Assembly: GCF_001613795.1 (NCBI RefSeq)
Contig: NZ_LPVZ01000020.1
Coordinates: 372,001 to 436,000, forward strand
Reading direction: 5' to 3'
DNA from: Thalassospira sp. MCCC 1A01148
GTDB lineage: Bacteria > Pseudomonadota > Alphaproteobacteria > Rhodospirillales > Thalassospiraceae
DNA: 64,000 bases
Position numbers and translations under genes: made by a program. This document shows positions 1 to 64,000 of the stretch, piece after piece. The notes beneath the pieces were generated by a model, which had not been told where the DNA came from, searched no databases, and saw only the letters and a list, made by a program, of their open reading frames with translations. Numbering within the stretch: position 1 is the stretch's first letter; every line of letters starts with the position of its first letter.

Positions 1-870
1 GTGCGCAAGGGGAGCCTTTCTGCAGCCGCGCAGGAGCTGAACTTGTCGCCGCCTGCTGTGAGCAAGCGTCTGGCAAAGCTGGAAGACCGTTTGGGGGTGC
101 GTTTACTGAACCGGACGACGCGGCGGATCAGTCTGACCAGCGAAGGGGATGCCTATTTTCAGAGTGCTGAGCAGATCATGCGTCAGATCGATGATCTTGA
201 ACAACGTGTGTCGCATGCCAGTGAGACGCCGTCAGGCCTGCTGCGGGTCAATGCAACATTTGGCTTTGGTCGGGAATACGTTGCGCCGGTTGTTTCGGAG
301 TTCTCCCACCTTTATCCGGAAGTCGAGGTGCAGCTGTTGCTGAGCGATATGCCGATGAACATGGTCGAGGAAGGAATTGATTTGGGGATCCGTTTTGGCG
401 GACTGCCCAATTCCCGAATTCGGGCGCGCAAACTACAGGGTAACAGGCGTTTTTTGTGCGCGGCACCGTCGTATTTGAAGCGGCATGGAACGCCCAAAAG
501 CCTCTCGGACCTTGCGCAACATAACTGCATCATCCTGCGCCAGGACAAGGATGTGCATGATCTGTGGAAATTGCAGCGCGGCCAGCATTCCGAGACGGTC
601 AAAGTGCACGGTACGCTGAGCAGTAATGACGGGGAGATCGCGTTACGTTGGGTTCTTGACGGGCATGGCATCATGATGCGTTCGGAGTGGGATATCAGCC
701 GTCATGTGAAACAGGACAGGCTAAGCCTTGTGCTGCCGCAATATGCTCATGTGGATGCCGATATCTATGCCGTATATCCGGAGCGTCACAACCTATCTGC
801 AAAGGTGCGGATTTTCATCGATTTTCTGCACCGAAAGCTTAGAGAAAAGGCCGCAGGAAGAGTCGAATAA
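1..870 (+). CDS. LysR-family transcriptional regulator (5' end missing)
   Basis: N-terminal winged helix-turn-helix (residues 1-55 here, with the usual SAAAQELNLSPPAVSKRLAKLE pattern) followed by a LysR effector-binding domain. Family members normally start about 10-15 residues earlier, with the helix leading into RKGSLS, so the true start lies before base 1 and the GTG at base 1 is probably an internal valine. The C-terminus is complete (TAA at 868-870). The target genes and ligand cannot be told from this window. Composition is closer to the core than the genes that follow, so it may mark the left border of the accessory region. Confidence 0.85.
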   Translation: MRKGSLSAAAQELNLSPPAVSKRLAKLEDRLGVRLLNRTTRRISLTSEGDAYFQSAEQIMRQIDDLEQRVSHASETPSGLLRVNATFGFGREYVAPVVSEFSHLYPEVEVQLLLSDMPMNMVEEGIDLGIRFGGLPNSRIRARKLQGNRRFLCAAPSYLKRHGTPKSLSDLAQHNCIILRQDKDVHDLWKLQRGQHSETVKVHGTLSSNDGEIALRWVLDGHGIMMRSEWDISRHVKQDRLSLVLPQYAHVDADIYAVYPERHNLSAKVRIFIDFLHRKLREKAAGRVE

Positions 871-892
871 CCCGGAATTATGACAATTCGGG
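871..892. terminator. Short inverted repeat after the LysR gene, possible terminator
   Basis: CCCGGAATT pairs with AATTCGGG across ATGAC, directly after the LysR stop. There is no T-run, so termination is uncertain. It separates the LysR gene from the converging effector gene. Confidence 0.3.
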
Positions 893-961
893 ACGACAGC
901 CCTCTCAGCAATAGCATCTAAAAGGAAGAGCACCATAATCTTGCTGTTCAGCGCTGAAAGC

Positions 962-1654
962 TCATTCATAGGGAAGCCTTTTAAAAGTTACCTTTGAAGC
1001 AGTATTCATCGCTCTCTGCCACATTCTGGCGGTCCATACGAGCCCACTCAATTCGTCTTTCCCAAAGTCGTATTCTAATCTGGCCGCTCCATAGAACTCA
1101 TTACTATCGGATACATTGTCAGTCATATTTTCTTGTTTAAAAATGTACAGGATCCCGGACTTCTGGAGGCCATTTTGAGCGAAAGGAATGATAGAAATTG
1201 TATTTGACTGCTTGATCGGCGTTACGCTGGCGGGGTTATACAAACTCATCTCTATCTTCCACCAACTCTGACGGATGTCAGCTTCAAGCTCCAATATACT
1301 CAAGTCGGCAAGCTCTGTTTCGCCGCAGTTGCGCATATCAAATTCATTTTCTTTTGATTGCGCAGCCTCAAGCAGTTGAAGCTGCCGGGGCCAGTTTGAA
1401 TGCAACTCAACTCTCCATTTTCCGTTTAGATCTGGAAAGAAGTGCACTGACAGCCAAGGTATTTTCGCCCAAACCCACCTCCAAACAGGGTTGAGCAGGA
1501 GCAAGTAAAGCATCACCCATACCATCAAAGGTATCGAGGTCAGCCCAATCGGCACGCCAAGTAGCTCTCCGTATGAGATCACAACCATACACAAGCCAAT
1601 TACTAGCCACGCGATTGCAAAGACGATGAACTTTTTAGGCAACATTCTGTACAT
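962..1654 (-). CDS. cap15: CBASS effector, Cap15-like (two membrane helices plus beta-barrel)
   Basis: About 230 residues. Two hydrophobic segments lie near the N-terminus (roughly residues 7-27 and 32-58), followed by a soluble beta-rich domain opening with FFPDLNGKWRVEL, the pattern of the Cap15 membrane-associated beta-barrel. Cap15 proteins bind a cyclic oligonucleotide and disrupt the inner membrane of phage-infected cells. Start chosen at ATG 1654, which has AAGGTGA just upstream; a GTG at 1663 overlaps that ribosome-binding site. The gene is divergent from the nucleotidyltransferase gene (76 bp apart), whereas CBASS effectors usually sit in the same operon. Family assignment rests on topology and one motif, so it is good but not certain. 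Confidence 0.72.
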   Translation of the reverse strand: MYRMLPKKFIVFAIAWLVIGLCMVVISYGELLGVPIGLTSIPLMVWVMLYLLLLNPVWRWVWAKIPWLSVHFFPDLNGKWRVELHSNWPRQLQLLEAAQSKENEFDMRNCGETELADLSILELEADIRQSWWKIEMSLYNPASVTPIKQSNTISIIPFAQNGLQKSGILYIFKQENMTDNVSDSNEFYGAARLEYDFGKDELSGLVWTARMWQRAMNTASKVTFKRLPYE

Positions 1655-1729
1655 GAGAGTCACCTTATAGGTTGTAGAGAATTTTAGAAAGCGCTAGTAT
1701 GAACAAAACGTGATCAGGAGCCATATGTT

Positions 1730-2917
1730 GTGACTTTAGCGAATGCACACGCTCTATTTTGTGGGCCATCGAACACTTCAAGCTTTCTCTCTAGCCTTAA
1801 TATCGACGATATCGATCGTGCGAAGTTACTTGCAGCGAGGAACAAAATTCGTAGCATTCTAAAAGCTTCTGCAGATACGTTGCTGAAGGACGACACGTTT
1901 TGGCAAGAGAGTTCGAAATTCAGGACATACAGACACTCTCGCCCAACAAGGGTAACGCTAAAGTTCATGACTCAGGGTAGCTTTTCCTACGGCACCTTGA
2001 ATATTCCGGCGCAATCTCCGAAGCAAGAAATCGATCTAGACGACGGAATGTATGTTCCTGTCGACTTTCTAGAAAATGGTGAGCCGGCACTAGCTGCAAA
2101 AGGCTTGTTTAGCTTTGTGACAAAATCATTATCAGATGCCTGCAGTCAAAACGGCTGGACTGTTAAAGAAAAGCGGAGCTGCGTTCGCGTACAACTGTGG
2201 CAAGGCGCACATATTGATATTCCCATCTACTCCATCCCGACAGAGAAGTTTGCTACTCTGAGAGCAGCGATGGACAGTGCTAATTTTGCGGAGGCAAATA
2301 TCTCCAGAGCGTATCTGTCGAATGATATGCGGATACCTTCGGACAAAATCATGTTGGCTCAGAGCGACGGCTCTTGGTTAAGGTCCGACCCGCAAGAGTT
2401 AGAAGAGTGGGTTAAAGCTCGGAAAGATAGGTTGGGCACCTGCTACACAAGACTTTGTCGCTTTTTCAAAGCATGGAGAGACTTTAATTGGCTGAGTTCT
2501 CCATTGTCGTCATTGTGCATTATGCGTGCAGTAGAAATCGCCCTTGAAGAGCTACCAGGCTTTCCCTCCCAGAACCGTGACGATGAACTTGTTATGTTAG
2601 TTGCAGAGAAGCTCCCCCTGATTTTGGGAAAGACAGTTCAAAATCCTGTTTTACGCGATTTGTCTCTTAACGATTGGGAAGAGAAAGATAGGGAGGCAAT
2701 TATCTCTGCGTCAGAAGAACTGTATGCAGAGATGCATTCTGCTTTAATGCAGACCGGTGATGCAACAAAGGTCGTAAACAAGCTGCGCGTTCGTTTTGGA
2801 GACAGGATTCCGAATAGACCAGACGTTGTGAAAATCGGCTCGAAGATAGAAGCCGTCCAAAAAGAGAAGCCTGCAACAGTGGCTGCGCCCGCTATCGTCG
2901 CTTCAACATCTGGGTAA
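1730..2917 (+). CDS. CBASS CD-NTase, DncV-like cyclic-oligonucleotide synthase
   Basis: 395 residues. The nucleotidyltransferase core shows GS at 83-84 (in TQGSFSYGTLN), the acidic pair D102/D104 (in EIDLDDGMY) and a third acid D163 (AHIDIPIY). The wording around these motifs is close to Vibrio DncV, so a clade-A enzyme making cGAMP-type dinucleotides is the best guess; the product is inferred. The start is GTG at 1730 with AGGAG nine bases upstream; the nearby ATG at 1725 runs straight into a stop. The C-terminal tail is flexible and Ala-rich and ends in glycine (ASTSG), as expected if Cap2 activates and conjugates the C-terminus. The stop overlaps the cap2 start (TAATG). Confidence 0.9.
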   Translation: MTLANAHALFCGPSNTSSFLSSLNIDDIDRAKLLAARNKIRSILKASADTLLKDDTFWQESSKFRTYRHSRPTRVTLKFMTQGSFSYGTLNIPAQSPKQEIDLDDGMYVPVDFLENGEPALAAKGLFSFVTKSLSDACSQNGWTVKEKRSCVRVQLWQGAHIDIPIYSIPTEKFATLRAAMDSANFAEANISRAYLSNDMRIPSDKIMLAQSDGSWLRSDPQELEEWVKARKDRLGTCYTRLCRFFKAWRDFNWLSSPLSSLCIMRAVEIALEELPGFPSQNRDDELVMLVAEKLPLILGKTVQNPVLRDLSLNDWEEKDREAIISASEELYAEMHSALMQTGDATKVVNKLRVRFGDRIPNRPDVVKIGSKIEAVQKEKPATVAAPAIVASTSG

Positions 2918-4581
2918 TGAATAAAACTCAATCCATTCAGATCATAGAAGCAACGCTATTAGACAAAGGCTTCAAATACATCGGCCCAGGACCGAGTGAT
3001 TACTCGGGGGTACTTGACGTCAATGGCAAGCAGATTGATGTAAAGCTCTCGATATCTGATGTTCGTTTTGCTGAGAAGCCTCGCGTTTCCCTGACTGACA
3101 GATCCCAAATTCCTCTTGAAACGCTCGCCCATATTGACAGCGGAGATGGGGGCATTTGTTACGTATCTGGCGCTGGCCTGCCTCTCGACATGTACCAACC
3201 AGGGGAAGCTATTTTACGGGTTTTAGAGGAGGTAACACGAACCCTGGGGCTTTCTTACAAAGGACGAGCCCAGCAAGAGTTCATAGATGAGTATCAGTTA
3301 TATTGGCGAGCAAAATATGGTGCCAGTGTTTTTCTCCCCCGATCGTCAGCAACGGGTGTAGTTGAAACAAGTGCTTTTTTCGCCAAGAAGGACGGCAAGG
3401 CTGAGTTTATCGCAATCAGAAGCTCGAAAAACTTGAGTGGCTACACTCTCTCATTTTTTGCAGAAGCTCAGATATGGTCTCTTTCTGAAAACATCGGCCC
3501 ATCAGTAAAGATTAAAGTACCTTTATATTACTCGGAGCTAAATGATTGGCTGAGCAGCCAGAAGTTAGCCGCCGAAATGAGCTGGTCGAAAGCCGAAAAC
3601 TTGCTTCTAAACGAAGGCTTACTAATCTTAGCTGCCCCCAACGCAGTTGTCGGCCTGCAGCTAGAAGTTCCGGCCCATTTAAAAAGTGCGGTCGACCGTA
3701 AACGTATTCGTAAAAGAAAACTTGCGGACCTGTTACGTAAAAACCAAAAAAATTTGAAGCTTCTTCGCTACTCATGCTCATGGTGTTCGCTTGAGGATAT
3801 TGCGTCCAGAAACTGTCTTGGAAGCCAAAACTTGAAAGAAACTTCTGTTGCTTTAGTTGGATGTGGGACCATTGGAGGTCACCTCGCCAAGATGCTTATC
3901 CAAAGCGGGGTCGGCAGTTCCGGAAAACTGTCTCTATTTGATAGAGATCGTTTGGCAGAAGGAAATATTGGCCGACACCTGCTCGGATTTGGTGATATCG
4001 GAAAAAACAAAGCGCTCGCTGTTAAAGCTGAGCTGGAGCGTTTTCATCCGGACGTTCAAGTCTTTGCGCACACTGGTGACGCGATGACAATGTGGGGGCA
4101 ACTTAAACAACACGATATAATCATCGACGCCACAGGTGAATGGAATGTTCAAACAGCTATTAATGATAGCTTCCTGAATGAAGACCGGGGGAACGTTAAG
4201 GCTCTAATCCATTCCTGGGTATTCATGAATGGAGCAGCTGTGCAGAGTTTTCTCAACTTAGGCGACGATTATGCTTGTTTCCGCTGCTTAAAACCGGACT
4301 TTGCAGGTCAGTGGCGCTATCCAGCAGGAAACGAGGATGAACCACTAAACCTCATGCCCGCTTCGTGCGGTGACGGGGCTTACGTACCATTTTCTGTCGA
4401 TGTTTCTACCATGGCAGCAAGTTTGGCCAATAAAGCTGTTCTTGACTGGGCAACAGGCAACCCCGGCCCACGCTTACGGACAGTTGTTATCGATTTTCAA
4501 CGCGGAAGAACGCAAAAACCTGTCTCACCAACACCATCCAAGCTCTGCCCTGCCTGCTCGCATTCAAGAGGCTCGCCTTGA
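2917..4581 (+). CDS. cap2: CBASS Cap2, fused E2-E1 ubiquitin-transfer-like protein
   Basis: 554 residues. An N-terminal E2-like domain (about 1-170) carries a candidate catalytic C81 in GGICYVSG. A linker leads to a C-terminal ThiF/E1 adenylation domain (about 290-554) with the nucleotide-binding loop VGCGTIGG at 311-322, a candidate E1 catalytic C484 in ASCGDGAYVP, and two CxxC pairs (C454/C457, C544/C547) that probably hold zinc. Cap2 attaches the C-terminus of the CD-NTase to cellular targets and so primes CBASS. The start overlaps the cdn stop by one base and the end overlaps cap3, so cdn-cap2-cap3 form one translationally coupled operon. Confidence 0.9.
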   Translation: MNKTQSIQIIEATLLDKGFKYIGPGPSDYSGVLDVNGKQIDVKLSISDVRFAEKPRVSLTDRSQIPLETLAHIDSGDGGICYVSGAGLPLDMYQPGEAILRVLEEVTRTLGLSYKGRAQQEFIDEYQLYWRAKYGASVFLPRSSATGVVETSAFFAKKDGKAEFIAIRSSKNLSGYTLSFFAEAQIWSLSENIGPSVKIKVPLYYSELNDWLSSQKLAAEMSWSKAENLLLNEGLLILAAPNAVVGLQLEVPAHLKSAVDRKRIRKRKLADLLRKNQKNLKLLRYSCSWCSLEDIASRNCLGSQNLKETSVALVGCGTIGGHLAKMLIQSGVGSSGKLSLFDRDRLAEGNIGRHLLGFGDIGKNKALAVKAELERFHPDVQVFAHTGDAMTMWGQLKQHDIIIDATGEWNVQTAINDSFLNEDRGNVKALIHSWVFMNGAAVQSFLNLGDDYACFRCLKPDFAGQWRYPAGNEDEPLNLMPASCGDGAYVPFSVDVSTMAASLANKAVLDWATGNPGPRLRTVVIDFQRGRTQKPVSPTPSKLCPACSHSRGSP

Positions 4582-5081
4582 CATATGTGTTAGTAGAAAA
4601 GTCGACATTACTAAGTTTAGAGAACAAGACTGAAGGCCAATCGGCCCAGAATGAACAAGGAGGTTTACTACTAGGTTACAGAAAGAAGTCAGGCCTTCAG
4701 ATCACTGGCTTTACACTTCCTCAAAGGTCAGACTTAGCGTCTCCGATGATTTTCAAGCGCAATTCAGAAGGACACGCGCAACTTGCTTTGAAAGCATGGG
4801 GGGAATCAAGAGGAACTGTCGACTGGATAGGGGAGTGGCATACTCATCCCGCCGGGAACTCGGCACCTTCAACAACAGACATAGCAAACTGGGTGAGGCT
4901 TTCAGAACATACAAAAAAACCAATGGTGTTCTTAATTTTATCTAAGCTTGGCTGGTATGTAGGCCTGCAACACCACTCTCCAAAGCGGCTAGTCCCATTG
5001 CAATGTATTGAGTCAAATTCCAATGCGGCCTTATTCGGAAAATGTCCGAACGATCACCAAAAAGTCAAATGCACACAATGA
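4578..5081 (+). CDS. cap3: CBASS Cap3, JAB/JAMM-family isopeptidase
   Basis: 167 residues. The JAMM zinc-protease signature is clear: a glutamate in NEQGGLLLG near residue 25, then EWHTHP followed by SAPSTTDIANW, giving HxH and the distal aspartate. Cap3 removes CD-NTase from its conjugates and counteracts Cap2. The start is TTG at 4578, overlapping the cap2 stop (TTGA), with AGAGG six bases upstream. The stop lies only 7 bp from the 3' end of a convergent tRNA gene, with no terminator hairpin between, so transcripts would run antisense into the tRNA. Confidence 0.9.
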   Translation: MTYVLVEKSTLLSLENKTEGQSAQNEQGGLLLGYRKKSGLQITGFTLPQRSDLASPMIFKRNSEGHAQLALKAWGESRGTVDWIGEWHTHPAGNSAPSTTDIANWVRLSEHTKKPMVFLILSKLGWYVGLQHHSPKRLVPLQCIESNSNAALFGKCPNDHQKVKCTQ

Positions 5082-5088
5082 AGAAGAA

Positions 5089-5165
5089 TGGTGGGCCCGG
5101 CGAGACTCGAACTCGCAACCAGACCGTTATGAGCGGTCGGCTCTAACCAATTGAGCTACAGGCCC
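5089..5165 (-). tRNA. tRNA-Ile2 (anticodon CAU), variant copy
   Basis: Complete 77-nt cloverleaf on the minus strand with encoded CCA, seven-base acceptor stem (GGGCCTG/CGGGCCC), anticodon loop CTCATAA and A73. C4:G69 and C5:G68 are the features TilS uses to pick tRNA-Ile2 over elongator tRNA-Met, so Ile2 is preferred. It differs from the copy at 14194-14270 at position 6, position 72 and throughout the T-arm, where the changes keep pairing (GCGAG/CTCGC against GGGGG/CCCTC). It is therefore a diverged gene, not a fresh duplicate. tRNA-Met is the alternative. Confidence 0.9.
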
Positions 5166-5262
5166 TACTCGAGCAAACGTTGGAGTGTAACGAATGGTCG
5201 ATACGCCGCCGTAAACTAGATAATTTCAGCCCAAGGTCAAGCGCAAACTCAGATCGCGATCA
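5166..5262. repeat. Diverged copy of the spacer upstream of tRNA-Ile2
   Basis: The stretch around 5212-5248 (AAACTAG, then a shared CCAAGGTCAAGC block) aligns with 14328-14361 next to rpoD. Similarity starts beside the tRNA and fades at the point corresponding to the rpoD stop codon. The hairpin present near rpoD is degraded here. This copy therefore derives from an rpoD-tRNA-Ile2 spacer of a related genome. Confidence 0.6.
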
Positions 5263-5318
5263 TGGACGTTAACGGCATGACCGGTGGATCAATTTGCCTC
5301 TGAAGCTTTGATTTCAAA

Positions 5319-5690
5319 CTAGTGAGCATTTTCAGCTTCAAGATATTCTTTTACCTGGAGAATGCCCTCAACACCTCTTTGCATCATTACTTCTAGGGCA
5401 CTCATCCCACTGAAGATTTGGTTGGGCTTTCTCACCCACTGATACCCTCTCCGTTTGTCGACAAAAAGCACCCTCAGCTGCGTATGAATGCCTAGCAACA
5501 AATGTGCCCGAAGCAACATATCTTCACTAGGACTTTGCTGCTCGTTCCCAAACGCTATCTCGTTGCAACCAAGCACAATCTGCGCTTCGGCATCCGTCAG
5601 TTCCCAGTTCTTAAGCAACCTTAAGGCCGCTCGGCACAATGCTTGAGCTTCCTTCTGAGTAAGTACGTTCTCCACCTGCCTTTTCGACAT
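5319..5690 (-). CDS. Xre/ParS antitoxin-like protein (DUF2384-type), orphan
   Basis: 123 residues, start at ATG 5690 with GGAGG six bases upstream (a GTG at 5696 is inside that site). An N-terminal helical part (WELTDAEAQIVLGCNE) resembles a divergent helix-turn-helix. The C-terminal segment (SGMSALEVMMQRGVEGILQVKEYLEAE) matches the pattern of the MbcA/ParS/Xre toxin-binding domain. Such antitoxins normally pair with a RES-domain toxin, but none lies next to it. Together with the similar protein at 6248-6697 it may serve as a regulator of the mobile element. Family call is by eye. Confidence 0.55.
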   Translation of the reverse strand: MSKRQVENVLTQKEAQALCRAALRLLKNWELTDAEAQIVLGCNEIAFGNEQQSPSEDMLLRAHLLLGIHTQLRVLFVDKRRGYQWVRKPNQIFSGMSALEVMMQRGVEGILQVKEYLEAENAH

Positions 5691-5730
5691 CCTCACCTCC
5701 AGTGGGGAGCACTGAACTCACCAATATCAC

Positions 5731-6124
5731 TGAACACCCCCTGGAATTGTAGAAACCCGGTTTGATCAGATTTGTCGTCTTTCGAATTCGACGGGTGACT
5801 GCATCCCGTTGGTACTATGTTTGCTCTTCGGATTGTAGAACAGTTCTATGTAATAGAGGCTCCCTGCCGTGCTTCATCCCCTGATTTATGGACCCTGCGG
5901 CGAAAGCGTTTGCGTTTAACCGTGTTGAAGAAACTTTCGGCAACAGCATCGTCACAGCAGTTCCCAAGGCGGCTCATACTATGTTCAAGATTGTGCTGAC
6001 GAAGGAAAACGGCCAGTCGGGCAACACTGTTCGGACCGCAACTCTTTCCCATATCCGGCGAACCAGAGCGGGCTACCTTTTGGCGGAAACTTTTACGGGA
6101 TTGTATCCGAGGCTCTTTGTACAC
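5731..6124 (-). pseudogene. IS3-family transposase (OrfB) C-terminal remnant
   Basis: The minus strand encodes the end of an IS3-family DDE transposase: HSMSRLGNCCDDAVAESFFNTVKR in one frame (about 6020-5870), then YYIELFYNPKSKHSTNG and SPVEFERRQ in another frame ending at 5766. A single indel near 5850-5870 separates them. The upstream part, including the first catalytic aspartates, is missing or unrecognisable. A TGAACACCCC sequence at 5731 looks like the preserved IS terminus. The element is dead; it may have destroyed part of the surrounding mobile element. Confidence 0.75.
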
Positions 6125-6247
6125 CCAAAGTGAATCTCCACCCCGCCTTGTTGGTCACCTAAAAGGAGATAGTTGGTCATTGGCGAGGGCAAGACATGAC
6201 ACGGTGTGGTATCCTGAAAGCCTCCAAGACAACTACAGGCAAGACAA

Positions 6248-6697
6248 ATGCCGCCGAATGTTCCGCTAAATCTCGAAGAACCAGGTCAACGTTTGACCGA
6301 GGTTGCATTGAAAGCATTAACTCGGATCTTCGTTGAATGGAGGCTCTCTCAAACAGAAGCTGCGGCTATCGCTGACTTGTCAGCAAGCAGCTGGAAGCGT
6401 ATTGAAGCCGGCGACTACAACAGGAAACTAAGCAAAGATCAGATGTTGAGGATCGGCAACATTGTTGGGATCTACAAGTGCCTGAAGCTATACTTCAATG
6501 AACCGATAGCATCGAAATGGATTAGCCTCGAGAATGACGGACCTCTTTTCCGGGGACAGAGACCGGTAGACAGCTTGATAGAGCAAGGACTTCCGCAGTT
6601 CTTTAGGGTACGCACCTATTTAGGTGCATTACTAGCAGGACAAGATCCTGATTTGACCATTGAACCTGAACAACTAGAAAACTGCTTTCATACCTAA
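6248..6697 (+). CDS. Second Xre/ParS antitoxin-like protein (DUF2384-type), orphan
   Basis: 149 residues with a clearer helix-turn-helix (LSQTEAAAIADLSASSWKRIEAGD) and a C-terminal toxin-binding-like segment (RPVDSLIEQGLPQFFRVRTYL). It is distantly similar in layout to the protein at 5319-5690, encoded on the opposite strand. No RES toxin gene is adjacent. The ribosome-binding site is weak (AGGCAAGACA). It could regulate the transposition genes or be the survivor of a toxin-antitoxin pair; the sequence cannot decide. Confidence 0.55.
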   Translation: MPPNVPLNLEEPGQRLTEVALKALTRIFVEWRLSQTEAAAIADLSASSWKRIEAGDYNRKLSKDQMLRIGNIVGIYKCLKLYFNEPIASKWISLENDGPLFRGQRPVDSLIEQGLPQFFRVRTYLGALLAGQDPDLTIEPEQLENCFHT

Positions 6698-6746
6698 CCG
6701 GGCTGTTCCTCGGCTCTGATCGCGATCAGCCGGTCGCTCTGATACG

Positions 6747-7049
6747 TCACTGTGAAACACCCCTCTCATTCAGCAAACGCGTCAACCGGTTTCTGAAACG
6801 CGACAATTCATAGATCCACTGCTTCCGCACAACCTCGACGACCTTCAGCCTTTGATCCGGGCAGTTAACAAAGTAACTCTCAGCTGCGGCAATCAACCTT
6901 TCCGCAGTGACCGGGAGCTTTGACCGCAAAATCAATCCAGCAACGTCAAAGACATTTGCTTCGATCTGGTTGGTTGCACGCTCGTGTTCGCCACGGGCGA
7001 CGGCAACGCATTTTTCCAACAAATCATCTTCAAAATCTCTAGCCGGCAT
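6747..7049 (-). CDS. Small helical protein of unknown function
   Basis: About 100 residues, predicted mostly helical, with many charged residues and no membrane segment, signal peptide or metal motif. Start taken at ATG 7049; a GTG two codons earlier is possible and neither has a strong ribosome-binding site. It lies between the second Xre-like gene and the transposition module, on the same strand as the module. I do not recognise the family, and the coding status is less certain than for its neighbours. Confidence 0.45.
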   Translation of the reverse strand: MPARDFEDDLLEKCVAVARGEHERATNQIEANVFDVAGLILRSKLPVTAERLIAAAESYFVNCPDQRLKVVEVVRKQWIYELSRFRNRLTRLLNERGVSQ

Positions 7050-7184
7050 TGGCACACCATTATTCAGAGAAGCTTCGAACTACACCACGGAAGGGCTGCA
7101 TGCCAAATCAACCGATTAGAATTGCGAATGCAGGCAAAGCTAATTATCAATAGCTCGCTGTTTAGCGCTCGAACATCGTTACAT

Positions 7185-8123
7185 TCACAGTCTTTCAAGT
7201 AGAGCGTTCAGTTTTCCCGCGCCTCGTGAATAAAGTGGCACCAAGCTGGCGACATCTGCTGTTTCTTCCAGTAAGCGTGGCAAGAAACTCTCAAACTGCT
7301 CTCGACGTAAACCTTGAGTTTTGATCTGATCAATCACGCCTTCGAGATCACTAGCGCACGCGGCGAAGAACACGACTTGCTCCATGACATCTCTCATTAA
7401 CTCCCCGGAAAAAGTACCCTCGAAAAGATCAACCAGCGACGAAGCAAATTCGTCATTCAGTGCAACGCTTGGAAGAGTCTTACCAAGATTCTCTTTGTAT
7501 GAGCCAACTTCAAGCGCTTTCCCCCCAAGATCGTAAAGCACGAAAACCTTGATACCGGGGGCCTTCACGGAAGGTCTGACGCTAAACCACCCACCTGACT
7601 GATTAAAATAGCATTGCCCAAAAACGAATGGTTCGCTCTTGGCGCACTCAAACAAAACCTTAGGTCCGGCCCTGAAAACCTCGTCTCGGAATGCTTTGAT
7701 GTTTTCTGGCGGGTTGACAAGCGTAAGGCGAACTTCATCGGGAGCGGCGAAACCAACTATCGAGGCATACAACGAAGTACGACCAGACAGTCCAAGACTG
7801 TGATCTTGCATAAATCTACGTGAAAGTGCGCTTACAACAGTTTTTATATCTGCTGGTTTGTGACCGTTAAGAAAAGCGCCCTTACGCTTGTGTTCATTCC
7901 GCTTAGTGATCAGCTTCCTACATTCAACCTCAAGCCATGAACCATGAGATGACGCCAGTGCTTCGATGAACTCGAGCTCATCTACCGTCAACTCCGCAAG
8001 GATATCATGGAACCTCCATCCCCGCTCATAGGCGTTTAGCATTTCTTGCTCACTCAAGCGCCTTTCTCTGTTTCCCTGCCAGAGCAGTGCACGCAAGAAC
8101 GGCAACTCGGGTTGAATTGCCAT
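7185..8123 (-). CDS. Fifth gene of the Tn7-like module, unknown function
   Basis: 312 residues from ATG 8123, which has GGAGGAG seven bases upstream; longer readings overlap tniQ and lack a site. It lies 31 bp after the tniQ stop, on the same strand. The N-terminal third is helical and charged; the middle has beta-like stretches (KVFVLYDLGGKALEVGSY); no TniQ zinc ribbon, ATPase or nuclease motif is visible. Its place after tniQ matches tniE of Tn6022-like elements or tnsE of Tn7, but I see no sequence evidence that it belongs to either family. A targeting or regulatory role is inferred from position only. Confidence 0.7.
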   Translation of the reverse strand: MAIQPELPFLRALLWQGNRERRLSEQEMLNAYERGWRFHDILAELTVDELEFIEALASSHGSWLEVECRKLITKRNEHKRKGAFLNGHKPADIKTVVSALSRRFMQDHSLGLSGRTSLYASIVGFAAPDEVRLTLVNPPENIKAFRDEVFRAGPKVLFECAKSEPFVFGQCYFNQSGGWFSVRPSVKAPGIKVFVLYDLGGKALEVGSYKENLGKTLPSVALNDEFASSLVDLFEGTFSGELMRDVMEQVVFFAACASDLEGVIDQIKTQGLRREQFESFLPRLLEETADVASLVPLYSRGAGKLNALLERL

Positions 8124-8154
8124 GGTTTGACTCCTCCGACTAAAGCGAACTAGC

Positions 8155-9717
8155 TCACACCGGGTCATACTCCACAGCGGCCTCATTGCCAAAAATCTTC
8201 TTGAGGGCAGTTGGGTCCACCCCAAACTTGAGAAAGCCTCGCTCAGTTTGAGAATACATGAGCAACTCGACCTCCCCGTTTCTGATCATATCCAGAAGCT
8301 TCACATACGAGAGGCCTTGCTTATTATACTTTCGAACGGCAGCAACCAACTGCACGGGATCAGAGCTTTGCTCCTCCAGACTTTCCTCAAGTTCATGGAG
8401 AAACCCGGCAAGCACGTCCTTATCAAATTGCCAACTGTGGTGTCCATCCAAGTCTGGGGAGTGATAGGGCGTTAGGAACCCTGCTTTGACAAGGGTCTTC
8501 AGAGTGTGCAGAGAGACCGACAGCATATACGCAGCGGACTTAATCCCAATCAGCCGTCGCTTCAAGTCGAGGTAGGCTTCAATACTCTCGTGCGTAACAA
8601 ACCGCTGGACGCTCTGACCTCTTCGAACCGCGATTGTCTTGAGCATACCTTTTCTCATCAGTCTTGACAGCGTACTCTTTCCAACTCGCAAACAAACACG
8701 GGCATCTGATCCGCAAGCAAGCCATTTGTGACGCCCTGGCTTGGGAGCGACTTTACCAACGAGGCTTTGCAATTTGCCCTTCGCTAACAGACCAAGACAT
8801 TCCTCAAAACCCCGGAAGATAGTCGGGAATTGCGACTGATTGCTCTCAGCACAATGATACAACCGCGCAAAACGCTCGGCAAAAAAAGACGAACCAGAAT
8901 AGTTGTCGATCGGTACAATCAATTTTCCGAGATATCGCATGAAACCCTGAGGCCAATCGGCAAGAGCGTCAGCTGCAGTTGCAACTTGAGCTATAACTCT
9001 ATCTTCACTCATCCGGCAGTATCCTCGGCCATCAACCCTGCCACCTATATGCAGAGACGATCCCAGCAATACGATTGTCTCAATCGCTTCACGAAGAGAA
9101 GCCTGCTTTAGTTCTTCCGGAAATCCATATTTATCCGCCCTAAAGTCAGTCCCTACAAACTTGTTGGAAAGAAGTCTTAGCAGTCCAACATGGGCTTCTG
9201 AAATTGTAGGCTTATTCCACTCTTGAAAATCCATACAGCTACAGAAATCCACTGTTGTACGAGAATACCCTGCCTCCTCGTCACATTCTGAACATGTACT
9301 GCGCAGTTTGCACCCATGCTTCGGACAATGGGTCACAAATCGTAAGTCCCAAGCTGCTGAGAGATAGCCACTCTCCCGAGCGCATTGTGAACAGATCTCT
9401 TTTGTTGGCCACTTGAGAAAGTAGCGCGAGATCATTTCACCATTCTCTATCAGAACCTTGGAATGATTGCCTTCGACTGTATTTAAGGGCGCTAACCTAC
9501 TAATCTCTTCAAGAGGTTGCTGCAAAGCGTATGCAAGTGCCGGCAACCCCTTCTTCCAAGTTGAAGGCTTCATTGTCGCATAGGTCAAACCCGCAAGGCT
9601 CAAAATCCACCCTGAACTCTCGTAGCAATTGGTATCAGCAACTCTGATTAGGTAACCGATCAAGCTCTCGCCACGTATCGGCGGAGAAGGAATTGATACA
9701 GCCTCAGAACGGTCCAT
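8155..9717 (-). CDS. tniQ: TniQ/TnsD-family target-selection protein
   Basis: 520 residues. The N-terminus has the TniQ signature (PSPPIRGESLIGYLIRVAD), followed near residues 105-150 by a zinc-finger-like run (CSQC, then CPKHGC and CSEC). The long C-terminal part contains two segments resembling helix-turn-helix motifs (around ACGSDARVCLRVGKSTLSRL and ISVSLHTLKTLV-like text). TnsD-size TniQ proteins bind a chromosomal attachment site and recruit TnsC. The module's end sits just beyond a tRNA-Ile2 gene, so that tRNA is the inferred target. Overlaps tnsC by 14 bp, implying coupled translation. Confidence 0.9.
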   Translation of the reverse strand: MDRSEAVSIPSPPIRGESLIGYLIRVADTNCYESSGWILSLAGLTYATMKPSTWKKGLPALAYALQQPLEEISRLAPLNTVEGNHSKVLIENGEMISRYFLKWPTKEICSQCARESGYLSAAWDLRFVTHCPKHGCKLRSTCSECDEEAGYSRTTVDFCSCMDFQEWNKPTISEAHVGLLRLLSNKFVGTDFRADKYGFPEELKQASLREAIETIVLLGSSLHIGGRVDGRGYCRMSEDRVIAQVATAADALADWPQGFMRYLGKLIVPIDNYSGSSFFAERFARLYHCAESNQSQFPTIFRGFEECLGLLAKGKLQSLVGKVAPKPGRHKWLACGSDARVCLRVGKSTLSRLMRKGMLKTIAVRRGQSVQRFVTHESIEAYLDLKRRLIGIKSAAYMLSVSLHTLKTLVKAGFLTPYHSPDLDGHHSWQFDKDVLAGFLHELEESLEEQSSDPVQLVAAVRKYNKQGLSYVKLLDMIRNGEVELLMYSQTERGFLKFGVDPTALKKIFGNEAAVEYDPV

Positions 9718-10672
9718 TTTCGAACTCCACCTGCTGCTGTTTCGGAAGCCTCCGCCCAGTTCTCGGTTTCCGTTTAACTTCTTGTGGCGGCCTAGCGGCA
9801 GAGGTATCCAACTCCCTAATGTCTACTTCCAATTCTTCCAGGGCACACTGCAAATGCAGCTCAGTAAGCGTTGTACTATCCGAGAGCATTGCGATCTCAA
9901 CAGCCCGGTGAATGATCTTTGTGATACTACCAATCAGCCCTTTGCAAGATCTCGCCAGTCCCAACATGACATCGTTTTTTAGCAGGACTGATTCCGCCGG
10001 GTCCGGTAGAGGTAACTCCATGTTCATGAAGTGGAACAACATAAGGAGCTCTTTTGCTCCGCCCTTGGTCGAGGGATCAAACGGCAAAAGTTCGATACGC
10101 GCTCGACGACGGGTTGCCAATTGCGGGTTCAACAGAAATATCTCGTTGACCTCAGGAAGACCCGCGACAAGTACTGGCCTACGCAGGATTTCCAACTGCG
10201 TTTTTAGCCAGTCCGCACTGTCATATCTGCGTGCTTGGCTGCCTTTGTTTGTCAAATGCTGAAATTCATCAAAGATGAGCATCTCAACACTGGCGTGATC
10301 CGCAATCTTCGTAATCCGCTGCTCCATTGACTCAAGCGTCCCCTTGGTCGCACACGGATCCCCTAATGCATGGAGGATACGGGAGGCTAGGTTTTTGATG
10401 GTACAACTCTGCGGGATGACAATAGAAAGAACCCGATTGCGAACATCTCCGCTATTCGCAGTCGAACAGAAGTTTTCAATTACTGACGATTTCCCAGCCC
10501 CGGTTTCACCGACGAGCGTCGTGATCCCTGGCGCGCTAGCTTGGACACCAGAGATGTGAAAGTTTGCTATTCTGGCCGTAGCTTGCTGAAACTGGCTGTG
10601 GTGGACCCGGCGATTTTGGAACGCAGCCAACTGGCGTGCCTGCTGTTTGGTTAGCAACTTTACATCACTCAT
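9704..10672 (-). CDS. tnsC: TnsC/TniB-family AAA+ transposition ATPase
   Basis: About 322 residues. Walker A VGETGAGKSS at 56-65 and Walker B LIFDEFQH at 134-141, with an arginine-rich segment after residue 190 (ATRRRARIELLPF). TnsC polymerises on target DNA and passes the target signal from TniQ to the TnsAB transposase. Start at ATG 10672 (AGGAGG five bases upstream) in preference to a GTG two codons earlier. The start overlaps the tnsB stop. Confidence 0.9.
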   Translation of the reverse strand: MSDVKLLTKQQARQLAAFQNRRVHHSQFQQATARIANFHISGVQASAPGITTLVGETGAGKSSVIENFCSTANSGDVRNRVLSIVIPQSCTIKNLASRILHALGDPCATKGTLESMEQRITKIADHASVEMLIFDEFQHLTNKGSQARRYDSADWLKTQLEILRRPVLVAGLPEVNEIFLLNPQLATRRRARIELLPFDPSTKGGAKELLMLFHFMNMELPLPDPAESVLLKNDVMLGLARSCKGLIGSITKIIHRAVEIAMLSDSTTLTELHLQCALEELEVDIRELDTSAARPPQEVKRKPRTGRRLPKQQQVEFENGPF

Positions 10673-12713
10673 CGTCACCTCCTGCTTTACGGGGTGGCGA
10701 CGTCGATCTCCAATGCGACCGTTCGATCTCTGCTATGATCTCATCAGATGAAAAATCAAAAACTGGAATGGGCGATTCACCGCATTCTTTCCCGTCAGTT
10801 GCTGTGTCCAAGTTGGTTACCACATCAGCGGCAATTTCTTCTCGAAGATACCGATGCGCTCTATTGCGCTGCGTTTTCCTCTTGCTACGCTTCACTTTCT
10901 GGGCGAGTTCGAAAGTCGTCGTGCGTGCGTTTAGAAGCGCTTCTTCCGAGTGCTTGCGTGCACCATTAGTCTCTTTGGAAACTACACTCCGCACCAACTT
11001 ATGCCGCCAAACCGATAAACCGTCTGCATACGCTGCGTACAGGCATCTTGCCGGTAAGAAAACTCGGTTCTGCGTGTCCTCAACATAGACAGTGAGTAGG
11101 TTTTCTGGATCGTATTTCACGCGGACTTTTGGGTTGCCCCCCAAGTTCATTTTTCCAGTCATCAGCCGACGATAAAGCAGTTGAATCGCTTCTGACTGGA
11201 ATTGCAGATTGAACAACCGCACACCTATCCGCGAAAGCGTACATGTTTCGACGCACGAAGTCAGAACGCTTAAATCTTCCAAATTGCTCAGGAGACGGAC
11301 CGGATGCTTTTCTGTGCCTCTTGTCCATCTTCGAATGGGGCAGTCTCTGATCCCTTCGTGATAGGTGTTTGGGTACTCATCCACCACAAACTTCGTCACA
11401 AGCAACATCAGATCTTGAATAGTAAGCTTTGCGTTCTTTTCGGATTGGTAGTCACCGCGCTGTTGAGTGTTGGAAAAGGTTGTCCCATCAAGCGTATGGA
11501 TCAGCTTTGAATTGAGCGTTTCAAAAAAACGCTCGACCTTCCCTTTGTAGCGTGGCTTTCGTTTCGGGTTGTATTCAATAGAAATTCCAAGCTGACTTAA
11601 GGCATCAAGCAAATTCTGTGAGTGGAACTCCAGACCATTATCTACAACCAAATCAGCGATCATTCCAAAACAAGGCCATTCATATTCAATGTCAGCTTCT
11701 ATTTCATTGCCGCCTTGGGCTTTGAATTCATCAAGAACGGTCTGAATGAACTTGTCCTTTGGAGGTATGGCATTTCTCAAACATCTCATGACTGAACGAT
11801 ATGAGGGTGGTTCAGGGCTCATATCAAACCCGACCACCATGCGGCTGTAGCTGTCTATCGCTAACGTCAACCAAACGCGCCCCATGACATCTCCGTTTGG
11901 GTAGACAACTAATAGATCAATCAGATGGTGATCTATCTCGACCCGCTCCAGCGGATAGTTCGTACTCACCCCCGAACCAACAGGACCAAACTTCTGATCT
12001 GCCGCTTGTTGCCCATGGTGGGCCAGTAGCACCTCATATGGGTCCAGCTTGCTTAGGTACCGGTAAACTGTCCGACGGCTGGGAGCTTTTAACTTCATGC
12101 CAACTGCCGCAGTCTCATTCTCCTTTTTTATTCGACGACAGATAGCCCGATAAATCTCTGTTCCAGTACTGTATTCAGGCTTCAGATACCGTTCATGCAC
12201 AATCTCCCAAACGATACTTTCAAGTCGATTGTCAAAACGCATATGCTGCGGGCCCTTGAAGCAATTTCTAGGCAACAAGGCACGAATATCTCTCCCGCCA
12301 GAGACCCAGGATTTGTACCAGCGTATTAGAGTGCGCTTGGAAGGAATGTCATCACGACCTTCTTTGTCACAACGCCTAATTACGCAACCAACCGCTTGAT
12401 TGAGGTTTCTTGCGCCTGAAGCTCCATCCACCTGCTTGACAAATGTGAGTCTGGCTCGGGCTTCAGCTCGCTCCTGATCACTAAAAGAGTCAAAGGAGAC
12501 CAACTGGTGCTGAGCACAATTGGTAGAGGCACACAAAATCTCCGCTTCACCATCAAACACAGCCTGCGCAATCTCTTTAGACGGTATAAGCATCGGCTCG
12601 CCGGTATCCAGACTACTGAGATGAACGTCTTGGTTTTCGGTCAAAGTCACGACCTTGTATTGCGCGCCATGAAAGGCTAGGCGAGAGCCTTCTGGAAGAT
12701 GAATTCTCGTCAT
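10665..12713 (-). CDS. tnsB: TnsB-family DDE transposase
   Basis: 682 residues. N-terminal DNA-binding helical domains, then an RNase H-fold catalytic core with D261 (VEIDHHL), D358 (VVDNGLEF) and E394 (GKVERFF); the D-to-E spacing of 35 fits the DDE family. A C-terminal beta-barrel and a basic tail follow (KVKRSKRKTQRNR), the tail probably contacting TnsC. TnsB binds the repeats in the transposon ends and cuts and joins the 3' strands. Starts within the tnsA stop (ATGA overlap). Confidence 0.92.
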   Translation of the reverse strand: MTRIHLPEGSRLAFHGAQYKVVTLTENQDVHLSSLDTGEPMLIPSKEIAQAVFDGEAEILCASTNCAQHQLVSFDSFSDQERAEARARLTFVKQVDGASGARNLNQAVGCVIRRCDKEGRDDIPSKRTLIRWYKSWVSGGRDIRALLPRNCFKGPQHMRFDNRLESIVWEIVHERYLKPEYSTGTEIYRAICRRIKKENETAAVGMKLKAPSRRTVYRYLSKLDPYEVLLAHHGQQAADQKFGPVGSGVSTNYPLERVEIDHHLIDLLVVYPNGDVMGRVWLTLAIDSYSRMVVGFDMSPEPPSYRSVMRCLRNAIPPKDKFIQTVLDEFKAQGGNEIEADIEYEWPCFGMIADLVVDNGLEFHSQNLLDALSQLGISIEYNPKRKPRYKGKVERFFETLNSKLIHTLDGTTFSNTQQRGDYQSEKNAKLTIQDLMLLVTKFVVDEYPNTYHEGIRDCPIRRWTRGTEKHPVRLLSNLEDLSVLTSCVETCTLSRIGVRLFNLQFQSEAIQLLYRRLMTGKMNLGGNPKVRVKYDPENLLTVYVEDTQNRVFLPARCLYAAYADGLSVWRHKLVRSVVSKETNGARKHSEEALLNARTTTFELAQKVKRSKRKTQRNRAHRYLREEIAADVVTNLDTATDGKECGESPIPVFDFSSDEIIAEIERSHWRSTSPPRKAGGDDE

Positions 12714-13345
12714 TTCCCTGCCCCCTCGTCCACGAGTTCGACAGTGGACATCATCCCGATCTTCTCATCCAGATTGAGCTTGAGTTGTCCAGTTGCGACC
12801 AGCGTCAAAGCGTCTTCAAGGGTCGCCTCATCGCCTATGATTTCCACCAAATCCCGAATCAGGCAATTTCCTGAGCTTCGTAAATAGCCCCTGAACCTAT
12901 TTGCACAGAACTTTGGAGACGCGCTAAGGCGGTGAGGACTAAGGGACTTAACGTTTGAACGTCTTGGTTCACGCCGAATGTCATCTTCTGTCCAGATCTC
13001 GAACTGATAGCCTTTTTCGGCTAACACCGTTTCGATAACCGGGAACCGCTTCAAATTCTCGGGCTTCCCAAGATCGCGCTTGGGTTTGACCTCAATCACT
13101 TTCTGACCGAAGCCCCCAGTGATCAAGATGTCCGGAAAATATACTCTGTCTCGACCATCAAATTGATAAGTCAATTTGAATGGCTGCACAGCAATATCAT
13201 CCACTTCAGGAATAAGATCGAGAATGATGAGGGCGTCTCTCTCAAGCTGAGATTCCCAGGGAAGCAGACGTTTGGCCTTACGACTGTAGTAAAGCCCGTG
13301 AACTCTCCCTTTGCTGCGGCTTACAACTTGGCGTACCGGTTTCAT
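12710..13345 (-). CDS. tnsA: TnsA-family transposon endonuclease
   Basis: 211 residues. Restriction-enzyme-like fold with the expected acidic residues: E in LPWESQLERD, D in VYFPDILI and the EVK in QKVIEVKPK. A C-terminal winged-helix part follows. TnsA cuts the 5' strands so that the element leaves by cut-and-paste rather than forming cointegrates. First gene of the module, with GGAG about ten bases before ATG 13345, transcribed away from the transposon end at 14182. Confidence 0.9.
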   Translation of the reverse strand: MKPVRQVVSRSKGRVHGLYYSRKAKRLLPWESQLERDALIILDLIPEVDDIAVQPFKLTYQFDGRDRVYFPDILITGGFGQKVIEVKPKRDLGKPENLKRFPVIETVLAEKGYQFEIWTEDDIRREPRRSNVKSLSPHRLSASPKFCANRFRGYLRSSGNCLIRDLVEIIGDEATLEDALTLVATGQLKLNLDEKIGMMSTVELVDEGAGK

Positions 13346-13600
13346 GATAAGTTTCTCCTTCGCATGAAGCAGGCAAGGCTCACCCGTGGCGTGCTGACAC
13401 GCAGTGCTTGCCTTGGATTTGGCAACGTGCTAAAGGAAAAGGTGCAAACTATATCGCTTTAGCGACGTGAATGGCCGGTTCAGTTATCTGGATCGGTTTT
13501 TTGCGTTTATGGGCCTCCCTTTACGGATTTATTTCGACCACCATAATCCTGCTACAGGCATTTTTGTCAACGCGCCCACAAGGTAGAATATCTACCCTTG
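13346..13600 (-). promoter_or_regulatory. tnsA upstream region
   Basis: Untranslated stretch between the tnsA start and the AT-rich repeat cluster. It holds TTGTCAACGCGCCCACAAGG at 13565-13584, which resembles one unit of the terminal repeat (TTGTCACGTGCCACAAAAG) in the opposite orientation. It could be an internal TnsB site for autoregulation. No clear promoter was identified. Confidence 0.3.
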
Positions 13601-13630
13601 ATTGCATCTGATTCTTTTTAAAAACTGTCA

Positions 13631-13842
13631 ATTCTGTATTACCCATCCATATCCAGTCTAAAATTCCCAAATCAATTTTTACAGAATACATATAAATACA
13701 TAATCATTTCTGTATCAAAATTAGGGATATGTCAGTTCACTGGAAGCGATCTAAATATGGTATGCCCTTCAACAAGCAACAGATATTTTTATGTATTTCC
13801 CAAAATAGATCCAAATTCTGTATCCATTTCAAAAATACATAA
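13631..13842. repeat. AT-rich cluster of TGTAT/ATACA boxes upstream of tnsA
   Basis: ATTCTGTAT-type boxes occur at 13631, about 13707 and 13815; ACAGAATACA (inverse) at 13681; AAATACATAA at 13694 and 13833; and its inverse TTATGTATTT at 13789. Spacing is irregular, so it is not a CRISPR array. It looks like a set of operator sites in the tns promoter region, perhaps for one of the Xre-like proteins. No gene was seen between 13346 and 14193. Confidence 0.45.
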
Positions 13843-14112
13843 TTCAACCTATGGTTTAACTTTGATTTAAAATGACGTGGTCTAAATAGCCAATTTTAGG
13901 CTAAGCCAGCTTGGAAAAGACCTGATGCTGATTGAATAGCGAAAAGACTCGGGGCTGCTTTGTGAGTTTACGCTCGTATTGAGACGCCGTAGGACCGACC
14001 ACGTCAAACTCCGGACGCGGGTTTCTAGTCTATGCGAACAACGAACCAGCTAATCACCGTTTCGTTGATGCTCTAAACATAGATGAGAAGAAGCTAGCCG
14101 CCGTAGAGCGAA

Positions 14113-14182
14113 ATCGTTGTCAACTTCTTGGCACGAATGACAGCTTTTATGGCACGAATGACAACTTTTGTGGCACGTGACA
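14113..14182 (-). repeat. Transposon end with three TnsB-site-like repeats
   Basis: On the plus strand three copies of TGGCACGAATGACA-type units lie at about 14130, 14152 and 14171, spaced 21-22 bp. The outermost is two bases shorter (TGGCACGTGACA) and ends at 14182. An inverse GTTGTCAAC lies just inside, at about 14117. Repeated 20-22-bp sites with a terminal TGT/ACA are the hallmark of Tn7-like ends. Confidence 0.75.
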
Positions 14183-14193
14183 ATTATTACCCG

Positions 14194-14270
14194 TGGTAGG
14201 CCCGGAGGGACTTGAACCCCCAACCAGACCGTTATGAGCGGTCGGCTCTAACCAATTGAGCTACGGGCCC
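14194..14270 (-). tRNA. tRNA-Ile2 (anticodon CAU), likely resident copy and insertion target
   Basis: Complete 77-nt cloverleaf with encoded CCA, anticodon loop CTCATAA, A73, and the C4:G69 and C5:G68 pairs that favour lysidine-modified tRNA-Ile2 over elongator tRNA-Met. The acceptor stem closes with a G1-U72 wobble. It lies directly downstream of rpoD, and the Tn7-like end begins 11 bp beyond its 3' terminus. Confidence 0.9.
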
Positions 14271-14290
14271 CCAAGACAAAATGTCCGGGT

Positions 14291-14324
14291 AAAGAAAAGA
14301 CCGCACCAGATCACCGGTGCGGTC
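14291..14324 (-). terminator. rpoD intrinsic terminator
   Basis: GACCGCACC and GGTGCGGTC (14299-14307, 14316-14324) form a nine-pair stem. On the minus strand it is followed by TTTTCTTT. A second hairpin (CCCGAAAA with TTTTCGGG, 14324-14346) lies between it and the rpoD stop. Confidence 0.8.
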
Positions 14325-14377
14325 CCGAAAACTAGCGATTTTCGGGCCAAGGTCAAGCCCGAACGTCGCGTAATTTC

Positions 14378-16444
<2,067 letters not shown>

Positions 16445-16559
16445 CTATTCCCCGTTTCCCGCTGGGTACGTTCGTACCGTTGTTGTCCCAAGCGCCGTAT
16501 CTCTTAGCGCAAATCACAAATAGCCCGATCGCTGATCCAGACCACACATTGATCCAAGA

Positions 16560-18449
16560 TCAGTCGTCGAGCTTAAACACTTTCTCCCGGCGCCGGGCGA
16601 GATCGTCTCGTCGATGAGAAAACCTCTCCCATTCCTCCTCGCTGGTATCTGCTGCCAACTGTCGGACGGCGTATTTTGCCTCTTCGTCCTCCAGGGAGCT
16701 TACAGCCATGGAAAAAACCTGCTTCCAACCCGTCAGGGCCCGTTCAAGCGGCGTTTCGGGCTTGGCGAAAGCAGCGTGCGCAATTACATCCGCACCAACC
16801 ACCCGCAAAACTGTCTCTGACAGCCCGTCGCGCTCCAAATGGGCCTTGATCGTTTCGCAATCAAGTCCAGGATCATCGTCAAGCAGCTTTAAGACGGCCC
16901 GACGAAGATTGTCAAGCGCGGAGTCTGCACAACTATAGATTCCAAGCTGTTCACCGATCTCGTCATGCAAGGCAGGATGATTGATCAGCGTCAGCAAAAG
17001 AATGGAGTCCTGCAGGTCGCGCTTCTTTTGCATGGGCGGTCGCGACATGCCCGGTACCGCTTTACCGGCCGGACCCCAGAAATGGTCATTTTTTCCGCGT
17101 TTGCCACCCCAGCCGCTTTTTTTATTTTGAAACCCACCGGAATAACCGGAGCGGTTTGCAGCCTTTCCGCCGCGATCACCCTTGAACAGTTTCCAGATGC
17201 GGTCGCGGAAAAACGAATTGTATTGTGACCGCACAGCTTCGTCGGCGATCACGGAGATGCGCTGATTGATCGTGGCTTCAAGGGCAGCACGCCGTTCAGG
17301 GGTATCAATCTTGTGCGTCCCTGCATCCATGCGCCAGACAAGCTCTGCCAACGGCACGGCATGATCAATAATTTTGCGAAAACTGTTAAAGCCGTCCGGG
17401 GCTGCCATCAAACTATCGGGGTCCTCACCCTCGGGCAGGATGGAAAACAGCAATGATTTGCCGGGGCGCAGGATCGGCAGGGCACGTTCGGCCGCACGCA
17501 CAGCGGCCCGCTTTCCGGCGGCATCCCCATCCAGACACAGGATCGGCTCGTTGGTCATTTTCCAAAGTTCACCAATCTGTTCTTCGGTCACCGCGGTGCC
17601 AAGTGGGGCCACCGCCCCACGAAAGCCCGCACGATGCAGGGCAATCACATCCATATAGCCTTCGGTCACGATGATCGGCGCATCCTGTTGTGATGCTTCG
17701 CGCGCCTGCGGCAGGCCATACAGCAACCGCCCCTTGTGAAACAGCGGGGTGTCCGGGCTGTTAAGGTATTTCGGCTTGCCGTCGCCCATGACACGGCCAC
17801 CAAACGCGACCACCCGTCCACGCCGATCCAGGATCGGGAACATCACCCGGCCACGGAACCGGTCATAGCTTTGACGACCGCTATCTTCGGGCTCAATCAG
17901 AAGCCCGGCCTCGACCATCAGCTTTTCATCGATATCTTCGCGGTTAAGCGCGGCCTTAAGGGCCCCGCGGTTATCCGGGGCATACCCCAGCCGGAAATCA
18001 GAAATGGTTTTGTCATCCAGCCCGCGCTGATGGAAGTAATCAAGCCCTTCCTTGCCTTCGGGCATGCGCAGCATGCGCTCAAAGAACGCACAGGCTGCTT
18101 CCATGACCTCGTAAAGGGTTTTGGCCTTTTTTTCGCGTTCCTGCGCTTCGCGCGATTGTTTAGGAACCTCCATACCGACCTGGTTGGCCAGTACTTCGAC
18201 CGCCTCGACAAAGGTCAGGCCGCGGGTATTCATCACAAAGCTGATGACATCGCCATGCGCCCCGCAGCCAAAGCAGTGATAGAAACCCTTTTGCTCGTTG
18301 ACGGTAAACGACGGGGATTTTTCAGAATGGAACGGGCACAGCCCGGAATATTCCCGGCCGCGTTTGATCAGCTTCACCGATGTACCGACGACGTCCGCCA
18401 GCCCCACCCGTGCCCGCAGGTCGTCAAGAAACGACTGGGGAAAGCTCAT
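16560..18449 (-). CDS. dnaG: DNA primase DnaG
   Basis: About 629 residues from ATG 18449; longer readings add a segment before the conserved MSFPQSFLDDLRARV and lack a better site. Order of domains: CHC2 zinc finger (CPFHSEKSPSF and HCFGCGAHGD), TOPRIM catalytic core (VTEGYMDVIALHRAGF; CLDGDAAGKRAA), a basic Gly/Lys-rich linker, and a C-terminal DnaB-interacting region. It makes RNA primers at the replication fork. It precedes rpoD on the same strand. Confidence 0.96.
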   Translation of the reverse strand: MSFPQSFLDDLRARVGLADVVGTSVKLIKRGREYSGLCPFHSEKSPSFTVNEQKGFYHCFGCGAHGDVISFVMNTRGLTFVEAVEVLANQVGMEVPKQSREAQEREKKAKTLYEVMEAACAFFERMLRMPEGKEGLDYFHQRGLDDKTISDFRLGYAPDNRGALKAALNREDIDEKLMVEAGLLIEPEDSGRQSYDRFRGRVMFPILDRRGRVVAFGGRVMGDGKPKYLNSPDTPLFHKGRLLYGLPQAREASQQDAPIIVTEGYMDVIALHRAGFRGAVAPLGTAVTEEQIGELWKMTNEPILCLDGDAAGKRAAVRAAERALPILRPGKSLLFSILPEGEDPDSLMAAPDGFNSFRKIIDHAVPLAELVWRMDAGTHKIDTPERRAALEATINQRISVIADEAVRSQYNSFFRDRIWKLFKGDRGGKAANRSGYSGGFQNKKSGWGGKRGKNDHFWGPAGKAVPGMSRPPMQKKRDLQDSILLLTLINHPALHDEIGEQLGIYSCADSALDNLRRAVLKLLDDDPGLDCETIKAHLERDGLSETVLRVVGADVIAHAAFAKPETPLERALTGWKQVFSMAVSSLEDEEAKYAVRQLAADTSEEEWERFSHRRDDLARRREKVFKLDD

Positions 18450-18557
18450 GTGTGCCCCGTTCCCGTAATGCCACAGCAACATGCTGCGACGAAGTTGATT
18501 GGTCCCTGCCCCGGTTGACCTGATTTGATGTGATTATTGCCCGGTCCCGGGACGACG

Positions 18558-18586
18558 AAAGCCGGACGATTTTACACGCCCGGCTT
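18558..18586 (-). terminator. Terminator after the yqeY-like gene
   Basis: AAAGCCGG and CCGGCTT arms flank a 14-base loop, in the gap between the yqeY-like stop and dnaG. The T-run is short, so strength is uncertain. Confidence 0.5.
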
Positions 18587-18610
18587 CCAAATTACAGTGT
18601 GCTGTTAGGA

Positions 18611-19066
18611 TTAACCCAACAGTTTTTTGGCAACACCGCCAGCTTTGCCGAAATCCATCGTACCGCTGTACTTCTCGCGAAGGGCGGCCATGGTGCGGCC
18701 CATATCCTTAAGGCAGGTTGCACCGATTTCCGAAACCGTACCGCGCACGGCTTCTTCGATTTCGTCATCTGACAACTGGGCTGGCAGGAACTTTTCGATC
18801 ACCGCAATTTCTTGCGCTTCCTGTTCTGCCAGTTCCGGGCGGTTGCCCTTGGTGTACATTTCGATGCTTTCACGGCGTTGCTTTACCATCGCCTGAAGCA
18901 GATTGATGATCTCGTCATCTGAAATGCCGTCCGTGTTGCCATCGCTCCGCGCGGCAATATCGCGTTCTTTCAGTGCAGCCAGAATAAGGCGCACGGTGGT
19001 TACGGAGCAGGCATCCTTTTCGAGGACAGCCTTTTTCAAAGCGTCATTAAGCTGCGATCGCAGCAT
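18611..19066 (-). CDS. GatB/YqeY domain protein
   Basis: 151 residues, the full length of the stand-alone YqeY family: MLRSQLNDALKKAVLEKD start, helical N-half (VRLILAALKERDIAARS) and the conserved C-half (FLPAQLSDDEIEEAV; KDMGRTMAALREKYSG). The domain resembles the tRNA-binding tail of the GatB amidotransferase subunit, and the cellular role of the free form is not firmly known. It is divergent from carA, as in many alphaproteobacteria. Confidence 0.92.
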   Translation of the reverse strand: MLRSQLNDALKKAVLEKDACSVTTVRLILAALKERDIAARSDGNTDGISDDEIINLLQAMVKQRRESIEMYTKGNRPELAEQEAQEIAVIEKFLPAQLSDDEIEEAVRGTVSEIGATCLKDMGRTMAALREKYSGTMDFGKAGGVAKKLLG

Positions 19067-19434
19067 GGCTCATCTCTGATTCTGTGGAAGAAAGGAGCGA
19101 ACATACCGCAAATCGGCAATTGAAGCAAAGAAAACATTAACATCTAAGTTATTGATTTAATTGAATAAATAAAAGTTTAGATGCGTTCTTGACATGCCAT
19201 GCCGACTCCCGTAGACATCCGCCAATTTGCCTGCCGGGATCACGCTTTGCCCCGCTTTCAGCATGCAACACTGCCGCTTTAACCATCGTCAGTTCATCTT
19301 GCTGGAAACCGCTTGGCACGTCTGCATGGCCGGTATGCAGGTTAATTGCAGCCGTTTTTATCGGCTTGCGTAGAAATATTATATATAAAAAGACTCCGTG
19401 TTTCACCGTGGAAAGATCGAAAGGACATTTGCCA
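19067..19434. promoter_or_regulatory. Divergent control region between yqeY-like gene and carA
   Basis: 368 bp without a gene. An inverted repeat CATCTAA (19141-19147) and TTAGATG (19177-19183) encloses a very AT-rich loop. TATATA-rich sequence at about 19378-19388 is a candidate carA -10 region. No riboswitch or PyrR-type attenuator was recognised. Confidence 0.4.
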
Positions 19435-20601
19435 ATGTCAGCGCCCACGCACACCCCGCCACCTGGTGCTTCTGCCGTTCTGGTTCTCGCAGACGGTTCA
19501 GTTTTTTGGGGACGCGGCGTCGGGGCCCGAGGAGAGGTCGTTGGTGAAGTCTGCTTCAACACCTCGATCACGGGCTATCAGGAAATCATGACCGACCCGT
19601 CTTACGCCGGTCAGATGATCACCTTTACCTTCCCCCATATCGGCAATGTCGGCACCAACGACGAAGATATAGAAAACGCCAAACCGGTCGCCCTTGGCTG
19701 CATCCTGCGCCAGGACATTACCGATCCTTCGAGCTACCGCGCCCAGAAGCATTTCAACGAGTGGCTGGCAGAACATGGCCGGATCGGGATTGCAGGCGTT
19801 GATACCCGCCACCTGACCAAACGTATCCGGACCGAAGGCGCACCAAACGGTGTGATCTGCCACAGCCCGGACGGCACCTTTGATATCCCGGCACTCATCG
19901 CCAAGGCCAATGACTGGCCGGGCCTTGAAGGCATGGACCTTGCCAAGGACAACAGCTGTACCACCGGTTACGACTGGGACGAAGCGCTTTGGACCCGCGA
20001 AGGCGGATATGGCAAGGTCGGCAATGCCAAGCACCATGTCGTTGCCATCGATTACGGTGTTAAACGCAACATCCTGCGCAACTTGGCCAGCCTTGATTGC
20101 AAGGTCTCGGTTGTTCCGGCCACTACCCCGGCCGATGAAATTCTTGCGATGAACCCGGATGGCATCTTCCTGTCAAACGGCCCGGGCGATCCGGCAGCCA
20201 CTGGCGAATATGCGGTCCCGACCATCAAAACCCTGATCGACAGCGGCAAGCCGGTCTTTGGCATCTGTCTTGGTCACCAGATGATGGCGCTGGCACTTGG
20301 TGCGAAAACCATGAAAATGGATGTCGGCCATCGTGGTGCGAACCACCCGGTCAAGGACACGACCACCGGCGTTGTTGAAATCACATCCCAGAACCATGGC
20401 TTTGTCGTCGACAAGGACAGCCTGCCTGACAACGTCGAAGCAACGCACTTCTCGCTGTTTGATGGTTCGCTTGCGGGATTGCGTCTTAAGGACAAGCCGG
20501 TCTTTGCGGTTCAGTACCACCCCGAAGCATCGCCGGGGCCACATGACAGCCACTACCTGTTCAAACGTTTCGTTGGTCTGATCGAGGACGCCAAAGCCTG
20601 A
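19435..20601 (+). CDS. carA: Carbamoyl-phosphate synthase small (glutaminase) subunit
   Basis: 388 residues from ATG 19435 (AAGGA ten bases upstream); the reading frame is open further upstream but without family-like sequence. The N-terminal CPSase_sm domain (ADGSVFWGRG; NTSITGYQEIMTDPSYAGQMITFT) is followed by a class I glutamine amidotransferase domain with the nucleophile in GICLGHQMMALALG and the His-Glu pair in VQYHPEASPG. It supplies ammonia from glutamine to CarB for arginine and pyrimidine synthesis. carB starts 96 bp downstream. Confidence 0.97.
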   Translation: MSAPTHTPPPGASAVLVLADGSVFWGRGVGARGEVVGEVCFNTSITGYQEIMTDPSYAGQMITFTFPHIGNVGTNDEDIENAKPVALGCILRQDITDPSSYRAQKHFNEWLAEHGRIGIAGVDTRHLTKRIRTEGAPNGVICHSPDGTFDIPALIAKANDWPGLEGMDLAKDNSCTTGYDWDEALWTREGGYGKVGNAKHHVVAIDYGVKRNILRNLASLDCKVSVVPATTPADEILAMNPDGIFLSNGPGDPAATGEYAVPTIKTLIDSGKPVFGICLGHQMMALALGAKTMKMDVGHRGANHPVKDTTTGVVEITSQNHGFVVDKDSLPDNVEATHFSLFDGSLAGLRLKDKPVFAVQYHPEASPGPHDSHYLFKRFVGLIEDAKA

Positions 20602-20697
20602 CCCGATAATCAGGACACGCCCAAGACTACGCGATTAACGGACTTAAACGAGGCGGTGCTGCCATCGCGCCTGCCCTTGCGAAAAGCGGAAAACGAC

Positions 20698-23600
20698 ATG
20701 CCGAAACGTACAGATATCAAATCAATCCTCATCATCGGCGCCGGCCCGATTGTTATTGGTCAGGCTTGCGAGTTTGACTATTCCGGTGCTCAGGCCTGTA
20801 AGGCGCTCAAGGAAGAGGGTTACCGCGTCATTCTGGTCAACTCGAACCCGGCGACCATCATGACGGACCCGAACCTGGCCGATGCAACCTATATCGAGCC
20901 GATCAAACCCGCCATGGTTGCCAAGATCATCGAAAAGGAACGCCCGGACGCGATCCTGCCGACCATGGGCGGTCAGACGGCTCTGAACACGGCCCTTGCC
21001 CTGCATGATGATGGCACGCTTGAAAAATACGGCGTCGAGATGATCGGTGCGAAGAAGCACGTCATCGAAAAGGCCGAAGACCGTCAGCTGTTCCGCGAAG
21101 CCATGGACAAGATCGGCCTTGAAAGTGCCCGTTCTGCGATGGTCAGCACCTTCGAGGACGCGGTCAAGGCGCTTGAGGTCACAGGCCTTCCGGCGATCAT
21201 CCGCCCAAGCTTCACCCTGGGTGGTGAAGGTGGCGGCATTGCCTATAACCGTGAAGAATTCGAACAGATCGTGCGCAACGGTCTGGCAATTTCCCCGACC
21301 CACACGGTCCTGATCGAAGAGTCCATTCTGGGCTGGAAAGAATATGAAATGGAAGTCGTCCGCGACAATGCGGATAACTGCATCATCATTTGCTCGATCG
21401 AAAACGTCGACCCGATGGGCATCCACACGGGTGACTCGATCACGGTGGCCCCGGCCCTGACCCTGACCGACAAAGAATACCAGATCATGCGCGACGCATC
21501 GCTTGCCGTCCTGCGCGAGATCGGTGTTGATACCGGTGGCTCGAACGTTCAGTTCGCGGTGAACCCCGATGACGGTCGTCTGATCGTCATTGAAATGAAC
21601 CCGCGCGTGTCGCGCTCCTCGGCGCTGGCATCCAAGGCAACCGGTTTCCCGATTGCCAAGATCGCCGCAAAGCTGGCAGTTGGTTACACCCTTGATGAAC
21701 TTGATAACGACATCACCGGCGTAACCCCGGCCTCGTTCGAGCCGACCATTGATTATGTCGTCACCAAAATCCCGCGCTTCACCTTTGAAAAATTCCCGGG
21801 TGCCAAGCCGCTTTTGGGTACTGCGATGAAGTCGGTTGGTGAAGCCATGTCAATCGGTGGCTGCTTTGCCGAAAGCCTGCAAAAAGGCCTGCGTTCGATG
21901 GAGACCGGGCTTACCGGCCTGAATGAAGTCAAAATCGAAGGTGCCCCGGACAAGGCCGCCATCCGTGCGAAGCTGACCCAGCCGATCCCGTTCCGTATTC
22001 TTTACGCCGCCCAGGCTTTCCGCCATGGCCTGACGCTTGAAGAAATCCAGACGGCAACGAAGTTTGATCCCTGGTATCTCAAACAACTTGAAATGCTGGT
22101 TGGAGAAGAAGAAAAAGTCCGTGCCAATGGCATCCCGGCCGACAAGCAGGAACTGTTGCGCCTCAAGAAGCTTGGCTTCTCGGATGCGCGCCTTGCCGAG
22201 TTGGCCGGCAAGGAAGAAGACGCTGTCCGTGCAGACCGTCAGGCGCTTGGCCTGCGCCCGGTTTACAAACGTATCGATACCTGTGCAGCCGAATTCCCGT
22301 CACGTACCTCCTACATGTATTCCATGTATGAAGGTGATGGCTTCTTCGAGCCGGAAAACGAAGCCGAAGTCACCGACCGCAAGAAAGTCATCATTCTTGG
22401 TGGTGGGCCGAACCGTATCGGTCAGGGCATCGAGTTTGACTACTGCTGTGTGCACGCGGCCTATGCGCTGCGCGAAGCAGGCGTTGAAGCCATCATGGTC
22501 AACTGTAACCCGGAAACGGTTTCAACGGACTATGACACCTCCGACCGCCTGTATTTCGAGCCGCTGACCGCCGAGGACGTGATCGAGCTTTGCCAGCTTG
22601 AACAGTCCAAGGGCGAGCTGCTTGGCGTGATTGTTCAGTATGGTGGTCAGACCCCGCTGAAACTTTCCGCCGCACTTGAAAATGCCGGTATCCCGATCCT
22701 CGGCACCAGCCCGGACAGCATTGACCTTGCCGAAGACCGCGACCGGTTCCAGGAACTGATCAACAAGCTTGGCATGAAGCAGCCGGCCAACGGCATTGCC
22801 CGTTCAGTCGACGAAGCTGTCCAGATCGCCGAGGGCATCGGTTATCCGATCGTCATCCGCCCAAGCTATGTTCTGGGTGGTCGTGCGATGGAAATCGTAC
22901 ACACCACCGACGACCTTCTGCGCTACATGCACGAAGCCGTACAGGTTTCGGGCAAAAGCCCGGTCCTGATCGACAGCTTCCTGCTTGATGCGATTGAAAT
23001 TGATGCCGATGCGGTGTCAGACGGCGAGAACGTTTTTGTCGCAGGCATCATGCAGCACATCGAGGAAGCCGGCATTCATTCCGGTGACTCGGCGTGTTCG
23101 CTGCCGCCCTATTCGCTTGATGATGCGATGATCGAACGCCTCAAGGCGCAGACGGTTGAACTTGCCAAGGCGCTTGATGTCGTCGGCCTGATGAACGTTC
23201 AGTTCGCGATCAAGGATGACGAGATCTATCTGATCGAGGTCAACCCGCGTGCCTCGCGTACGGTTCCGTTCGTCGCCAAGGCCACCGGCAACCCGATTGC
23301 CAAAATCGGCGCCCGCATCATGGCTGGCGAAAAGCTTGGTGACTTTGACATTGATCACGGTCCGTTCAAGCATATTGCCGTCAAGGAAGCGGTCCTTCCC
23401 TTCAACCGCTTCCCGGGCGTCGACACACTGCTTGGCCCGGAAATGCGCTCGACCGGTGAGGTCATGGGTCTTGATACCGATTTCGGTCGCGCCTTTGCCA
23501 AGGCACAGATGGCAGCAGGTCATACCCTGCCGCTTGAAGGCAAGGTGTTCATCTCGGTCAAAAACTATGACAAGCCTGCCGCTGTTCAACTGGCGCGCGA

Positions 23601-23940
23601 CGCCATTGCCCTTGGTTTTGGTGTGGTTGCAACCCACGGAACGGCGGAAGTTCTTGAAAAAGAAGGGCTGGACGTCACCCCGGTCAATAAGGTACAGGAA
23701 GGACGTCCCCACATTGTGGACATGATGAAGAACGGCGATATCAAACTGGTGTTCAACACCACAGAGAGCAAACAGGCCGTGGTCGACAGTTTCTCGATCC
23801 GCCGGACCGCTCTTACCGATGACATCCCGTACTACACCACAGTTGCCGGTGCCCGTGCTACTTTGCGTGCAATCGACAACCTGAAACGCGGCGCACTTGC
23901 AGTCCGACCCGTTCAGGAATATCTTGGGGACAAGTACTAA
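20698..23940 (+). CDS. carB: Carbamoyl-phosphate synthase large subunit
   Basis: 1080 residues from ATG 20698, where the conserved [22 protein letters not shown] begins. Two homologous ATP-grasp halves (about 1-550 and 551-935), each with its own GxGPxxIGQ loop and glycine-rich lid ([30 protein letters not shown]), then the C-terminal MGS-like allosteric domain ([17 protein letters not shown]). It makes carbamoyl phosphate from bicarbonate, ammonia and two ATP. Cotranscribed with carA in all likelihood. Confidence 0.98.
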
Positions 23941-23972
23941 GGTTCTCGTTCGAACCTGACGGAAGAATTCAG

Positions 23973-24006
23973 ACCGCCCGGCGGGATGCCGGGCGGTTGA
24001 TTTTGT
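23973..24006 (+). terminator. carB intrinsic terminator
   Basis: A ten-pair stem, ACCGCCCGGC with GCCGGGCGGT, lies 33 bp after carB and is followed by TGATTTTG. Confidence 0.75.
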
Positions 24007-24042
24007 AGTATCGACCGCTAATAAGAATAGGCTGTGAGCGCG

Positions 24043-24516
24043 ATGGAAAAAGTACCAATGACCCCCCAGGGGCATCAGCGTCTCGAAGAAGAACTGAAGC
24101 ATCGCAAGTCCGTTGAACGCCTTGAAATCATCAAGGCCATCGCGGACGCCCGTGAGCATGGCGATCTTTCGGAAAACGCCGAATACCATGCCGCACGCGA
24201 ACGCCAAAGTTTCTGCGAAGGTCGTATTGCCGAGCTCGAAGACGTTCTGAGCCGCTCCGAAGTGATCGACGTGCCATCTTTGGCTGGCAATGTCGTTAAA
24301 TTCGGCGCCAAGGTAGAACTTGTCGACGAAGACACCGAAGAGGAAACCACCTATCAGGTGGTCGGCCCGATTGAAGCCGACATCAATGCAGGTCGTATTT
24401 CGACCACGTCTCCGATCGGTCGTGCGCTGATTGGCAAGTCGGTTGGTGATTCTGTCGAAGTCACCGTACCGGGCGGCACCAAAAGCTATGAAATTCTGAA
24501 GGTCGATTTTTCCTGA
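24043..24516 (+). CDS. greA: Transcript cleavage factor GreA
   Basis: About 157 residues. N-terminal antiparallel coiled coil ([21 protein letters not shown]) with the acidic tip in [17 protein letters not shown], then the FKBP-like C-terminal domain ending SYEILKVDF. GreA enters the RNA polymerase secondary channel and rescues backtracked complexes. ATG 24043 is preferred to the GTG three codons earlier. It follows carB, but a terminator separates them. Confidence 0.96.
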
Positions 24517-24541
24517 CCGGGAAACAGCTGATCAAGATCAG

Positions 24542-24566
24542 GCCCGGGAAATTCCCGGGCTTTTTT
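24542..24566 (+). terminator. greA intrinsic terminator
   Basis: GCCCGGGA and TCCCGGGC with a three-base loop, followed by six T. Confidence 0.9.
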
Positions 24567-24594
24567 CATTTCAGAATTTCATCGAGACACAGAC

Positions 24595-24627
24595 AAAAAA
24601 AAAGCCGGGCAGATGCCCGGCTTTTTT
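24595..24627. terminator. Bidirectional terminator between greA and the chemoreceptor gene
   Basis: GCCGGGCA and TGCCCGGC flanked by an A-run on one side and a T-run on the other, so it can end the convergent chemoreceptor transcript and back up the greA terminator. Confidence 0.85.
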
Positions 24628-24651
24628 GCTGGTTGGGACGCAGGCTGGAAC

Positions 24652-26115
24652 TTATCCGGATTTCGCCAACTGATCGAGAACCGCCTCGACATTGCGGTTA
24701 AGATCGGTTGCTTCGGACCCAAGATGATCCGCACTTCCCAAAAGATCAGTTGCGGTTTCGCCAGTCTGATCAGAAATTTCGGAAAGCTGATGGATCAGGT
24801 CAGAAAGATCGCGTGTCGCATCAACAGTAACATTCAGGCTTTGGGCAATCTCACGGGTTGCGTTCTGTTGTTCATCCATGGTCGACGAAATGGTTGCCGC
24901 AACTTCCACCAGATCCCCGATGGTTTCCGAAACACCATTTACGGCAGCCACTGAATCACCTGTCGCTGACTGAATGTCTGCAATCTGTTGGGCGATTTCA
25001 TCGGTCGCACGGGCGGTCTGGTTGGCAAGGTTCTTGACCTCGTTGGCCACAACAGCAAAGCCTTTGCCGGCCTCACCCGCACGGGCGGCCTCGATTGTCG
25101 CATTCAACGCCAGCAAGTTGGTTTGGGACGCGATATCGGTAATCAGGTTAACGACCTCGCCGATTTTATCAGCCGCGTTTGACAGCCATTCGATCCGCTC
25201 GCTCGCAGTTGAGGAACGCGAAACCGCATTGTCGGTAATCTCGCGCGCCCGGACGATCTGGCGCGAAATCTCGTCTGCCGATGCGTTGATCTCCTCAACA
25301 GCCGATGCCGCTGACTGGACGTTTTGCGACGTTTCCTCGGACGCGTGTACAGCACCAACAGAGGCATCACGCCCCCGACGCGCACGTTCGTTAAGATGTT
25401 GGGCGCGCTGCTGAAGCTGGACCGATTCTGCGTCAACCGCGCTCGCAGATTTACCAATCATTGCGGTAATCTGCTCTGCCAGTTCACGTTTGAAGTTATC
25501 GCGTTCAACATTGCGCTGTTTGCGCAGCTGCTCGTTCTGGGCAAGCAGTGTCTGCGCCGAACTTGCCGCTTCTTCGGCCTCGCTGCGTGCCGTTTCGGCA
25601 TTGGCCAGCGTCTGGTACAGGCTTTTGCTTGACCAAATCAAAACGCCGGCTTCAACAATCACAACAACGGCGTGCAGCACGACACGGAAGAAATCCGCAC
25701 CCTCGGGAAATACCCAGTACGGTACCGCAAAATTCAAAACCAGATGGTGCAGGGCAATCACCCCGGACACCACCACAATCGTTTTCCAGCACACCAGCGC
25801 GCCAAGCACAGCCAGGGCGGCAAAGAAATACATGTGGATGTCGATCTGCCATTCATGCCCGCGGAAGGCATATACCAGCACCGCGACCTGCAAAATCAAC
25901 GCAGAGGCAACAATAAAGCGCGAAATCTGCGCCTGCGGGCCAGCTGCACGACAAACAACAAATGCAATGACTGCAAATATCGCGCTCGCGATCAGCGGCG
26001 AAACAGCGTCACCGCTTGCAAAATGCCCGGCAATCGCGCTCAGCGGTATATGCACAGCCATGATGACAAACAGGGCTTTAATCGCATTGGCGCGAATTTC
26101 TTGTAACTTTTCCAT
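24652..26115 (-). CDS. Methyl-accepting chemotaxis protein with multi-pass membrane sensor
   Basis: 487 residues. The first about 175 residues form roughly six hydrophobic helices with a histidine-bearing middle ([29 protein letters not shown]) and no large periplasmic domain. A short linker coiled coil replaces a recognisable HAMP domain. The cytoplasmic signalling hairpin follows (about 260-480), with its tip [33 protein letters not shown]-type sequence. It feeds CheA/CheW; the stimulus is unknown, but a membrane-embedded sensor suggests redox, membrane or small lipophilic signals. Confidence 0.9.
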
Positions 26116-26132
26116 AGGTTTTCACCCAACTC

Positions 26133-26510
26133 TCAAAAGGCGTTCTTCGCTGCGCCAGCATCGAAACAGGCTGACGTAATCAACGGCGACATTGCAAACA
26201 AAGCACCGAAATCCTCGGCTTCCGGCACCGCGCCATCGTCACGAACGACGACAGCCATGCGCCCAAAGCCCCCGAATCTCGCAACACGACCACCAGCCTC
26301 GCCGACTTGTTCGAGAATTTCCTGCTCGGTCATCGTGAACGGAAAAACCATCCCGACACCCTGCATGGCATCAGATGGCCGATAAGAAAGGACAGCCAGA
26401 AGCGTCACCCCGACAATCGCAAAAAGGATCGTCGGCACGATCCCGCGCCAACCGTCCTCTTCAACGGCATAGTTCGTGCTGGTTTCCGGGGCTTTTTGAA
26501 ATGCTTCCAA
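26133..26510 (-). CDS. Small single-pass membrane protein, unknown function
   Basis: 125 residues from a TTG start with AGGA upstream. One transmembrane helix (GIVPTILFAIVGVTLLAVLSY, about 23-43), short cytoplasmic N-terminus, and a C-terminal domain of about 80 residues (TMTEQEILEQVGEAGGRVARFGGFG). It ends 17 bp before the chemoreceptor gene on the same strand, so the two are probably cotranscribed. I do not recognise the family. Confidence 0.65.
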   Translation of the reverse strand: MEAFQKAPETSTNYAVEEDGWRGIVPTILFAIVGVTLLAVLSYRPSDAMQGVGMVFPFTMTEQEILEQVGEAGGRVARFGGFGRMAVVVRDDGAVPEAEDFGALFAMSPLITSACFDAGAAKNAF

Positions 26511-26592
26511 TTACTATCCTAAGATATAAACAGTAAACCTTATGTATAAGTACTATACTTATTGCTATCTAGTGTTCCTGACAAGGATTTTC

Positions 26593-26695
26593 ATCCGGAC
26601 GTTTAGGAAGAAAGATGCAAGACATCTATAGATAGCCCCTTGCTAAATATCTGTTTTGCAGGACTTTCTTCCTACGATCAAATTCGCGTCCGGAT
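26593..26695. repeat. Long nested inverted repeat (103 bp)
   Basis: Outer arms ATCCGGACG and CGTCCGGAT (26593-26601, 26687-26695) are a perfect 9-bp match. Inner arms TAGGAAGAAAG and CTTTCTTCCTA (26604-26614, 26664-26674) are a perfect 11-bp match. A third pair (TGCAAGACA with TGTTTTGCA) extends inward. It could be a structured RNA, a miniature transposon relic or a protein-binding cruciform. Confidence 0.6.
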
Positions 26696-26808
26696 CACTT
26701 TCACGCACGCGCATGGCTCCATTGCCGATATCGTATAGACCGGATGCAACACGTATAGGTTTATTGGAGATGATACCTTGCCCCTATCCTTACAAGGGTC
26801 ATGCAACA

Positions 26809-26838
26809 AATAAACCGGCGCAAATTGGCGCCGGTTTT
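26809..26838. terminator. Terminator after the Lrp-family gene
   Basis: AAACCGGCGC and GCGCCGGTTT form a ten-pair stem 46 bp beyond the Lrp-family stop; the T-rich arm serves the minus-strand transcript. Confidence 0.75.
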
Positions 26839-26883
26839 ACTGTCAACATCATAGGCTTATGAGCAGGTATGAGAGGCCCTTGA

Positions 26884-27369
26884 TCAGTCCTCGACATCAA
26901 TATCAATCGGCACGCCCGGCATGTTTTTCGCCGTGCGAATCGAAAGGGCCGATTTGACGTGATTAACGTTCTCGGCAACGGTCAGTTCGGTGGTCAGGAA
27001 TTTCTGATATTCATCCCAGCTGTGTGAGACAATCTTAAGCAGAAAGTCCATTTCACCAGCCACCATGTGGCATTCGCGGACTTCCGGCCACTCCGCAGCA
27101 CGGGCCTCGAACGCGCGCAGGTCGTGCTCCGCCTGGCTTGCCAGCCCCACCATCGCAAACACAGTCACATTATAGCCAAGCGCCTGTGCATCTACTTCGG
27201 CGTGATAGCCCTGAATGAAGCCGGTTTCTTCAAGAGCACGCACACGACGCAGGCAGGGAGGTGCTGAAATACCTGCACGGCGTGCAAGTTCCACATTGGT
27301 CATGCGGCCATCTTCCTGCAGATCGCGCAAGATTCTGCGGTCGATCTTGTCGAGTTTGACCCGTTGCAT
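26884..27369 (-). CDS. Lrp/AsnC-family transcriptional regulator
   Basis: 161 residues, the full family length. N-terminal helix-turn-helix (LDKIDRRILRDLQEDGRMTNVELARRAGIS) and a C-terminal RAM ligand-binding domain (VRECHMVAGEMDFLLKIV). It starts ATGCAACGGGTC and diverges from trxB. Close in style to the Lrp subgroup controlling amino-acid metabolism; the ligand and targets are not visible. The AT-rich 346 bp to trxB probably holds its autoregulatory sites. Confidence 0.93.
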   Translation of the reverse strand: MQRVKLDKIDRRILRDLQEDGRMTNVELARRAGISAPPCLRRVRALEETGFIQGYHAEVDAQALGYNVTVFAMVGLASQAEHDLRAFEARAAEWPEVRECHMVAGEMDFLLKIVSHSWDEYQKFLTTELTVAENVNHVKSALSIRTAKNMPGVPIDIDVED

Positions 27370-27715
27370 TTATTCCTCGATTCTGTGCGCGAAAGTTACC
27401 CCGATTGAAACAATATTACAGCGAGGCAGGTTGCTGGCAATAATATAATCCACGTCATAATGCAATCTTGTGCTTGGATACCGTAGCTGAAAATGCTGCA
27501 GAATCCGGTTTCCGGGCACCCTGTTGCCGGGTTGACGCCATTCAAACAACGTCCCCTGTTGCCTTCCGGATTTTACTGGTTTCAGACGTGAAATTTTATC
27601 CCGCATCAGGCGCTCTGCCTCGGTCTGCAAACTTTTCCTCTGGCGGTTGCGTCTTTCGCGGTCTCCTCATATGTTCGACATCAGTTTTTACTCATCTCGG
27701 ACATATACAGACACC
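27370..27715. other. Intergenic region between lrp-like gene and trxB
   Basis: 346 bp with AT-rich sequence near 27410-27470 that probably contains the divergent promoters. No RNA gene, repeat or further ORF was convincing. Confidence 0.5.
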
Positions 27716-28666
27716 ATGGCCCAGGAACATCAGACCAAAGTCCTTATCATTGGCTCCGGCCCTGCCGGTTACACCGCCGCGATCTATGCAGCACGTGCCA
27801 ACCTCGAACCCATGATGGTTATGGGCCTTCAGCCGGGCGGCCAGTTGACGATCACCACCGATGTCGAAAACTATCCGGGCTTTGCCGATGTCATCCAGGG
27901 CCCATGGCTGATGGATCAGATGAAGGCGCAGGCCGAACATGTCGGCACTAAAATGGTGCATGACCTGATCACCGAGGTCGATTTTTCCAAGCGTCCATTC
28001 GTCTGCAAGGGCGACTCCGGCGATACTTATATTGCCGAGACCGTCATTATCTCGACCGGTGCACAGGCCCGCTGGCTGGGCCTGCCCGGCGAAGAAAAAT
28101 TCAATGGCCGCGGCGTTTCAGCCTGCGCGACCTGTGATGGCTTCTTCTATCGCAACAAACCGGTCACGGTTGTTGGCGGCGGCAACACCGCCGTTGAAGA
28201 AGCACTTTACCTGGCGGGCATCTGCTCCAAGGTGACCCTGATCCACCGCCGCGACGAGCTTCGGGCAGAAAAGATGCTGCAGGAACGCCTGCTGAAGCAC
28301 GAAAAGATCGAAGTCGTCTGGGACAGCGTTGTCGACGACATTCTGGGCGGTGACGGCCCGATGGACGGGGTAGAGGCCGTACGTGTGCGCAATGTCAAAA
28401 CCGATGCCGTACTTGATATCCCGGCAGACGGTTTCTTTGTTGCCATCGGTCATGACCCGGCAACTGCCGTGTTCAAGGGCCAGGTCCAAATGGATGATGA
28501 AAACTATATCCTCGTCAAACCGGGCACCACAGTGACCAACGTCGAAGGCGTTTACGCCGCAGGCGACGTCACCGACAAAGTTTACCGTCAGGCCGTGACA
28601 GCAGCGGGCATGGGCTGCATGGCGGCCCTTGAAGCTGAAAAATTCATCGCCGAGCACGAAGCCTGA
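27716..28666 (+). CDS. trxB: Thioredoxin reductase
   Basis: 316 residues from ATG 27716 (MAQEHQTKVLIIGSG); an upstream ATG at 27671 would add a tail not seen in the family. FAD-binding GSGPAGYTAAIYAARA, redox-active CATC (ACATCDGFFYR), NADPH-binding GGGNTAVEEALYLA and the closing FAD motif VYAAGDVTD. It reduces thioredoxin with NADPH. Followed by a strong terminator, so probably monocistronic. Confidence 0.96.
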   Translation: MAQEHQTKVLIIGSGPAGYTAAIYAARANLEPMMVMGLQPGGQLTITTDVENYPGFADVIQGPWLMDQMKAQAEHVGTKMVHDLITEVDFSKRPFVCKGDSGDTYIAETVIISTGAQARWLGLPGEEKFNGRGVSACATCDGFFYRNKPVTVVGGGNTAVEEALYLAGICSKVTLIHRRDELRAEKMLQERLLKHEKIEVVWDSVVDDILGGDGPMDGVEAVRVRNVKTDAVLDIPADGFFVAIGHDPATAVFKGQVQMDDENYILVKPGTTVTNVEGVYAAGDVTDKVYRQAVTAAGMGCMAALEAEKFIAEHEA

Positions 28667-28696
28667 TCTTTTGGCACAAGGTGATGCAAACACCAA

Positions 28697-28726
28697 AAGG
28701 GGACGCTTCTGGCGTCCCCTTTTTTA
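28697..28726 (+). terminator. trxB intrinsic terminator
   Basis: AAGGGGACGC and GCGTCCCCTT with a five-base loop, then a T-run, 30 bp after trxB. Confidence 0.9.
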
Positions 28727-28978
28727 ATGGTTCCAACCTTCCGCGACCCCGCCGGTTCCCTGACATTGCGCCGCAAATCGTGACGCACCGTGATCAGACC
28801 ATGAAAATGTCTTCTTGCAGAAAATGCTACAGGCCTCATATTGATTGAATAATCATGTACTTGGTCAAAGCCTGTGAGGCACTTAACAGTGTTGAAACCA
28901 AATTGACCATAAAAGAAGAGAACCATTATCAGGGGTCTGGCGCATCGACCGTGCGCTGGTGAATCTAGGAGCAGGTCT
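28727..28978. other. Region upstream of the second LysR gene
   Basis: AT-rich, with no ORF or RNA structure that stands out; presumably the LysR-gene promoter. Confidence 0.4.
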
Positions 28979-29905
28979 ATGGACTGGGACAAGCTGCGTG
29001 TCTTTCACGCTGTTGCCGAAGCCGGGAGCTTCACCCACGCAGGGGAAAACCTTAATCTGAGCCAGTCTGCCGTCAGCCGGCAGATCAGCGCACTCGAAGA
29101 AAGCGTGAAGGTCCCGCTTTTCCATCGCCATGCGCGTGGCCTGATCCTGACCGAGCAGGGCGAGCTGCTTTATCGCACCGCCCATGATGTCTTTGCCAAG
29201 CTATCCATGGCCGAGGCCCGCATTCGCGAATCAAAGGAACGGCCCAGCGGCCCGCTCAAGGTCACGACAACTGTTGCCTTTGGGTCGACCTGGTTAACGC
29301 CGCGAATCAACGAATTCCTTGAACGCTATCCGGAAATCGAATTGTCGCTGGTGCTGAATGACGAGGAACTCGATCTTGCCATGCGTGAGGCCGATGTTGC
29401 CATCCGCATGCAGCCGCCACGTCAGGCCGATCTTGTTCAGCGCCAGTTGATGACCCTGCGCTATCATGTGTTTGCATCGCCGGAATATATCAAACAGTAC
29501 GGCATGCCCAAAACCCCGGAAGAGCTCAAGGATCACCGCCTTATTATTTATGGTGCGGATGCCCGCCCGCCGGTTTCCAACGTCAACTGGATGATGGCGA
29601 CAGCCCAGCAGTTCAAACCGGACATGCGCCCGATCCTGAAGCTGAACAATATCTATGGCATCTTCCGTGCAACCGAGTCCGGATTGGGGATTTCGGCCCT
29701 GCCCGACTATCTGCTGCCATCCAACAGCAATCTGGTGCGTATTCTGCCGGAACTCGAAGGGCCAAGCTTCGATGCCTATTTTGTTTACCCCGAAGAACTG
29801 CGTCATTCAAAACGCATCGCTGTATTCCGCGACTTCCTGATCGAGGAAATATCAAAGGTCAAGGCAAAGGCCGCCGCTGCTGCAAACGCTGCTGCCGAGA
29901 AATAG
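28979..29905 (+). CDS. LysR-family transcriptional regulator
   Basis: 308 residues. Winged helix-turn-helix at 1-60 (MDWDKLRVFHAVAEAGSFTHAGENLNLSQSAVSRQISALE) and a type-2 periplasmic-binding-like effector domain at about 90-290. The C-terminus ends in an Ala/Lys-rich tail (KVKAKAAAAANAAAEK). AGGAGCAGG precedes ATG 28979. Located after trxB but separated by a terminator and 250 bp. The regulon is not evident, since no divergent partner gene is present. Confidence 0.93.
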   Translation: MDWDKLRVFHAVAEAGSFTHAGENLNLSQSAVSRQISALEESVKVPLFHRHARGLILTEQGELLYRTAHDVFAKLSMAEARIRESKERPSGPLKVTTTVAFGSTWLTPRINEFLERYPEIELSLVLNDEELDLAMREADVAIRMQPPRQADLVQRQLMTLRYHVFASPEYIKQYGMPKTPEELKDHRLIIYGADARPPVSNVNWMMATAQQFKPDMRPILKLNNIYGIFRATESGLGISALPDYLLPSNSNLVRILPELEGPSFDAYFVYPEELRHSKRIAVFRDFLIEEISKVKAKAAAAANAAAEK

Positions 29906-29940
29906 ACAATCAGGACGACATCCATCCTGACGATAGAAAC

Positions 29941-29975
29941 GACAACAGCCCGGCATCGCCGGGCTGTTGTCGTTT
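29941..29975 (+). terminator. Terminator after the second LysR gene
   Basis: A 14-pair perfect stem (GACAACAGCCCGGC with its complement) and a three-base loop, followed by GTTT. Confidence 0.75.
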
Positions 29976-30211
29976 ATCGCGATCATAGATACATCGGCCA
30001 CCGGCACAGAAAAACATCCAAGATCAGGGTTAAATCTTTCACCCACCAGAAGGCGATTTTGGGTGCGCACCATATCCATCACAGCGCACACAAACGCCAA
30101 TAACGCCATAATGTCTTAAAATTGCTGACATTTTGTTGTCATGCATCAGATGCATGGTTGATTTGTGGTTATTCAATTTTAAATCCATTCAGAGCTCGTC
30201 TATATTCTCAT
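29976..30211. other. Gap before the first small RNA
   Basis: AT-rich non-coding stretch. It probably contains the promoter of the small RNA at 30212: TATATT at 30201-30206 with TTTAAA 17 bp upstream. Nothing else was recognised. Confidence 0.4.
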
Positions 30212-30386
30212 CATAAGTTGTGAGCATCCGCAAAAAGCGAGATCGCACCAACTTCCCTGATCTTTGGACGATCCGCCCGCTGGAGCGATATCCGGCACGA
30301 GAATCTCCCCCGGATTCCCTACGTCTCCCAGACGTAAGCCTCCCTGTTGATCTCGCCGGTAGCTCCCCCGCTACCGGCTTTTTTTT
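30212..30386 (+). ncRNA. Predicted small RNA A with UCCC-bearing loops (first of tandem pair)
   Basis: Closing helix GCGAGATC (30237-30244) with GATCTCGC (30349-30356). Inside are hairpins CCAA...TTGG (30248-30267, loop with CUUCCC), ATCCGG...CCGGAT (30290-30315, loop with UCUCCC) and ACGTCT-CCC-AGACGT (30321-30335), then a single-stranded AAGCCUCCCUG. The terminator hairpin (30355-30378) has a UCCCCC loop and eight T. Repeated anti-Shine-Dalgarno loops resemble the design of alphaproteobacterial regulatory RNAs such as CcsR or GsrN; homology is not claimed. The 5' end is an estimate from a -10-like TATATT. Confidence 0.75.
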
Positions 30387-30579
30387 GCGCGACCGCACAA
30401 TGATCTCAGCCCCTGAAAAGTGATCCAGAGGCAAACACGACAATCAATTCCAAATATTATTGTTATAATTCAATCGCTTAATCCTGTAATTTGCACATTC
30501 GAACATTTATGCAGAAAATGCATGGCTGAAAAAGCAATTTGGCAGTGGTCATTATCGTCAAAAACGCTATCTTTCCTCT

Positions 30580-30758
30580 CGAACCGCAGCGGCAAACACC
30601 GCACCGCGGTACAGAGTTTTCTCCCTGACCGATTATGTCGGTCTTAGCCGGACGCCCTGTCCGGCTTACCCAGGGCCCTGAGAAGGGTCCTACGTCTCCC
30701 AGACGTGAAGCCTCCCTGATAAACTTGCCGGGCACATTTGTTGCCCGGCTTTTTTTTT
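30580..30758 (+). ncRNA. Predicted small RNA B with UCCC-bearing loops (second of tandem pair)
   Basis: It shares with RNA A the block around ACGTCTCCCAGACGT (30692-30706) and AAGCCTCCCTG, and a similar terminator (GCCGGGCA...TGCCCGGC, 30727-30749, nine T). The 5' half differs: hairpins GACCGA...TCGGTC, AGCCGGAC...GTCCGGCT and ACCC...GGGT, with a UUCUCCCUG stretch. The conserved hairpin lies 371 bp from that of RNA A. TATCTT at 30568-30573 is a candidate -10, giving the estimated 5' end. Confidence 0.72.
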
Positions 30759-30875
30759 GCCCGGTTCACCGGCAACATCCAGCCATTCCTGTCGACCCGC
30801 ACGTAGCTGTGATCACCTGTCATCGCATCACGACTTGGCAAGTTGCGCCTATCGTTTCACTATGGTGCATTCAAT

Positions 30876-32309
30876 ATGTCCACAAAGGACATCCATCGAC
30901 ATGATCGGGACATCGGCACCATGAAAAGCACGCTTAGTGCCTTCCTGTTTGGCAAGAATGCCAACAGTCACCTGCCTGAACGTGTGCACAACGCGATTGA
31001 AAAGCAGCAATATGAAAGCGAAAAGCTGATCGGCTGGGTGCAGCTGCTGCTGGTGACGATCTTTGCCACCCTTTATATCATCTCGCCCAATAAGCCGATG
31101 TCCGATGGTATCCAGCCTGTGCCATGGGCGCTGGGACTGTATTATCTTTTTACCCTCAAGCGGTTGGCGCTTGCCTATCGCAACAAGCTGTCGACTTGGT
31201 TCCTGACTGCTTCAGTGATCGCCGATATCGGGTTGCTGATGGTGCTGATCTGGAGCTTCCATATCCAGTACATGCAACCGGCAAGCTTCTATCTCAAGGC
31301 GCCGACCGTTCTGTATGTCTTTATCTTCATTGCCCTGCGCAGCTTGCGATTTGATCCGCGCTATATCCTGATTGCCGGCGGCACAGCGGCGGCTGGCTGG
31401 GTTATTCTGACTGGCTATGTCATCTGGTCGGAGGGCGGCAAAAGCATGATCACACGTGATTATGTGACCTATCTGACCTCAAACTCGATTCTGATCGGGG
31501 CGGAAGTCGACAAGATCATTGCCATTGTCCTGGTCACGGCCGTTCTGGCGATTGCCGTGATGCGCGCCAAAAGATCGTTTATTCGTGCCGTCACCGATGA
31601 AATCGCCGCCCGTGACCTGTCGCGGTTTGTCTCGCCCGAAATTGCCAATCGAATTACCCACGCCGAACAACAGATCCGGCCGGGCGACGGTGATGCGGTC
31701 AACGCGACAGTGATGTTTACCGACATCGAAGGCTTTTCATCGATTTCCGAAAAACTTTCGCCAAAAGAACTGGCGACAATGCTCAACGAGTATTTCACCG
31801 AAACGAGCGCATTAATTTCGCGCTTTGGCGGTGTCATCACGCAGTTCGAAGGCGACGCCATGCTGATCACCTTCAACGCCGTCACGCCAGACACCGATCA
31901 CGCGCTCAACGCCGTGCGCACCGCCCTTGCCATTCAGGACCTCTCGGAACGCCGCATTTACAGCCATGGCAGTCCGCTTAAGACTCGCTGCGGGATTAAT
32001 TCCGGTGAAATCGTCATTGGCGCCATCGGGTCGGAAAGTCGCCTGACATTCACGGTCCATGGTGACAACGTCAATATTGCCTCCCGGCTCGAATCGCTCA
32101 ACAAGGAGTTCGGCACCTATATCCTTGCAACCGAGGACACCATGCGTGCCTGCGGCAATCACGACGACATCCCGAAATGGGAAGAACGCGGCGACGTCAC
32201 CGTGCGTGGCCGTGAGAAATCGACAAAAATCTTTTCCCTTCCACCTCTGAAATCTGCGCCAAGAGTACTTCAACAAAAATCCGACAGCCCGATCACGTCA
32301 CGCGATTGA
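30876..32309 (+). CDS. Membrane-bound class III adenylate/guanylate cyclase
   Basis: About 477 residues from ATG 30876; ATG 30921 is an equally plausible start. Hydrophobic N-terminal half with about six membrane segments (LIGWVQLLLVTIFATLYIIS, ASVIADIGLLMVLIWSF, IIAIVLVTAVLAIAVM among them), then a cyclase homology domain: first metal aspartate in VMFTDIEGFSSISE, second in TQFEGDAML, and the transition-state NxxxxxR in HGDNVNIASRLE. The usual adenine-selecting lysine before the second aspartate is glutamine (GGVITQFEGD), so substrate choice is uncertain. It is flanked on both sides by small-RNA pairs. Confidence 0.9.
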   Translation: MSTKDIHRHDRDIGTMKSTLSAFLFGKNANSHLPERVHNAIEKQQYESEKLIGWVQLLLVTIFATLYIISPNKPMSDGIQPVPWALGLYYLFTLKRLALAYRNKLSTWFLTASVIADIGLLMVLIWSFHIQYMQPASFYLKAPTVLYVFIFIALRSLRFDPRYILIAGGTAAAGWVILTGYVIWSEGGKSMITRDYVTYLTSNSILIGAEVDKIIAIVLVTAVLAIAVMRAKRSFIRAVTDEIAARDLSRFVSPEIANRITHAEQQIRPGDGDAVNATVMFTDIEGFSSISEKLSPKELATMLNEYFTETSALISRFGGVITQFEGDAMLITFNAVTPDTDHALNAVRTALAIQDLSERRIYSHGSPLKTRCGINSGEIVIGAIGSESRLTFTVHGDNVNIASRLESLNKEFGTYILATEDTMRACGNHDDIPKWEERGDVTVRGREKSTKIFSLPPLKSAPRVLQQKSDSPITSRD

Positions 32310-32341
32310 TCAAACCCGATTCTTCCCGGCTTGCAGACAAA

Positions 32342-32521
32342 TTAAAAGCCCGGGGAGCTGGAAGCTCGCCCGGGCTTTGGGGACAGATGGTCTTGGGGAG
32401 ACCGGTCGGATACGCTGCCTTACCCGCGGGGTGCACGACGCCTTGGGGGAGGACGGGCGCCGATCCGGGCCTCGATGCACGTGAGGGAGTGCACGGCATC
32501 GATGTTTTCGCATCCGACAGT
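32342..32521 (-). ncRNA. Predicted small RNA C, C-rich loops (downstream copy of minus-strand pair)
   Basis: Minus-strand RNA with closing helix GTCGGATGCG and CGTATCCGAC. An internal hairpin has CCCTCACGT before its 3' arm, another (CGGCGCC...GGCGTCG) has a loop with CCTCCCCC, and GGTCT-CCCCA-AGACC lies at 32389-32403. It ends in a strong GC hairpin (32345-32378) and TTTTAATTT. The sequence just upstream of the 5' end, ATTTCAAAGGCATATTCCT, is nearly shared with RNA D, implying a common promoter. No coding potential is apparent. Confidence 0.72.
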
Positions 32522-32637
32522 TAGGAATATGCCTTTGAAATGCGGCTCAAAAATCGGTGTTTGGTGACCTTTTGGGGGCAAATTGGGGCAATTGCGGCAA
32601 GGTTTCTGTTCAATGCATCAAACGCCCCGGACCCGGA

Positions 32638-32806
32638 CAAAAAAGTGGGGCGGGATAAAACCCGCCCCAATCTATTCGGGGTCATTATGGTCTTGGGGAG
32701 ACCAGGTCAGCCGGGGTATTTCAGGTGGGGGAACAACCTGAAATCAATCTGGCCAGCAACGTGAGGGGGGACAGAGACTGCTGACCACGTCCTCGACTGA
32801 CAGTTG
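32638..32806 (-). ncRNA. Predicted small RNA D, C-rich loops (upstream copy of minus-strand pair)
   Basis: Closing helix GTCAGTCG with CGGCTGAC (32706-32713), which differs in sequence from RNA C but keeps pairing. Internal hairpins are GGTCAGCA...TGCTGGCC with CCCCCCTCACGT in the loop, TTTCAGGT...ACCTGAAA with TGTTCCCCC in the loop, and GGTCT-CCCCA-AGACC at 32689-32703, exactly 300 bp from the RNA C copy. Terminator stem TGGGGCGGG/CCCGCCCCA (32646-32669) followed by six T on the minus strand. The conserved GGCATATTC before the 5' end is a probable promoter element. Confidence 0.75.
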
Positions 32807-32814
32807 TGAATATG

Positions 32815-33133
32815 CCCTGAAATCAAGGCGGGAAAACAGGTCACATTGGGCCATTTCGGGGCGAATTGTGTTCCAATAAAGGCAAGCCGGAACCAACCCC
32901 TTGATTTCATTGGCATGGATCATGATCTAATCAGGGGTGTCTCGGCCAGGAAGACATTTTTTTCTTTGTCGCGGTCGCGCGAACGCATCAAACATGACAG
33001 GCTGAAGCACACCATAGGATGCTGGCCCCGATAATGCTGCCAGAACAGGTCATGGTTGCGGATCATGATGGTTGGGGCCTTTTTGTGCTGACCGATGGCT
33101 GGGGGATCGGTCTTCCTCGTCAAGGAGATGCCA
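32815..33133. other. Gap between small RNA D and the EF-G paralogue
   Basis: About 320 bp, including the likely promoter of RNA D at its left edge. No ORF, repeat or RNA structure beyond that was convincing. Confidence 0.4.
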
Positions 33134-35197
33134 ATGCCTGCAAGCACACCTGAAAGCGCTTCATCGACCAAGCCACATGCCCCGCGGGTTGCCGCCCTGA
33201 TCGGCCCCAATTCCAGCGGCAAGACATCCCTGCTTGAAAGCCTGCTTCTTGCGACCGGCACCCTGCATCGCAAGGGGTCTGTGCGCGATCACAACACCGT
33301 TGGTGACGCCGGACGCGAAGCCCGCGCCCGCGGCATGAGCACCGAACTTACCTGCGCACACGCCACCTATCTTGGTGAAGAATGGCACTTCATTGATTGT
33401 CAGGGTTCTGTCGATTTCGCCCAGGATGCCCGTGAAGCTGCAATGATCTGTGATGTCGCCATCGTGGTCGTCGACCCGGATCCTGCCCGGGTGATGACAG
33501 TGGCCCCGATCCTTAAGTTTCTGGACCGAAACCGTATTCCGCACCTGATTTTCATCAACAAGACCGACCATGCCGGTGTGCGCCTGCGCAGCTGTCTTGA
33601 TGCGCTACAAGCCATTTCGGAGCGGCCGCTTGTCATGCGCGAAATCCCCATTCGTGATGCTGATGCCAATGATGAACATATTACCGGCTTTGTCGATATT
33701 GTCTCGGAACGCGCCTATGCCTATCTCGAAGGACAGCCATCGCAACTCACGGCCCTTCCATCAGACATCAAGGATCGCGAAAACGAGGCCCGCGAGGGAT
33801 TGCTCGAGGCATTGGCGGACTTTGATGACGCATTGCTTGAACAGGTTCTTGAAGACCAGACACCCGCCACGGCCACCATCTATGACAATCTTGAACGCGA
33901 TTTGGCACAGGACCTGATCGTACCGGTGTTTTTCGGGTCTGCCGAACATGACCGCGGGATCATCCGACTGCTAAAAGCACTGCGTCATGAAGCGCCTTGC
34001 TCAGATGTCTGCGCCCACCGTCTTGGGGTCGAACCCGACCAAAACCAGACGATCCTGCAAGTTTTCAAAACCGTTCACCTTTCCCATGCCGGACGGTTTT
34101 GTTTTGCCCGCATTCTCTCGGGCAGCTTGTCAAACGGTGATACGTTGGGTGGCCACAAGCTATCTGGAATCTGCGCCGTCTTGGGCGACAAACATGAAAA
34201 GATTGATCAGGCTTTGACTGGCGCGATTGTCGGTCTGCCAAGGGTGGAACGTTTGCGCACCGGCATGCTGATCGGCCCGGAAGGTGAAATGGAAAACCTC
34301 TGGCCCGATCCCCTGCCCCCGCTTTATGAAACAGGGCTTAAGGTTGCAAACCCCGGCGACGATGTGAAACTGAACGAAGCCCTGCGTCATCTTTGCGAAC
34401 AGGATCGCGCGCTTGGTTTTGGCCATCACCAGGCAACCGGACAACTTCTGTTATCGGGTCAGGGCGACATTCATCTGCAATGCGCGCTGGCACACCTTGC
34501 CGAGACCTACCATCTGGATATCTCAACAGCACCCGTCCAGACCGGCTATCAGGAAACCATACGTAAACCGGCCAGTGCACGTGGACGCTATAAAAAGCAG
34601 ACCGGCGGTCACGGCCAGTTTGGAGATGTAGCAATCGACATTCGCCCGCTTGGCCGTGGCGAGGGTTTCGAATTCAGCGAAAAAATCGTTGGCGGTGCCA
34701 TTCCCCGCCAATATATCCCGGCCGTTGAAAAGGGCGTTCGTGATGGTTTGCGATCGGGTCCGTTCGGCTTTCCTGTGGTGGATATCGCTGTTACGCTCAC
34801 CGACGGCTCTTTTCATGCCGTGGACAGCTCCGATCAAGCCTTCCAGATGGCTGGACGGATCGCGATCAGCGAGGCGCTTAAATCTGCCGGCCCGACATTG
34901 CTGGAACCGATTGATACCTGCACGGTATCGATCCCGTCTGATTTCACTTCAAAAGCACAGCGGCTGGTCAGCTCCAGACGCGGGCAGATCTTGGGCTTTA
35001 TCGCCAAGGAAGGCTGGCAGGGCTGGGATGAGATCGAGGTGCGCATACCCACCTCTGAAACCATCGATATGGTGACGGAACTGCGATCCCTGTCACAAGG
35101 AACCGGCTTCTTCACCCGACAGTTTTCCCACATGCAAGAACTTGGCGGCAAACAGGCCGACGCAGTTATCGCCCGGTCTCGGAAAACCGCAAAATAG
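33134..35197 (+). CDS. Elongation factor G paralogue (EF-G-like GTPase)
   Basis: About 687 residues from ATG 33134, with AAGGAG six bases upstream. EF-G domain order: GTPase (P-loop GPNSSGKTS, FINKTD), domain II, then domains III-V (QTGYQETIRKPASARGRYKKQTGGHGQFGDVAI; closing FTSKAQRLVSSRRGQILGF). The G3 motif reads DCQGSVDF in place of DTPGHVDF, so the catalytic histidine is serine. This matches a family of EF-G paralogues in alphaproteobacteria rather than the main fusA product. Its role is uncertain: ribosome recycling, stress, or a regulatory GTPase. Confidence 0.88.
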   Translation: MPASTPESASSTKPHAPRVAALIGPNSSGKTSLLESLLLATGTLHRKGSVRDHNTVGDAGREARARGMSTELTCAHATYLGEEWHFIDCQGSVDFAQDAREAAMICDVAIVVVDPDPARVMTVAPILKFLDRNRIPHLIFINKTDHAGVRLRSCLDALQAISERPLVMREIPIRDADANDEHITGFVDIVSERAYAYLEGQPSQLTALPSDIKDRENEAREGLLEALADFDDALLEQVLEDQTPATATIYDNLERDLAQDLIVPVFFGSAEHDRGIIRLLKALRHEAPCSDVCAHRLGVEPDQNQTILQVFKTVHLSHAGRFCFARILSGSLSNGDTLGGHKLSGICAVLGDKHEKIDQALTGAIVGLPRVERLRTGMLIGPEGEMENLWPDPLPPLYETGLKVANPGDDVKLNEALRHLCEQDRALGFGHHQATGQLLLSGQGDIHLQCALAHLAETYHLDISTAPVQTGYQETIRKPASARGRYKKQTGGHGQFGDVAIDIRPLGRGEGFEFSEKIVGGAIPRQYIPAVEKGVRDGLRSGPFGFPVVDIAVTLTDGSFHAVDSSDQAFQMAGRIAISEALKSAGPTLLEPIDTCTVSIPSDFTSKAQRLVSSRRGQILGFIAKEGWQGWDEIEVRIPTSETIDMVTELRSLSQGTGFFTRQFSHMQELGGKQADAVIARSRKTAK

Positions 35198-35237
35198 GCG
35201 TGCGTGCCGGTTAGCCAAATAACCACATTTTTTTGTA

Positions 35238-35270
35238 ATAGAATTGTCCTATCACAAAGAATTAAATGAT
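35238..35270. promoter_or_regulatory. OxyR-like site upstream of dps
   Basis: ATAG-N7-CTAT at 35238-35252 matches half of the four-part OxyR consensus exactly; the next two quartets are poor (AATT, TGAT). It lies about 105 bp before the dps start, and oxyR is present at 55234. Peroxide induction of dps by OxyR is known in enterobacteria; here it is inferred. Confidence 0.45.
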
Positions 35271-35356
35271 TGATTGGCATAAAGTTTTCCTGTGTCCGAT
35301 ACTGCGTTCAGAACCAAGGAGCAAGTGGGGCTCCCCACCCCGGAAAGGAGATAACC

Positions 35357-35827
35357 ATGCAGATTGATATTGGCATCAACGAGTCAAACCGCACTGCAAT
35401 CGCCGACGGCCTTGGCCGTGTTCTGGCAGACAGCTATGCGCTTTATCTGAAAACCCATAACTTCCACTGGAACGTGACGGGTCCGATGTTTCAGACCCTG
35501 CACACCATGTTCGAGGAACAATATACCGAACTGGCCACCGCGATTGATGAAATCGCCGAACGTATCCGTTCACTGGGTGCCTATGCCCCGGCCAGCTTCT
35601 CGGCGTATGGTGAACTCACCGCGATCAAGGAAGAAAAAGGTGTGCCCGCCGCCAAGGACATGATTGCGCAACTGGTCGAAGGCCATGAAACCGTGATCAA
35701 GACCGCGCGTTCGCTCTATCCGATTTGCGATAGCTCGGACGATGACGCCACCGCAGACCTTCTGACCGCCCGTATTCAGGTCCATGAAAAAACCGCCTGG
35801 ATGCTGCGCTCCCTGCTTGAAGGCTAA
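35357..35827 (+). CDS. dps: Dps ferritin-like DNA-protection protein
   Basis: 156 residues from ATG 35357 (AAGGAG six bases upstream). The intersubunit ferroxidase site is visible: [36 protein letters not shown]-type sequence at about 31-66, with the metal-binding His, Asp and Glu positions kept. Dps dodecamers oxidise Fe(II) with peroxide, store iron and coat DNA in stress. There is no long lysine-rich N-tail, so DNA binding may be weak. Monocistronic, with its own terminator. Confidence 0.95.
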
Positions 35828-35855
35828 ACACCGACTTTTCGTGTCGCCGACGCAA

Positions 35856-35884
35856 AACGGCCCGGAACATTCCGGGCCGTTTTC
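35856..35884 (+). terminator. dps intrinsic terminator
   Basis: AACGGCCCGGA and TCCGGGCCGTT with a four-base loop and four T, 29 bp after dps. Confidence 0.85.
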
Positions 35885-35974
35885 ATATATGTGCGTCACA
35901 AGAACACCACACCCCTGTGACGCACGATGCCTGCGACCGGGAAAGGAGCAACCCGGTCACCGGGCTGAAACATC

Positions 35975-37009
35975 TCACTGGCTATGCTTGGCAATCGCAG
36001 CGCGTGCGGCGGCCACGATGGCGGCACCATCAACACCCTTGTCGTTCATTTCCGCGATCCAGCGATCAATTACTTCGTCGGCTTTTGCGGCAAACTTTGC
36101 GGTTTCTTCCGCCGAAAGCGTGACCAACTCACCGGATTTGGCAAAGATCTCCTCACCGCGCGGTTCAATCGCATCCCATTCCTCGCCAATTTCGCGCGCG
36201 ATATTCTGACCGGAATTATCATCGATGACCTTTTTCAGATCATCTGGCAGGGCATCGTAACGATCCTTGTTCATGGCGAACATAAAGACCAGCGTTCCGA
36301 ACCGAACACCCTGGTCACCTTCGATGGCATACTGGGTCATATCCGGGATCTTGAACGGAATGGCGACCTCGTGCGGGATCAGCGCACCGTCAACAACACC
36401 AAGCGACAAGGCCTGCGGCAAATCAGGAACCGGCATGCTGACCGGCTGTGCGCCCCAGCTTTCGAGCATCCATGCCCCGGTACGTGACGGCGCACGCAGC
36501 TTCATGCCTTCGACATCAGCAAGGCTTTCGATCTTTTTCTCGGTGGTGAAAATTGCCTGCCCGGTATGGACATGGATCAGCAACGGCTTGATGTCGTCAA
36601 AGTCCTGCGACAGGTGCTCTTCATAGATATCCTGGATGGCCATGTTGGTGATGGCCGCACTGCCGGTATGAACGAACGGCAGCTCGAACACTTCACTGCG
36701 CGGATAGACACCGGGCGTATAACCAAGTGCACTCCACCCCAGATCAACCGCACCATCGCGAATATGGCTGTAAAGCTCGGTCGGCTTGCCGCCAAGCGCC
36801 ATCGCCGGATAAATCTCGATCTTGATGCGACCGTCAGATTGTTCCTCGATCCGCTGGGCCCAGGGCTCAAGGAATTTGGCCTGTGCCGTTGCCTTGGGTC
36901 CCAGCACATGTTCCAAAACGAAGGTAAATTCCGGTTCGGCTTGCGCAGAAAGCGCGCTTGCCAAACAGCCAGCAGCAACTGCTGCCGATACAAACAGGCG
37001 TTTTAACAT
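35975..37009 (-). CDS. TRAP transporter solute receptor, DctP family
   Basis: About 344 residues from ATG 37009 (GAGGT upstream). Sec signal peptide (LKRLFVSAAVAAGCLASALSAQA, cut after AQA), then the DctP fold with its conserved binding region (GMKLRAPSRTGAWMLESWGA, where the Arg contacts a carboxylate). It captures an organic acid in the periplasm for a sodium-driven TRAP carrier. No DctQ/DctM genes lie nearby, so it is orphaned here. The downstream-facing Rieske oxygenase gene suggests an aromatic or carboxylic ligand. Confidence 0.92.
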   Translation of the reverse strand: MLKRLFVSAAVAAGCLASALSAQAEPEFTFVLEHVLGPKATAQAKFLEPWAQRIEEQSDGRIKIEIYPAMALGGKPTELYSHIRDGAVDLGWSALGYTPGVYPRSEVFELPFVHTGSAAITNMAIQDIYEEHLSQDFDDIKPLLIHVHTGQAIFTTEKKIESLADVEGMKLRAPSRTGAWMLESWGAQPVSMPVPDLPQALSLGVVDGALIPHEVAIPFKIPDMTQYAIEGDQGVRFGTLVFMFAMNKDRYDALPDDLKKVIDDNSGQNIAREIGEEWDAIEPRGEEIFAKSGELVTLSAEETAKFAAKADEVIDRWIAEMNDKGVDGAAIVAAARAAIAKHSQ

Positions 37010-37156
37010 TTTCAACCTCAGACGTTTTCCCTGAAAATGCGCTCAGCATCCCCGCCCGCTTGGCACGGTTTTGGTGCGGTGTTTCACAGCACTGAGCGTC
37101 TCTCTCTTTTCGTAGCGTTCTTCAACCGGTTCGGATCCGGCTTTGTTTTGCGTTGA

Positions 37157-38173
37157 TTATTCCGCAGCAGCAGCAAGTGCCCGATCAATCAGACGCCGTG
37201 CACGCACACCGCCCGCATCAATATTGAAGTTCAAAAGCTTGCGTTCCGGATGGCGCAGCATGTTGGCCTGCTGACCTTCGACGACTTCAAGATCCTCATA
37301 GAACACCTTGGCCTGCGCATCTTTGATGTTCTGGGTCAGCCCGTTATCATCGATGTCAAAGTTGCGCACCATGCCCCAGTAATAGCGACACGTGGTTTCT
37401 GTTTCCGGGGTCATGCAGTTCACGACAATACCGGTCACACCTTTCGACCGGTCCCCTTGCTGCGCACCTGTCCCGGCCAGTGCAACACCAACATCAATCA
37501 TCACATTGGATGGCAGGGTAAAGGTACAGATCTGCCAGCGGTCGCAGACTTCCTTGGATTTCAGGTTGTTGGCCCAGAACGGTGGCGGGACAATGTTTTC
37601 CATCCAGCGTTCGACCGTGACGCTTTCGTCATCGGATCGCGTCTGGGGCAGGCTCTCGGTGATCTCAAGCTGACCGATGCTGGATGGATGCACATAGGTC
37701 TCGTGGCTCAGATCCATCAGGTTATCGACCAGAAGCTCATACCCGCACTTCACATCATAGGTACCGCCATCAAAGACCCAGCCTGCTTCGGACGCATGCG
37801 GAATTTCGGGCACAAGCGCCTCGTCAGCCTTTTCCTTGTCGCCGATCCAGACCCAGACAAACCGGTCTTTCTCGACCACCGGATAGGCCTGGACACAGGC
37901 CTCGGGATGGATGCTTTGCTGGTTGGGCATGTGAACACAGGCACCATCACCATCAAATTCCAGTCCGTGATAGCCACACACAAGGCGGTCGCCTTCGACA
38001 TAGCCCTGACTTAGCGGCAACAGACGATGCGGGCAGCTGTCTTCAAGCGCGACCAATGACCGGTCGGCACGGCGATACAAAACAATATTTTCATTACAGA
38101 TCGTACGCGCGACGGGGGTGCGGCCAATTTCGCCGTCCCAGCCTGCGACGTACCAGAAGTTACGCAGGAACAT
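37157..38173 (-). CDS. Rieske oxygenase, VanA/vanillate O-demethylase-like
   Basis: 338 residues from ATG 38173 (AAGGGAGAG upstream). N-terminal Rieske [2Fe-2S] domain with CPHR (SCPHRLLPLSQG) and CGYH (VCGYHGLEFDG), then a catalytic domain with the iron-binding stretch NLMDLSHETYVHPSSIG. Short VanA-type oxygenases demethylate methoxy-aromatics or related compounds. The cognate reductase is at 39202 and the regulator at 38346. The exact substrate cannot be read from sequence. Confidence 0.9.
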   Translation of the reverse strand: MFLRNFWYVAGWDGEIGRTPVARTICNENIVLYRRADRSLVALEDSCPHRLLPLSQGYVEGDRLVCGYHGLEFDGDGACVHMPNQQSIHPEACVQAYPVVEKDRFVWVWIGDKEKADEALVPEIPHASEAGWVFDGGTYDVKCGYELLVDNLMDLSHETYVHPSSIGQLEITESLPQTRSDDESVTVERWMENIVPPPFWANNLKSKEVCDRWQICTFTLPSNVMIDVGVALAGTGAQQGDRSKGVTGIVVNCMTPETETTCRYYWGMVRNFDIDDNGLTQNIKDAQAKVFYEDLEVVEGQQANMLRHPERKLLNFNIDAGGVRARRLIDRALAAAAE

Positions 38174-38260
38174 CGTTCTCTCCCTTGGCGTCATTTAAAA
38201 CGCTTACGTTCAAGTGGAATTCAATCCACCCAAGTTTTTGTTATGGTTCTAACCGTAATC

Positions 38261-38276
38261 AAATTGGATCCAATTT
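38261..38276. promoter_or_regulatory. GntR-type operator between oxygenase and regulator genes
   Basis: Perfect 16-bp palindrome AAATTGGATCCAATTT between the divergent oxygenase and gntR genes. The core recurs at 39111-39124 before the reductase gene. Confidence 0.75.
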
Positions 38277-38345
38277 GGCAAGATGCTTTTTTCATAATCC
38301 GAACTGAACTATGATCCCCCGACAGTCACAAGAACGGAAACCGGC

Positions 38346-39068
38346 ATGAGCAAACATGGCCAGCGCGTCCTGATTACGTTGCGAAAAATGATCGCCAACG
38401 GGGAACTTCCACCCGGCGAGCGGGTGGCAGAAATCCCGATTGCTGAACGACTTGGCGTATCACGCACACCGGTCCGGATTGCCTTTCGAACCCTCGAACA
38501 GGAAGGCCTGCTGCGCAAAGGGGTTCGTCGCGGATACACCGTGCGCGCCATCACCCCGACGGAAATTGCCGATGCCATCGAAGTGCGTGGCGTCCTCGAA
38601 GGACTTGCCGCACGCCTTGCCAGTGAACGCGGCATTTCCCTTCCGGCGCGAAGCCACCTGATCGAATGCCTGGCCACGGGTGACGCCCTGTTTTCCAAGG
38701 GATTCCTGACCGATGAGGACATGGAAACCTATCACGATTTCAACATGCGCTTTCATAACACCATCATCGAGTCGAGCCGCAATGTTGCCATCGAAGATGC
38801 CCTGTCGCGCAACGACCACCTGCCATTTGCATCCGTATCATCCATCGCCTTTAACCGCGATGACATGACCGGCGAATTCCGCCGATTCAATTTCAGCCAC
38901 ATGCAGCATCACATCATTTTCGATGCCATCGACAATGGCCAGGGCGCGCGCGCCGAAGCCCTGATGCGCGAACATGCCAATGCGGCACTGCGCTATACGC
39001 AAATCCTTGGCCCGACACAGGATATGCCTGACAACTTCACCGTCATCGAACGCGAAGATACCGCATAA
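38346..39068 (+). CDS. GntR-family transcriptional regulator (FadR/FCD type)
   Basis: 240 residues. N-terminal winged helix (LITLRKMIANGELPPGERVAEIPIAERLGVSRTPVRIAFRTLEQEGLL) and an all-helical FCD effector domain with metal-ligand-like D and H positions (YHDFNMRFHNTI; FSHMQHHIIFDAI). The identical palindromes upstream of the oxygenase and of the reductase make it the likely repressor of both. The inducer is probably the aromatic or carboxylic substrate of the pathway. Confidence 0.92.
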   Translation: MSKHGQRVLITLRKMIANGELPPGERVAEIPIAERLGVSRTPVRIAFRTLEQEGLLRKGVRRGYTVRAITPTEIADAIEVRGVLEGLAARLASERGISLPARSHLIECLATGDALFSKGFLTDEDMETYHDFNMRFHNTIIESSRNVAIEDALSRNDHLPFASVSSIAFNRDDMTGEFRRFNFSHMQHHIIFDAIDNGQGARAEALMREHANAALRYTQILGPTQDMPDNFTVIEREDTA

Positions 39069-39110
39069 TCCACACCGACCTGCATTTTCCAATCCCATCA
39101 GGTTTGACAA

Positions 39111-39142
39111 AATTGGATCCAATTGATCTAATCTGGATCCAG
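39111..39142. promoter_or_regulatory. GntR-type operators upstream of the reductase gene
   Basis: AATTGGATCCAATT (39111-39124) and the half-similar CTGGATCCAG (39133-39142), centred 20 bp apart on one DNA face, about 60-90 bp before the reductase start. Confidence 0.72.
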
Positions 39143-39201
39143 TCAAACCCACAGACAAACACACTCAGAGCGAATCTGAGGACCCGGGAAGGAAAATCGC
39201 C

Positions 39202-40167
39202 ATGCCTGAAGTTACCGTTCAACAGGTCCATGACCTGACCGACCGCATACGCGGTTTTGATCTTGTCGCCACCGACGGCACAAGCCTGCCGCCCGCCGAA
39301 CCGGGTGCGCATATCAAACTCACCGTCACCGATAAATCCGGCCAGCCAGTCAAACGGTCCTACTCCATCATCAACCCGGGGCAGCCCGATCTTTACCGGA
39401 TTGCCGTGCTACGTGAGCAAGGCGGCGAAGGCGGGTCCATGTATATGCATCAAAAGGTCAAAACCGGCGATGTCATCGAAATCGCCCTGCCGCAAAATGA
39501 CTTCCCGCTTGTTGGAAGTGCGGCCAAAACCATCCTGATTGCAGGCGGCATTGGCATCACGCCAATCCTTGCCATGGCGACCGCGTTGCAGCAGGCCGGC
39601 AAGGATTTTGTCCTGCATTATGCCAGCCGCAACCACACAGACATGGCCCTGATGACAGAGGCGCTTGATGCCGCCAACGGGCGTTGCGCGCTTTACTTTG
39701 ATGGCGGCGATGCAAAACGCAGCATGCCGCTTGCCACCATCCTTGGCACGGCTGAGGCCGGCAAGCACGTCTATGTCTGCGGTCCGGGCGGCCTGATTGA
39801 TGCCGTGCTTGATACCTCGCGCCGCAATCGCTGGGCGTCAGAAAATGTTCATTATGAACGCTTTACCACCCCTGCCGCACAGCTTGACGACACCAGTTTC
39901 GAGGTTCATCTGGCGCAAAGCGGCCAGACCTTCGAAGTCCCGGTCGGCAAATCGGTGCTGGATGTCCTGATCGACGAAGGCATTGACCCGCTTTACGACT
40001 GCAAAAAGGGCAATTGCGGAATTTGCACATCGGTCGTCCTTGAACATGATGGCGATCTGTCGCATCGCGACGCCTATCTCAGCGACAGCCAGAAAGCCCA
40101 GAACGATCAGATGTGTATTTGCGTCTCCCGCATGCAAAGCAACGGTCGCCTAACGCTGGATCTCTAA
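39202..40167 (+). CDS. Oxygenase reductase, VanB-like (FMN, NAD(P)H, [2Fe-2S])
   Basis: 321 residues. FMN-binding domain with the RSYSIINPG motif, NAD-binding domain (AGGIGITPILAMA; YVCGPGG), and a C-terminal plant-type ferredoxin domain with the cluster cysteines CKKGNCGIC plus a later C in MCICVSR. It passes electrons from NAD(P)H to the Rieske oxygenase at 37157. AAGGAAAA precedes the ATG. Confidence 0.93.
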   Translation: MPEVTVQQVHDLTDRIRGFDLVATDGTSLPPAEPGAHIKLTVTDKSGQPVKRSYSIINPGQPDLYRIAVLREQGGEGGSMYMHQKVKTGDVIEIALPQNDFPLVGSAAKTILIAGGIGITPILAMATALQQAGKDFVLHYASRNHTDMALMTEALDAANGRCALYFDGGDAKRSMPLATILGTAEAGKHVYVCGPGGLIDAVLDTSRRNRWASENVHYERFTTPAAQLDDTSFEVHLAQSGQTFEVPVGKSVLDVLIDEGIDPLYDCKKGNCGICTSVVLEHDGDLSHRDAYLSDSQKAQNDQMCICVSRMQSNGRLTLDL

Positions 40168-40202
40168 ACAAAAATGGCCCGGATCGTGTCCGGGCCGTTT
40201 TC
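40168..40202. terminator. Bidirectional terminator between reductase and amidase genes
   Basis: GGCCCGGA and TCCGGGCC stem with an A-run before it and a T-run after it, serving two convergent genes. Confidence 0.85.
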
Positions 40203-40219
40203 CCGTCCGATTGGGACGA

Positions 40220-41488
40220 TCAGTCAAATAGCGGATCAATCAGGCGTGCAGCGTTCAAAACGGCTTTGTCGCGTCCGTGCGTGGCAGCAATCATAAGTGC
40301 CGCGGGTGCCGTTTCACCGGCAACACCAACCGGGATCGAAATCGCACAGGCATCAAGCAGATTAAGCATGCCCGTATTACGCAGCATGAGCGGGTTCAGC
40401 GTTTCGATATCCGCCTCGACCTCGGAAATCTTGGGGGCCATTCTTGCCAGGGTCGGCGCAATCATGACATCCACGTCCGCAACCGCAGCCCCGAAACGGG
40501 CAATCACATCTGTGCGTTTGGCATAGGCTGCGATGACGTCGTCCTTGGTCAGGCTATCGGCAAATTTCAGTCTTGAAAGGACATAGGGGTCTCCGCAGGT
40601 CTCAAGGGCGGCAAAGTCCTTTGCATAGATGGCTTTTGCTTCGCTCGACACCAGATCACGGGTGACCAGCGCATTTTCGGCAACAAACCCCATGTCAATC
40701 TCGACCAGCTCATGGCCTGCATTGCGAAGCGTATCGCAAATCATCTCGAAGTCGGCCTTCACACGTTCAGAAATGTCATTGGTAAAGGCGTTAACCGGAA
40801 CTCCGATCCGAAGTTTTTTATCCTCAGCCCGGGGAACGCTTTGGCCACTCATGACCTCAAACACCGAAATTGCGGTTTCAAGATCGCGCGCCAAAGGCCC
40901 GGGGGTGTCAAAGCCGTCGGCCAGCGGCAAAACACCTGCTCTGGGCACAGAAAGGCGGCTTGGTTTGTAACCGTAAAGGCCATTGATCGCGGATGGAATT
41001 CGGATCGAGCCCCCCGTATCCGTCCCCATCGCAATATCCACCAGACCAAGGCCTGCACTTACCCCGGCACCGGATGACGATCCACCGGGAATACCTTCCG
41101 GATCAAAGACATTGCCCGGCGTGCCGTAATGGGGGTTCAACCCGACGCCGGAATAGGCAAACTCGCTCATGCTGGTGCGGCCAAACGGCACGGCCCCTGC
41201 TTCCTTTATCAGGCGCACAACCACGCTGTCCTCGCGTGCGGGGGCTGCGGTCTTAAGGAGTTCTGATGCGGCCGTCGTCCGGATGCCAGCCTCATCGTAA
41301 AGATCCTTAATCGACACCAGCTTCCCGGCAAGCGGCAAATCTGGGTTGGCAGCAACAAGGTCTTCTGCCGTTTTGGCAGCGCGCAAAATACGATCTTCAT
41401 CAAACTCGGTGAATATTTTGCCCTTCAGATCACCAAGCGCGTTGACCCGATCAATTGCGGCCTTGGCCTTGTCGATTATTGCACCCAT
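40220..41488 (-). CDS. Amidase signature family enzyme
   Basis: 422 residues. The Ser-cisSer-Lys triad is visible: K in LVSIKDLYDEAGI, the Gly/Ser-rich block GIPGGSSSGAGVSAGLGLVDIAMGTDTGGSIRIPS, which carries both serines. It hydrolyses an amide to acid plus ammonia. Substrate unknown; its place beside the oxygenase cluster suggests it may feed that pathway, but it has its own orientation and no shared operator was seen. Confidence 0.92.
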   Translation of the reverse strand: MGAIIDKAKAAIDRVNALGDLKGKIFTEFDEDRILRAAKTAEDLVAANPDLPLAGKLVSIKDLYDEAGIRTTAASELLKTAAPAREDSVVVRLIKEAGAVPFGRTSMSEFAYSGVGLNPHYGTPGNVFDPEGIPGGSSSGAGVSAGLGLVDIAMGTDTGGSIRIPSAINGLYGYKPSRLSVPRAGVLPLADGFDTPGPLARDLETAISVFEVMSGQSVPRAEDKKLRIGVPVNAFTNDISERVKADFEMICDTLRNAGHELVEIDMGFVAENALVTRDLVSSEAKAIYAKDFAALETCGDPYVLSRLKFADSLTKDDVIAAYAKRTDVIARFGAAVADVDVMIAPTLARMAPKISEVEADIETLNPLMLRNTGMLNLLDACAISIPVGVAGETAPAALMIAATHGRDKAVLNAARLIDPLFD

Positions 41489-41731
41489 TTTTGCACCCTA
41501 ATTACATTTTCCTGATATCTTGCGGCGGAATATCGCGTTGATTCCGCTCAAAAGCTTTCCACTGTCATAGGCTTACCCTTCACTGCGATCAAGGATCGGA
41601 TCGCCGTTTTATCCCGTACAGACAAATGAACATACGTGATTCCAAGTCCTTTCACCGCCCGCTCACCGAGGCGTGACTTGCCCGAAGCAGGTTTTCCAAG
41701 GACAGTATGCTAAGGATCAACGGAGGACACC

Positions 41732-42700
41732 ATGCTGATACGCCGCAAAAAGGGGTGGGAAATCCCCGAGAAAGACGCCACGCCAGAGTCGATTTACAAA
41801 AACCGCCGCCAATTCCTTAAGGGAATCGCCGCTGGATCAATCGGCGCAACAGCATCAAGCCTCCCGCTGGGCTCTGCAATGGCACAGGGATCGGGTTCGA
41901 CCGCGGATCTGTATCCGGTGGATCGCAACCCGGCATATACGGTCGAACGCGAAATGACCGAAAAGTCCAAGGCGCTGACGTATAACAACTTCTATGAATT
42001 CGGATCGCACAAATCGATCTCGCAGGCAGCCCAGGCCATGCGCATCCGCCCATGGACCGTCGTAATCGACGGGCTGGTTGAAAAGCCGATTGAAATCGAC
42101 TTCGAAGACCTTGTGCGAAAGATGCCGCTTGAAGAGCGCGTCTATCGCTTCCGCTGTGTAGAAGCCTGGGCGATGACTGTGCCCTGGTCCGGTTTCCCGA
42201 TGAAGGCACTGGTTGATTTCGCCAAGCCGCTGTCAGGCGCGAAATATGTCGAAATGGAAACCGCCAGCCAAAAGGACACCATGCCGGGCCTGCGTCAGTT
42301 CTGGTATCCGTGGCCCTATATCGAAGGCCTTACCATGGCCGAGGCCACCAATGAACTGACCATGATTGCCACGGGCATTTATGGCGAAGAAATACCCAAG
42401 CAGAACGGCGCACCGCTGCGTCTGGTGACGCCCTGGAAATACGGTTTTAAAAACATCAAATCCATCGTCCGCTTTACCTTCACCGACAAGCGCCCGAAAA
42501 GCTTCTGGGAAGAAATCAACAGCGACGAATATGGTTTCTGGGCCAATGTTAATCCGGAAGTTCCCCACCCGCGCTGGTCGCAGGCGCATGAGAGGCTGCT
42601 CAATAACGGCGAAAGCGTGCCGACCCGGATCTATAACGGCTACGGCGAATATGTCGCCGACATCTATAAGGGCATGGAAAACGAACGGCTGTTTATGTAA
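41732..42700 (+). CDS. msrP: MsrP (YedY) periplasmic methionine-sulfoxide reductase, molybdopterin subunit
   Basis: 322 residues. Twin-arginine signal (NRRQFLKGIAAGSIGATASS), then the sulfite-oxidase-like Mo-cofactor domain with the ligand cysteine in RFRCVEAWAM and the family ending YGEYVADIYKGMENERLFM. It repairs oxidised methionines in periplasmic proteins using electrons from the haem protein MsrQ. msrQ normally follows directly but is absent here, since uvrB converges on it. CGGAGG precedes the ATG. Confidence 0.95.
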   Translation: MLIRRKKGWEIPEKDATPESIYKNRRQFLKGIAAGSIGATASSLPLGSAMAQGSGSTADLYPVDRNPAYTVEREMTEKSKALTYNNFYEFGSHKSISQAAQAMRIRPWTVVIDGLVEKPIEIDFEDLVRKMPLEERVYRFRCVEAWAMTVPWSGFPMKALVDFAKPLSGAKYVEMETASQKDTMPGLRQFWYPWPYIEGLTMAEATNELTMIATGIYGEEIPKQNGAPLRLVTPWKYGFKNIKSIVRFTFTDKRPKSFWEEINSDEYGFWANVNPEVPHPRWSQAHERLLNNGESVPTRIYNGYGEYVADIYKGMENERLFM

Positions 42701-42717
42701 CCCGCACTCCATCGTCA

Positions 42718-42755
42718 AAAAACAAAAGCCGGTGTCATCAAACACCGGCTTTTCG
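42718..42755. terminator. Bidirectional terminator between msrP and uvrB
   Basis: AAGCCGGTGT and ACACCGGCTT with a six-base loop, A-run on the left and T-run on the right. Confidence 0.88.
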
Positions 42756-42769
42756 TTTGGCTAATTGCC

Positions 42770-44905
42770 TTATGGCCCCTTGCGACGCCGGCCTTTGTAT
42801 TTCGGTTTGTTGGCCGATTTTGATCCCGGCCCGGCGGTTCCAATTGTCCGCGCCATTGGCCCGGCTTCTGCCAGACCAAGTTCCTGATCCTCAAGACGCT
42901 TGATCTCGTCACGCAGTCTTGCGGCTTCCTCGAACTCAAGGTTCCCGGCCGCGTCACGCATGCGTTTTTCAAGATCCTCGATATGGGCGCGCAGGTTATG
43001 ACCAACCATCATGTCACCAGATACCCCGGTATCAACGGTGACGTAATCCTGTTCGGCGACACTTTCGAGAACATCATTGATCCGCGAGCGCACGGTTTCC
43101 GGCGTGATCCCATGTTCCTCGTTATAGGCCATCTGCTTTTCACGCCGGCGATTGGTTTCGCCAATCGCATATTCGAGGCTGTCGGTCATCTTGTCGGCAT
43201 AAAGCAACACGCGCCCGTCAACGTTACGCGCCGCGCGGCCAATCGTCTGAACCAGTGACGTCTTGGAACGCAGGAAGCCTTCCTTATCGGCATCAAGGAT
43301 CGCAACCAGCGCACATTCCGGGATATCAAGGCCTTCGCGCAGAAGGTTAATCCCGACCAAAACGTCAAACACACCAAGCCGCAGATCACGGATGATCTCG
43401 ATGCGTTCCAGCGTATCAATATCGGAATGCAGATAGCGCACCCGAATACCGTGCTCATGCAGGTATTCGGTCAAATCCTCTGCCATACGCTTGGTCAGGG
43501 TGGTGACCAGAACACGCTGGCCTTTGGCAGCACATTCCTTGGCCTCACCCAGCAAGTCATCGACCTGGGTTTCCACCGGACGCACGATACAGACCGGGTC
43601 AATCAGGCCCGTGGGGCGAATAACCTGTTCGGTAAACACACCGCCCGTGCGCTCCATCTCCCAGTTCCCCGGGGTCGCGGAAACAAACACGCTTTGCGGG
43701 CGCATTGCTTCCCATTCCTCGAACTTCAGCGGTCGGTTATCAACGCAACTAGGCAGGCGGAAGCCGTGCTCGGCGAGCGTAAATTTGCGATTATAGTCCC
43801 CGCGATACATGCCGCCGATCTGCGGCACGGCAACGTGGCTTTCATCGACAAACAGCAATGCGTTTTCGGGCAAATATTCAAACAGGGTCGGTGGCGGCTC
43901 GCCCGGATTGCGGCCCGAAAGCCAGCGAGAATAGTTTTCAATCCCCTTGCAGTGCCCGACAGTTTCCATCATTTCCAGATCAAAGGTCGTGCGCTGCTCG
44001 ATCCGCTCGGCCGCCAGCAACTTGCCCTCGGCCTGGAACTGCGCCAGACGGTCTTTAAGCTCCTGCTTGATGCCGGACATCGCCTGTACCAGCGTCGGGC
44101 GCGGGGTGACGTGGTGGGAATTTGCATAGACCGTGACCGAGTCCATGCTGGCAAACTTGTGCCCGGTCAGCGGGTCAAATTCTGCCAGTTCCTCGACCTC
44201 GTCACCAAACATCGACACGCGCCATGCCCGGTCCTCGGCGTGGGCCGGGAAGATTTCCAGAACGTCGCCACGCACCCGGAAAGTCCCGCGCGAAAAGGCA
44301 GCGTCATTACGGGTATACTGCAACTCGACCAGACGCTTCATGATGTCGTTACGATCAACCTCGTCCCCGACCGAAATGCGCTGGGTCATCTCAAGATAGG
44401 TCTCCACCGCCCCGATACCGTAAATGCACGATACCGATGCCACGATGATACAGTCGTTGCGCTCAAGGATCGCACGCGTGGCGGCATGGCGCATCCGGTC
44501 GATCTGCTCGTTGATCGAACTGTCTTTTTCGATATAGGTGTCGGACCGCGGGATATAGGCTTCCGGCTGGTAATAGTCGTAATAGGAAACAAAATACTCG
44601 ACCGCATTATCCGGAAAGAAATGCTTCATCTCGGCATAAAGCTGGGCGGCCAGCGTTTTGTTCGGTGCCAGAACCAATGCCGGGCGCTGCGTTTTGGCAA
44701 TGATGTTTGCCATCGTGAACGTCTTGCCCGATCCGGTGACGCCAAGCAGAACCTGATCGCGCTCTTCATCATTGATGCCCGCCATCAACTCGGCAATCGC
44801 CTGCGGCTGGTCGCCGGCGGGCTCATATTCCGTCACCAGTTTGAATTCCCGTGATCCTTCAACAGGCGGGCGACGTTTGGTCAAAAATTCCGGTAGCGCA
44901 TTCAT
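42770..44905 (-). CDS. uvrB: Excinuclease ABC subunit B
   Basis: 711 residues. Helicase fold with Walker [14 protein letters not shown], the damage-probing beta-hairpin [20 protein letters not shown]-like DESH ([11 protein letters not shown]), motif [11 protein letters not shown], and a C-terminal UVR domain ([24 protein letters not shown]) that binds UvrC. UvrB verifies lesions in nucleotide-excision repair. No alphaproteobacterial LexA box (GAAC-N7-GAAC) was recognised upstream. Confidence 0.98.
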
Positions 44906-46437
<1,532 letters not shown>

Positions 46438-46474
46438 GGTCTGCCTGCCCGATCTTCGGGCCTAAAAAACACCC

Positions 46475-46512
46475 AAACAGGGTCCGGCACTTGCCGGGCC
46501 CTGTTTTTTTGT
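46475..46512 (+). terminator. Terminator after the aspartate aminotransferase gene
   Basis: ACAGGGTCCGGC and GCCGGGCCCTGT arms with a run of seven T. Confidence 0.88.
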
Positions 46513-46595
46513 CCATGATCACAATCAAATAATTACGCACCGAATTACCGATATATCGCCCCAACAAAGATTGCCCCACAAGAGCTATAAGTCAC

Positions 46596-47408
46596 ATGAA
46601 TATCGAAAATTTCTATGCCACGGTGAACGGTATCAGTCTGTCTTGCCAGCAGATCGTTCCAGATGATGTGCGTGCCGATGCACCGACCATCCTGTTTCTG
46701 CACGAGGCCCTTGGCACCATTCGCATGTGGCGTGACTTCCCCGCCAAACTGGCAACCGCCACCCGTCACCCGGTAGTTGTCTATGAACGGCGCGGCCACG
46801 GGAAATCCGATCCGCATGCGGCAGGTGACATTCCGCGCGCGATTGACTTCCACAACACCGAAAGCGATGTCTATCTGCACGGCCTGATCACGGAGCTTGG
46901 CCTGACCAAACCGATCTTGTTTGGCCACAGTGACGGGGCAACCATCGCGCTTAAATATGCCGCGCGCTTCCCGAACAATGTGACGTCAGTAATTTCAGAA
47001 GCCGCCCACGTCTTTGTCGAGGACGTCACAGTCGCCGGCATTACCGAGGCGGCCAAAATTTATGCGACGACGAATTGGAAAACCAAACTCGAACGCCATC
47101 ACTTTACCCAGACCGACGATGTCTTCCGTGCCTGGGTCGATACCTGGCGCCAACCGGCGTTTCTTGACTGGAACATGGTCGATGAACTGGCCCACATCAC
47201 CTGCCCGCTTCTGGTCATTCAGGGCGATGATGACCAGTTTGGCAGCGATGAACAGGTCCATACCATCTGTGCAAATACCGGCGGCCGGGTGACCAAAATG
47301 CTGATCAAGGATTGCGGCCACATCCCGCATTTCGATCAGCCCGATCAAGTGATCGCAGCAACTCTTGACCACTTATCGATTGGCGAATATGTCGATCATC
47401 AGGGATGA
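46596..47408 (+). CDS. Alpha/beta hydrolase
   Basis: 270 residues. Nucleophile elbow FGHSDGATIAL (Ser about 111), oxyanion region LHEALGTIRMW, acid in IQGDDDQFG and catalytic His in KDCGHIPHFDQPD. The substrate is unknown; the size and style fit a small ester, lactone or C-C hydrolase. It converges with the binding-protein gene and has no obvious operon partner. Confidence 0.88.
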   Translation: MNIENFYATVNGISLSCQQIVPDDVRADAPTILFLHEALGTIRMWRDFPAKLATATRHPVVVYERRGHGKSDPHAAGDIPRAIDFHNTESDVYLHGLITELGLTKPILFGHSDGATIALKYAARFPNNVTSVISEAAHVFVEDVTVAGITEAAKIYATTNWKTKLERHHFTQTDDVFRAWVDTWRQPAFLDWNMVDELAHITCPLLVIQGDDDQFGSDEQVHTICANTGGRVTKMLIKDCGHIPHFDQPDQVIAATLDHLSIGEYVDHQG

Positions 47409-47448
47409 GAACAGAGCCGTATCTTAAGGTGCAGGCGAGTATCTGGCC

Positions 47449-48510
47449 CTACTCATCCTCACGATTCCACAAGATCGAGGATCGCCAGTCTTCAAGGAAG
47501 CTCTTCTTCTTGAGCTGGTCCTGAAAACCAAGCAAACCGATGCCGAGCTTTACACGAAAGACCGGAATGTCTGCTATGTGCGGACTGAGCTCCGTCTGGA
47601 CTTTCTGGTTGATCGGAATAAGGGCAGATTGGTTGGCCAGAACCTCCTGACCTTCATGCGACAACAAAAAATTGACGAAGGCCTGAGCCTCATACTTCGC
47701 TTGCGATGTCTTGGGCACAAAGGCCGTACGGCTCATGGCGATGGTGTAATCACGCAGGAAATAGATCCCGATTTCCGGCAAGTTTTTAGCCGCTTCAATC
47801 GCGTATGAGCTGATCACATTATAGCCAAGCACAAGCTCACCGGTCGCAACCCGGTTCAGGATCTCGGACGAGCAACAGTAAAGCCGCGCCCCCGCACGCC
47901 CGAATGTCTCAATCAAGCGCGATGACTGGTTGTTCTGAATCGCATCCTGTGTGGCAAAGAAATATCCGATACCCGATTTGCGAATGTCATAAGTGCCAAT
48001 CTTTCCCCTGAACATTTCGGGATAGTCGCGCACCAGACTGGACAAATCGGTGTGCGACGTCGGTCTGGTAAGACCATGGAAAGCCTGCTTATTATACACA
48101 AGTGCTGCTGGTTCGAACGAAAACCCGTAGAGTTCGTTGCGCCACTTGGCCCACGCCGGTATCGCTTCGGCATTTTCCGGCTCAAACTGATAGGCCAGCC
48201 CCTCATTGACCAGTTTGACCTGCAAATCCATGGCCGGGCTTATGATGACATCTGCCTCCATATCCGGGTTATCAATATTGTACATGACAACCTGATAAAG
48301 TTCGCTCGTATTGAACTCGCGATAGACCACTTCAATGTCAGGGTATCTTTCTTCGAACGCCTTGATAATCGGCTCGAACGCCGACGTATCGGTTGCCGAC
48401 CACACATGCAATTGCACGCGCGCAAATGCCTGACTGCCAGACAACAGCCCGACGACAAGAACAATAACGCCAAACCATCTCGCCGGAACGAAACCACCAA
48501 GCAGCTTCAT
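47449..48510 (-). CDS. Periplasmic substrate-binding protein linked to a TctE/TctD-like system
   Basis: 353 residues with a signal peptide (VIVLVVGLLSGSQAFA) and a type-2 periplasmic-binding fold of the iron/thiamine/polyamine kind (TDTSAFEPIIKAFEERYPDIEVVY; SHEGQEVLANQSALIPINQ). Its start overlaps the end of the histidine-kinase gene by 4 bp and no transporter membrane genes follow. It may act as a ligand-sensing accessory to the kinase rather than as a transport component; that is inference from context. Confidence 0.82.
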   Translation of the reverse strand: MKLLGGFVPARWFGVIVLVVGLLSGSQAFARVQLHVWSATDTSAFEPIIKAFEERYPDIEVVYREFNTSELYQVVMYNIDNPDMEADVIISPAMDLQVKLVNEGLAYQFEPENAEAIPAWAKWRNELYGFSFEPAALVYNKQAFHGLTRPTSHTDLSSLVRDYPEMFRGKIGTYDIRKSGIGYFFATQDAIQNNQSSRLIETFGRAGARLYCCSSEILNRVATGELVLGYNVISSYAIEAAKNLPEIGIYFLRDYTIAMSRTAFVPKTSQAKYEAQAFVNFLLSHEGQEVLANQSALIPINQKVQTELSPHIADIPVFRVKLGIGLLGFQDQLKKKSFLEDWRSSILWNREDE

Positions 48511-49901
48511 GCCTGTTCCCCCTCGACGACGGGAAAGACCATTTCGACACGCAACCCGCCGTCGGGCGACTGTCCCAGTCTGAGTTCCGCGTGATGGCGA
48601 TCGGCCACCGCACTGACAATCGACAGACCAAGACCGCTGCCGCTGCTCATGCTTGAAAACCTTTCCAATACGGTTGCATACATCTGCTCGTTAATGCCCG
48701 GCCCGTTATCATCGACAATTAACAGGCATTTCCCACCGGTTTTTCGTACCAGAATACCGATCTTGTGAGGTGCCTTGCCGTGCTTGATGGTGTTATCGAC
48801 AAGATTGCGCAACGCCTCGCGTATGCCAATCTCGTCAAGCATTACAAAGGTTTCCTCGTCCCCATCCAGTTCGCTGTCGATGGAAAAGTCCGTGTCATAT
48901 TTCAGATAATCTCGAATGATCTCGGCAAAGACGGTACGGACCACATCAATAAACACCTTGCGTTCCAGCGGCTTGTTATCGGCGCGGTGAATGATCATTG
49001 CATGCGATAACAGCTGATTGGTCAGGCGAATTGTTCTTTCTGTCTGTTCTTCGGCTTGGGCGATACGGACCTGTTGTTGTTTCACATCCGCCTGACGGCT
49101 GGCACTTTCAAGCAACCCCTGTAGCGCACCAAGCGATGTACGGGTCTGATGGGCAACATCGGCAATAAAGGCCTGCGCGTTATCAAGACTTTTCTTGTGA
49201 CGCAGGATCAGACCATTGATCGAACGGGTCAGACTGGCAACCTCACGCGGGGGGGTTATCACGATGGGTGAAAAATCGGTTGGTTCGCGGTGCCGAAGCT
49301 GGCGTTCAATCCCGATCAGGGGTGACAATGCACGGTTGATCCCGAACCAGACAAAACCAAGTCCGATGACGGTAACCAACAACAAAAGTGCAATCGCATT
49401 GATCATCATTTCCCGTGCAAAGGCATCTCTTGCAATTCGGGTTTGGCCGATCTGAACAACAACCCAATCCCCATACCCGGCACCGGCAAGAAACCGTCCC
49501 TGAAGCAGGAAACGAACATCTTCGCCGCTGTAATGGGTATCAAAAAATACCGGCTGGTCGGTTGGATTGTAGTGCTCGGGCAATGGTAAATTCTCTGACC
49601 CGGTCAGGGTTTCGCCATTGGCGGTAAAAATACGATAGAAAACGCGATCACTTTCAGCCAGACCGATTAGTTCCAACGCCGAATAAGGAATCTCCACACT
49701 GGGGCCGGTTGGCGTCACCAGTGTGCGTTCCAGAATGGCAAACGCTGCCCCGCTCAAAAGCCTGTCATAGGAATGGTTTGCCGCATCCCTTGCGTAACTC
49801 CAGATCCCAATCGCAATGCTGACCAGGATGATCGCAAATCCCACCGCCATGCTGGTCAAAAGACGCTGGCGCAGGGAATGATGTCCGACCCGTTTATTCA
49901 T
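48507..49901 (-). CDS. tctE: Sensor histidine kinase, TctE-like
   Basis: 464 residues from ATG 49901, overlapping the response-regulator stop. Two membrane helices (SMAVGFAIILVSIAIGIWSY and ALLLLVTVIGLGFVWFGI) enclose a periplasmic domain of about 130 residues. Then HAMP, a dimerisation helix with the phospho-accepting His in AHQTRTSLGALQG (the HQ form is usual in this family), and a catalytic domain with NLVDNTIKHG and DNGPGI. The divergent tctCBA genes point to tricarboxylate sensing. Confidence 0.92.
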   Translation of the reverse strand: MNKRVGHHSLRQRLLTSMAVGFAIILVSIAIGIWSYARDAANHSYDRLLSGAAFAILERTLVTPTGPSVEIPYSALELIGLAESDRVFYRIFTANGETLTGSENLPLPEHYNPTDQPVFFDTHYSGEDVRFLLQGRFLAGAGYGDWVVVQIGQTRIARDAFAREMMINAIALLLLVTVIGLGFVWFGINRALSPLIGIERQLRHREPTDFSPIVITPPREVASLTRSINGLILRHKKSLDNAQAFIADVAHQTRTSLGALQGLLESASRQADVKQQQVRIAQAEEQTERTIRLTNQLLSHAMIIHRADNKPLERKVFIDVVRTVFAEIIRDYLKYDTDFSIDSELDGDEETFVMLDEIGIREALRNLVDNTIKHGKAPHKIGILVRKTGGKCLLIVDDNGPGINEQMYATVLERFSSMSSGSGLGLSIVSAVADRHHAELRLGQSPDGGLRVEMVFPVVEGEQA

Positions 49902-50565
49902 CCGCAATATGGGCAATATACCCAAGCCCCCGAATGGTCTTGAGGATAATCGGCCCACCAGCCAGTTTCTTGCGTAGTCTGGTAACCATTTGCTCGACCG
50001 CATTCATGCTGGGCGCTTCATCAAACGAATACACCTTGTCCGCCAGATCTTCCTTGGTCAGGACCCGCTGCAAATTGCCAATGAAGATTTCAAGCAACTG
50101 TACTTCTCTGTTGCGCAATTCAATATCGCGACCGTCAATCGTTGCAACCTTTGATGCCCGGTCAAACACAAGGTTTCCGGCGCAAAATTGATTTGATGCG
50201 GTCCCGCTTCGGCGACGGATCAAGGCACGACACCGTGCCGCAAGTTCACGCAGATCAACCGGCTTGACGATATAATCATCTGCACCGCCATCAAGCCCGA
50301 TCAAGCGGTCATCTATTTCTGATCTCGCCGTCAGGATCAGAATCGGGGTGGCATCCCCGCGCGCGCGCATGGATCGCAAAATATCAAACCCGCTGCGGCC
50401 CGGCAGGTTGACATCCATTAACACCAGATCGAACTGCTTGTGCCGCAACAAATCGTTTGCAAGCTCTCCGTCATACTCACAATCAATGGCATGCCCATCC
50501 GCGTGCAAACGATCCATGATCGTTTCCGCCAATGTTTCATTATCTTCAATCAAAAGAATACGCAT
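49894..50565 (-). CDS. tctD: OmpR-family response regulator, TctD-like
   Basis: 223 residues. Receiver domain with acidic pocket EDNE and phospho-acceptor D in LVLMDVNLPG, conserved T and K (LTAR, YIVKPVDL), then an OmpR-type winged helix (LVFDRASKVATIDGRDIELRNREVQLLEIF; VEQMVTRLRKKL). It is divergent from tctC; six GTCAG/GTCAA boxes 11 bp apart between the two are its probable binding sites. Confidence 0.93.
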   Translation of the reverse strand: MRILLIEDNETLAETIMDRLHADGHAIDCEYDGELANDLLRHKQFDLVLMDVNLPGRSGFDILRSMRARGDATPILILTARSEIDDRLIGLDGGADDYIVKPVDLRELAARCRALIRRRSGTASNQFCAGNLVFDRASKVATIDGRDIELRNREVQLLEIFIGNLQRVLTKEDLADKVYSFDEAPSMNAVEQMVTRLRKKLAGGPIILKTIRGLGYIAHIADE

Positions 50566-50615
50566 GCCCGGATATTAGGCTTGCTCGGAGCTTCTTACAA
50601 ATTGTTACACATCAC

Positions 50616-50675
50616 GTCAGCTTCGTGTCAGGAAGGAGTCAGCCTCCCGTCAGCATACCGTCAAGGCAATGTCAG
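50616..50675. promoter_or_regulatory. Six phased GTCAG boxes, probable TctD operator
   Basis: GTCAG at 50616, 50627, 50638, 50649 and 50671, and GTCAA at 50660: six boxes with start-to-start spacing of exactly 11 bp. They fill the gap between the regulator gene and tctC. One turn of DNA per box suits dimers of an OmpR-family protein bound head to tail. Confidence 0.85.
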
Positions 50676-50749
50676 TCTCGTAACGTATAGCTGATATGCG
50701 GATCGAACATTGATACGCGAAAAGAATAATCCAATGGGAGGATACAACT

Positions 50750-51715
50750 ATGAAAAAGCTGTTCGCAGCATCTGTCGTTATGGCCGGTTGCCTTTTTGGC
50801 ACCGCAAATGCCGCAGACATTGAAAAACCCGAATGCATTGCCCCAGCGAAACCGGGTGGCGGTTTTGACCTGACCTGCCGTGTCGCCCAGGGCGGTGTCG
50901 GCGACAAGTTGGGCGAACCGATGCAGGTGACCTTCATGCCTGGCGGCATTGGCGCGGTTGCCATCACCCTTTTCAACACCACCCGTACAGATGACCCCAA
51001 CGCCATCGTCGCATTCTCGTCAGGTTCGCTTCTGAACATCGCGACCGGCAAATACGGTGAATGGACCGAGAACGATGTTCGTTTTCTCGCCACTGTCGGT
51101 GCTGATTTCGGTGCCGTCATCGTCCGCGCAGACAGCGAGTACAAAACCCTTGATGACTTGATGAACAAGGTCAAGGAAGACGAAAGCAGCCTCGCAATCG
51201 GTGCTGGTGGTTCTGTGGGGTCACAAGACTGGATGAAAGCGGCCCTGCTGCTCAAGGCTGTCGATAGTGATCCGCGCAAAATGATCTATGTCGCCTATGA
51301 TGGCGGCGGCGATGCCCTGACCGGCCTTCTGGGCGGCAGCATCGACGTTTACACCGGTGATATCGGCGAAATGACCGCCCATCTCGGCACAGGCCAGCTG
51401 CGTGTTCTTGCCGTCATGTCGCCAGAACGCCTGCCGGAACCATTCGCAGACATTCCGACCACCAAGGAACTTGGCTACGACGCGGAATGGACGATCATGC
51501 GTGGTTTCTATATGGGCAAAAACGTCTCTGACGAAGCCTATGACAAATGGGTAGCGGCCTTCAAGGAAGCCTATGGCACCGAAGAGTTCGCGAAAATCCA
51601 GAAAGACAAGGGCTTGCTGCCGCTTAACATTGCGGGCAAGGACCTTGACGAGAACGTCAAGGAACGCATCAAGAAGCTTCGCGAAATCGCAAGAGAAGCT
51701 GGCCTTATCCAGTAA
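50750..51715 (+). CDS. tctC: Tripartite tricarboxylate transporter receptor TctC
   Basis: 321 residues. Signal peptide (MKKLFAASVVMAGCLFGTANAA), then a TctC-type binding fold (ECIAPAKPGGGFDLTCRVAQGG; the GAGGSVGSQDWMKAALLL loop contacts carboxylates). It binds a citrate-like tricarboxylate in the periplasm and delivers it to TctAB. GGGAGG precedes the ATG. First gene of tctCBA. Confidence 0.94.
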   Translation: MKKLFAASVVMAGCLFGTANAADIEKPECIAPAKPGGGFDLTCRVAQGGVGDKLGEPMQVTFMPGGIGAVAITLFNTTRTDDPNAIVAFSSGSLLNIATGKYGEWTENDVRFLATVGADFGAVIVRADSEYKTLDDLMNKVKEDESSLAIGAGGSVGSQDWMKAALLLKAVDSDPRKMIYVAYDGGGDALTGLLGGSIDVYTGDIGEMTAHLGTGQLRVLAVMSPERLPEPFADIPTTKELGYDAEWTIMRGFYMGKNVSDEAYDKWVAAFKEAYGTEEFAKIQKDKGLLPLNIAGKDLDENVKERIKKLREIAREAGLIQ

Positions 51716-51793
51716 TCGCCAAACATGTCGGTCCTCCGCTTTCGGATGGGGGACCGACAGTTTTTCCAGCGTTCCCTAGGCCGGAGATCTCCG

Positions 51794-52234
51794 ATGGCTG
51801 ATCGCCTCTTTGCCCTGTTCGCCCTGATCGCGGGCGGCATTTACACCTATGTCGCCTTTTTCATTATCAAGGCCCCCTTCCAGTATGACCCGCTCGGACC
51901 TGAAACATGGCCGCAGGTACTGGCAGTCGTCTTCCTGCTATGCAGCCTCTACGTCCTCGTGCGCCCTGATCATATCCAGTTTGCGCTCGGACGCAGTGTA
52001 TGGCTGCGCTTGCTGATGTTGGTTGTGATGCTTGGCGGCTACGCGGAACTCTATGAGCCGCTCGGCTTTGTGATTTCGACCGCCCTGTTTTGCTGCCTGT
52101 TGTCGGTCATGCTGGGTGCAAATCGCCTGCACTCCGTCGCGTTCGGATGTGCAACCGGCATCATCGGATATGGCATTTGTGACTATTTGCTGGGCCTGAA
52201 CCTGCCAGAAGGTCTGCTGGCACCGTTTTTGTGA
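51794..52234 (+). CDS. tctB: Tripartite tricarboxylate transporter small subunit TctB
   Basis: 146 residues from ATG 51794 (CGGAGA upstream); an open frame upstream lacks a better site. Four hydrophobic helices: FALFALIAGGIYTYVAFFII, WPQVLAVVFLLCSLYVLV, LLMLVVMLGGYAELY and a C-terminal glycine-rich one. It sits between tctC and tctA and completes the membrane complex. Confidence 0.93.
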   Translation: MADRLFALFALIAGGIYTYVAFFIIKAPFQYDPLGPETWPQVLAVVFLLCSLYVLVRPDHIQFALGRSVWLRLLMLVVMLGGYAELYEPLGFVISTALFCCLLSVMLGANRLHSVAFGCATGIIGYGICDYLLGLNLPEGLLAPFL

Positions 52235-52243
52235 GTTATTCCC

Positions 52244-53746
52244 ATGAATGAAGTTCTAAGTGGCCTGAGCGGCGGTTTTGGTGTCGCATTGATGCCTTTG
52301 AACCTGTTTCTCGTGCTGATTGGCTGTTTTGCCGGAACCCTGATTGGTGCACTTCCCGGTATTGGTCCGATCAACGGTGTCGCCATTCTGCTGCCGATTG
52401 CCTATAGCCTGGGCCTTCCACCTGAATCAGCCCTGATCCTGCTTGCTGGCATCTATTATGGTGCGGAATATGGCGGACGCATCTCGTCCATTCTTTTGAA
52501 TGTTCCCGGTGATGCGGGGGCCGTCATGACAACACTTGATGGCAACCCGATGGCCAAGCGTGGCGAGGCCGGACGTGCTTTGTCGATTTCGGCGATTGCG
52601 TCTTTCGTTGGCGGCACCATTGCCGTGATTTTGATGTCGCTGTTTGGTCCGTTCCTTGCGAAATTTGCGCTGACCTTTACGCCAGCCGACTACGTTGCGT
52701 TGATGGTCTTTGCCTTTGCAAGCCTGTCCTCGCTGGTTGGCAAAAATCAGGTCAAAACCCTGATGGGCGCGGCAATCGGCTTGATGCTGGCAACGGTCGG
52801 TATTGATGCCAATACCGGTGTGGCGCGATACACGGGCGGTATTCCCGATATCCTTGCCGGGTTCGATTTCCTTGTTGTCGTGATCGGTTTCTTTGGCATG
52901 GCGGAACTCATCCACCTCGTCGAACAACAGATATCAGGCAAACTAAAGCTGCTTCCGATTGGCAAGAGCTTTGTCAGTTGGAAAGACCTGATGCAAATCC
53001 GCTGGACCATGTTGCGGTCCTCAATCATCGGCTTTGTCATCGGCGTCTTGCCCGGTGTCGGTGCGTCCGTTGCCTCGGCTGTGACCTATGGCACCGAAAT
53101 GCGTATGGCCGGTGAAGACCGCAAGAAATTCGGCACCGGAGACCCGCGTGGTTTGGCTGCACCGGAGTCTGGCAACAATGCGGCCGCTGGCGGGGCAATG
53201 GTCCCGATGCTGACGCTTGGTATTCCGGGGTCTGGCACAACGGCCATCCTGCTTGGCGCATTGATGCTGTTTAACGTGACGCCTGGCCCGCTGATGTTTG
53301 AACAGCGCCCGGAAATCGCATGGGGCCTGATCGCATCGATGTATATCGGCAATCTGGCCCTTCTGGTGATCAACCTCCCTCTGGTGGGTCTGTTTGCCAG
53401 AATGCTGACCATCCCGCAGAAATATCTCAGCCCGCTGATTGCCGTCTTGGCGTTCATCGGCGTCTATTCTGTGGTCGGCAACCCGTTCGATCTGTTCCTG
53501 ATCATCGCTTTCGGGATTTTCGGCTGGGTCCTGCGTAAACTGGAATTCTCGCTGGCCCCGATCATTCTGGGCTTTGTGCTGGGTCACCTGTTCGAAGATA
53601 ACCTGCGCCGCGCGCTTTCGATCTCGCGCGGGGACTGGTCGATCCTGGTATCCACTTGGGAAAGTATTGGTCTGTATGTGATGGCAGTACTGATTGTCGC
53701 ACTGCCTGTCATCATCGGCATCCGTAACAGACGCAAAGCCAAATAA
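52244..53746 (+). CDS. tctA: Tripartite tricarboxylate transporter large permease TctA
   Basis: 500 residues, about a dozen membrane helices. Family hallmarks: GTLIGALPGIGPINGVAILLP near the N-terminus, YYGAEYGGRISSILLNVPGD, and the inverted-repeat counterpart GVLPGVGASVASAVTYGTE with MLTLGIPGSGTTAILLGALM. It carries the substrate across the inner membrane with a cation. Ten bases after tctB; an intrinsic terminator follows. Confidence 0.95.
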   Translation: MNEVLSGLSGGFGVALMPLNLFLVLIGCFAGTLIGALPGIGPINGVAILLPIAYSLGLPPESALILLAGIYYGAEYGGRISSILLNVPGDAGAVMTTLDGNPMAKRGEAGRALSISAIASFVGGTIAVILMSLFGPFLAKFALTFTPADYVALMVFAFASLSSLVGKNQVKTLMGAAIGLMLATVGIDANTGVARYTGGIPDILAGFDFLVVVIGFFGMAELIHLVEQQISGKLKLLPIGKSFVSWKDLMQIRWTMLRSSIIGFVIGVLPGVGASVASAVTYGTEMRMAGEDRKKFGTGDPRGLAAPESGNNAAAGGAMVPMLTLGIPGSGTTAILLGALMLFNVTPGPLMFEQRPEIAWGLIASMYIGNLALLVINLPLVGLFARMLTIPQKYLSPLIAVLAFIGVYSVVGNPFDLFLIIAFGIFGWVLRKLEFSLAPIILGFVLGHLFEDNLRRALSISRGDWSILVSTWESIGLYVMAVLIVALPVIIGIRNRRKAK

Positions 53747-53770
53747 ACTGTCCTTGCCGGACACAAACTA

Positions 53771-53804
53771 AAAGAGGGCGTCGTAATGACACCCTCTTTT
53801 TTTT
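53771..53804 (+). terminator. tctCBA intrinsic terminator
   Basis: AAAGAGGG...CCCTCTTT with inner GTC/GAC pairing and a run of eight T, 25 bp after tctA. Confidence 0.85.
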
Positions 53805-53828
53805 GTCTTGATGGCAAATGTTTGGCGG

Positions 53829-54365
53829 TTACTCGGCCAGTGCATCCTCGGCATCGATCACGACGGCAACGGCATGAACAACCGATGCGATGCGGATCGC
53901 GTTCTGGATGGTTTCCTTTTTGATGCCGGCGTTTTTCAGCACCTTGTCGTGGGAATCGATGCACATGCCGCAACCATTGATCGCCGAAACCGCAATCGAA
54001 AACAGTTCGAAGTCGGCTTTATCAATGCCCGGCTTGCCGATGATGTTCATGCGCAGGCGGGCCGGCATGGAGCTGTATTCTTCATCCGATACCAGATGGT
54101 TGAACCGGTAATAGATGTTGTTCATGCCCATGATGGCAGCCGCACCCTTGGCTGCTTCAATCGCCTCAGGCGTCAGTTTTTCTTTTGCTTCTGCGGCAAC
54201 AGCCTTGGTCAGTTTGGCGTTGCGCGATGCAAAGGCACACGCCAGTGCAGTACCGTAAACCTGCTGATCGGTCATGCCCGGATTGTTGGCCATGCTCGAA
54301 AGGTTCAGCTTAAGGTCCTTGGCATAGGCCGGCATGGAGTCCTTGATTTCAACGATCGACGTCAT
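53829..54365 (-). CDS. ahpD: Alkyl hydroperoxidase AhpD
   Basis: 178 residues from ATG 54365 (AGAGGA upstream). All-helical AhpD fold with the redox pair C132/C135 and H139 in NGCGMCIDSHD. It recycles AhpC with reducing power from lipoamide-type carriers and has weak peroxidase activity itself. It lies downstream of ahpC on the same strand, under the OxyR-like site further upstream. Confidence 0.95.
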   Translation of the reverse strand: MTSIVEIKDSMPAYAKDLKLNLSSMANNPGMTDQQVYGTALACAFASRNAKLTKAVAAEAKEKLTPEAIEAAKGAAAIMGMNNIYYRFNHLVSDEEYSSMPARLRMNIIGKPGIDKADFELFSIAVSAINGCGMCIDSHDKVLKNAGIKKETIQNAIRIASVVHAVAVVIDAEDALAE

Positions 54366-54543
54366 GGGAAAAATCCTCTGAAACTGTCTGAAACGATAAG
54401 CGCGTAATGCAAAAACAAATTTGGGATCAGCCGTGTCAGTGTCGCACCCGATGGGGGCGGACGATGCAAAAGGCAGCAATATTCACAGGCTGAAAGGCGG
54501 GACCGGGCCAAAGCCCGATCCCGAAATCATGTCCGGACCGGAC

Positions 54544-55071
54544 TTAGAGGGTTTCGTCACCCTGGTTCCAGTTGCACGGGCAGAGTTCGTCGGTCTGCAG
54601 TGCGTCGAGAATACGGAGCGCTTCCTGCGGGTTACGACCAACGTTCAGGTCGTTGACCTGTACGTGACGGATGATGTTGTCCGGGTCGATGATGAAGGTC
54701 GCACGAAGCGCAACACCGGCGTCTTTCGCCAGAACACCAAGGGCAGCCGACAGGTCTTTTTTCTCGTCAGCAAGCCATACGAACGGGCTGTCGCCCAGAT
54801 CTTCGTGGTGGGTACGCCATGCAGCGTGAACGAAATCGGTGTCGGTCGAGCAACCCAGCAGAACCGCGTCACGGTCTTCGAAGTCACCATTCAGTTCGCC
54901 GTAACCGACGATCTCGGTCGGGCAAACAAAGGTGAAGTCTTTCGGCCAGAAGAACAGGATCTTCCATTTGCCTTCGAAGGACTTGTCAGTCACCGGTGCG
55001 AAGCTGTCCGGGGTCTTGCCCGAAACGCCGGTCAGATTGAATTCAGGAAGCGTATCACCAACGGTAAGCAT
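54544..55071 (-). CDS. ahpC: Peroxiredoxin AhpC (AhpD-partnered)
   Basis: 175 residues. Peroxidatic C50 in PKDFTFVCPTE and C-terminal cysteines C164/C166 (DELCPCNW) for the AhpD-dependent cycle. It reduces hydrogen peroxide and organic peroxides. About 180 bp separate it from ahpD, with a GC-rich hairpin at 54498-54525 that may dampen read-through. Divergent from oxyR. Confidence 0.96.
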   Translation of the reverse strand: MLTVGDTLPEFNLTGVSGKTPDSFAPVTDKSFEGKWKILFFWPKDFTFVCPTEIVGYGELNGDFEDRDAVLLGCSTDTDFVHAAWRTHHEDLGDSPFVWLADEKKDLSAALGVLAKDAGVALRATFIIDPDNIIRHVQVNDLNVGRNPQEALRILDALQTDELCPCNWNQGDETL

Positions 55072-55198
55072 TATGGTTTCTCCTAACCCAGTTTTAACAA
55101 CAATGTGCGGCCCCCGACAGGCCGCGAAACTTTACTGTGCAGGTGCAAAAATGCACTGCTTGCTAGCGATTTGTAGAGAAATGCATTACCTAAGACAA

Positions 55199-55235
55199 AT
55201 AGATAAAACTTCGACGTTTGATAGGAAAAATTTAT
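55199..55235. promoter_or_regulatory. OxyR binding site overlapping the oxyR start
   Basis: ATAG-N7-TTCG-N7-ATAG-N7-TTAT at 55199-55235. Quartets 1 and 3 match the OxyR consensus exactly, quartet 4 in three of four bases, and all spacings are seven. It overlaps the oxyR ATG (55234), which implies autorepression, and faces ahpC for activation. Confidence 0.72.
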
Positions 55236-56157
55236 GGCTGCCCAACCCAGCATCAAGCAGCTCAAATACCTTGTTGCCTTGTCCGAAACCGGACATTTTG
55301 GCCGCGCAGCAGAGGCTTGCTTCATTACGCAGCCAAGTTTGTCTGCTGCGATCAGCGAGCTTGAGAACCTTTTGGGTGCGCAACTGGTCGAACGCAACAA
55401 GCGTCAGGTCCTGATGACGCCGCTCGGCCAAGAGGTCGTTTCGCGGGCGCGAAGTATCCTTCAAGAAGTCGACGAACTGACCACCATGGCGCAGGCCGCC
55501 TCCGACCCGTTGTCGGGCCCGATCCATATTGGTGTTATTCCCACCATTGGCCCGTATCTTTTGCCAGACGTAATGTCGTCACTGAAAGCCGGTTTTCCGA
55601 AATTGCAGCCACTGCTGCGCGAAGACCAGACTGCCAAACTGATCGAACTTCTGATGGCTGGCAAACTCGACATTGCGCTGATTGCCCTGCCGATTGATGA
55701 AAACTGGCTTGAAGAGTTCGAACTGTTTGAAGACCGCTTTGTCTTTGCCTGCGCGCCGAACAATCCGCTGACACACAAAAAGCATCTCGAAATCGGCGAC
55801 ATCAAGGATGAAAAGCTTTTGCTGCTTGAAGACGGGCATTGCCTGCGCGATCAGGCACTTGAAGTCTGCCAGAAAGCAGGCTGGAGCAAGTCGGCCGATT
55901 TTCAGGCCAACAGCCTGTCGACCCTGGTGCAAATGGTGGGGGCTGGCATCGGTGCCACACTATTGCCCGAAATGTCGCTTGAAGTCGAAGCGCGTCGGCC
56001 GGATTTGCTGAAAATCATTCCGTTTAAAAATCCGGTTCCGATTCGGCGCATTGGTATGGTCTGGCGGCGCAGTTCCGCCCGTAAAAGTGAATATCGCCAA
56101 CTGGCGGCTTATTTGCGTGATCGCCTTGCCCCGCGGGATGAAGCCGTGGTCGCCTGA
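55234..56157 (+). CDS. oxyR: Hydrogen-peroxide sensor OxyR
   Basis: 307 residues. LysR-type helix-turn-helix (FGRAAEACFITQPSLSAAISELENLLG) and an effector domain with the peroxide-sensing pair C203 and C212 in DGHCLRDQALEVC, nine residues apart as in Escherichia coli OxyR. Oxidation forms the disulfide and switches on ahpC and other defence genes. Start ATG 55234 with AGGA upstream. Divergent from ahpC-ahpD. Confidence 0.96.
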   Translation: MAAQPSIKQLKYLVALSETGHFGRAAEACFITQPSLSAAISELENLLGAQLVERNKRQVLMTPLGQEVVSRARSILQEVDELTTMAQAASDPLSGPIHIGVIPTIGPYLLPDVMSSLKAGFPKLQPLLREDQTAKLIELLMAGKLDIALIALPIDENWLEEFELFEDRFVFACAPNNPLTHKKHLEIGDIKDEKLLLLEDGHCLRDQALEVCQKAGWSKSADFQANSLSTLVQMVGAGIGATLLPEMSLEVEARRPDLLKIIPFKNPVPIRRIGMVWRRSSARKSEYRQLAAYLRDRLAPRDEAVVA

Positions 56158-56212
56158 TCGGGGGCGCTGGACCGATCTCGTCAATCGGAGACACAGACAA
56201 CGGGCATAGCCA

Positions 56213-57190
56213 ATGCTGCCGATCAAGGACAACAACCCGACAACAATCACCCCGTGGGTCACCTATGCCATCATCGCGATCAATGTCGTGGTGTTTGTCG
56301 GCACCGTCACGCTTGATCCGCGTGCCACGGTTCTGATGACCTTGCAATATGGGGCGATCCCGGCTGTCTTGTTTGGTCATGCGGAACTGCCGCCAGGCTT
56401 TTCACCGTTTCCGGCTGGCTTCGGGTTCCTGTCGATCTTTTCGGCCATGTTCATGCATGGTGGCTGGATGCATCTGGGCGGCAATATGCTGTATCTCTGG
56501 ATCTTCGGGAACAATGTCGAAGATTCGATGGGCCATTTCCGTTTTCTGATTTTTTATCTTGCCTGCGGTGTTGCCGCCGCCCTTGGGCATGGCCTGCTTG
56601 ATACCCAATCGGAAATTCCAATGATCGGCGCGTCTGGCGCGTTGGCCGGGGTGCTTGGCGCCTATTTCCTGCTCTATCCCAAGGCCCGCGTGCTGGTCTG
56701 GTTCTTCTGGGTGTTTATCTTTTATGTGCCGGCCGTGGTCGTGCTGGGCTTCTGGTTTATCAGTCAGGTGATCAATTTCGGCAGCGGTGCAGACCTTGGC
56801 ATTGCATGGGTCGCCCATATCGCGGGCTTCCTTGCCGGACTTGCCCTGATCCCGCTGTTCAAGCATCGCAATGTGCCACTATGGCATGACGGATCACCTG
56901 CACCGGCCTTTGGCATCTACCGTCCCGGCCGCAAAACGCGTGGGGCCACATCCAACATCCCGCCATGGGCCGCCGCATATGAGGCAGAACGCGCGGCCAA
57001 ACGGGCAAACATGCGCCGCGAACAGCGCGGTCCGTGGGGCAAAGAGGGCGAGAACCGCGATACATCCCCATGGGGTCGCTATCAGCCAAATGCCTCGCCA
57101 GAGCCAAAACCGAAACCAAAATCCAAACCATCGGTCGGCGTTCCGAAGGTTGTCCGCTTGCATCCCGAGCGCGACGATAACGACACTTGA
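56213..57190 (+). CDS. Rhomboid-family intramembrane serine protease
   Basis: 325 residues. About six membrane helices in the first 225 residues; [19 protein letters not shown] supplies the oxyanion residues, [14 protein letters not shown] the catalytic Ser, and [12 protein letters not shown] the catalytic His. A cytoplasmic tail of about 100 residues rich in Arg, Pro and Lys follows ([11 protein letters not shown]), which is unusual and may bind partners. Substrates unknown. Confidence 0.92.
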
Positions 57191-57242
57191 AAATTTAAAC
57201 ACTGCATCCGATAAAAACATAACAACAATCGGGAGGAACATC

Positions 57243-58283
57243 ATGCGCGCAGCCTACTTCACCGAATATCAGGGCCCGATTGAGGTCCAGAAACTCCCCG
57301 ACCCGACCCCGGGTAATGACGGTGTCGTCATTCAGGTTGGCGCAACCGGCCTGTGCCGCAGCGACTGGCATGGCTGGATGGGACACGATTCCGATGTCCA
57401 GCTGCCCCATGTTCCCGGCCATGAATTCGCGGGCACTGTGGTTGCGGTCGGCAAGGATATCAAGCGCTGGCGGGAAGGCGACCGCGTTACCGTGCCCTTC
57501 GTGTCGGGCTGCGGTCATTGCCCGGAATGCCACAGCGGCAATCATCAGGTGTGCGATCAGCAGTTCCAGCCGGGCTTCACCGGCTGGGGCAGCTTTGCCG
57601 AATATGTCGCAATTGATTATGCCGACACCAACCTTGTCCACCTGCCTGATGAAATGGATTTCGCAACCGCCGCCAGCCTTGGCTGCCGTTTCGCCACCAG
57701 TTTCCGCGGCGTGATTGATCAGGGCAAAGTCACCGCCGGTCAGATCGTGGCCGTGCATGGTGCAGGCGGTGTTGGTCTTTCCGCCATCATGATTGCCGCC
57801 GCTGCCGGTGCCTATGTGGTGGCCGTTGATATTGATGATGCCAAGCTCGACTTCGCAAAAGAGCTCGGCGCCAATGCAGTGCTGAATGCCCACAGTGTTG
57901 ATGACATACCGACTGCGATCAAGGACATCACCCGTGGCGGCGCCCATGTATCAGTCGATGCGCTGGGCAGTGCCGTGACCTGCTTTAATTCCGTGGCGTG
58001 CCTGCGCAAACGTGGCAAGCATGTCCAGATCGGGCTTATGACCGATGATCACGCCCACGCCAAAGTCCCGATGGACCGTGTGGTGGCCCATGAGCTTGAA
58101 ATTCTGGGCAGCCATGGCATGCAGGCTTTTCGCTATGACGCGATGCTCGACATGATCCAGTCGGGCAAACTGGCGCCGCAAAAGCTGATTGGCGATCACG
58201 TCACACTGGCCGAAGGGGCCACCGCACTTATGAATATGGACAGTTTCGTTGGCACAGGTGTCACTGTGATTGATCGGTTCTGA
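57243..58283 (+). CDS. Zinc-dependent alcohol dehydrogenase (MDR family)
   Basis: 346 residues from ATG 57243 (GGAGG upstream); the open frame upstream overlaps the rhomboid gene and is not used. Catalytic zinc ligands in [10 protein letters not shown] and PGHEFAGTV, structural zinc lobe [15 protein letters not shown], Rossmann motif [16 protein letters not shown]. It oxidises an alcohol with NAD(P). The DUF2478 gene starts 3 bp after its stop. Confidence 0.94.
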
Positions 58284-58286
58284 TCC

Positions 58287-58799
58287 ATGCTGGCCGGGAT
58301 TGCCTTTCACCCCAAAGACCCGATTGACGACCTTCTTGCCGCAATTGCCGATACCTTTTTGGCGAATGGCAAATCGGTTGCCGGCTATGTGCAAAAACGC
58401 CGCAAGGATGCCGATTGCGGAACCCTGGTCCATGTCCGCAATCTGCGCAGCGGCGATGAAATGCCGATCACCAAAAATCGTGGCAAAATGGCCAAGGGCT
58501 GCAAGCTTGATGGCGATGCGCTGTCCAGCCTTGCCCAGCAGCTTTCGCGCGATGTCGAGGCCGGATCCGACATCCTGATCATTGCGCGCTTTGGCCGAAG
58601 CGAGGCCGAGGGGCGCGGGCTTCGTGATGTGATTTCACGCGCACTGGATCTGGAAATCCCGGTTCTGGTCGGGGTGCGCGATGAATATAACGACGCATGG
58701 AATGACTTCCATGGCGGTTTTGCAGACGCACTTGCCTTTGATGAAACGGCGATTGAGAACTGGCTTTCCAAAAGACCGGCAGATATGGCTGCCGTCTGA
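58287..58799 (+). CDS. DUF2478-family protein
   Basis: 170 residues. The layout (GIAFHPKDPIDDLLAAIADTFLANGKSVAGYVQKRR; ILIIARFGRSEAEGRGLRDVISRAL; IPVLVGVRDEYNDAWNDFHGG) matches DUF2478, an NTPase-like family often found near molybdenum uptake genes. A Walker A lysine is not apparent. Coupled to the alcohol dehydrogenase gene by a 3-bp gap, although no functional link is known. Function unresolved. Confidence 0.8.
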   Translation: MLAGIAFHPKDPIDDLLAAIADTFLANGKSVAGYVQKRRKDADCGTLVHVRNLRSGDEMPITKNRGKMAKGCKLDGDALSSLAQQLSRDVEAGSDILIIARFGRSEAEGRGLRDVISRALDLEIPVLVGVRDEYNDAWNDFHGGFADALAFDETAIENWLSKRPADMAAV

Positions 58800-58829
58800 C
58801 ATCGCTTTGGCAGTGAGCTGCCTTTTGCC

Positions 58830-59567
58830 TTAGCTGCTGTGCCCGGCGTCGGCTGGCACAAGCCCCTTGACCAGCACCTTCTTGGCAAACTGTTCAAACC
58901 ACGCGCCAAATGCGGCGTCATATTTGGCCCGTCCCGCCCGCTGGGTATCGGGACACTGGCCGTTCGGACGGTCGGTTTTGTCCCCGGCATTGGCCAGCCA
59001 GCGTTCATGGCTTTCATCATCGACTTCCGGATGGAACTGAATGCCCCAGATGCGTTCGTCAACATGATAGGCCTGATGGGGGAATGTCGGGCCGGTCGCG
59101 ACGAGTTCCGCGCCCTCGGGAAGTCCGAACCCTTCGCTGTGCCAGTGATAGACCATCATTTCCTCAGGGAAAAGATGTTCACCGGCCGGGGTTGGCTGCA
59201 CCGGGTAATAGCCGATTTCAGTCATACCTTCGGGATGGGGCTGGACCTCTGCACCAAGATTGCGCGCCATCATCTGCGCGCCCAGGCAAATGCCCAGATA
59301 CATCGCATCACTGGACACCACGGTCGGCAACCAGTTCATGATGGCACTGACATTATCAAGATGATCGTCATTGGCACTCATCGGTCCGCCAAACACGACG
59401 ACCAGATGATATTTGCAAAGATCGGTCGGCAATTCGTCGCCTTCACCCGGACGGCGAATATCAAACTCAAACCCGTAACGACGCATGACAGCTCCCACCC
59501 GTCCCGGCTGTCCGGTGGCAGAGTTGAAAACCAGTAAGATACGTTTTTTCGGGCTTAGGTCGTTCAT
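58830..59567 (-). CDS. Class I glutamine amidotransferase (GMP-synthase-like, stand-alone)
   Basis: 245 residues. Nucleophile Cys in YLGICLGAQMMARNLG and the His-Glu pair in WGIQFHPEVDDESHERW. No synthase domain is attached. Relatives hydrolyse gamma-glutamyl compounds (for example gamma-glutamyl-putrescine) or serve partner enzymes; the substrate here is unknown. Opposite strand to the DUF2478 gene, with convergent ends 30 bp apart. Confidence 0.9.
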   Translation of the reverse strand: MNDLSPKKRILLVFNSATGQPGRVGAVMRRYGFEFDIRRPGEGDELPTDLCKYHLVVVFGGPMSANDDHLDNVSAIMNWLPTVVSSDAMYLGICLGAQMMARNLGAEVQPHPEGMTEIGYYPVQPTPAGEHLFPEEMMVYHWHSEGFGLPEGAELVATGPTFPHQAYHVDERIWGIQFHPEVDDESHERWLANAGDKTDRPNGQCPDTQRAGRAKYDAAFGAWFEQFAKKVLVKGLVPADAGHSS

Positions 59568-59647
59568 GCGCTCCCCATTTGCTGTAAAGGCGAAGGTAGA
59601 CCGCGTTGGGCTGTTTTGACAAGTCCCCAGGCCAGATCAGCCTGCGC

Positions 59648-59687
59648 AAAAACCAAAGGCCACCGCATAAGTTACGGTGGCCTTTGG
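59648..59687 (-). terminator. ychF operon terminator
   Basis: CCAAAGGCCACCG and its complement form a 13-pair stem; on the minus strand it is followed by TTTTT. Confidence 0.88.
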
Positions 59688-59710
59688 AATAATTACGAAA
59701 AAGCGGAAGC

Positions 59711-60814
59711 TTAGACGTTGAATTTGAAGTGGAAAATATCGCCGTCCTTGACGATATAGGTCTTGCCTTCCTGACGCAGTTTACCCGCATCACGCGCGCC
59801 GGCTTCACCGTTGAATTCGATGAAATCGTCATAGGCGATGGTTTCGGCCTTAATGAAGCCGCGCTCGAAATCGGTGTGGATAACGCCAGCCGCATTCGGC
59901 GCAGTCGCACCGGTAAACACCGTCCATGCGCGTGCCTCTTTCGGACCCACCGTAAAGAAGGTCAAAAGGTTAAGCAGCTTGTAGCCTTCGCGGATAATAC
60001 GTGCGAGGCCGGTTTCCGAAAGACCAAGACCCTCTAGGAACTCTTTCTTGTCTTCGGCACTTTCAAGCAGGGCAACCTCGGCTTCGATTGCTGCTGAAAT
60101 CACAACCGAACGTGCACCCTGTGCTTCGGCCATTTCGGCAACCTTGGCCGAAAGTTCGTTGCCTTCGGCCGCGTTGTCTTCATCAACGTTGCAGACATAA
60201 AGGATCGGCTTGCTGGTCAGAAGCTGCAGCATACGAAACGCCTTGGCTTCTTCTTCGCCATCAATCTCGACAACACGCGCCGGCTTGCCTTCGCGCAGCA
60301 CTTCAAGCGTACGCTCAATCAGATCCATGGTCAGCTTGGCGTCCTTGTCGTTCGAACGCGCCTTTTTCTGAAGGGCGGGAACGCGCTTTTCAAGGCTTTC
60401 CATATCGGCAAGCATCAGTTCGGTTTCGATGGTTTCCGCATCGCGCACCGGATCGACCGAGTTATCGACATGGGTAATGTCATCATCTTCAAAGCAGCGC
60501 AGAACATGCACGATGGCATCGGTTTCGCGAATGTTGGCCAGGAACTGGTTGCCAAGGCCCTCGCCCTTGGATGCCCCACGCACCAGACCGGCAATATCAA
60601 CAAATTCCAGCTGGGTCGGAATGATATTGGCCGACTTTGCGATTGCCGCAATCTTGTCCAGGCGTTCGTCAGGAACGCTGACACGACCGGTATTGGGTTC
60701 AATCGTACAGAACGGGAAGTTTGCTGCCTCGGCTGCTGCCGTCTGGGTCAGGGCGTTAAAAAGGGTCGATTTACCGACATTTGGCAGACCGACAATACCG
60801 CATTTGAATCCCAT
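59711..60814 (-). CDS. ychF: Redox-regulated ribosome-binding ATPase YchF (OLA1 family)
   Basis: 367 residues. P-loop [15 protein letters not shown]3 [20 protein letters not shown], the altered G4 NVDE that favours ATP, coiled-coil insertion and the C-terminal TGS domain ([14 protein letters not shown]). It binds ribosomes and takes part in stress control of translation. Last gene of prs-rplY-pth-ychF, the usual alphaproteobacterial order. Confidence 0.97.
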
Positions 60815-60878
60815 CTTTCCGGGCTCCGTAACTTGAATTTCTGTTTATCATGATCGGTCTGCATGCTTGCAAACCAGA

Positions 60879-61700
60879 CTATTTCTTTTTGCCAAATGCC
60901 TTGGCAAGCGCCTCTGCCATGGCCGAGGCTGCATTACTGACCGGGGTATCGGCACGTTCAAGACGCACCTTTGCCGCACCCGAAATATCGTCGATCCCCT
61001 CACCGGCCTGTGGCTGGTTTGTGGCATCTGAATTCTTGTCACCCTTGTCACCCTTGGCACCACTGGCACCTTTGGCACCCTTGGTGTTGTCGGCCGCTGG
61101 CTTGTCCTTTTTCGGTGCCTTTGGCTTGGGCGGCGACACGATGGCGGAAACCTTGCTCATAAAGCCGCCATCATCGCCCTTTGTCAGGCGCCCGAATTCG
61201 GCCGCCACCGCATCCAGAAGGGTCATCAGCCAGCCATCCTGTTCGGCCTTGGAAAAATCCCCAAGCACATGACCATGCACACGGGACTTATCCCCGGGAT
61301 GGCCAATTCCCAAACGAATGCGGCGATATTCCTTGCCACAATGGGCATCAATGGACTTCAAACCGTTATGCCCGCCGTGGCCGCCGCCGCGTTTAACGCG
61401 CAGCTTGCCCGGTGGCAGGTCCAGCTCATCATGCAGGACGATAACGTTTTCGACCGGAATCTTGTAAAAGCGCAGGACTTCGCCAACACTTTGTCCCGAC
61501 AGGTTCATGAAGGTTTCCGGTTTGAGAACCAGAACCTTTTGCCCGTTCAATTCACCTTCGGAAATCTGCCCCTGAAACTTTTTGCGCCAGGGACCAAAAG
61601 AATAGCGGCGGACGAGTTCGTCCGCCGCCATGAAGCCAATGTTGTGACGATTGGCGGCATATCCCGATCCCGGGTTTCCCAATCCAACCACCAAAAACAT
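60879..61700 (-). CDS. pth: Peptidyl-tRNA hydrolase with long low-complexity C-terminal tail
   Basis: 273 residues; the enzyme normally ends near 190-200. Catalytic domain with NRHNIGF (active His), [41 protein letters not shown] and [10 protein letters not shown]. It frees stalled peptidyl-tRNAs. Residues after about 195 form a Lys/Ala/Gly-rich tail with five Gly-X-Y triplets in a row, then a short helix ending AFGKKK. Such tails vary between alphaproteobacteria. Confidence 0.96.
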
Positions 61701-61715
61701 CGTAAGACCTCGATC

Positions 61716-62351
61716 TTATTCTTCGGTCGCTGCTTCTTCTTCGCCTTCACCTTCTTCGTCAGAAGCTTCGTTTTCTTCCGATTTCAGTGCAGACGGTGCA
61801 GCAACGGTCGCAACGGTGAAGTCACGGTCGGTGATGGTAAGCTCAACACCTTTCGGCAGTTTAATTGCCGAAATGTGGATCGAGTCACCAACTTCGACGC
61901 CCGACAGGTCAAAGACCAGCTCTTCCGGAATAGCGGAAGGAGCACAGAGAACTTCGACATCGTGACGAACGACGTTAAGAACGCCACCTTTTTTGAGGCC
62001 CGGGGATTTCTCTTCGTTTTCGAAGCGAACCGGAACCTCAACGTTGATGGTCTGGCCTTTGGAGAAGCGCAGAAGGTCAACGTGCATGATTTCGTCAGAT
62101 ACTTTGTCGAACTGAACGTCGCGCGGCAGGACTTCGTATTTCTCTTTGCCGACCTCAATGGTCAGAACGTGGGAATAGAAGCCCGGCTGATGCAGAAGTT
62201 TCCAAAGCGGACGCGGGTCAATCTGGAACAGAACAGGTTCCTGTTTCGCACCATAAATAACACCAGGGACCATACCGGCACGACGCACGGCACGGGCGGC
62301 CCCCTTTCCGGCCCGTTCACGGATTTCCGCAGTGATAACAGAATTTGCCAT
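61716..62351 (-). CDS. rplY: Ribosomal protein bL25, Ctc form
   Basis: 211 residues. The N-terminal L25 domain binding 5S rRNA (IRERAGKGAARAVRRAGMVPGVIYG) is followed by the TL5/CTC domain and an acidic low-complexity tail (SDEEGEGEEEAATEE). The two-domain form is standard in alphaproteobacteria. It lies 15 bp upstream of pth and is likely cotranscribed with it. Confidence 0.96.
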   Translation of the reverse strand: MANSVITAEIRERAGKGAARAVRRAGMVPGVIYGAKQEPVLFQIDPRPLWKLLHQPGFYSHVLTIEVGKEKYEVLPRDVQFDKVSDEIMHVDLLRFSKGQTINVEVPVRFENEEKSPGLKKGGVLNVVRHDVEVLCAPSAIPEELVFDLSGVEVGDSIHISAIKLPKGVELTITDRDFTVATVAAPSALKSEENEASDEEGEGEEEAATEE

Positions 62352-62418
62352 CGGAAAATCTCCTTGAACTAAAAGTAAGTTGCTTCTGCAGGTTGGTGAA
62401 AATCACCGCTGAAAGCCT

Positions 62419-62456
62419 ACAAAAACAAGCGTGGTGGCCTCCAGGGGTGCCACCAC
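62419..62456 (-). terminator. Terminator between prs and rplY
   Basis: GTGGTGGC...GCCACCAC hairpin; on the minus strand it is followed by GCTTGTTTTTG. It probably ends or attenuates prs transcription before rplY. Confidence 0.65.
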
Positions 62457-62474
62457 GGCGAGGGCCTTATACCC

Positions 62475-63407
62475 TCAATCGAAAAGAACGGAAACAGATT
62501 TTTCTTCCGAGATACGACGGATGGCTTCTGCCATCAGCGGCGCAATCGGAAGCTGTCGAATTTTTCCGCAATCACGAACAGCATCGGATGCCTTGATCGA
62601 GTCACTGGTAACAACTTCGGTCATTGGCGAATTCGCGATACGCTCAACCGCCGGACCAGACAGCACACCATGCGAAACATAGGCCGCAACAGACGATGCA
62701 CCGCGTTCTTTCAGCGCGCCGGCCGCATTGCAAAGCGTACCAGCAGAATCAACGATGTCGTCAACCAGGATGCAAGCCGCGTCCTTGACGTCACCAATGA
62801 CGTTCATGACTTCGGAAACACCGGCCTGCGGACGACGTTTGTCGATGATCGCCAGTTCAGCATCCAGACGTTTTGCAACGGAACGCGCACGCGCCACACC
62901 ACCAACGTCCGGGCTGACGATCACCAGCTTCTGGCCTTCGAACTTGTTGCGGATGTCGCTGGTCAGAACCGGCGATGCAAACAGGTTATCAAGCGGAATA
63001 TCAAAGAATCCCTGAATCTGACCGGCATGGAGATCCATGGTCAGAACGCGGTCTGCACCGGCAACCGTGATCAGGTTGGCAACCAGCTTTGCCGAAATCG
63101 GAGTACGGGGACCCGATTTACGGTCCTGACGGGCATAGCCGAAATACGGCATCACAGCGGTGATACGGCGTGCCGAACCACGGCGCAGCGCATCAAGCAT
63201 CACCAGCAGTTCCATCAGGTTGTCGTTTGCGGGATAAGAGGTGCTCTGAATGACAAAAACGTCCTCACCGCGGACGTTTTCCTGAATTTCGCACCAGATT
63301 TCCTCATCAGAGAAACGCTTCACATCTGCACGGGTAAGCGGCAGATTAAGATGGTCAGCAATTGCCTCTGCCAACGGGCGGTTACTGTTACCAGCGAGGA
63401 TCTTCAT
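62475..63407 (-). CDS. prs: Ribose-phosphate pyrophosphokinase
   Basis: 310 residues. N-terminal [27 protein letters not shown]/flexible-loop region [23 protein letters not shown], and the PRPP-binding loop [18 protein letters not shown]. It makes PRPP for nucleotide, histidine and tryptophan synthesis. First gene of the block running into rplY-pth-ychF. Confidence 0.97.
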
Positions 63408-63732
63408 AGCGGGGCCTCGGTTAATGGGTGCCGGGAAAGCGAATAATTAAATCCTGTGCGACTCCGCTCACAACAGAAAGCCGTCATCAGCCCTGTTTGC
63501 CCTTGCCGCCAAACAGCCCGGAATCTGGGAATTTCCCGCCGGTCCAACGACACATTCACGACACTCAAAGACCAAGTTTCAGCACTTCTGCATATCGGCA
63601 GATCGCGGCGGCTTTATAACCAGCCGTTAACAGTCTGTAAATGGGGCCAATGCCGAATAACGACAAGGCAGTCATGCATGCCTTGCCCATCAACCTGCCA
63701 TCGGCCCTTTGCAGAACCGAAGCAATCCGGGC
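63408..63732. other. Gap between prs and the window-end gene
   Basis: 325 bp with no convincing ORF, RNA or repeat; it presumably holds the prs promoter. Confidence 0.4.
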
Positions 63733-64000
63733 TTAGCGCAGCGATGCCGTTTTGTTATCGACGCGCAGTTGAAGCTTCTTGTTCGTTGCGATCTGCCCCA
63801 GAACCCCTTCAAGGGTTTCAACCGCGGCCTGTGCAGCAAGGGATGCAACTGTCCCCCACCTTTCATCAAGCTGGCCGCGCGGCACGACGTTATTCTGGTT
63901 CATCTGCCCCAGTTCTGTGCCGTCGACTTCCATGATGATCCACTCGATAGATACCCGATCAAGTGGTGTGGTGGTTTTCTCAGTCACCGGGCTGACATCA
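63733..64000 (-). CDS. C-terminal part of an unidentified protein (runs off the window)
   Basis: The minus-strand frame stays open to base 64000, so the GTG at 63987 is probably internal and the gene continues outside. The visible 88-89 residues include WIIMEVDGTELGQMNQNN and a C-terminal stretch ending VDNKTASLR, with no membrane segment. I do not recognise the family. Same strand as prs, upstream of it. Confidence 0.6.
   Translation of the reverse strand, partial: DVSPVTEKTTTPLDRVSIEWIIMEVDGTELGQMNQNNVVPRGQLDERWGTVASLAAQAAVETLEGVLGQIATNKKLQLRVDNKTASLR

Follow-up and report, generated by a model that had tools for sequence, protein, structure and literature searches.

The question raised by this locus is why a Tn7-like transposon in Thalassospira sp. 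MCCC 1A01148 carries a second version of the tRNA gene beside which it has inserted. The window, i.e. the whole stretch of 64,000 nt that was analysed, contains two intact tRNA genes with a CAU anticodon on the minus strand, at 5089-5165 and 14194-14270, as had been claimed from the sequence alone; ARAGORN and Rfam agreed on both (Rfam tRNA scores 66.6 and 64.9 bits, respectively). ARAGORN named them tRNA-Met from the anticodon, and from their sequences we infer that they are tRNA-Ile2. The gene at 14194 is the resident, single-copy gene just after rpoD, and the gene at 5089 is an on-board variant with the T-stem GCGAG/CTCGC. The two are 91% identical. Their D and anticodon arms show no difference, and the seven substitutions are found at nt 6, in the T-arm (five) and at nt 73, with pairing preserved; the sequence-only reading had described the diverged, still paired T-arm correctly, and nt 6 and nt 73 are to be added to it. 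Six of the seven substitutions sit towards the 3' end of the gene, the side closest to the insertion point. All 21 stem pairs were standard in each distinct tRNA row, and three T-stem pairs were altered on both sides, a count that is unexceptional (35 of 500 shuffles reached it).

The two tRNA genes had been proposed to bound the Tn7-like module, which proved wrong. The transposon (tnsA, tnsB, tnsC, tniQ) spans 31,609 bp, a length taken from direct end coordinates, from 14182 to C20:354574 (window position -17426), with its near end 11 nt past the resident tRNA and its far end outside the window, about 17.4 kb to the left. Both the tRNA gene at 5089 and the neighbouring CBASS genes lie within it. 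The R end (14123-14182, minus strand) consists of TGTCACGTGCCACAAAAG plus more TnsB-type repeats, and the L end at C20:354574, outside the window, of TGTCAGGTGCCACAAAAG. A 5-bp target duplication, ATAAT on the minus strand, was found at both ends (14183-14187 beside the R end and C20:354569-354573, outside the window, beside the L end), and the insertion splits the terminator hairpin of the resident tRNA. On the minus strand follow tnsA (12710-13345; Tn7_TnsA-like_N, PF08722, E 6.6e-12), tnsB (10665-12713; rve and Mu-transpos_C), tnsC (9704-10678; TniB, PF05621, 2e-21, and AAA_22) and a predicted tniQ/tnsD-like target selector of 520 aa (8155-9717; PF06527, 2.5e-13). In TnsB the PF09299 match (1.9e-7) was above the cut-off and the PF00665 match (3e-6) below it (27.8 of 32.6 bits). 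The TniQ protein has a TniQ domain and a C-terminal region matching HTH_17. Its structure model was weak overall (pLDDT 64, pTM 0.38), with residues 381-510 at pLDDT 83-94, and gave TniQ matches and a weak TnsD match in the PDB at TM-scores of about 0.15-0.33, which are supporting only. A TnsA endonuclease, TnsB with TnsC/TniB, TniQ and paired repeat-bearing ends with a 5-bp duplication, i.e. the features that define a Tn7-like element, were thus found together. Judged from the boundaries, no repeat of the tRNA 3' end delimits the element as in a tyrosine-recombinase island; the transposon ends with their 5-bp duplication and a second tRNA that is whole and internal speak against that type.

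The resident tRNA-Ile2 was found behind rpoD in 28 of 29 Thalassospira genomes, and in the 29th the locus is interrupted by a contig end. R ends lay 7-12 nt past the CCA of the resident tRNA in 7 of the 28 readable genomes, and in three (the window genome G000, T. lucentensis G006, and G023) the tns genes were contiguous with this R end. In G006 the duplication was TTCGA, and the R flank of G023 was unlike every L flank examined. For G001 and G002, no single contig joins the tRNA-bearing element to the resident tRNA. The family would be led to this site by its own TniQ (TnsD-like) selector, which may read the tRNA gene.

The transposase family was present at six loci in the 29 genomes. Four of the six members have an extra tRNA-Ile2 downstream of tniQ (182-2,989 nt away), on the same strand and with the same T-stem, in the order tnsA-tnsB-tnsC-tniQ-tRNA. 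The earlier suggestion that the element has a variant tRNA of its own is supported: the 5089 copy is internal, and when the best 14 tRNA candidates per genome were scored, on-board-type genes occurred only within this transposon family (four copies in 3 of 29 genomes). One further extra tRNA-Ile2 in the genus set was of a different type. Strains that lack the element and have both tRNA copies were looked for in the 29 genomes among the same best 14 candidates each, and none was found. The on-board tRNA regions of G001 and G002b are identical over 86 nt, while elsewhere the two tracts align in two places only, over about 80 nt and 155 nt. In the TnsB tree, from which the outgroup rows L076 and L082 were excluded due to a stop codon and to which a long-branch warning applies, on-board tRNAs are present in both deep clades, and the tRNA is therefore probably ancestral to the family. 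Outside the genus, the best non-Thalassospira TnsB among 80 TnsB loci (up to 10 kb on either side) was 32% identical, and ARAGORN detected a tRNA at five of the 80, four being those of Thalassospira and the fifth a tRNA-Ala. In plasmid searches every tnsB match stayed under 60%, none being a close relative, and no tRNA match exceeded 92%. The on-board tRNA was 95-96% identical to the tRNA-Ile2 of nine genomes outside Thalassospira and only 90-94% to that of the others listed. The variant may have been brought in from a related genome.

A predicted promoter, TTGACC-N16-TAGTTT, is located 75 nt upstream of the on-board tRNA (5213-5240, minus strand), and the same pattern precedes the resident tRNA (14329-14356, minus strand). 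The upstream regions had been said to match over about 95 bp, up to the rpoD stop; similarity above chance was confirmed (global score 15 against a shuffled maximum of 7.5 in 500 shuffles), but its best-conserved part is a common promoter block of about 30 nt and not a copied rpoD tail. In all four on-board copies the cloverleaf is intact, and a predicted promoter, TTGAC-N17-TAGTTT, lies 74-76 nt upstream. In the tracts searched, which amount to 970,890 nt with both strands counted, this pattern, picked after inspection of these upstream regions, occurred 10 times, each time upstream of a tRNA-Ile2.

We tentatively favour, at somewhat under an even chance, the explanation that the on-board gene is a functional tRNA-Ile2 which the element maintains as a spare of its single-copy target. 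A Tn7-like family with its insertion point 7-12 nt beyond the tRNA-Ile2(CAU) gene behind rpoD would bind the resident gene, cut beside it and, in the window genome, remove its terminator. The core of most known members would hold a functional, expressed variant of this target, retained because its product is useful as the cell's spare for the AUA-reading tRNA. Both the expression and the spare function are predicted here, and a backup role is plausible. The carried tRNA being the very tRNA targeted argues for such a spare. Against it, G006 and G023 persist without an on-board tRNA, a scar resembling an on-board 3' flank fits an attachment site, and the resident tRNAs appear intact beside the element, so the need for a spare is not evident. 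A stronger version, in which a promoter-driven, altered copy of the target secures AUA decoding whatever befalls the target and is recognised only weakly by the element's own selector, seems rather unlikely.

The on-board tRNA could instead be a portable attachment site, a landing pad for sibling elements that would lead to nesting and cargo build-up, which we consider unlikely. The scar in question is an L end at C7:8569 of T. profundimaris 35 (G002), which abuts sequence resembling, from +3 onward, the region 3' of the on-board tRNA in G002a. This outer flank matched in 25 of 28 nt, the best among 25 flanks compared, and scored 22 against a maximum of 13 in 19,948 random windows of the same contig, which suggests that an on-board copy has served as target. 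An end-like TGTCGAGTGCCAGA 80 nt beyond the G002a on-board tRNA and the many stacked L ends downstream of resident tRNAs point the same way. However, in none of the four cases does an element end fall within 12 nt of the on-board tRNA's 3' end, a mere DNA site has no need of a promoter or compensatory stem changes, and Tn7-like insertion leaves the target gene intact, making an extra site unnecessary. Breakpoints at the TTGTCATAATTCGGG motif are also the better explanation of the stacked L ends. tRNA-3'-flank-like sequence (score of at least 20, a threshold set after the scores were seen) followed 27 of 43 L-type ends, compared to 5 of 645 null windows of the same loci; these ends came from 45 selected loci after removal of two R-type ends and are not a complete census. 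The end pattern had no match in 9 of the 29 genomes, and in G010 and G019 the R end alone matched. Two other sources of the stacked ends were rejected: tandem stacking alone, as an R end directly followed only 2 of the 43 L-type ends (G002 C7:37566 and G006 C20:715), and recombination between the two tRNA types as main source, as the on-board T-arm was present in none of the 28 readable resident genes.

It is distinctly unlikely that the tRNA is carried for AUA supply, i.e. as an aid to translation of AUA-rich tns and cargo genes. In mechanically picked ORFs, AUA codons numbered 7.4 per 1000 in the window element (67 of 9,071, with a small error as base C20:357500 is doubled in the joined tract and two ORFs nearby are artificially cut) and 7.4 in G002a (89 of 12,048), compared to 2.8 (39 of 14,075) in host ORFs of the window. 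The tRNA-less members were, however, AUA-richer, with 10.0 (51 of 5,087) and 10.6 (75 of 7,092) per 1000, although it is uncertain where the G023 element stops on its far side, and AUA demand was rejected as the sole reason. This reading would moreover make it a coincidence that the element targets the tRNA it carries.

An edited decoy, as proposed from the sequence alone, appears improbable; here the altered T-arm would shield the on-board gene from recognition by the element's TniQ, with the gene still serving as backup for the resident one. The clustering of six substitutions near the insertion point with RNA pairing kept, and the fact that all four copies are free of insertions within 12 nt, are consistent with it. 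Nevertheless, the C7:8569 scar suggests that a copy was hit, and the acceptor-stem differences of the on-board tRNA are also found in tRNA-Ile2 of other genera (four of four aligned) and are thus probably inherited rather than selected for escape. Least probable is a passive hitchhiker, captured once with adjoining DNA and without a role for the element, since promoter, cloverleaf and position are conserved in all four copies across diverged elements, even though the tRNA is missing from G006 and G023, the G006-G002b DNA similarity ends inside tniQ and the flanks of the four copies are unlike each other.

Tn7 targets glmS and has tnsABC, the selector TnsD, a 5-bp duplication, TGT-type ends and repeated TnsB sites. 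The Thalassospira element shares tnsABC, a TnsD-like selector of similar size, the duplication, the TGT-type ends and the repeated TnsB sites, but it targets an RNA gene and carries a copy of its target. Phages and viruses also carry tRNA genes, and phage-borne tRNAs help translation. Like them the element is mobile with a predicted functional tRNA; unlike theirs, its carried tRNA is its own integration target. tRNA-borne genomic islands and tycheposons use tyrosine recombinases. In tycheposons, cargo accretes next to a tRNA that lies at the border (PMC10872708), as it does here, whereas the Thalassospira element is bounded by Tn7-like ends and a target duplication, with the extra tRNA lying inside. 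Type I-B2 and I-D CAST and related cyanobacterial Tn7-like elements have a tRNA-targeting TnsD (PMC11406308, PMC10293859). As far as the accessible parts of these two papers go, they share with the Thalassospira family the Tn7-like machinery, TniQ/TnsD homing (putative here) and insertion downstream of a tRNA gene. They differ in that the Thalassospira family has separate tnsA and tnsB and inserts 7-12 nt past the CCA, compared to about 30-33 nt past tRNA-Leu for CyCAST, that its target is a tRNA-Ile2, and that it has an on-board copy of this target, a feature unmentioned in those parts. In the literature searched, which covered few subscription papers and preprints, we found no description of a Tn7-like element that brings along a copy of the tRNA it targets.

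Tn7-like elements are described as using safe sites because the attachment site is left intact (PMC8649781). If the on-board copy works, it would reveal that homing beside an essential RNA gene has a hidden cost, or that such a gene can be made portable. A family of this kind suggests that a tRNA gene can be a core transposon gene and not random cargo, and target and non-identical copy form a natural pair with which the reading of a tRNA gene by TniQ/TnsD could be mapped.

The cargo of the window element includes a type II CBASS system (962-5081), in which a DncV-like cyclase (CD-NTase), E1-E2 Cap2, JAB Cap3 and a Cap15-like 2TM effector, the components that define this type, are all present together. 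The ORF after tniQ (7188-8153, minus strand) has no Pfam family, matches PADLOC AbiEi models at residues 9-77 and has no counterpart in the other five family members. Relatives of the LysR-side part of a cassette within the element occur in 13 other Thalassospira genomes, and among 18 loci only the window's own copy has the TTGTCATAATTCGGG motif near this part.

The tRNA-Ile2(CAU) gene at 14194-14270 follows rpoD (14378-16444, minus strand, named from its own sequence), and 11 nt past its CCA starts the R end of the Tn7-like element, consisting of TGTCACGTGCCACAAAAG and further repeats. Inward from this end lie tnsA, tnsB, tnsC and tniQ in that order, all on one strand. The counterpart L end, TGTCAGGTGCCACAAAAG, was found left of the window at C20:354574 (the window is C20:372001-436000), and the element measures 31,609 bp. 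Both of its ends are flanked by the five bases ATAAT. The insertion has split the terminator hairpin of the tRNA, with the first half outside the R end and the second half outside the L end; an unbroken hairpin of the same type is present in another Thalassospira genome (G016). The sequence-only reading had placed a Tn7-like module between two tRNA genes. Given the L end at C20:354574, the second tRNA gene (5089-5165) is instead internal to the element, at a distance of 9.0 kb from its R end. By the same boundary, the type II CBASS genes with a Cap15-like effector (962-5081), which stop 7 nt short of this on-board tRNA, are cargo. Two Xre/MbcA/ParS-type antitoxin-like genes (5319-5696 and 6248-6697) with no obvious toxin lie between tniQ and the on-board tRNA, and antitoxin-like genes were also seen by eye near an on-board tRNA in T. 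profundimaris 35 (G002).

A resident tRNA-Ile2 was read after rpoD in 28 of 29 Thalassospira genomes; in G002 the contig ends within the gene. Scoring the best 14 candidates per genome in all 29 gave five extra tRNA-Ile2 genes with at least 89% identity, in the window's own genome (G000), T. alkalitolerans (G001), G002 (two) and G028. The gene of G028 (8568-8643 of the extracted locus L037, contig C1) has a different sequence and is outside this transposon family, and no tnsB was found on its contig. A search of the genus for tnsB listed 14 places spread over 11 genomes. This family accounts for six of them, found in five genomes: the copy in the window and five relatives with 44-54% identity; the next best reach 34-38%. 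The best tniQ matches fall at the same six places, with 31-34% for the five relatives. The members are those of G000, G001, G002 (twice, G002a and G002b), T. lucentensis (G006) and G023. An extra tRNA-Ile2 is carried by four of the six, always on the same strand and downstream of tniQ (by 182, 862, 885 and 2,989 nt); neither the extra-copy search nor inspection of both loci revealed one in G006 or G023. In the TnsB tree the family forms one deeply split clade (support 100/99) with the tRNA present on both sides of the split, and on the simplest reading the family's common ancestor would already have carried it. DNA similarity between G002b and G006 ends within tniQ, so the G006 lineage may have lost its tRNA by exchange of that segment. 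The on-board tRNAs of G001 and G002b are identical across 86 nt; elsewhere, just two stretches align between these tracts, one of about 80 nt and one of about 155 nt. G000 also has, at C10:325-4123, a further and distant Tn7-like pair of tnsB (36% identical) and tniQ (23%).

All four on-board copies gave a clean tRNA call. When the on-board tRNAs were aligned with the resident one and with four from other genera, each of the 21 stem pairs was standard in all five distinct rows, and three T-stem pairs had changed on both sides. Among 500 shuffles of these related sequences, 3 reached the observed pairing and 35 the number of doubly changed pairs. The promoter pattern TTGAC-N17-TAGTTT, chosen after inspection of these same upstream regions, had 10 matches in 970,890 nt of examined tracts, counting both strands. 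Six of the matches precede resident genes, and the other four precede one on-board gene each, by 74-76 nt. The remaining upstream sequence is mostly divergent. The upstream match of about 95 bp reported from sequence alone holds as a similarity and is best conserved in the promoter block. Promoter, cloverleaf and compensatory changes together favour a functional tRNA product.

We favour the reading that the on-board tRNA is a spare for the target gene, because the carried tRNA is the target, the target is single-copy and its terminator is split by the insertion. Supply of a tRNA for AUA codons has some support from AUA frequency (7.4 per 1000 codons in the element vs 2.8 in host ORFs of the window), but AUA is more frequent still in the two members that lack the tRNA, at 10.0 and 10.6 per 1000 codons. 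There is one direct hint that the on-board tRNA serves as a portable attachment site: directly beyond an L end at C7:8569 in G002, 25 of 28 nt match the 3' flank that follows the on-board tRNA of G002a, starting at +3, and none of 19,948 windows drawn at random from the contig scored as high. The tRNA opposite this insertion is absent from the assembly. The same insertion scar weakens the idea of an edited decoy, in which the altered T-arm would conceal the on-board gene from targeting. A lone end-like TGTCGAGTGCCAGA was seen downstream of the on-board tRNA of G002a, at a distance of 80 nt.

Family knowledge and the spacing of 7-12 nt between R end and tRNA at seven resident sites suggest recognition of the tRNA gene by TniQ. 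At three of these sites (G000, G006, G023) the R end and the tns genes form one contiguous stretch; in G001 the tns genes lie on a different contig, and in G010, G019 and G025 an R end stands at the resident tRNA but the search gave no passing tnsB. G002a has its R end directly against the L end of another element, with no tRNA there. TniQ/TnsD proteins homing to tRNA genes have been described (PMC11406308, PMC10293859), and the targeting itself is therefore not new. The literature searched, partial in its coverage, held no Tn7-like element that carries a copy of the tRNA it targets; within that literature, the on-board copy is what is new relative to known tRNA-homing elements.

Concerning the origin of the on-board tRNA, 203 of 248 genomes in an order-level sample gave matches with E no higher than 1e-16. 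Among the matches listed, nine genomes outside the genus were 95-96% identical and the others 90-94%; the resident tRNA, at 91%, is about as distant as the latter group. The on-board acceptor stem is common to the four aligned tRNAs of other genera, and the T-stem GCGAG/CTCGC occurs in none of the four. The origin may be foreign or anciently diverged.

The locus is a hot spot: the transposon end pattern was detected in 20 of the 29 genomes; G010 and G019 have an R end only, leaving 18 with an L-type end. Frequently several L-type ends follow the same tRNA (G006, G016, G023, G026, G002 contig C7 and others), and no resident tRNA was seen with more than one R end next to it. Directly adjoining L and R ends were observed 11 nt apart in locus L237 (G006:C20:698-744) and with one base in common at G002 C7:37549-37583. 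A tRNA-Ile2-like 3' flank lies outside 27 of the 43 L-type ends read (null 5/645), and a copy of the motif TTGTCATAATTCGGG with no more than 3 mismatches stands within 150 nt of 21 of the 43 (null 13/860). G012 has 77 nt of identical flank behind its resident tRNA and behind an L end 29 kb away, and the identity stops where the motif ends.

The longer near-palindrome CCGAATTGTCATAATTCGGG occurs at 872-891 of the window, at C20:364939-364958 of G000, and, in 9 of 28 genomes, downstream of the resident tRNA. A search of four genomes allowing up to 1 mismatch gave six matches: G000 has two, each of them inside the element, contig C7 of G002, which bears the array, has four, and G006 and G023 have none. 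CCGAATTGTCATAATTCGGG lies at cassette boundaries in the rpoD-tRNA-Ile2 island. Our reading is that cassettes are exchanged with this motif as the breakpoint, possibly as the att site of a putative recombinase; this is a matter distinct from that of the second tRNA. Between the two motif copies within the element, translations of window 1-870 and of 7613-15371 in locus L038 indicated LysR, tricarboxylate-transport-like and dehydrogenase-like genes; the LysR-side part of this cassette has DNA relatives in 13 other Thalassospira genomes. The resident tRNAs of G003, G005, G009, G013, G020 and G024 end in CCG in place of the genomic CCA and have a 3' flank of the TGGAGCAGTG/TGCAGCAATG type; flank turnover begins at the final tRNA base.
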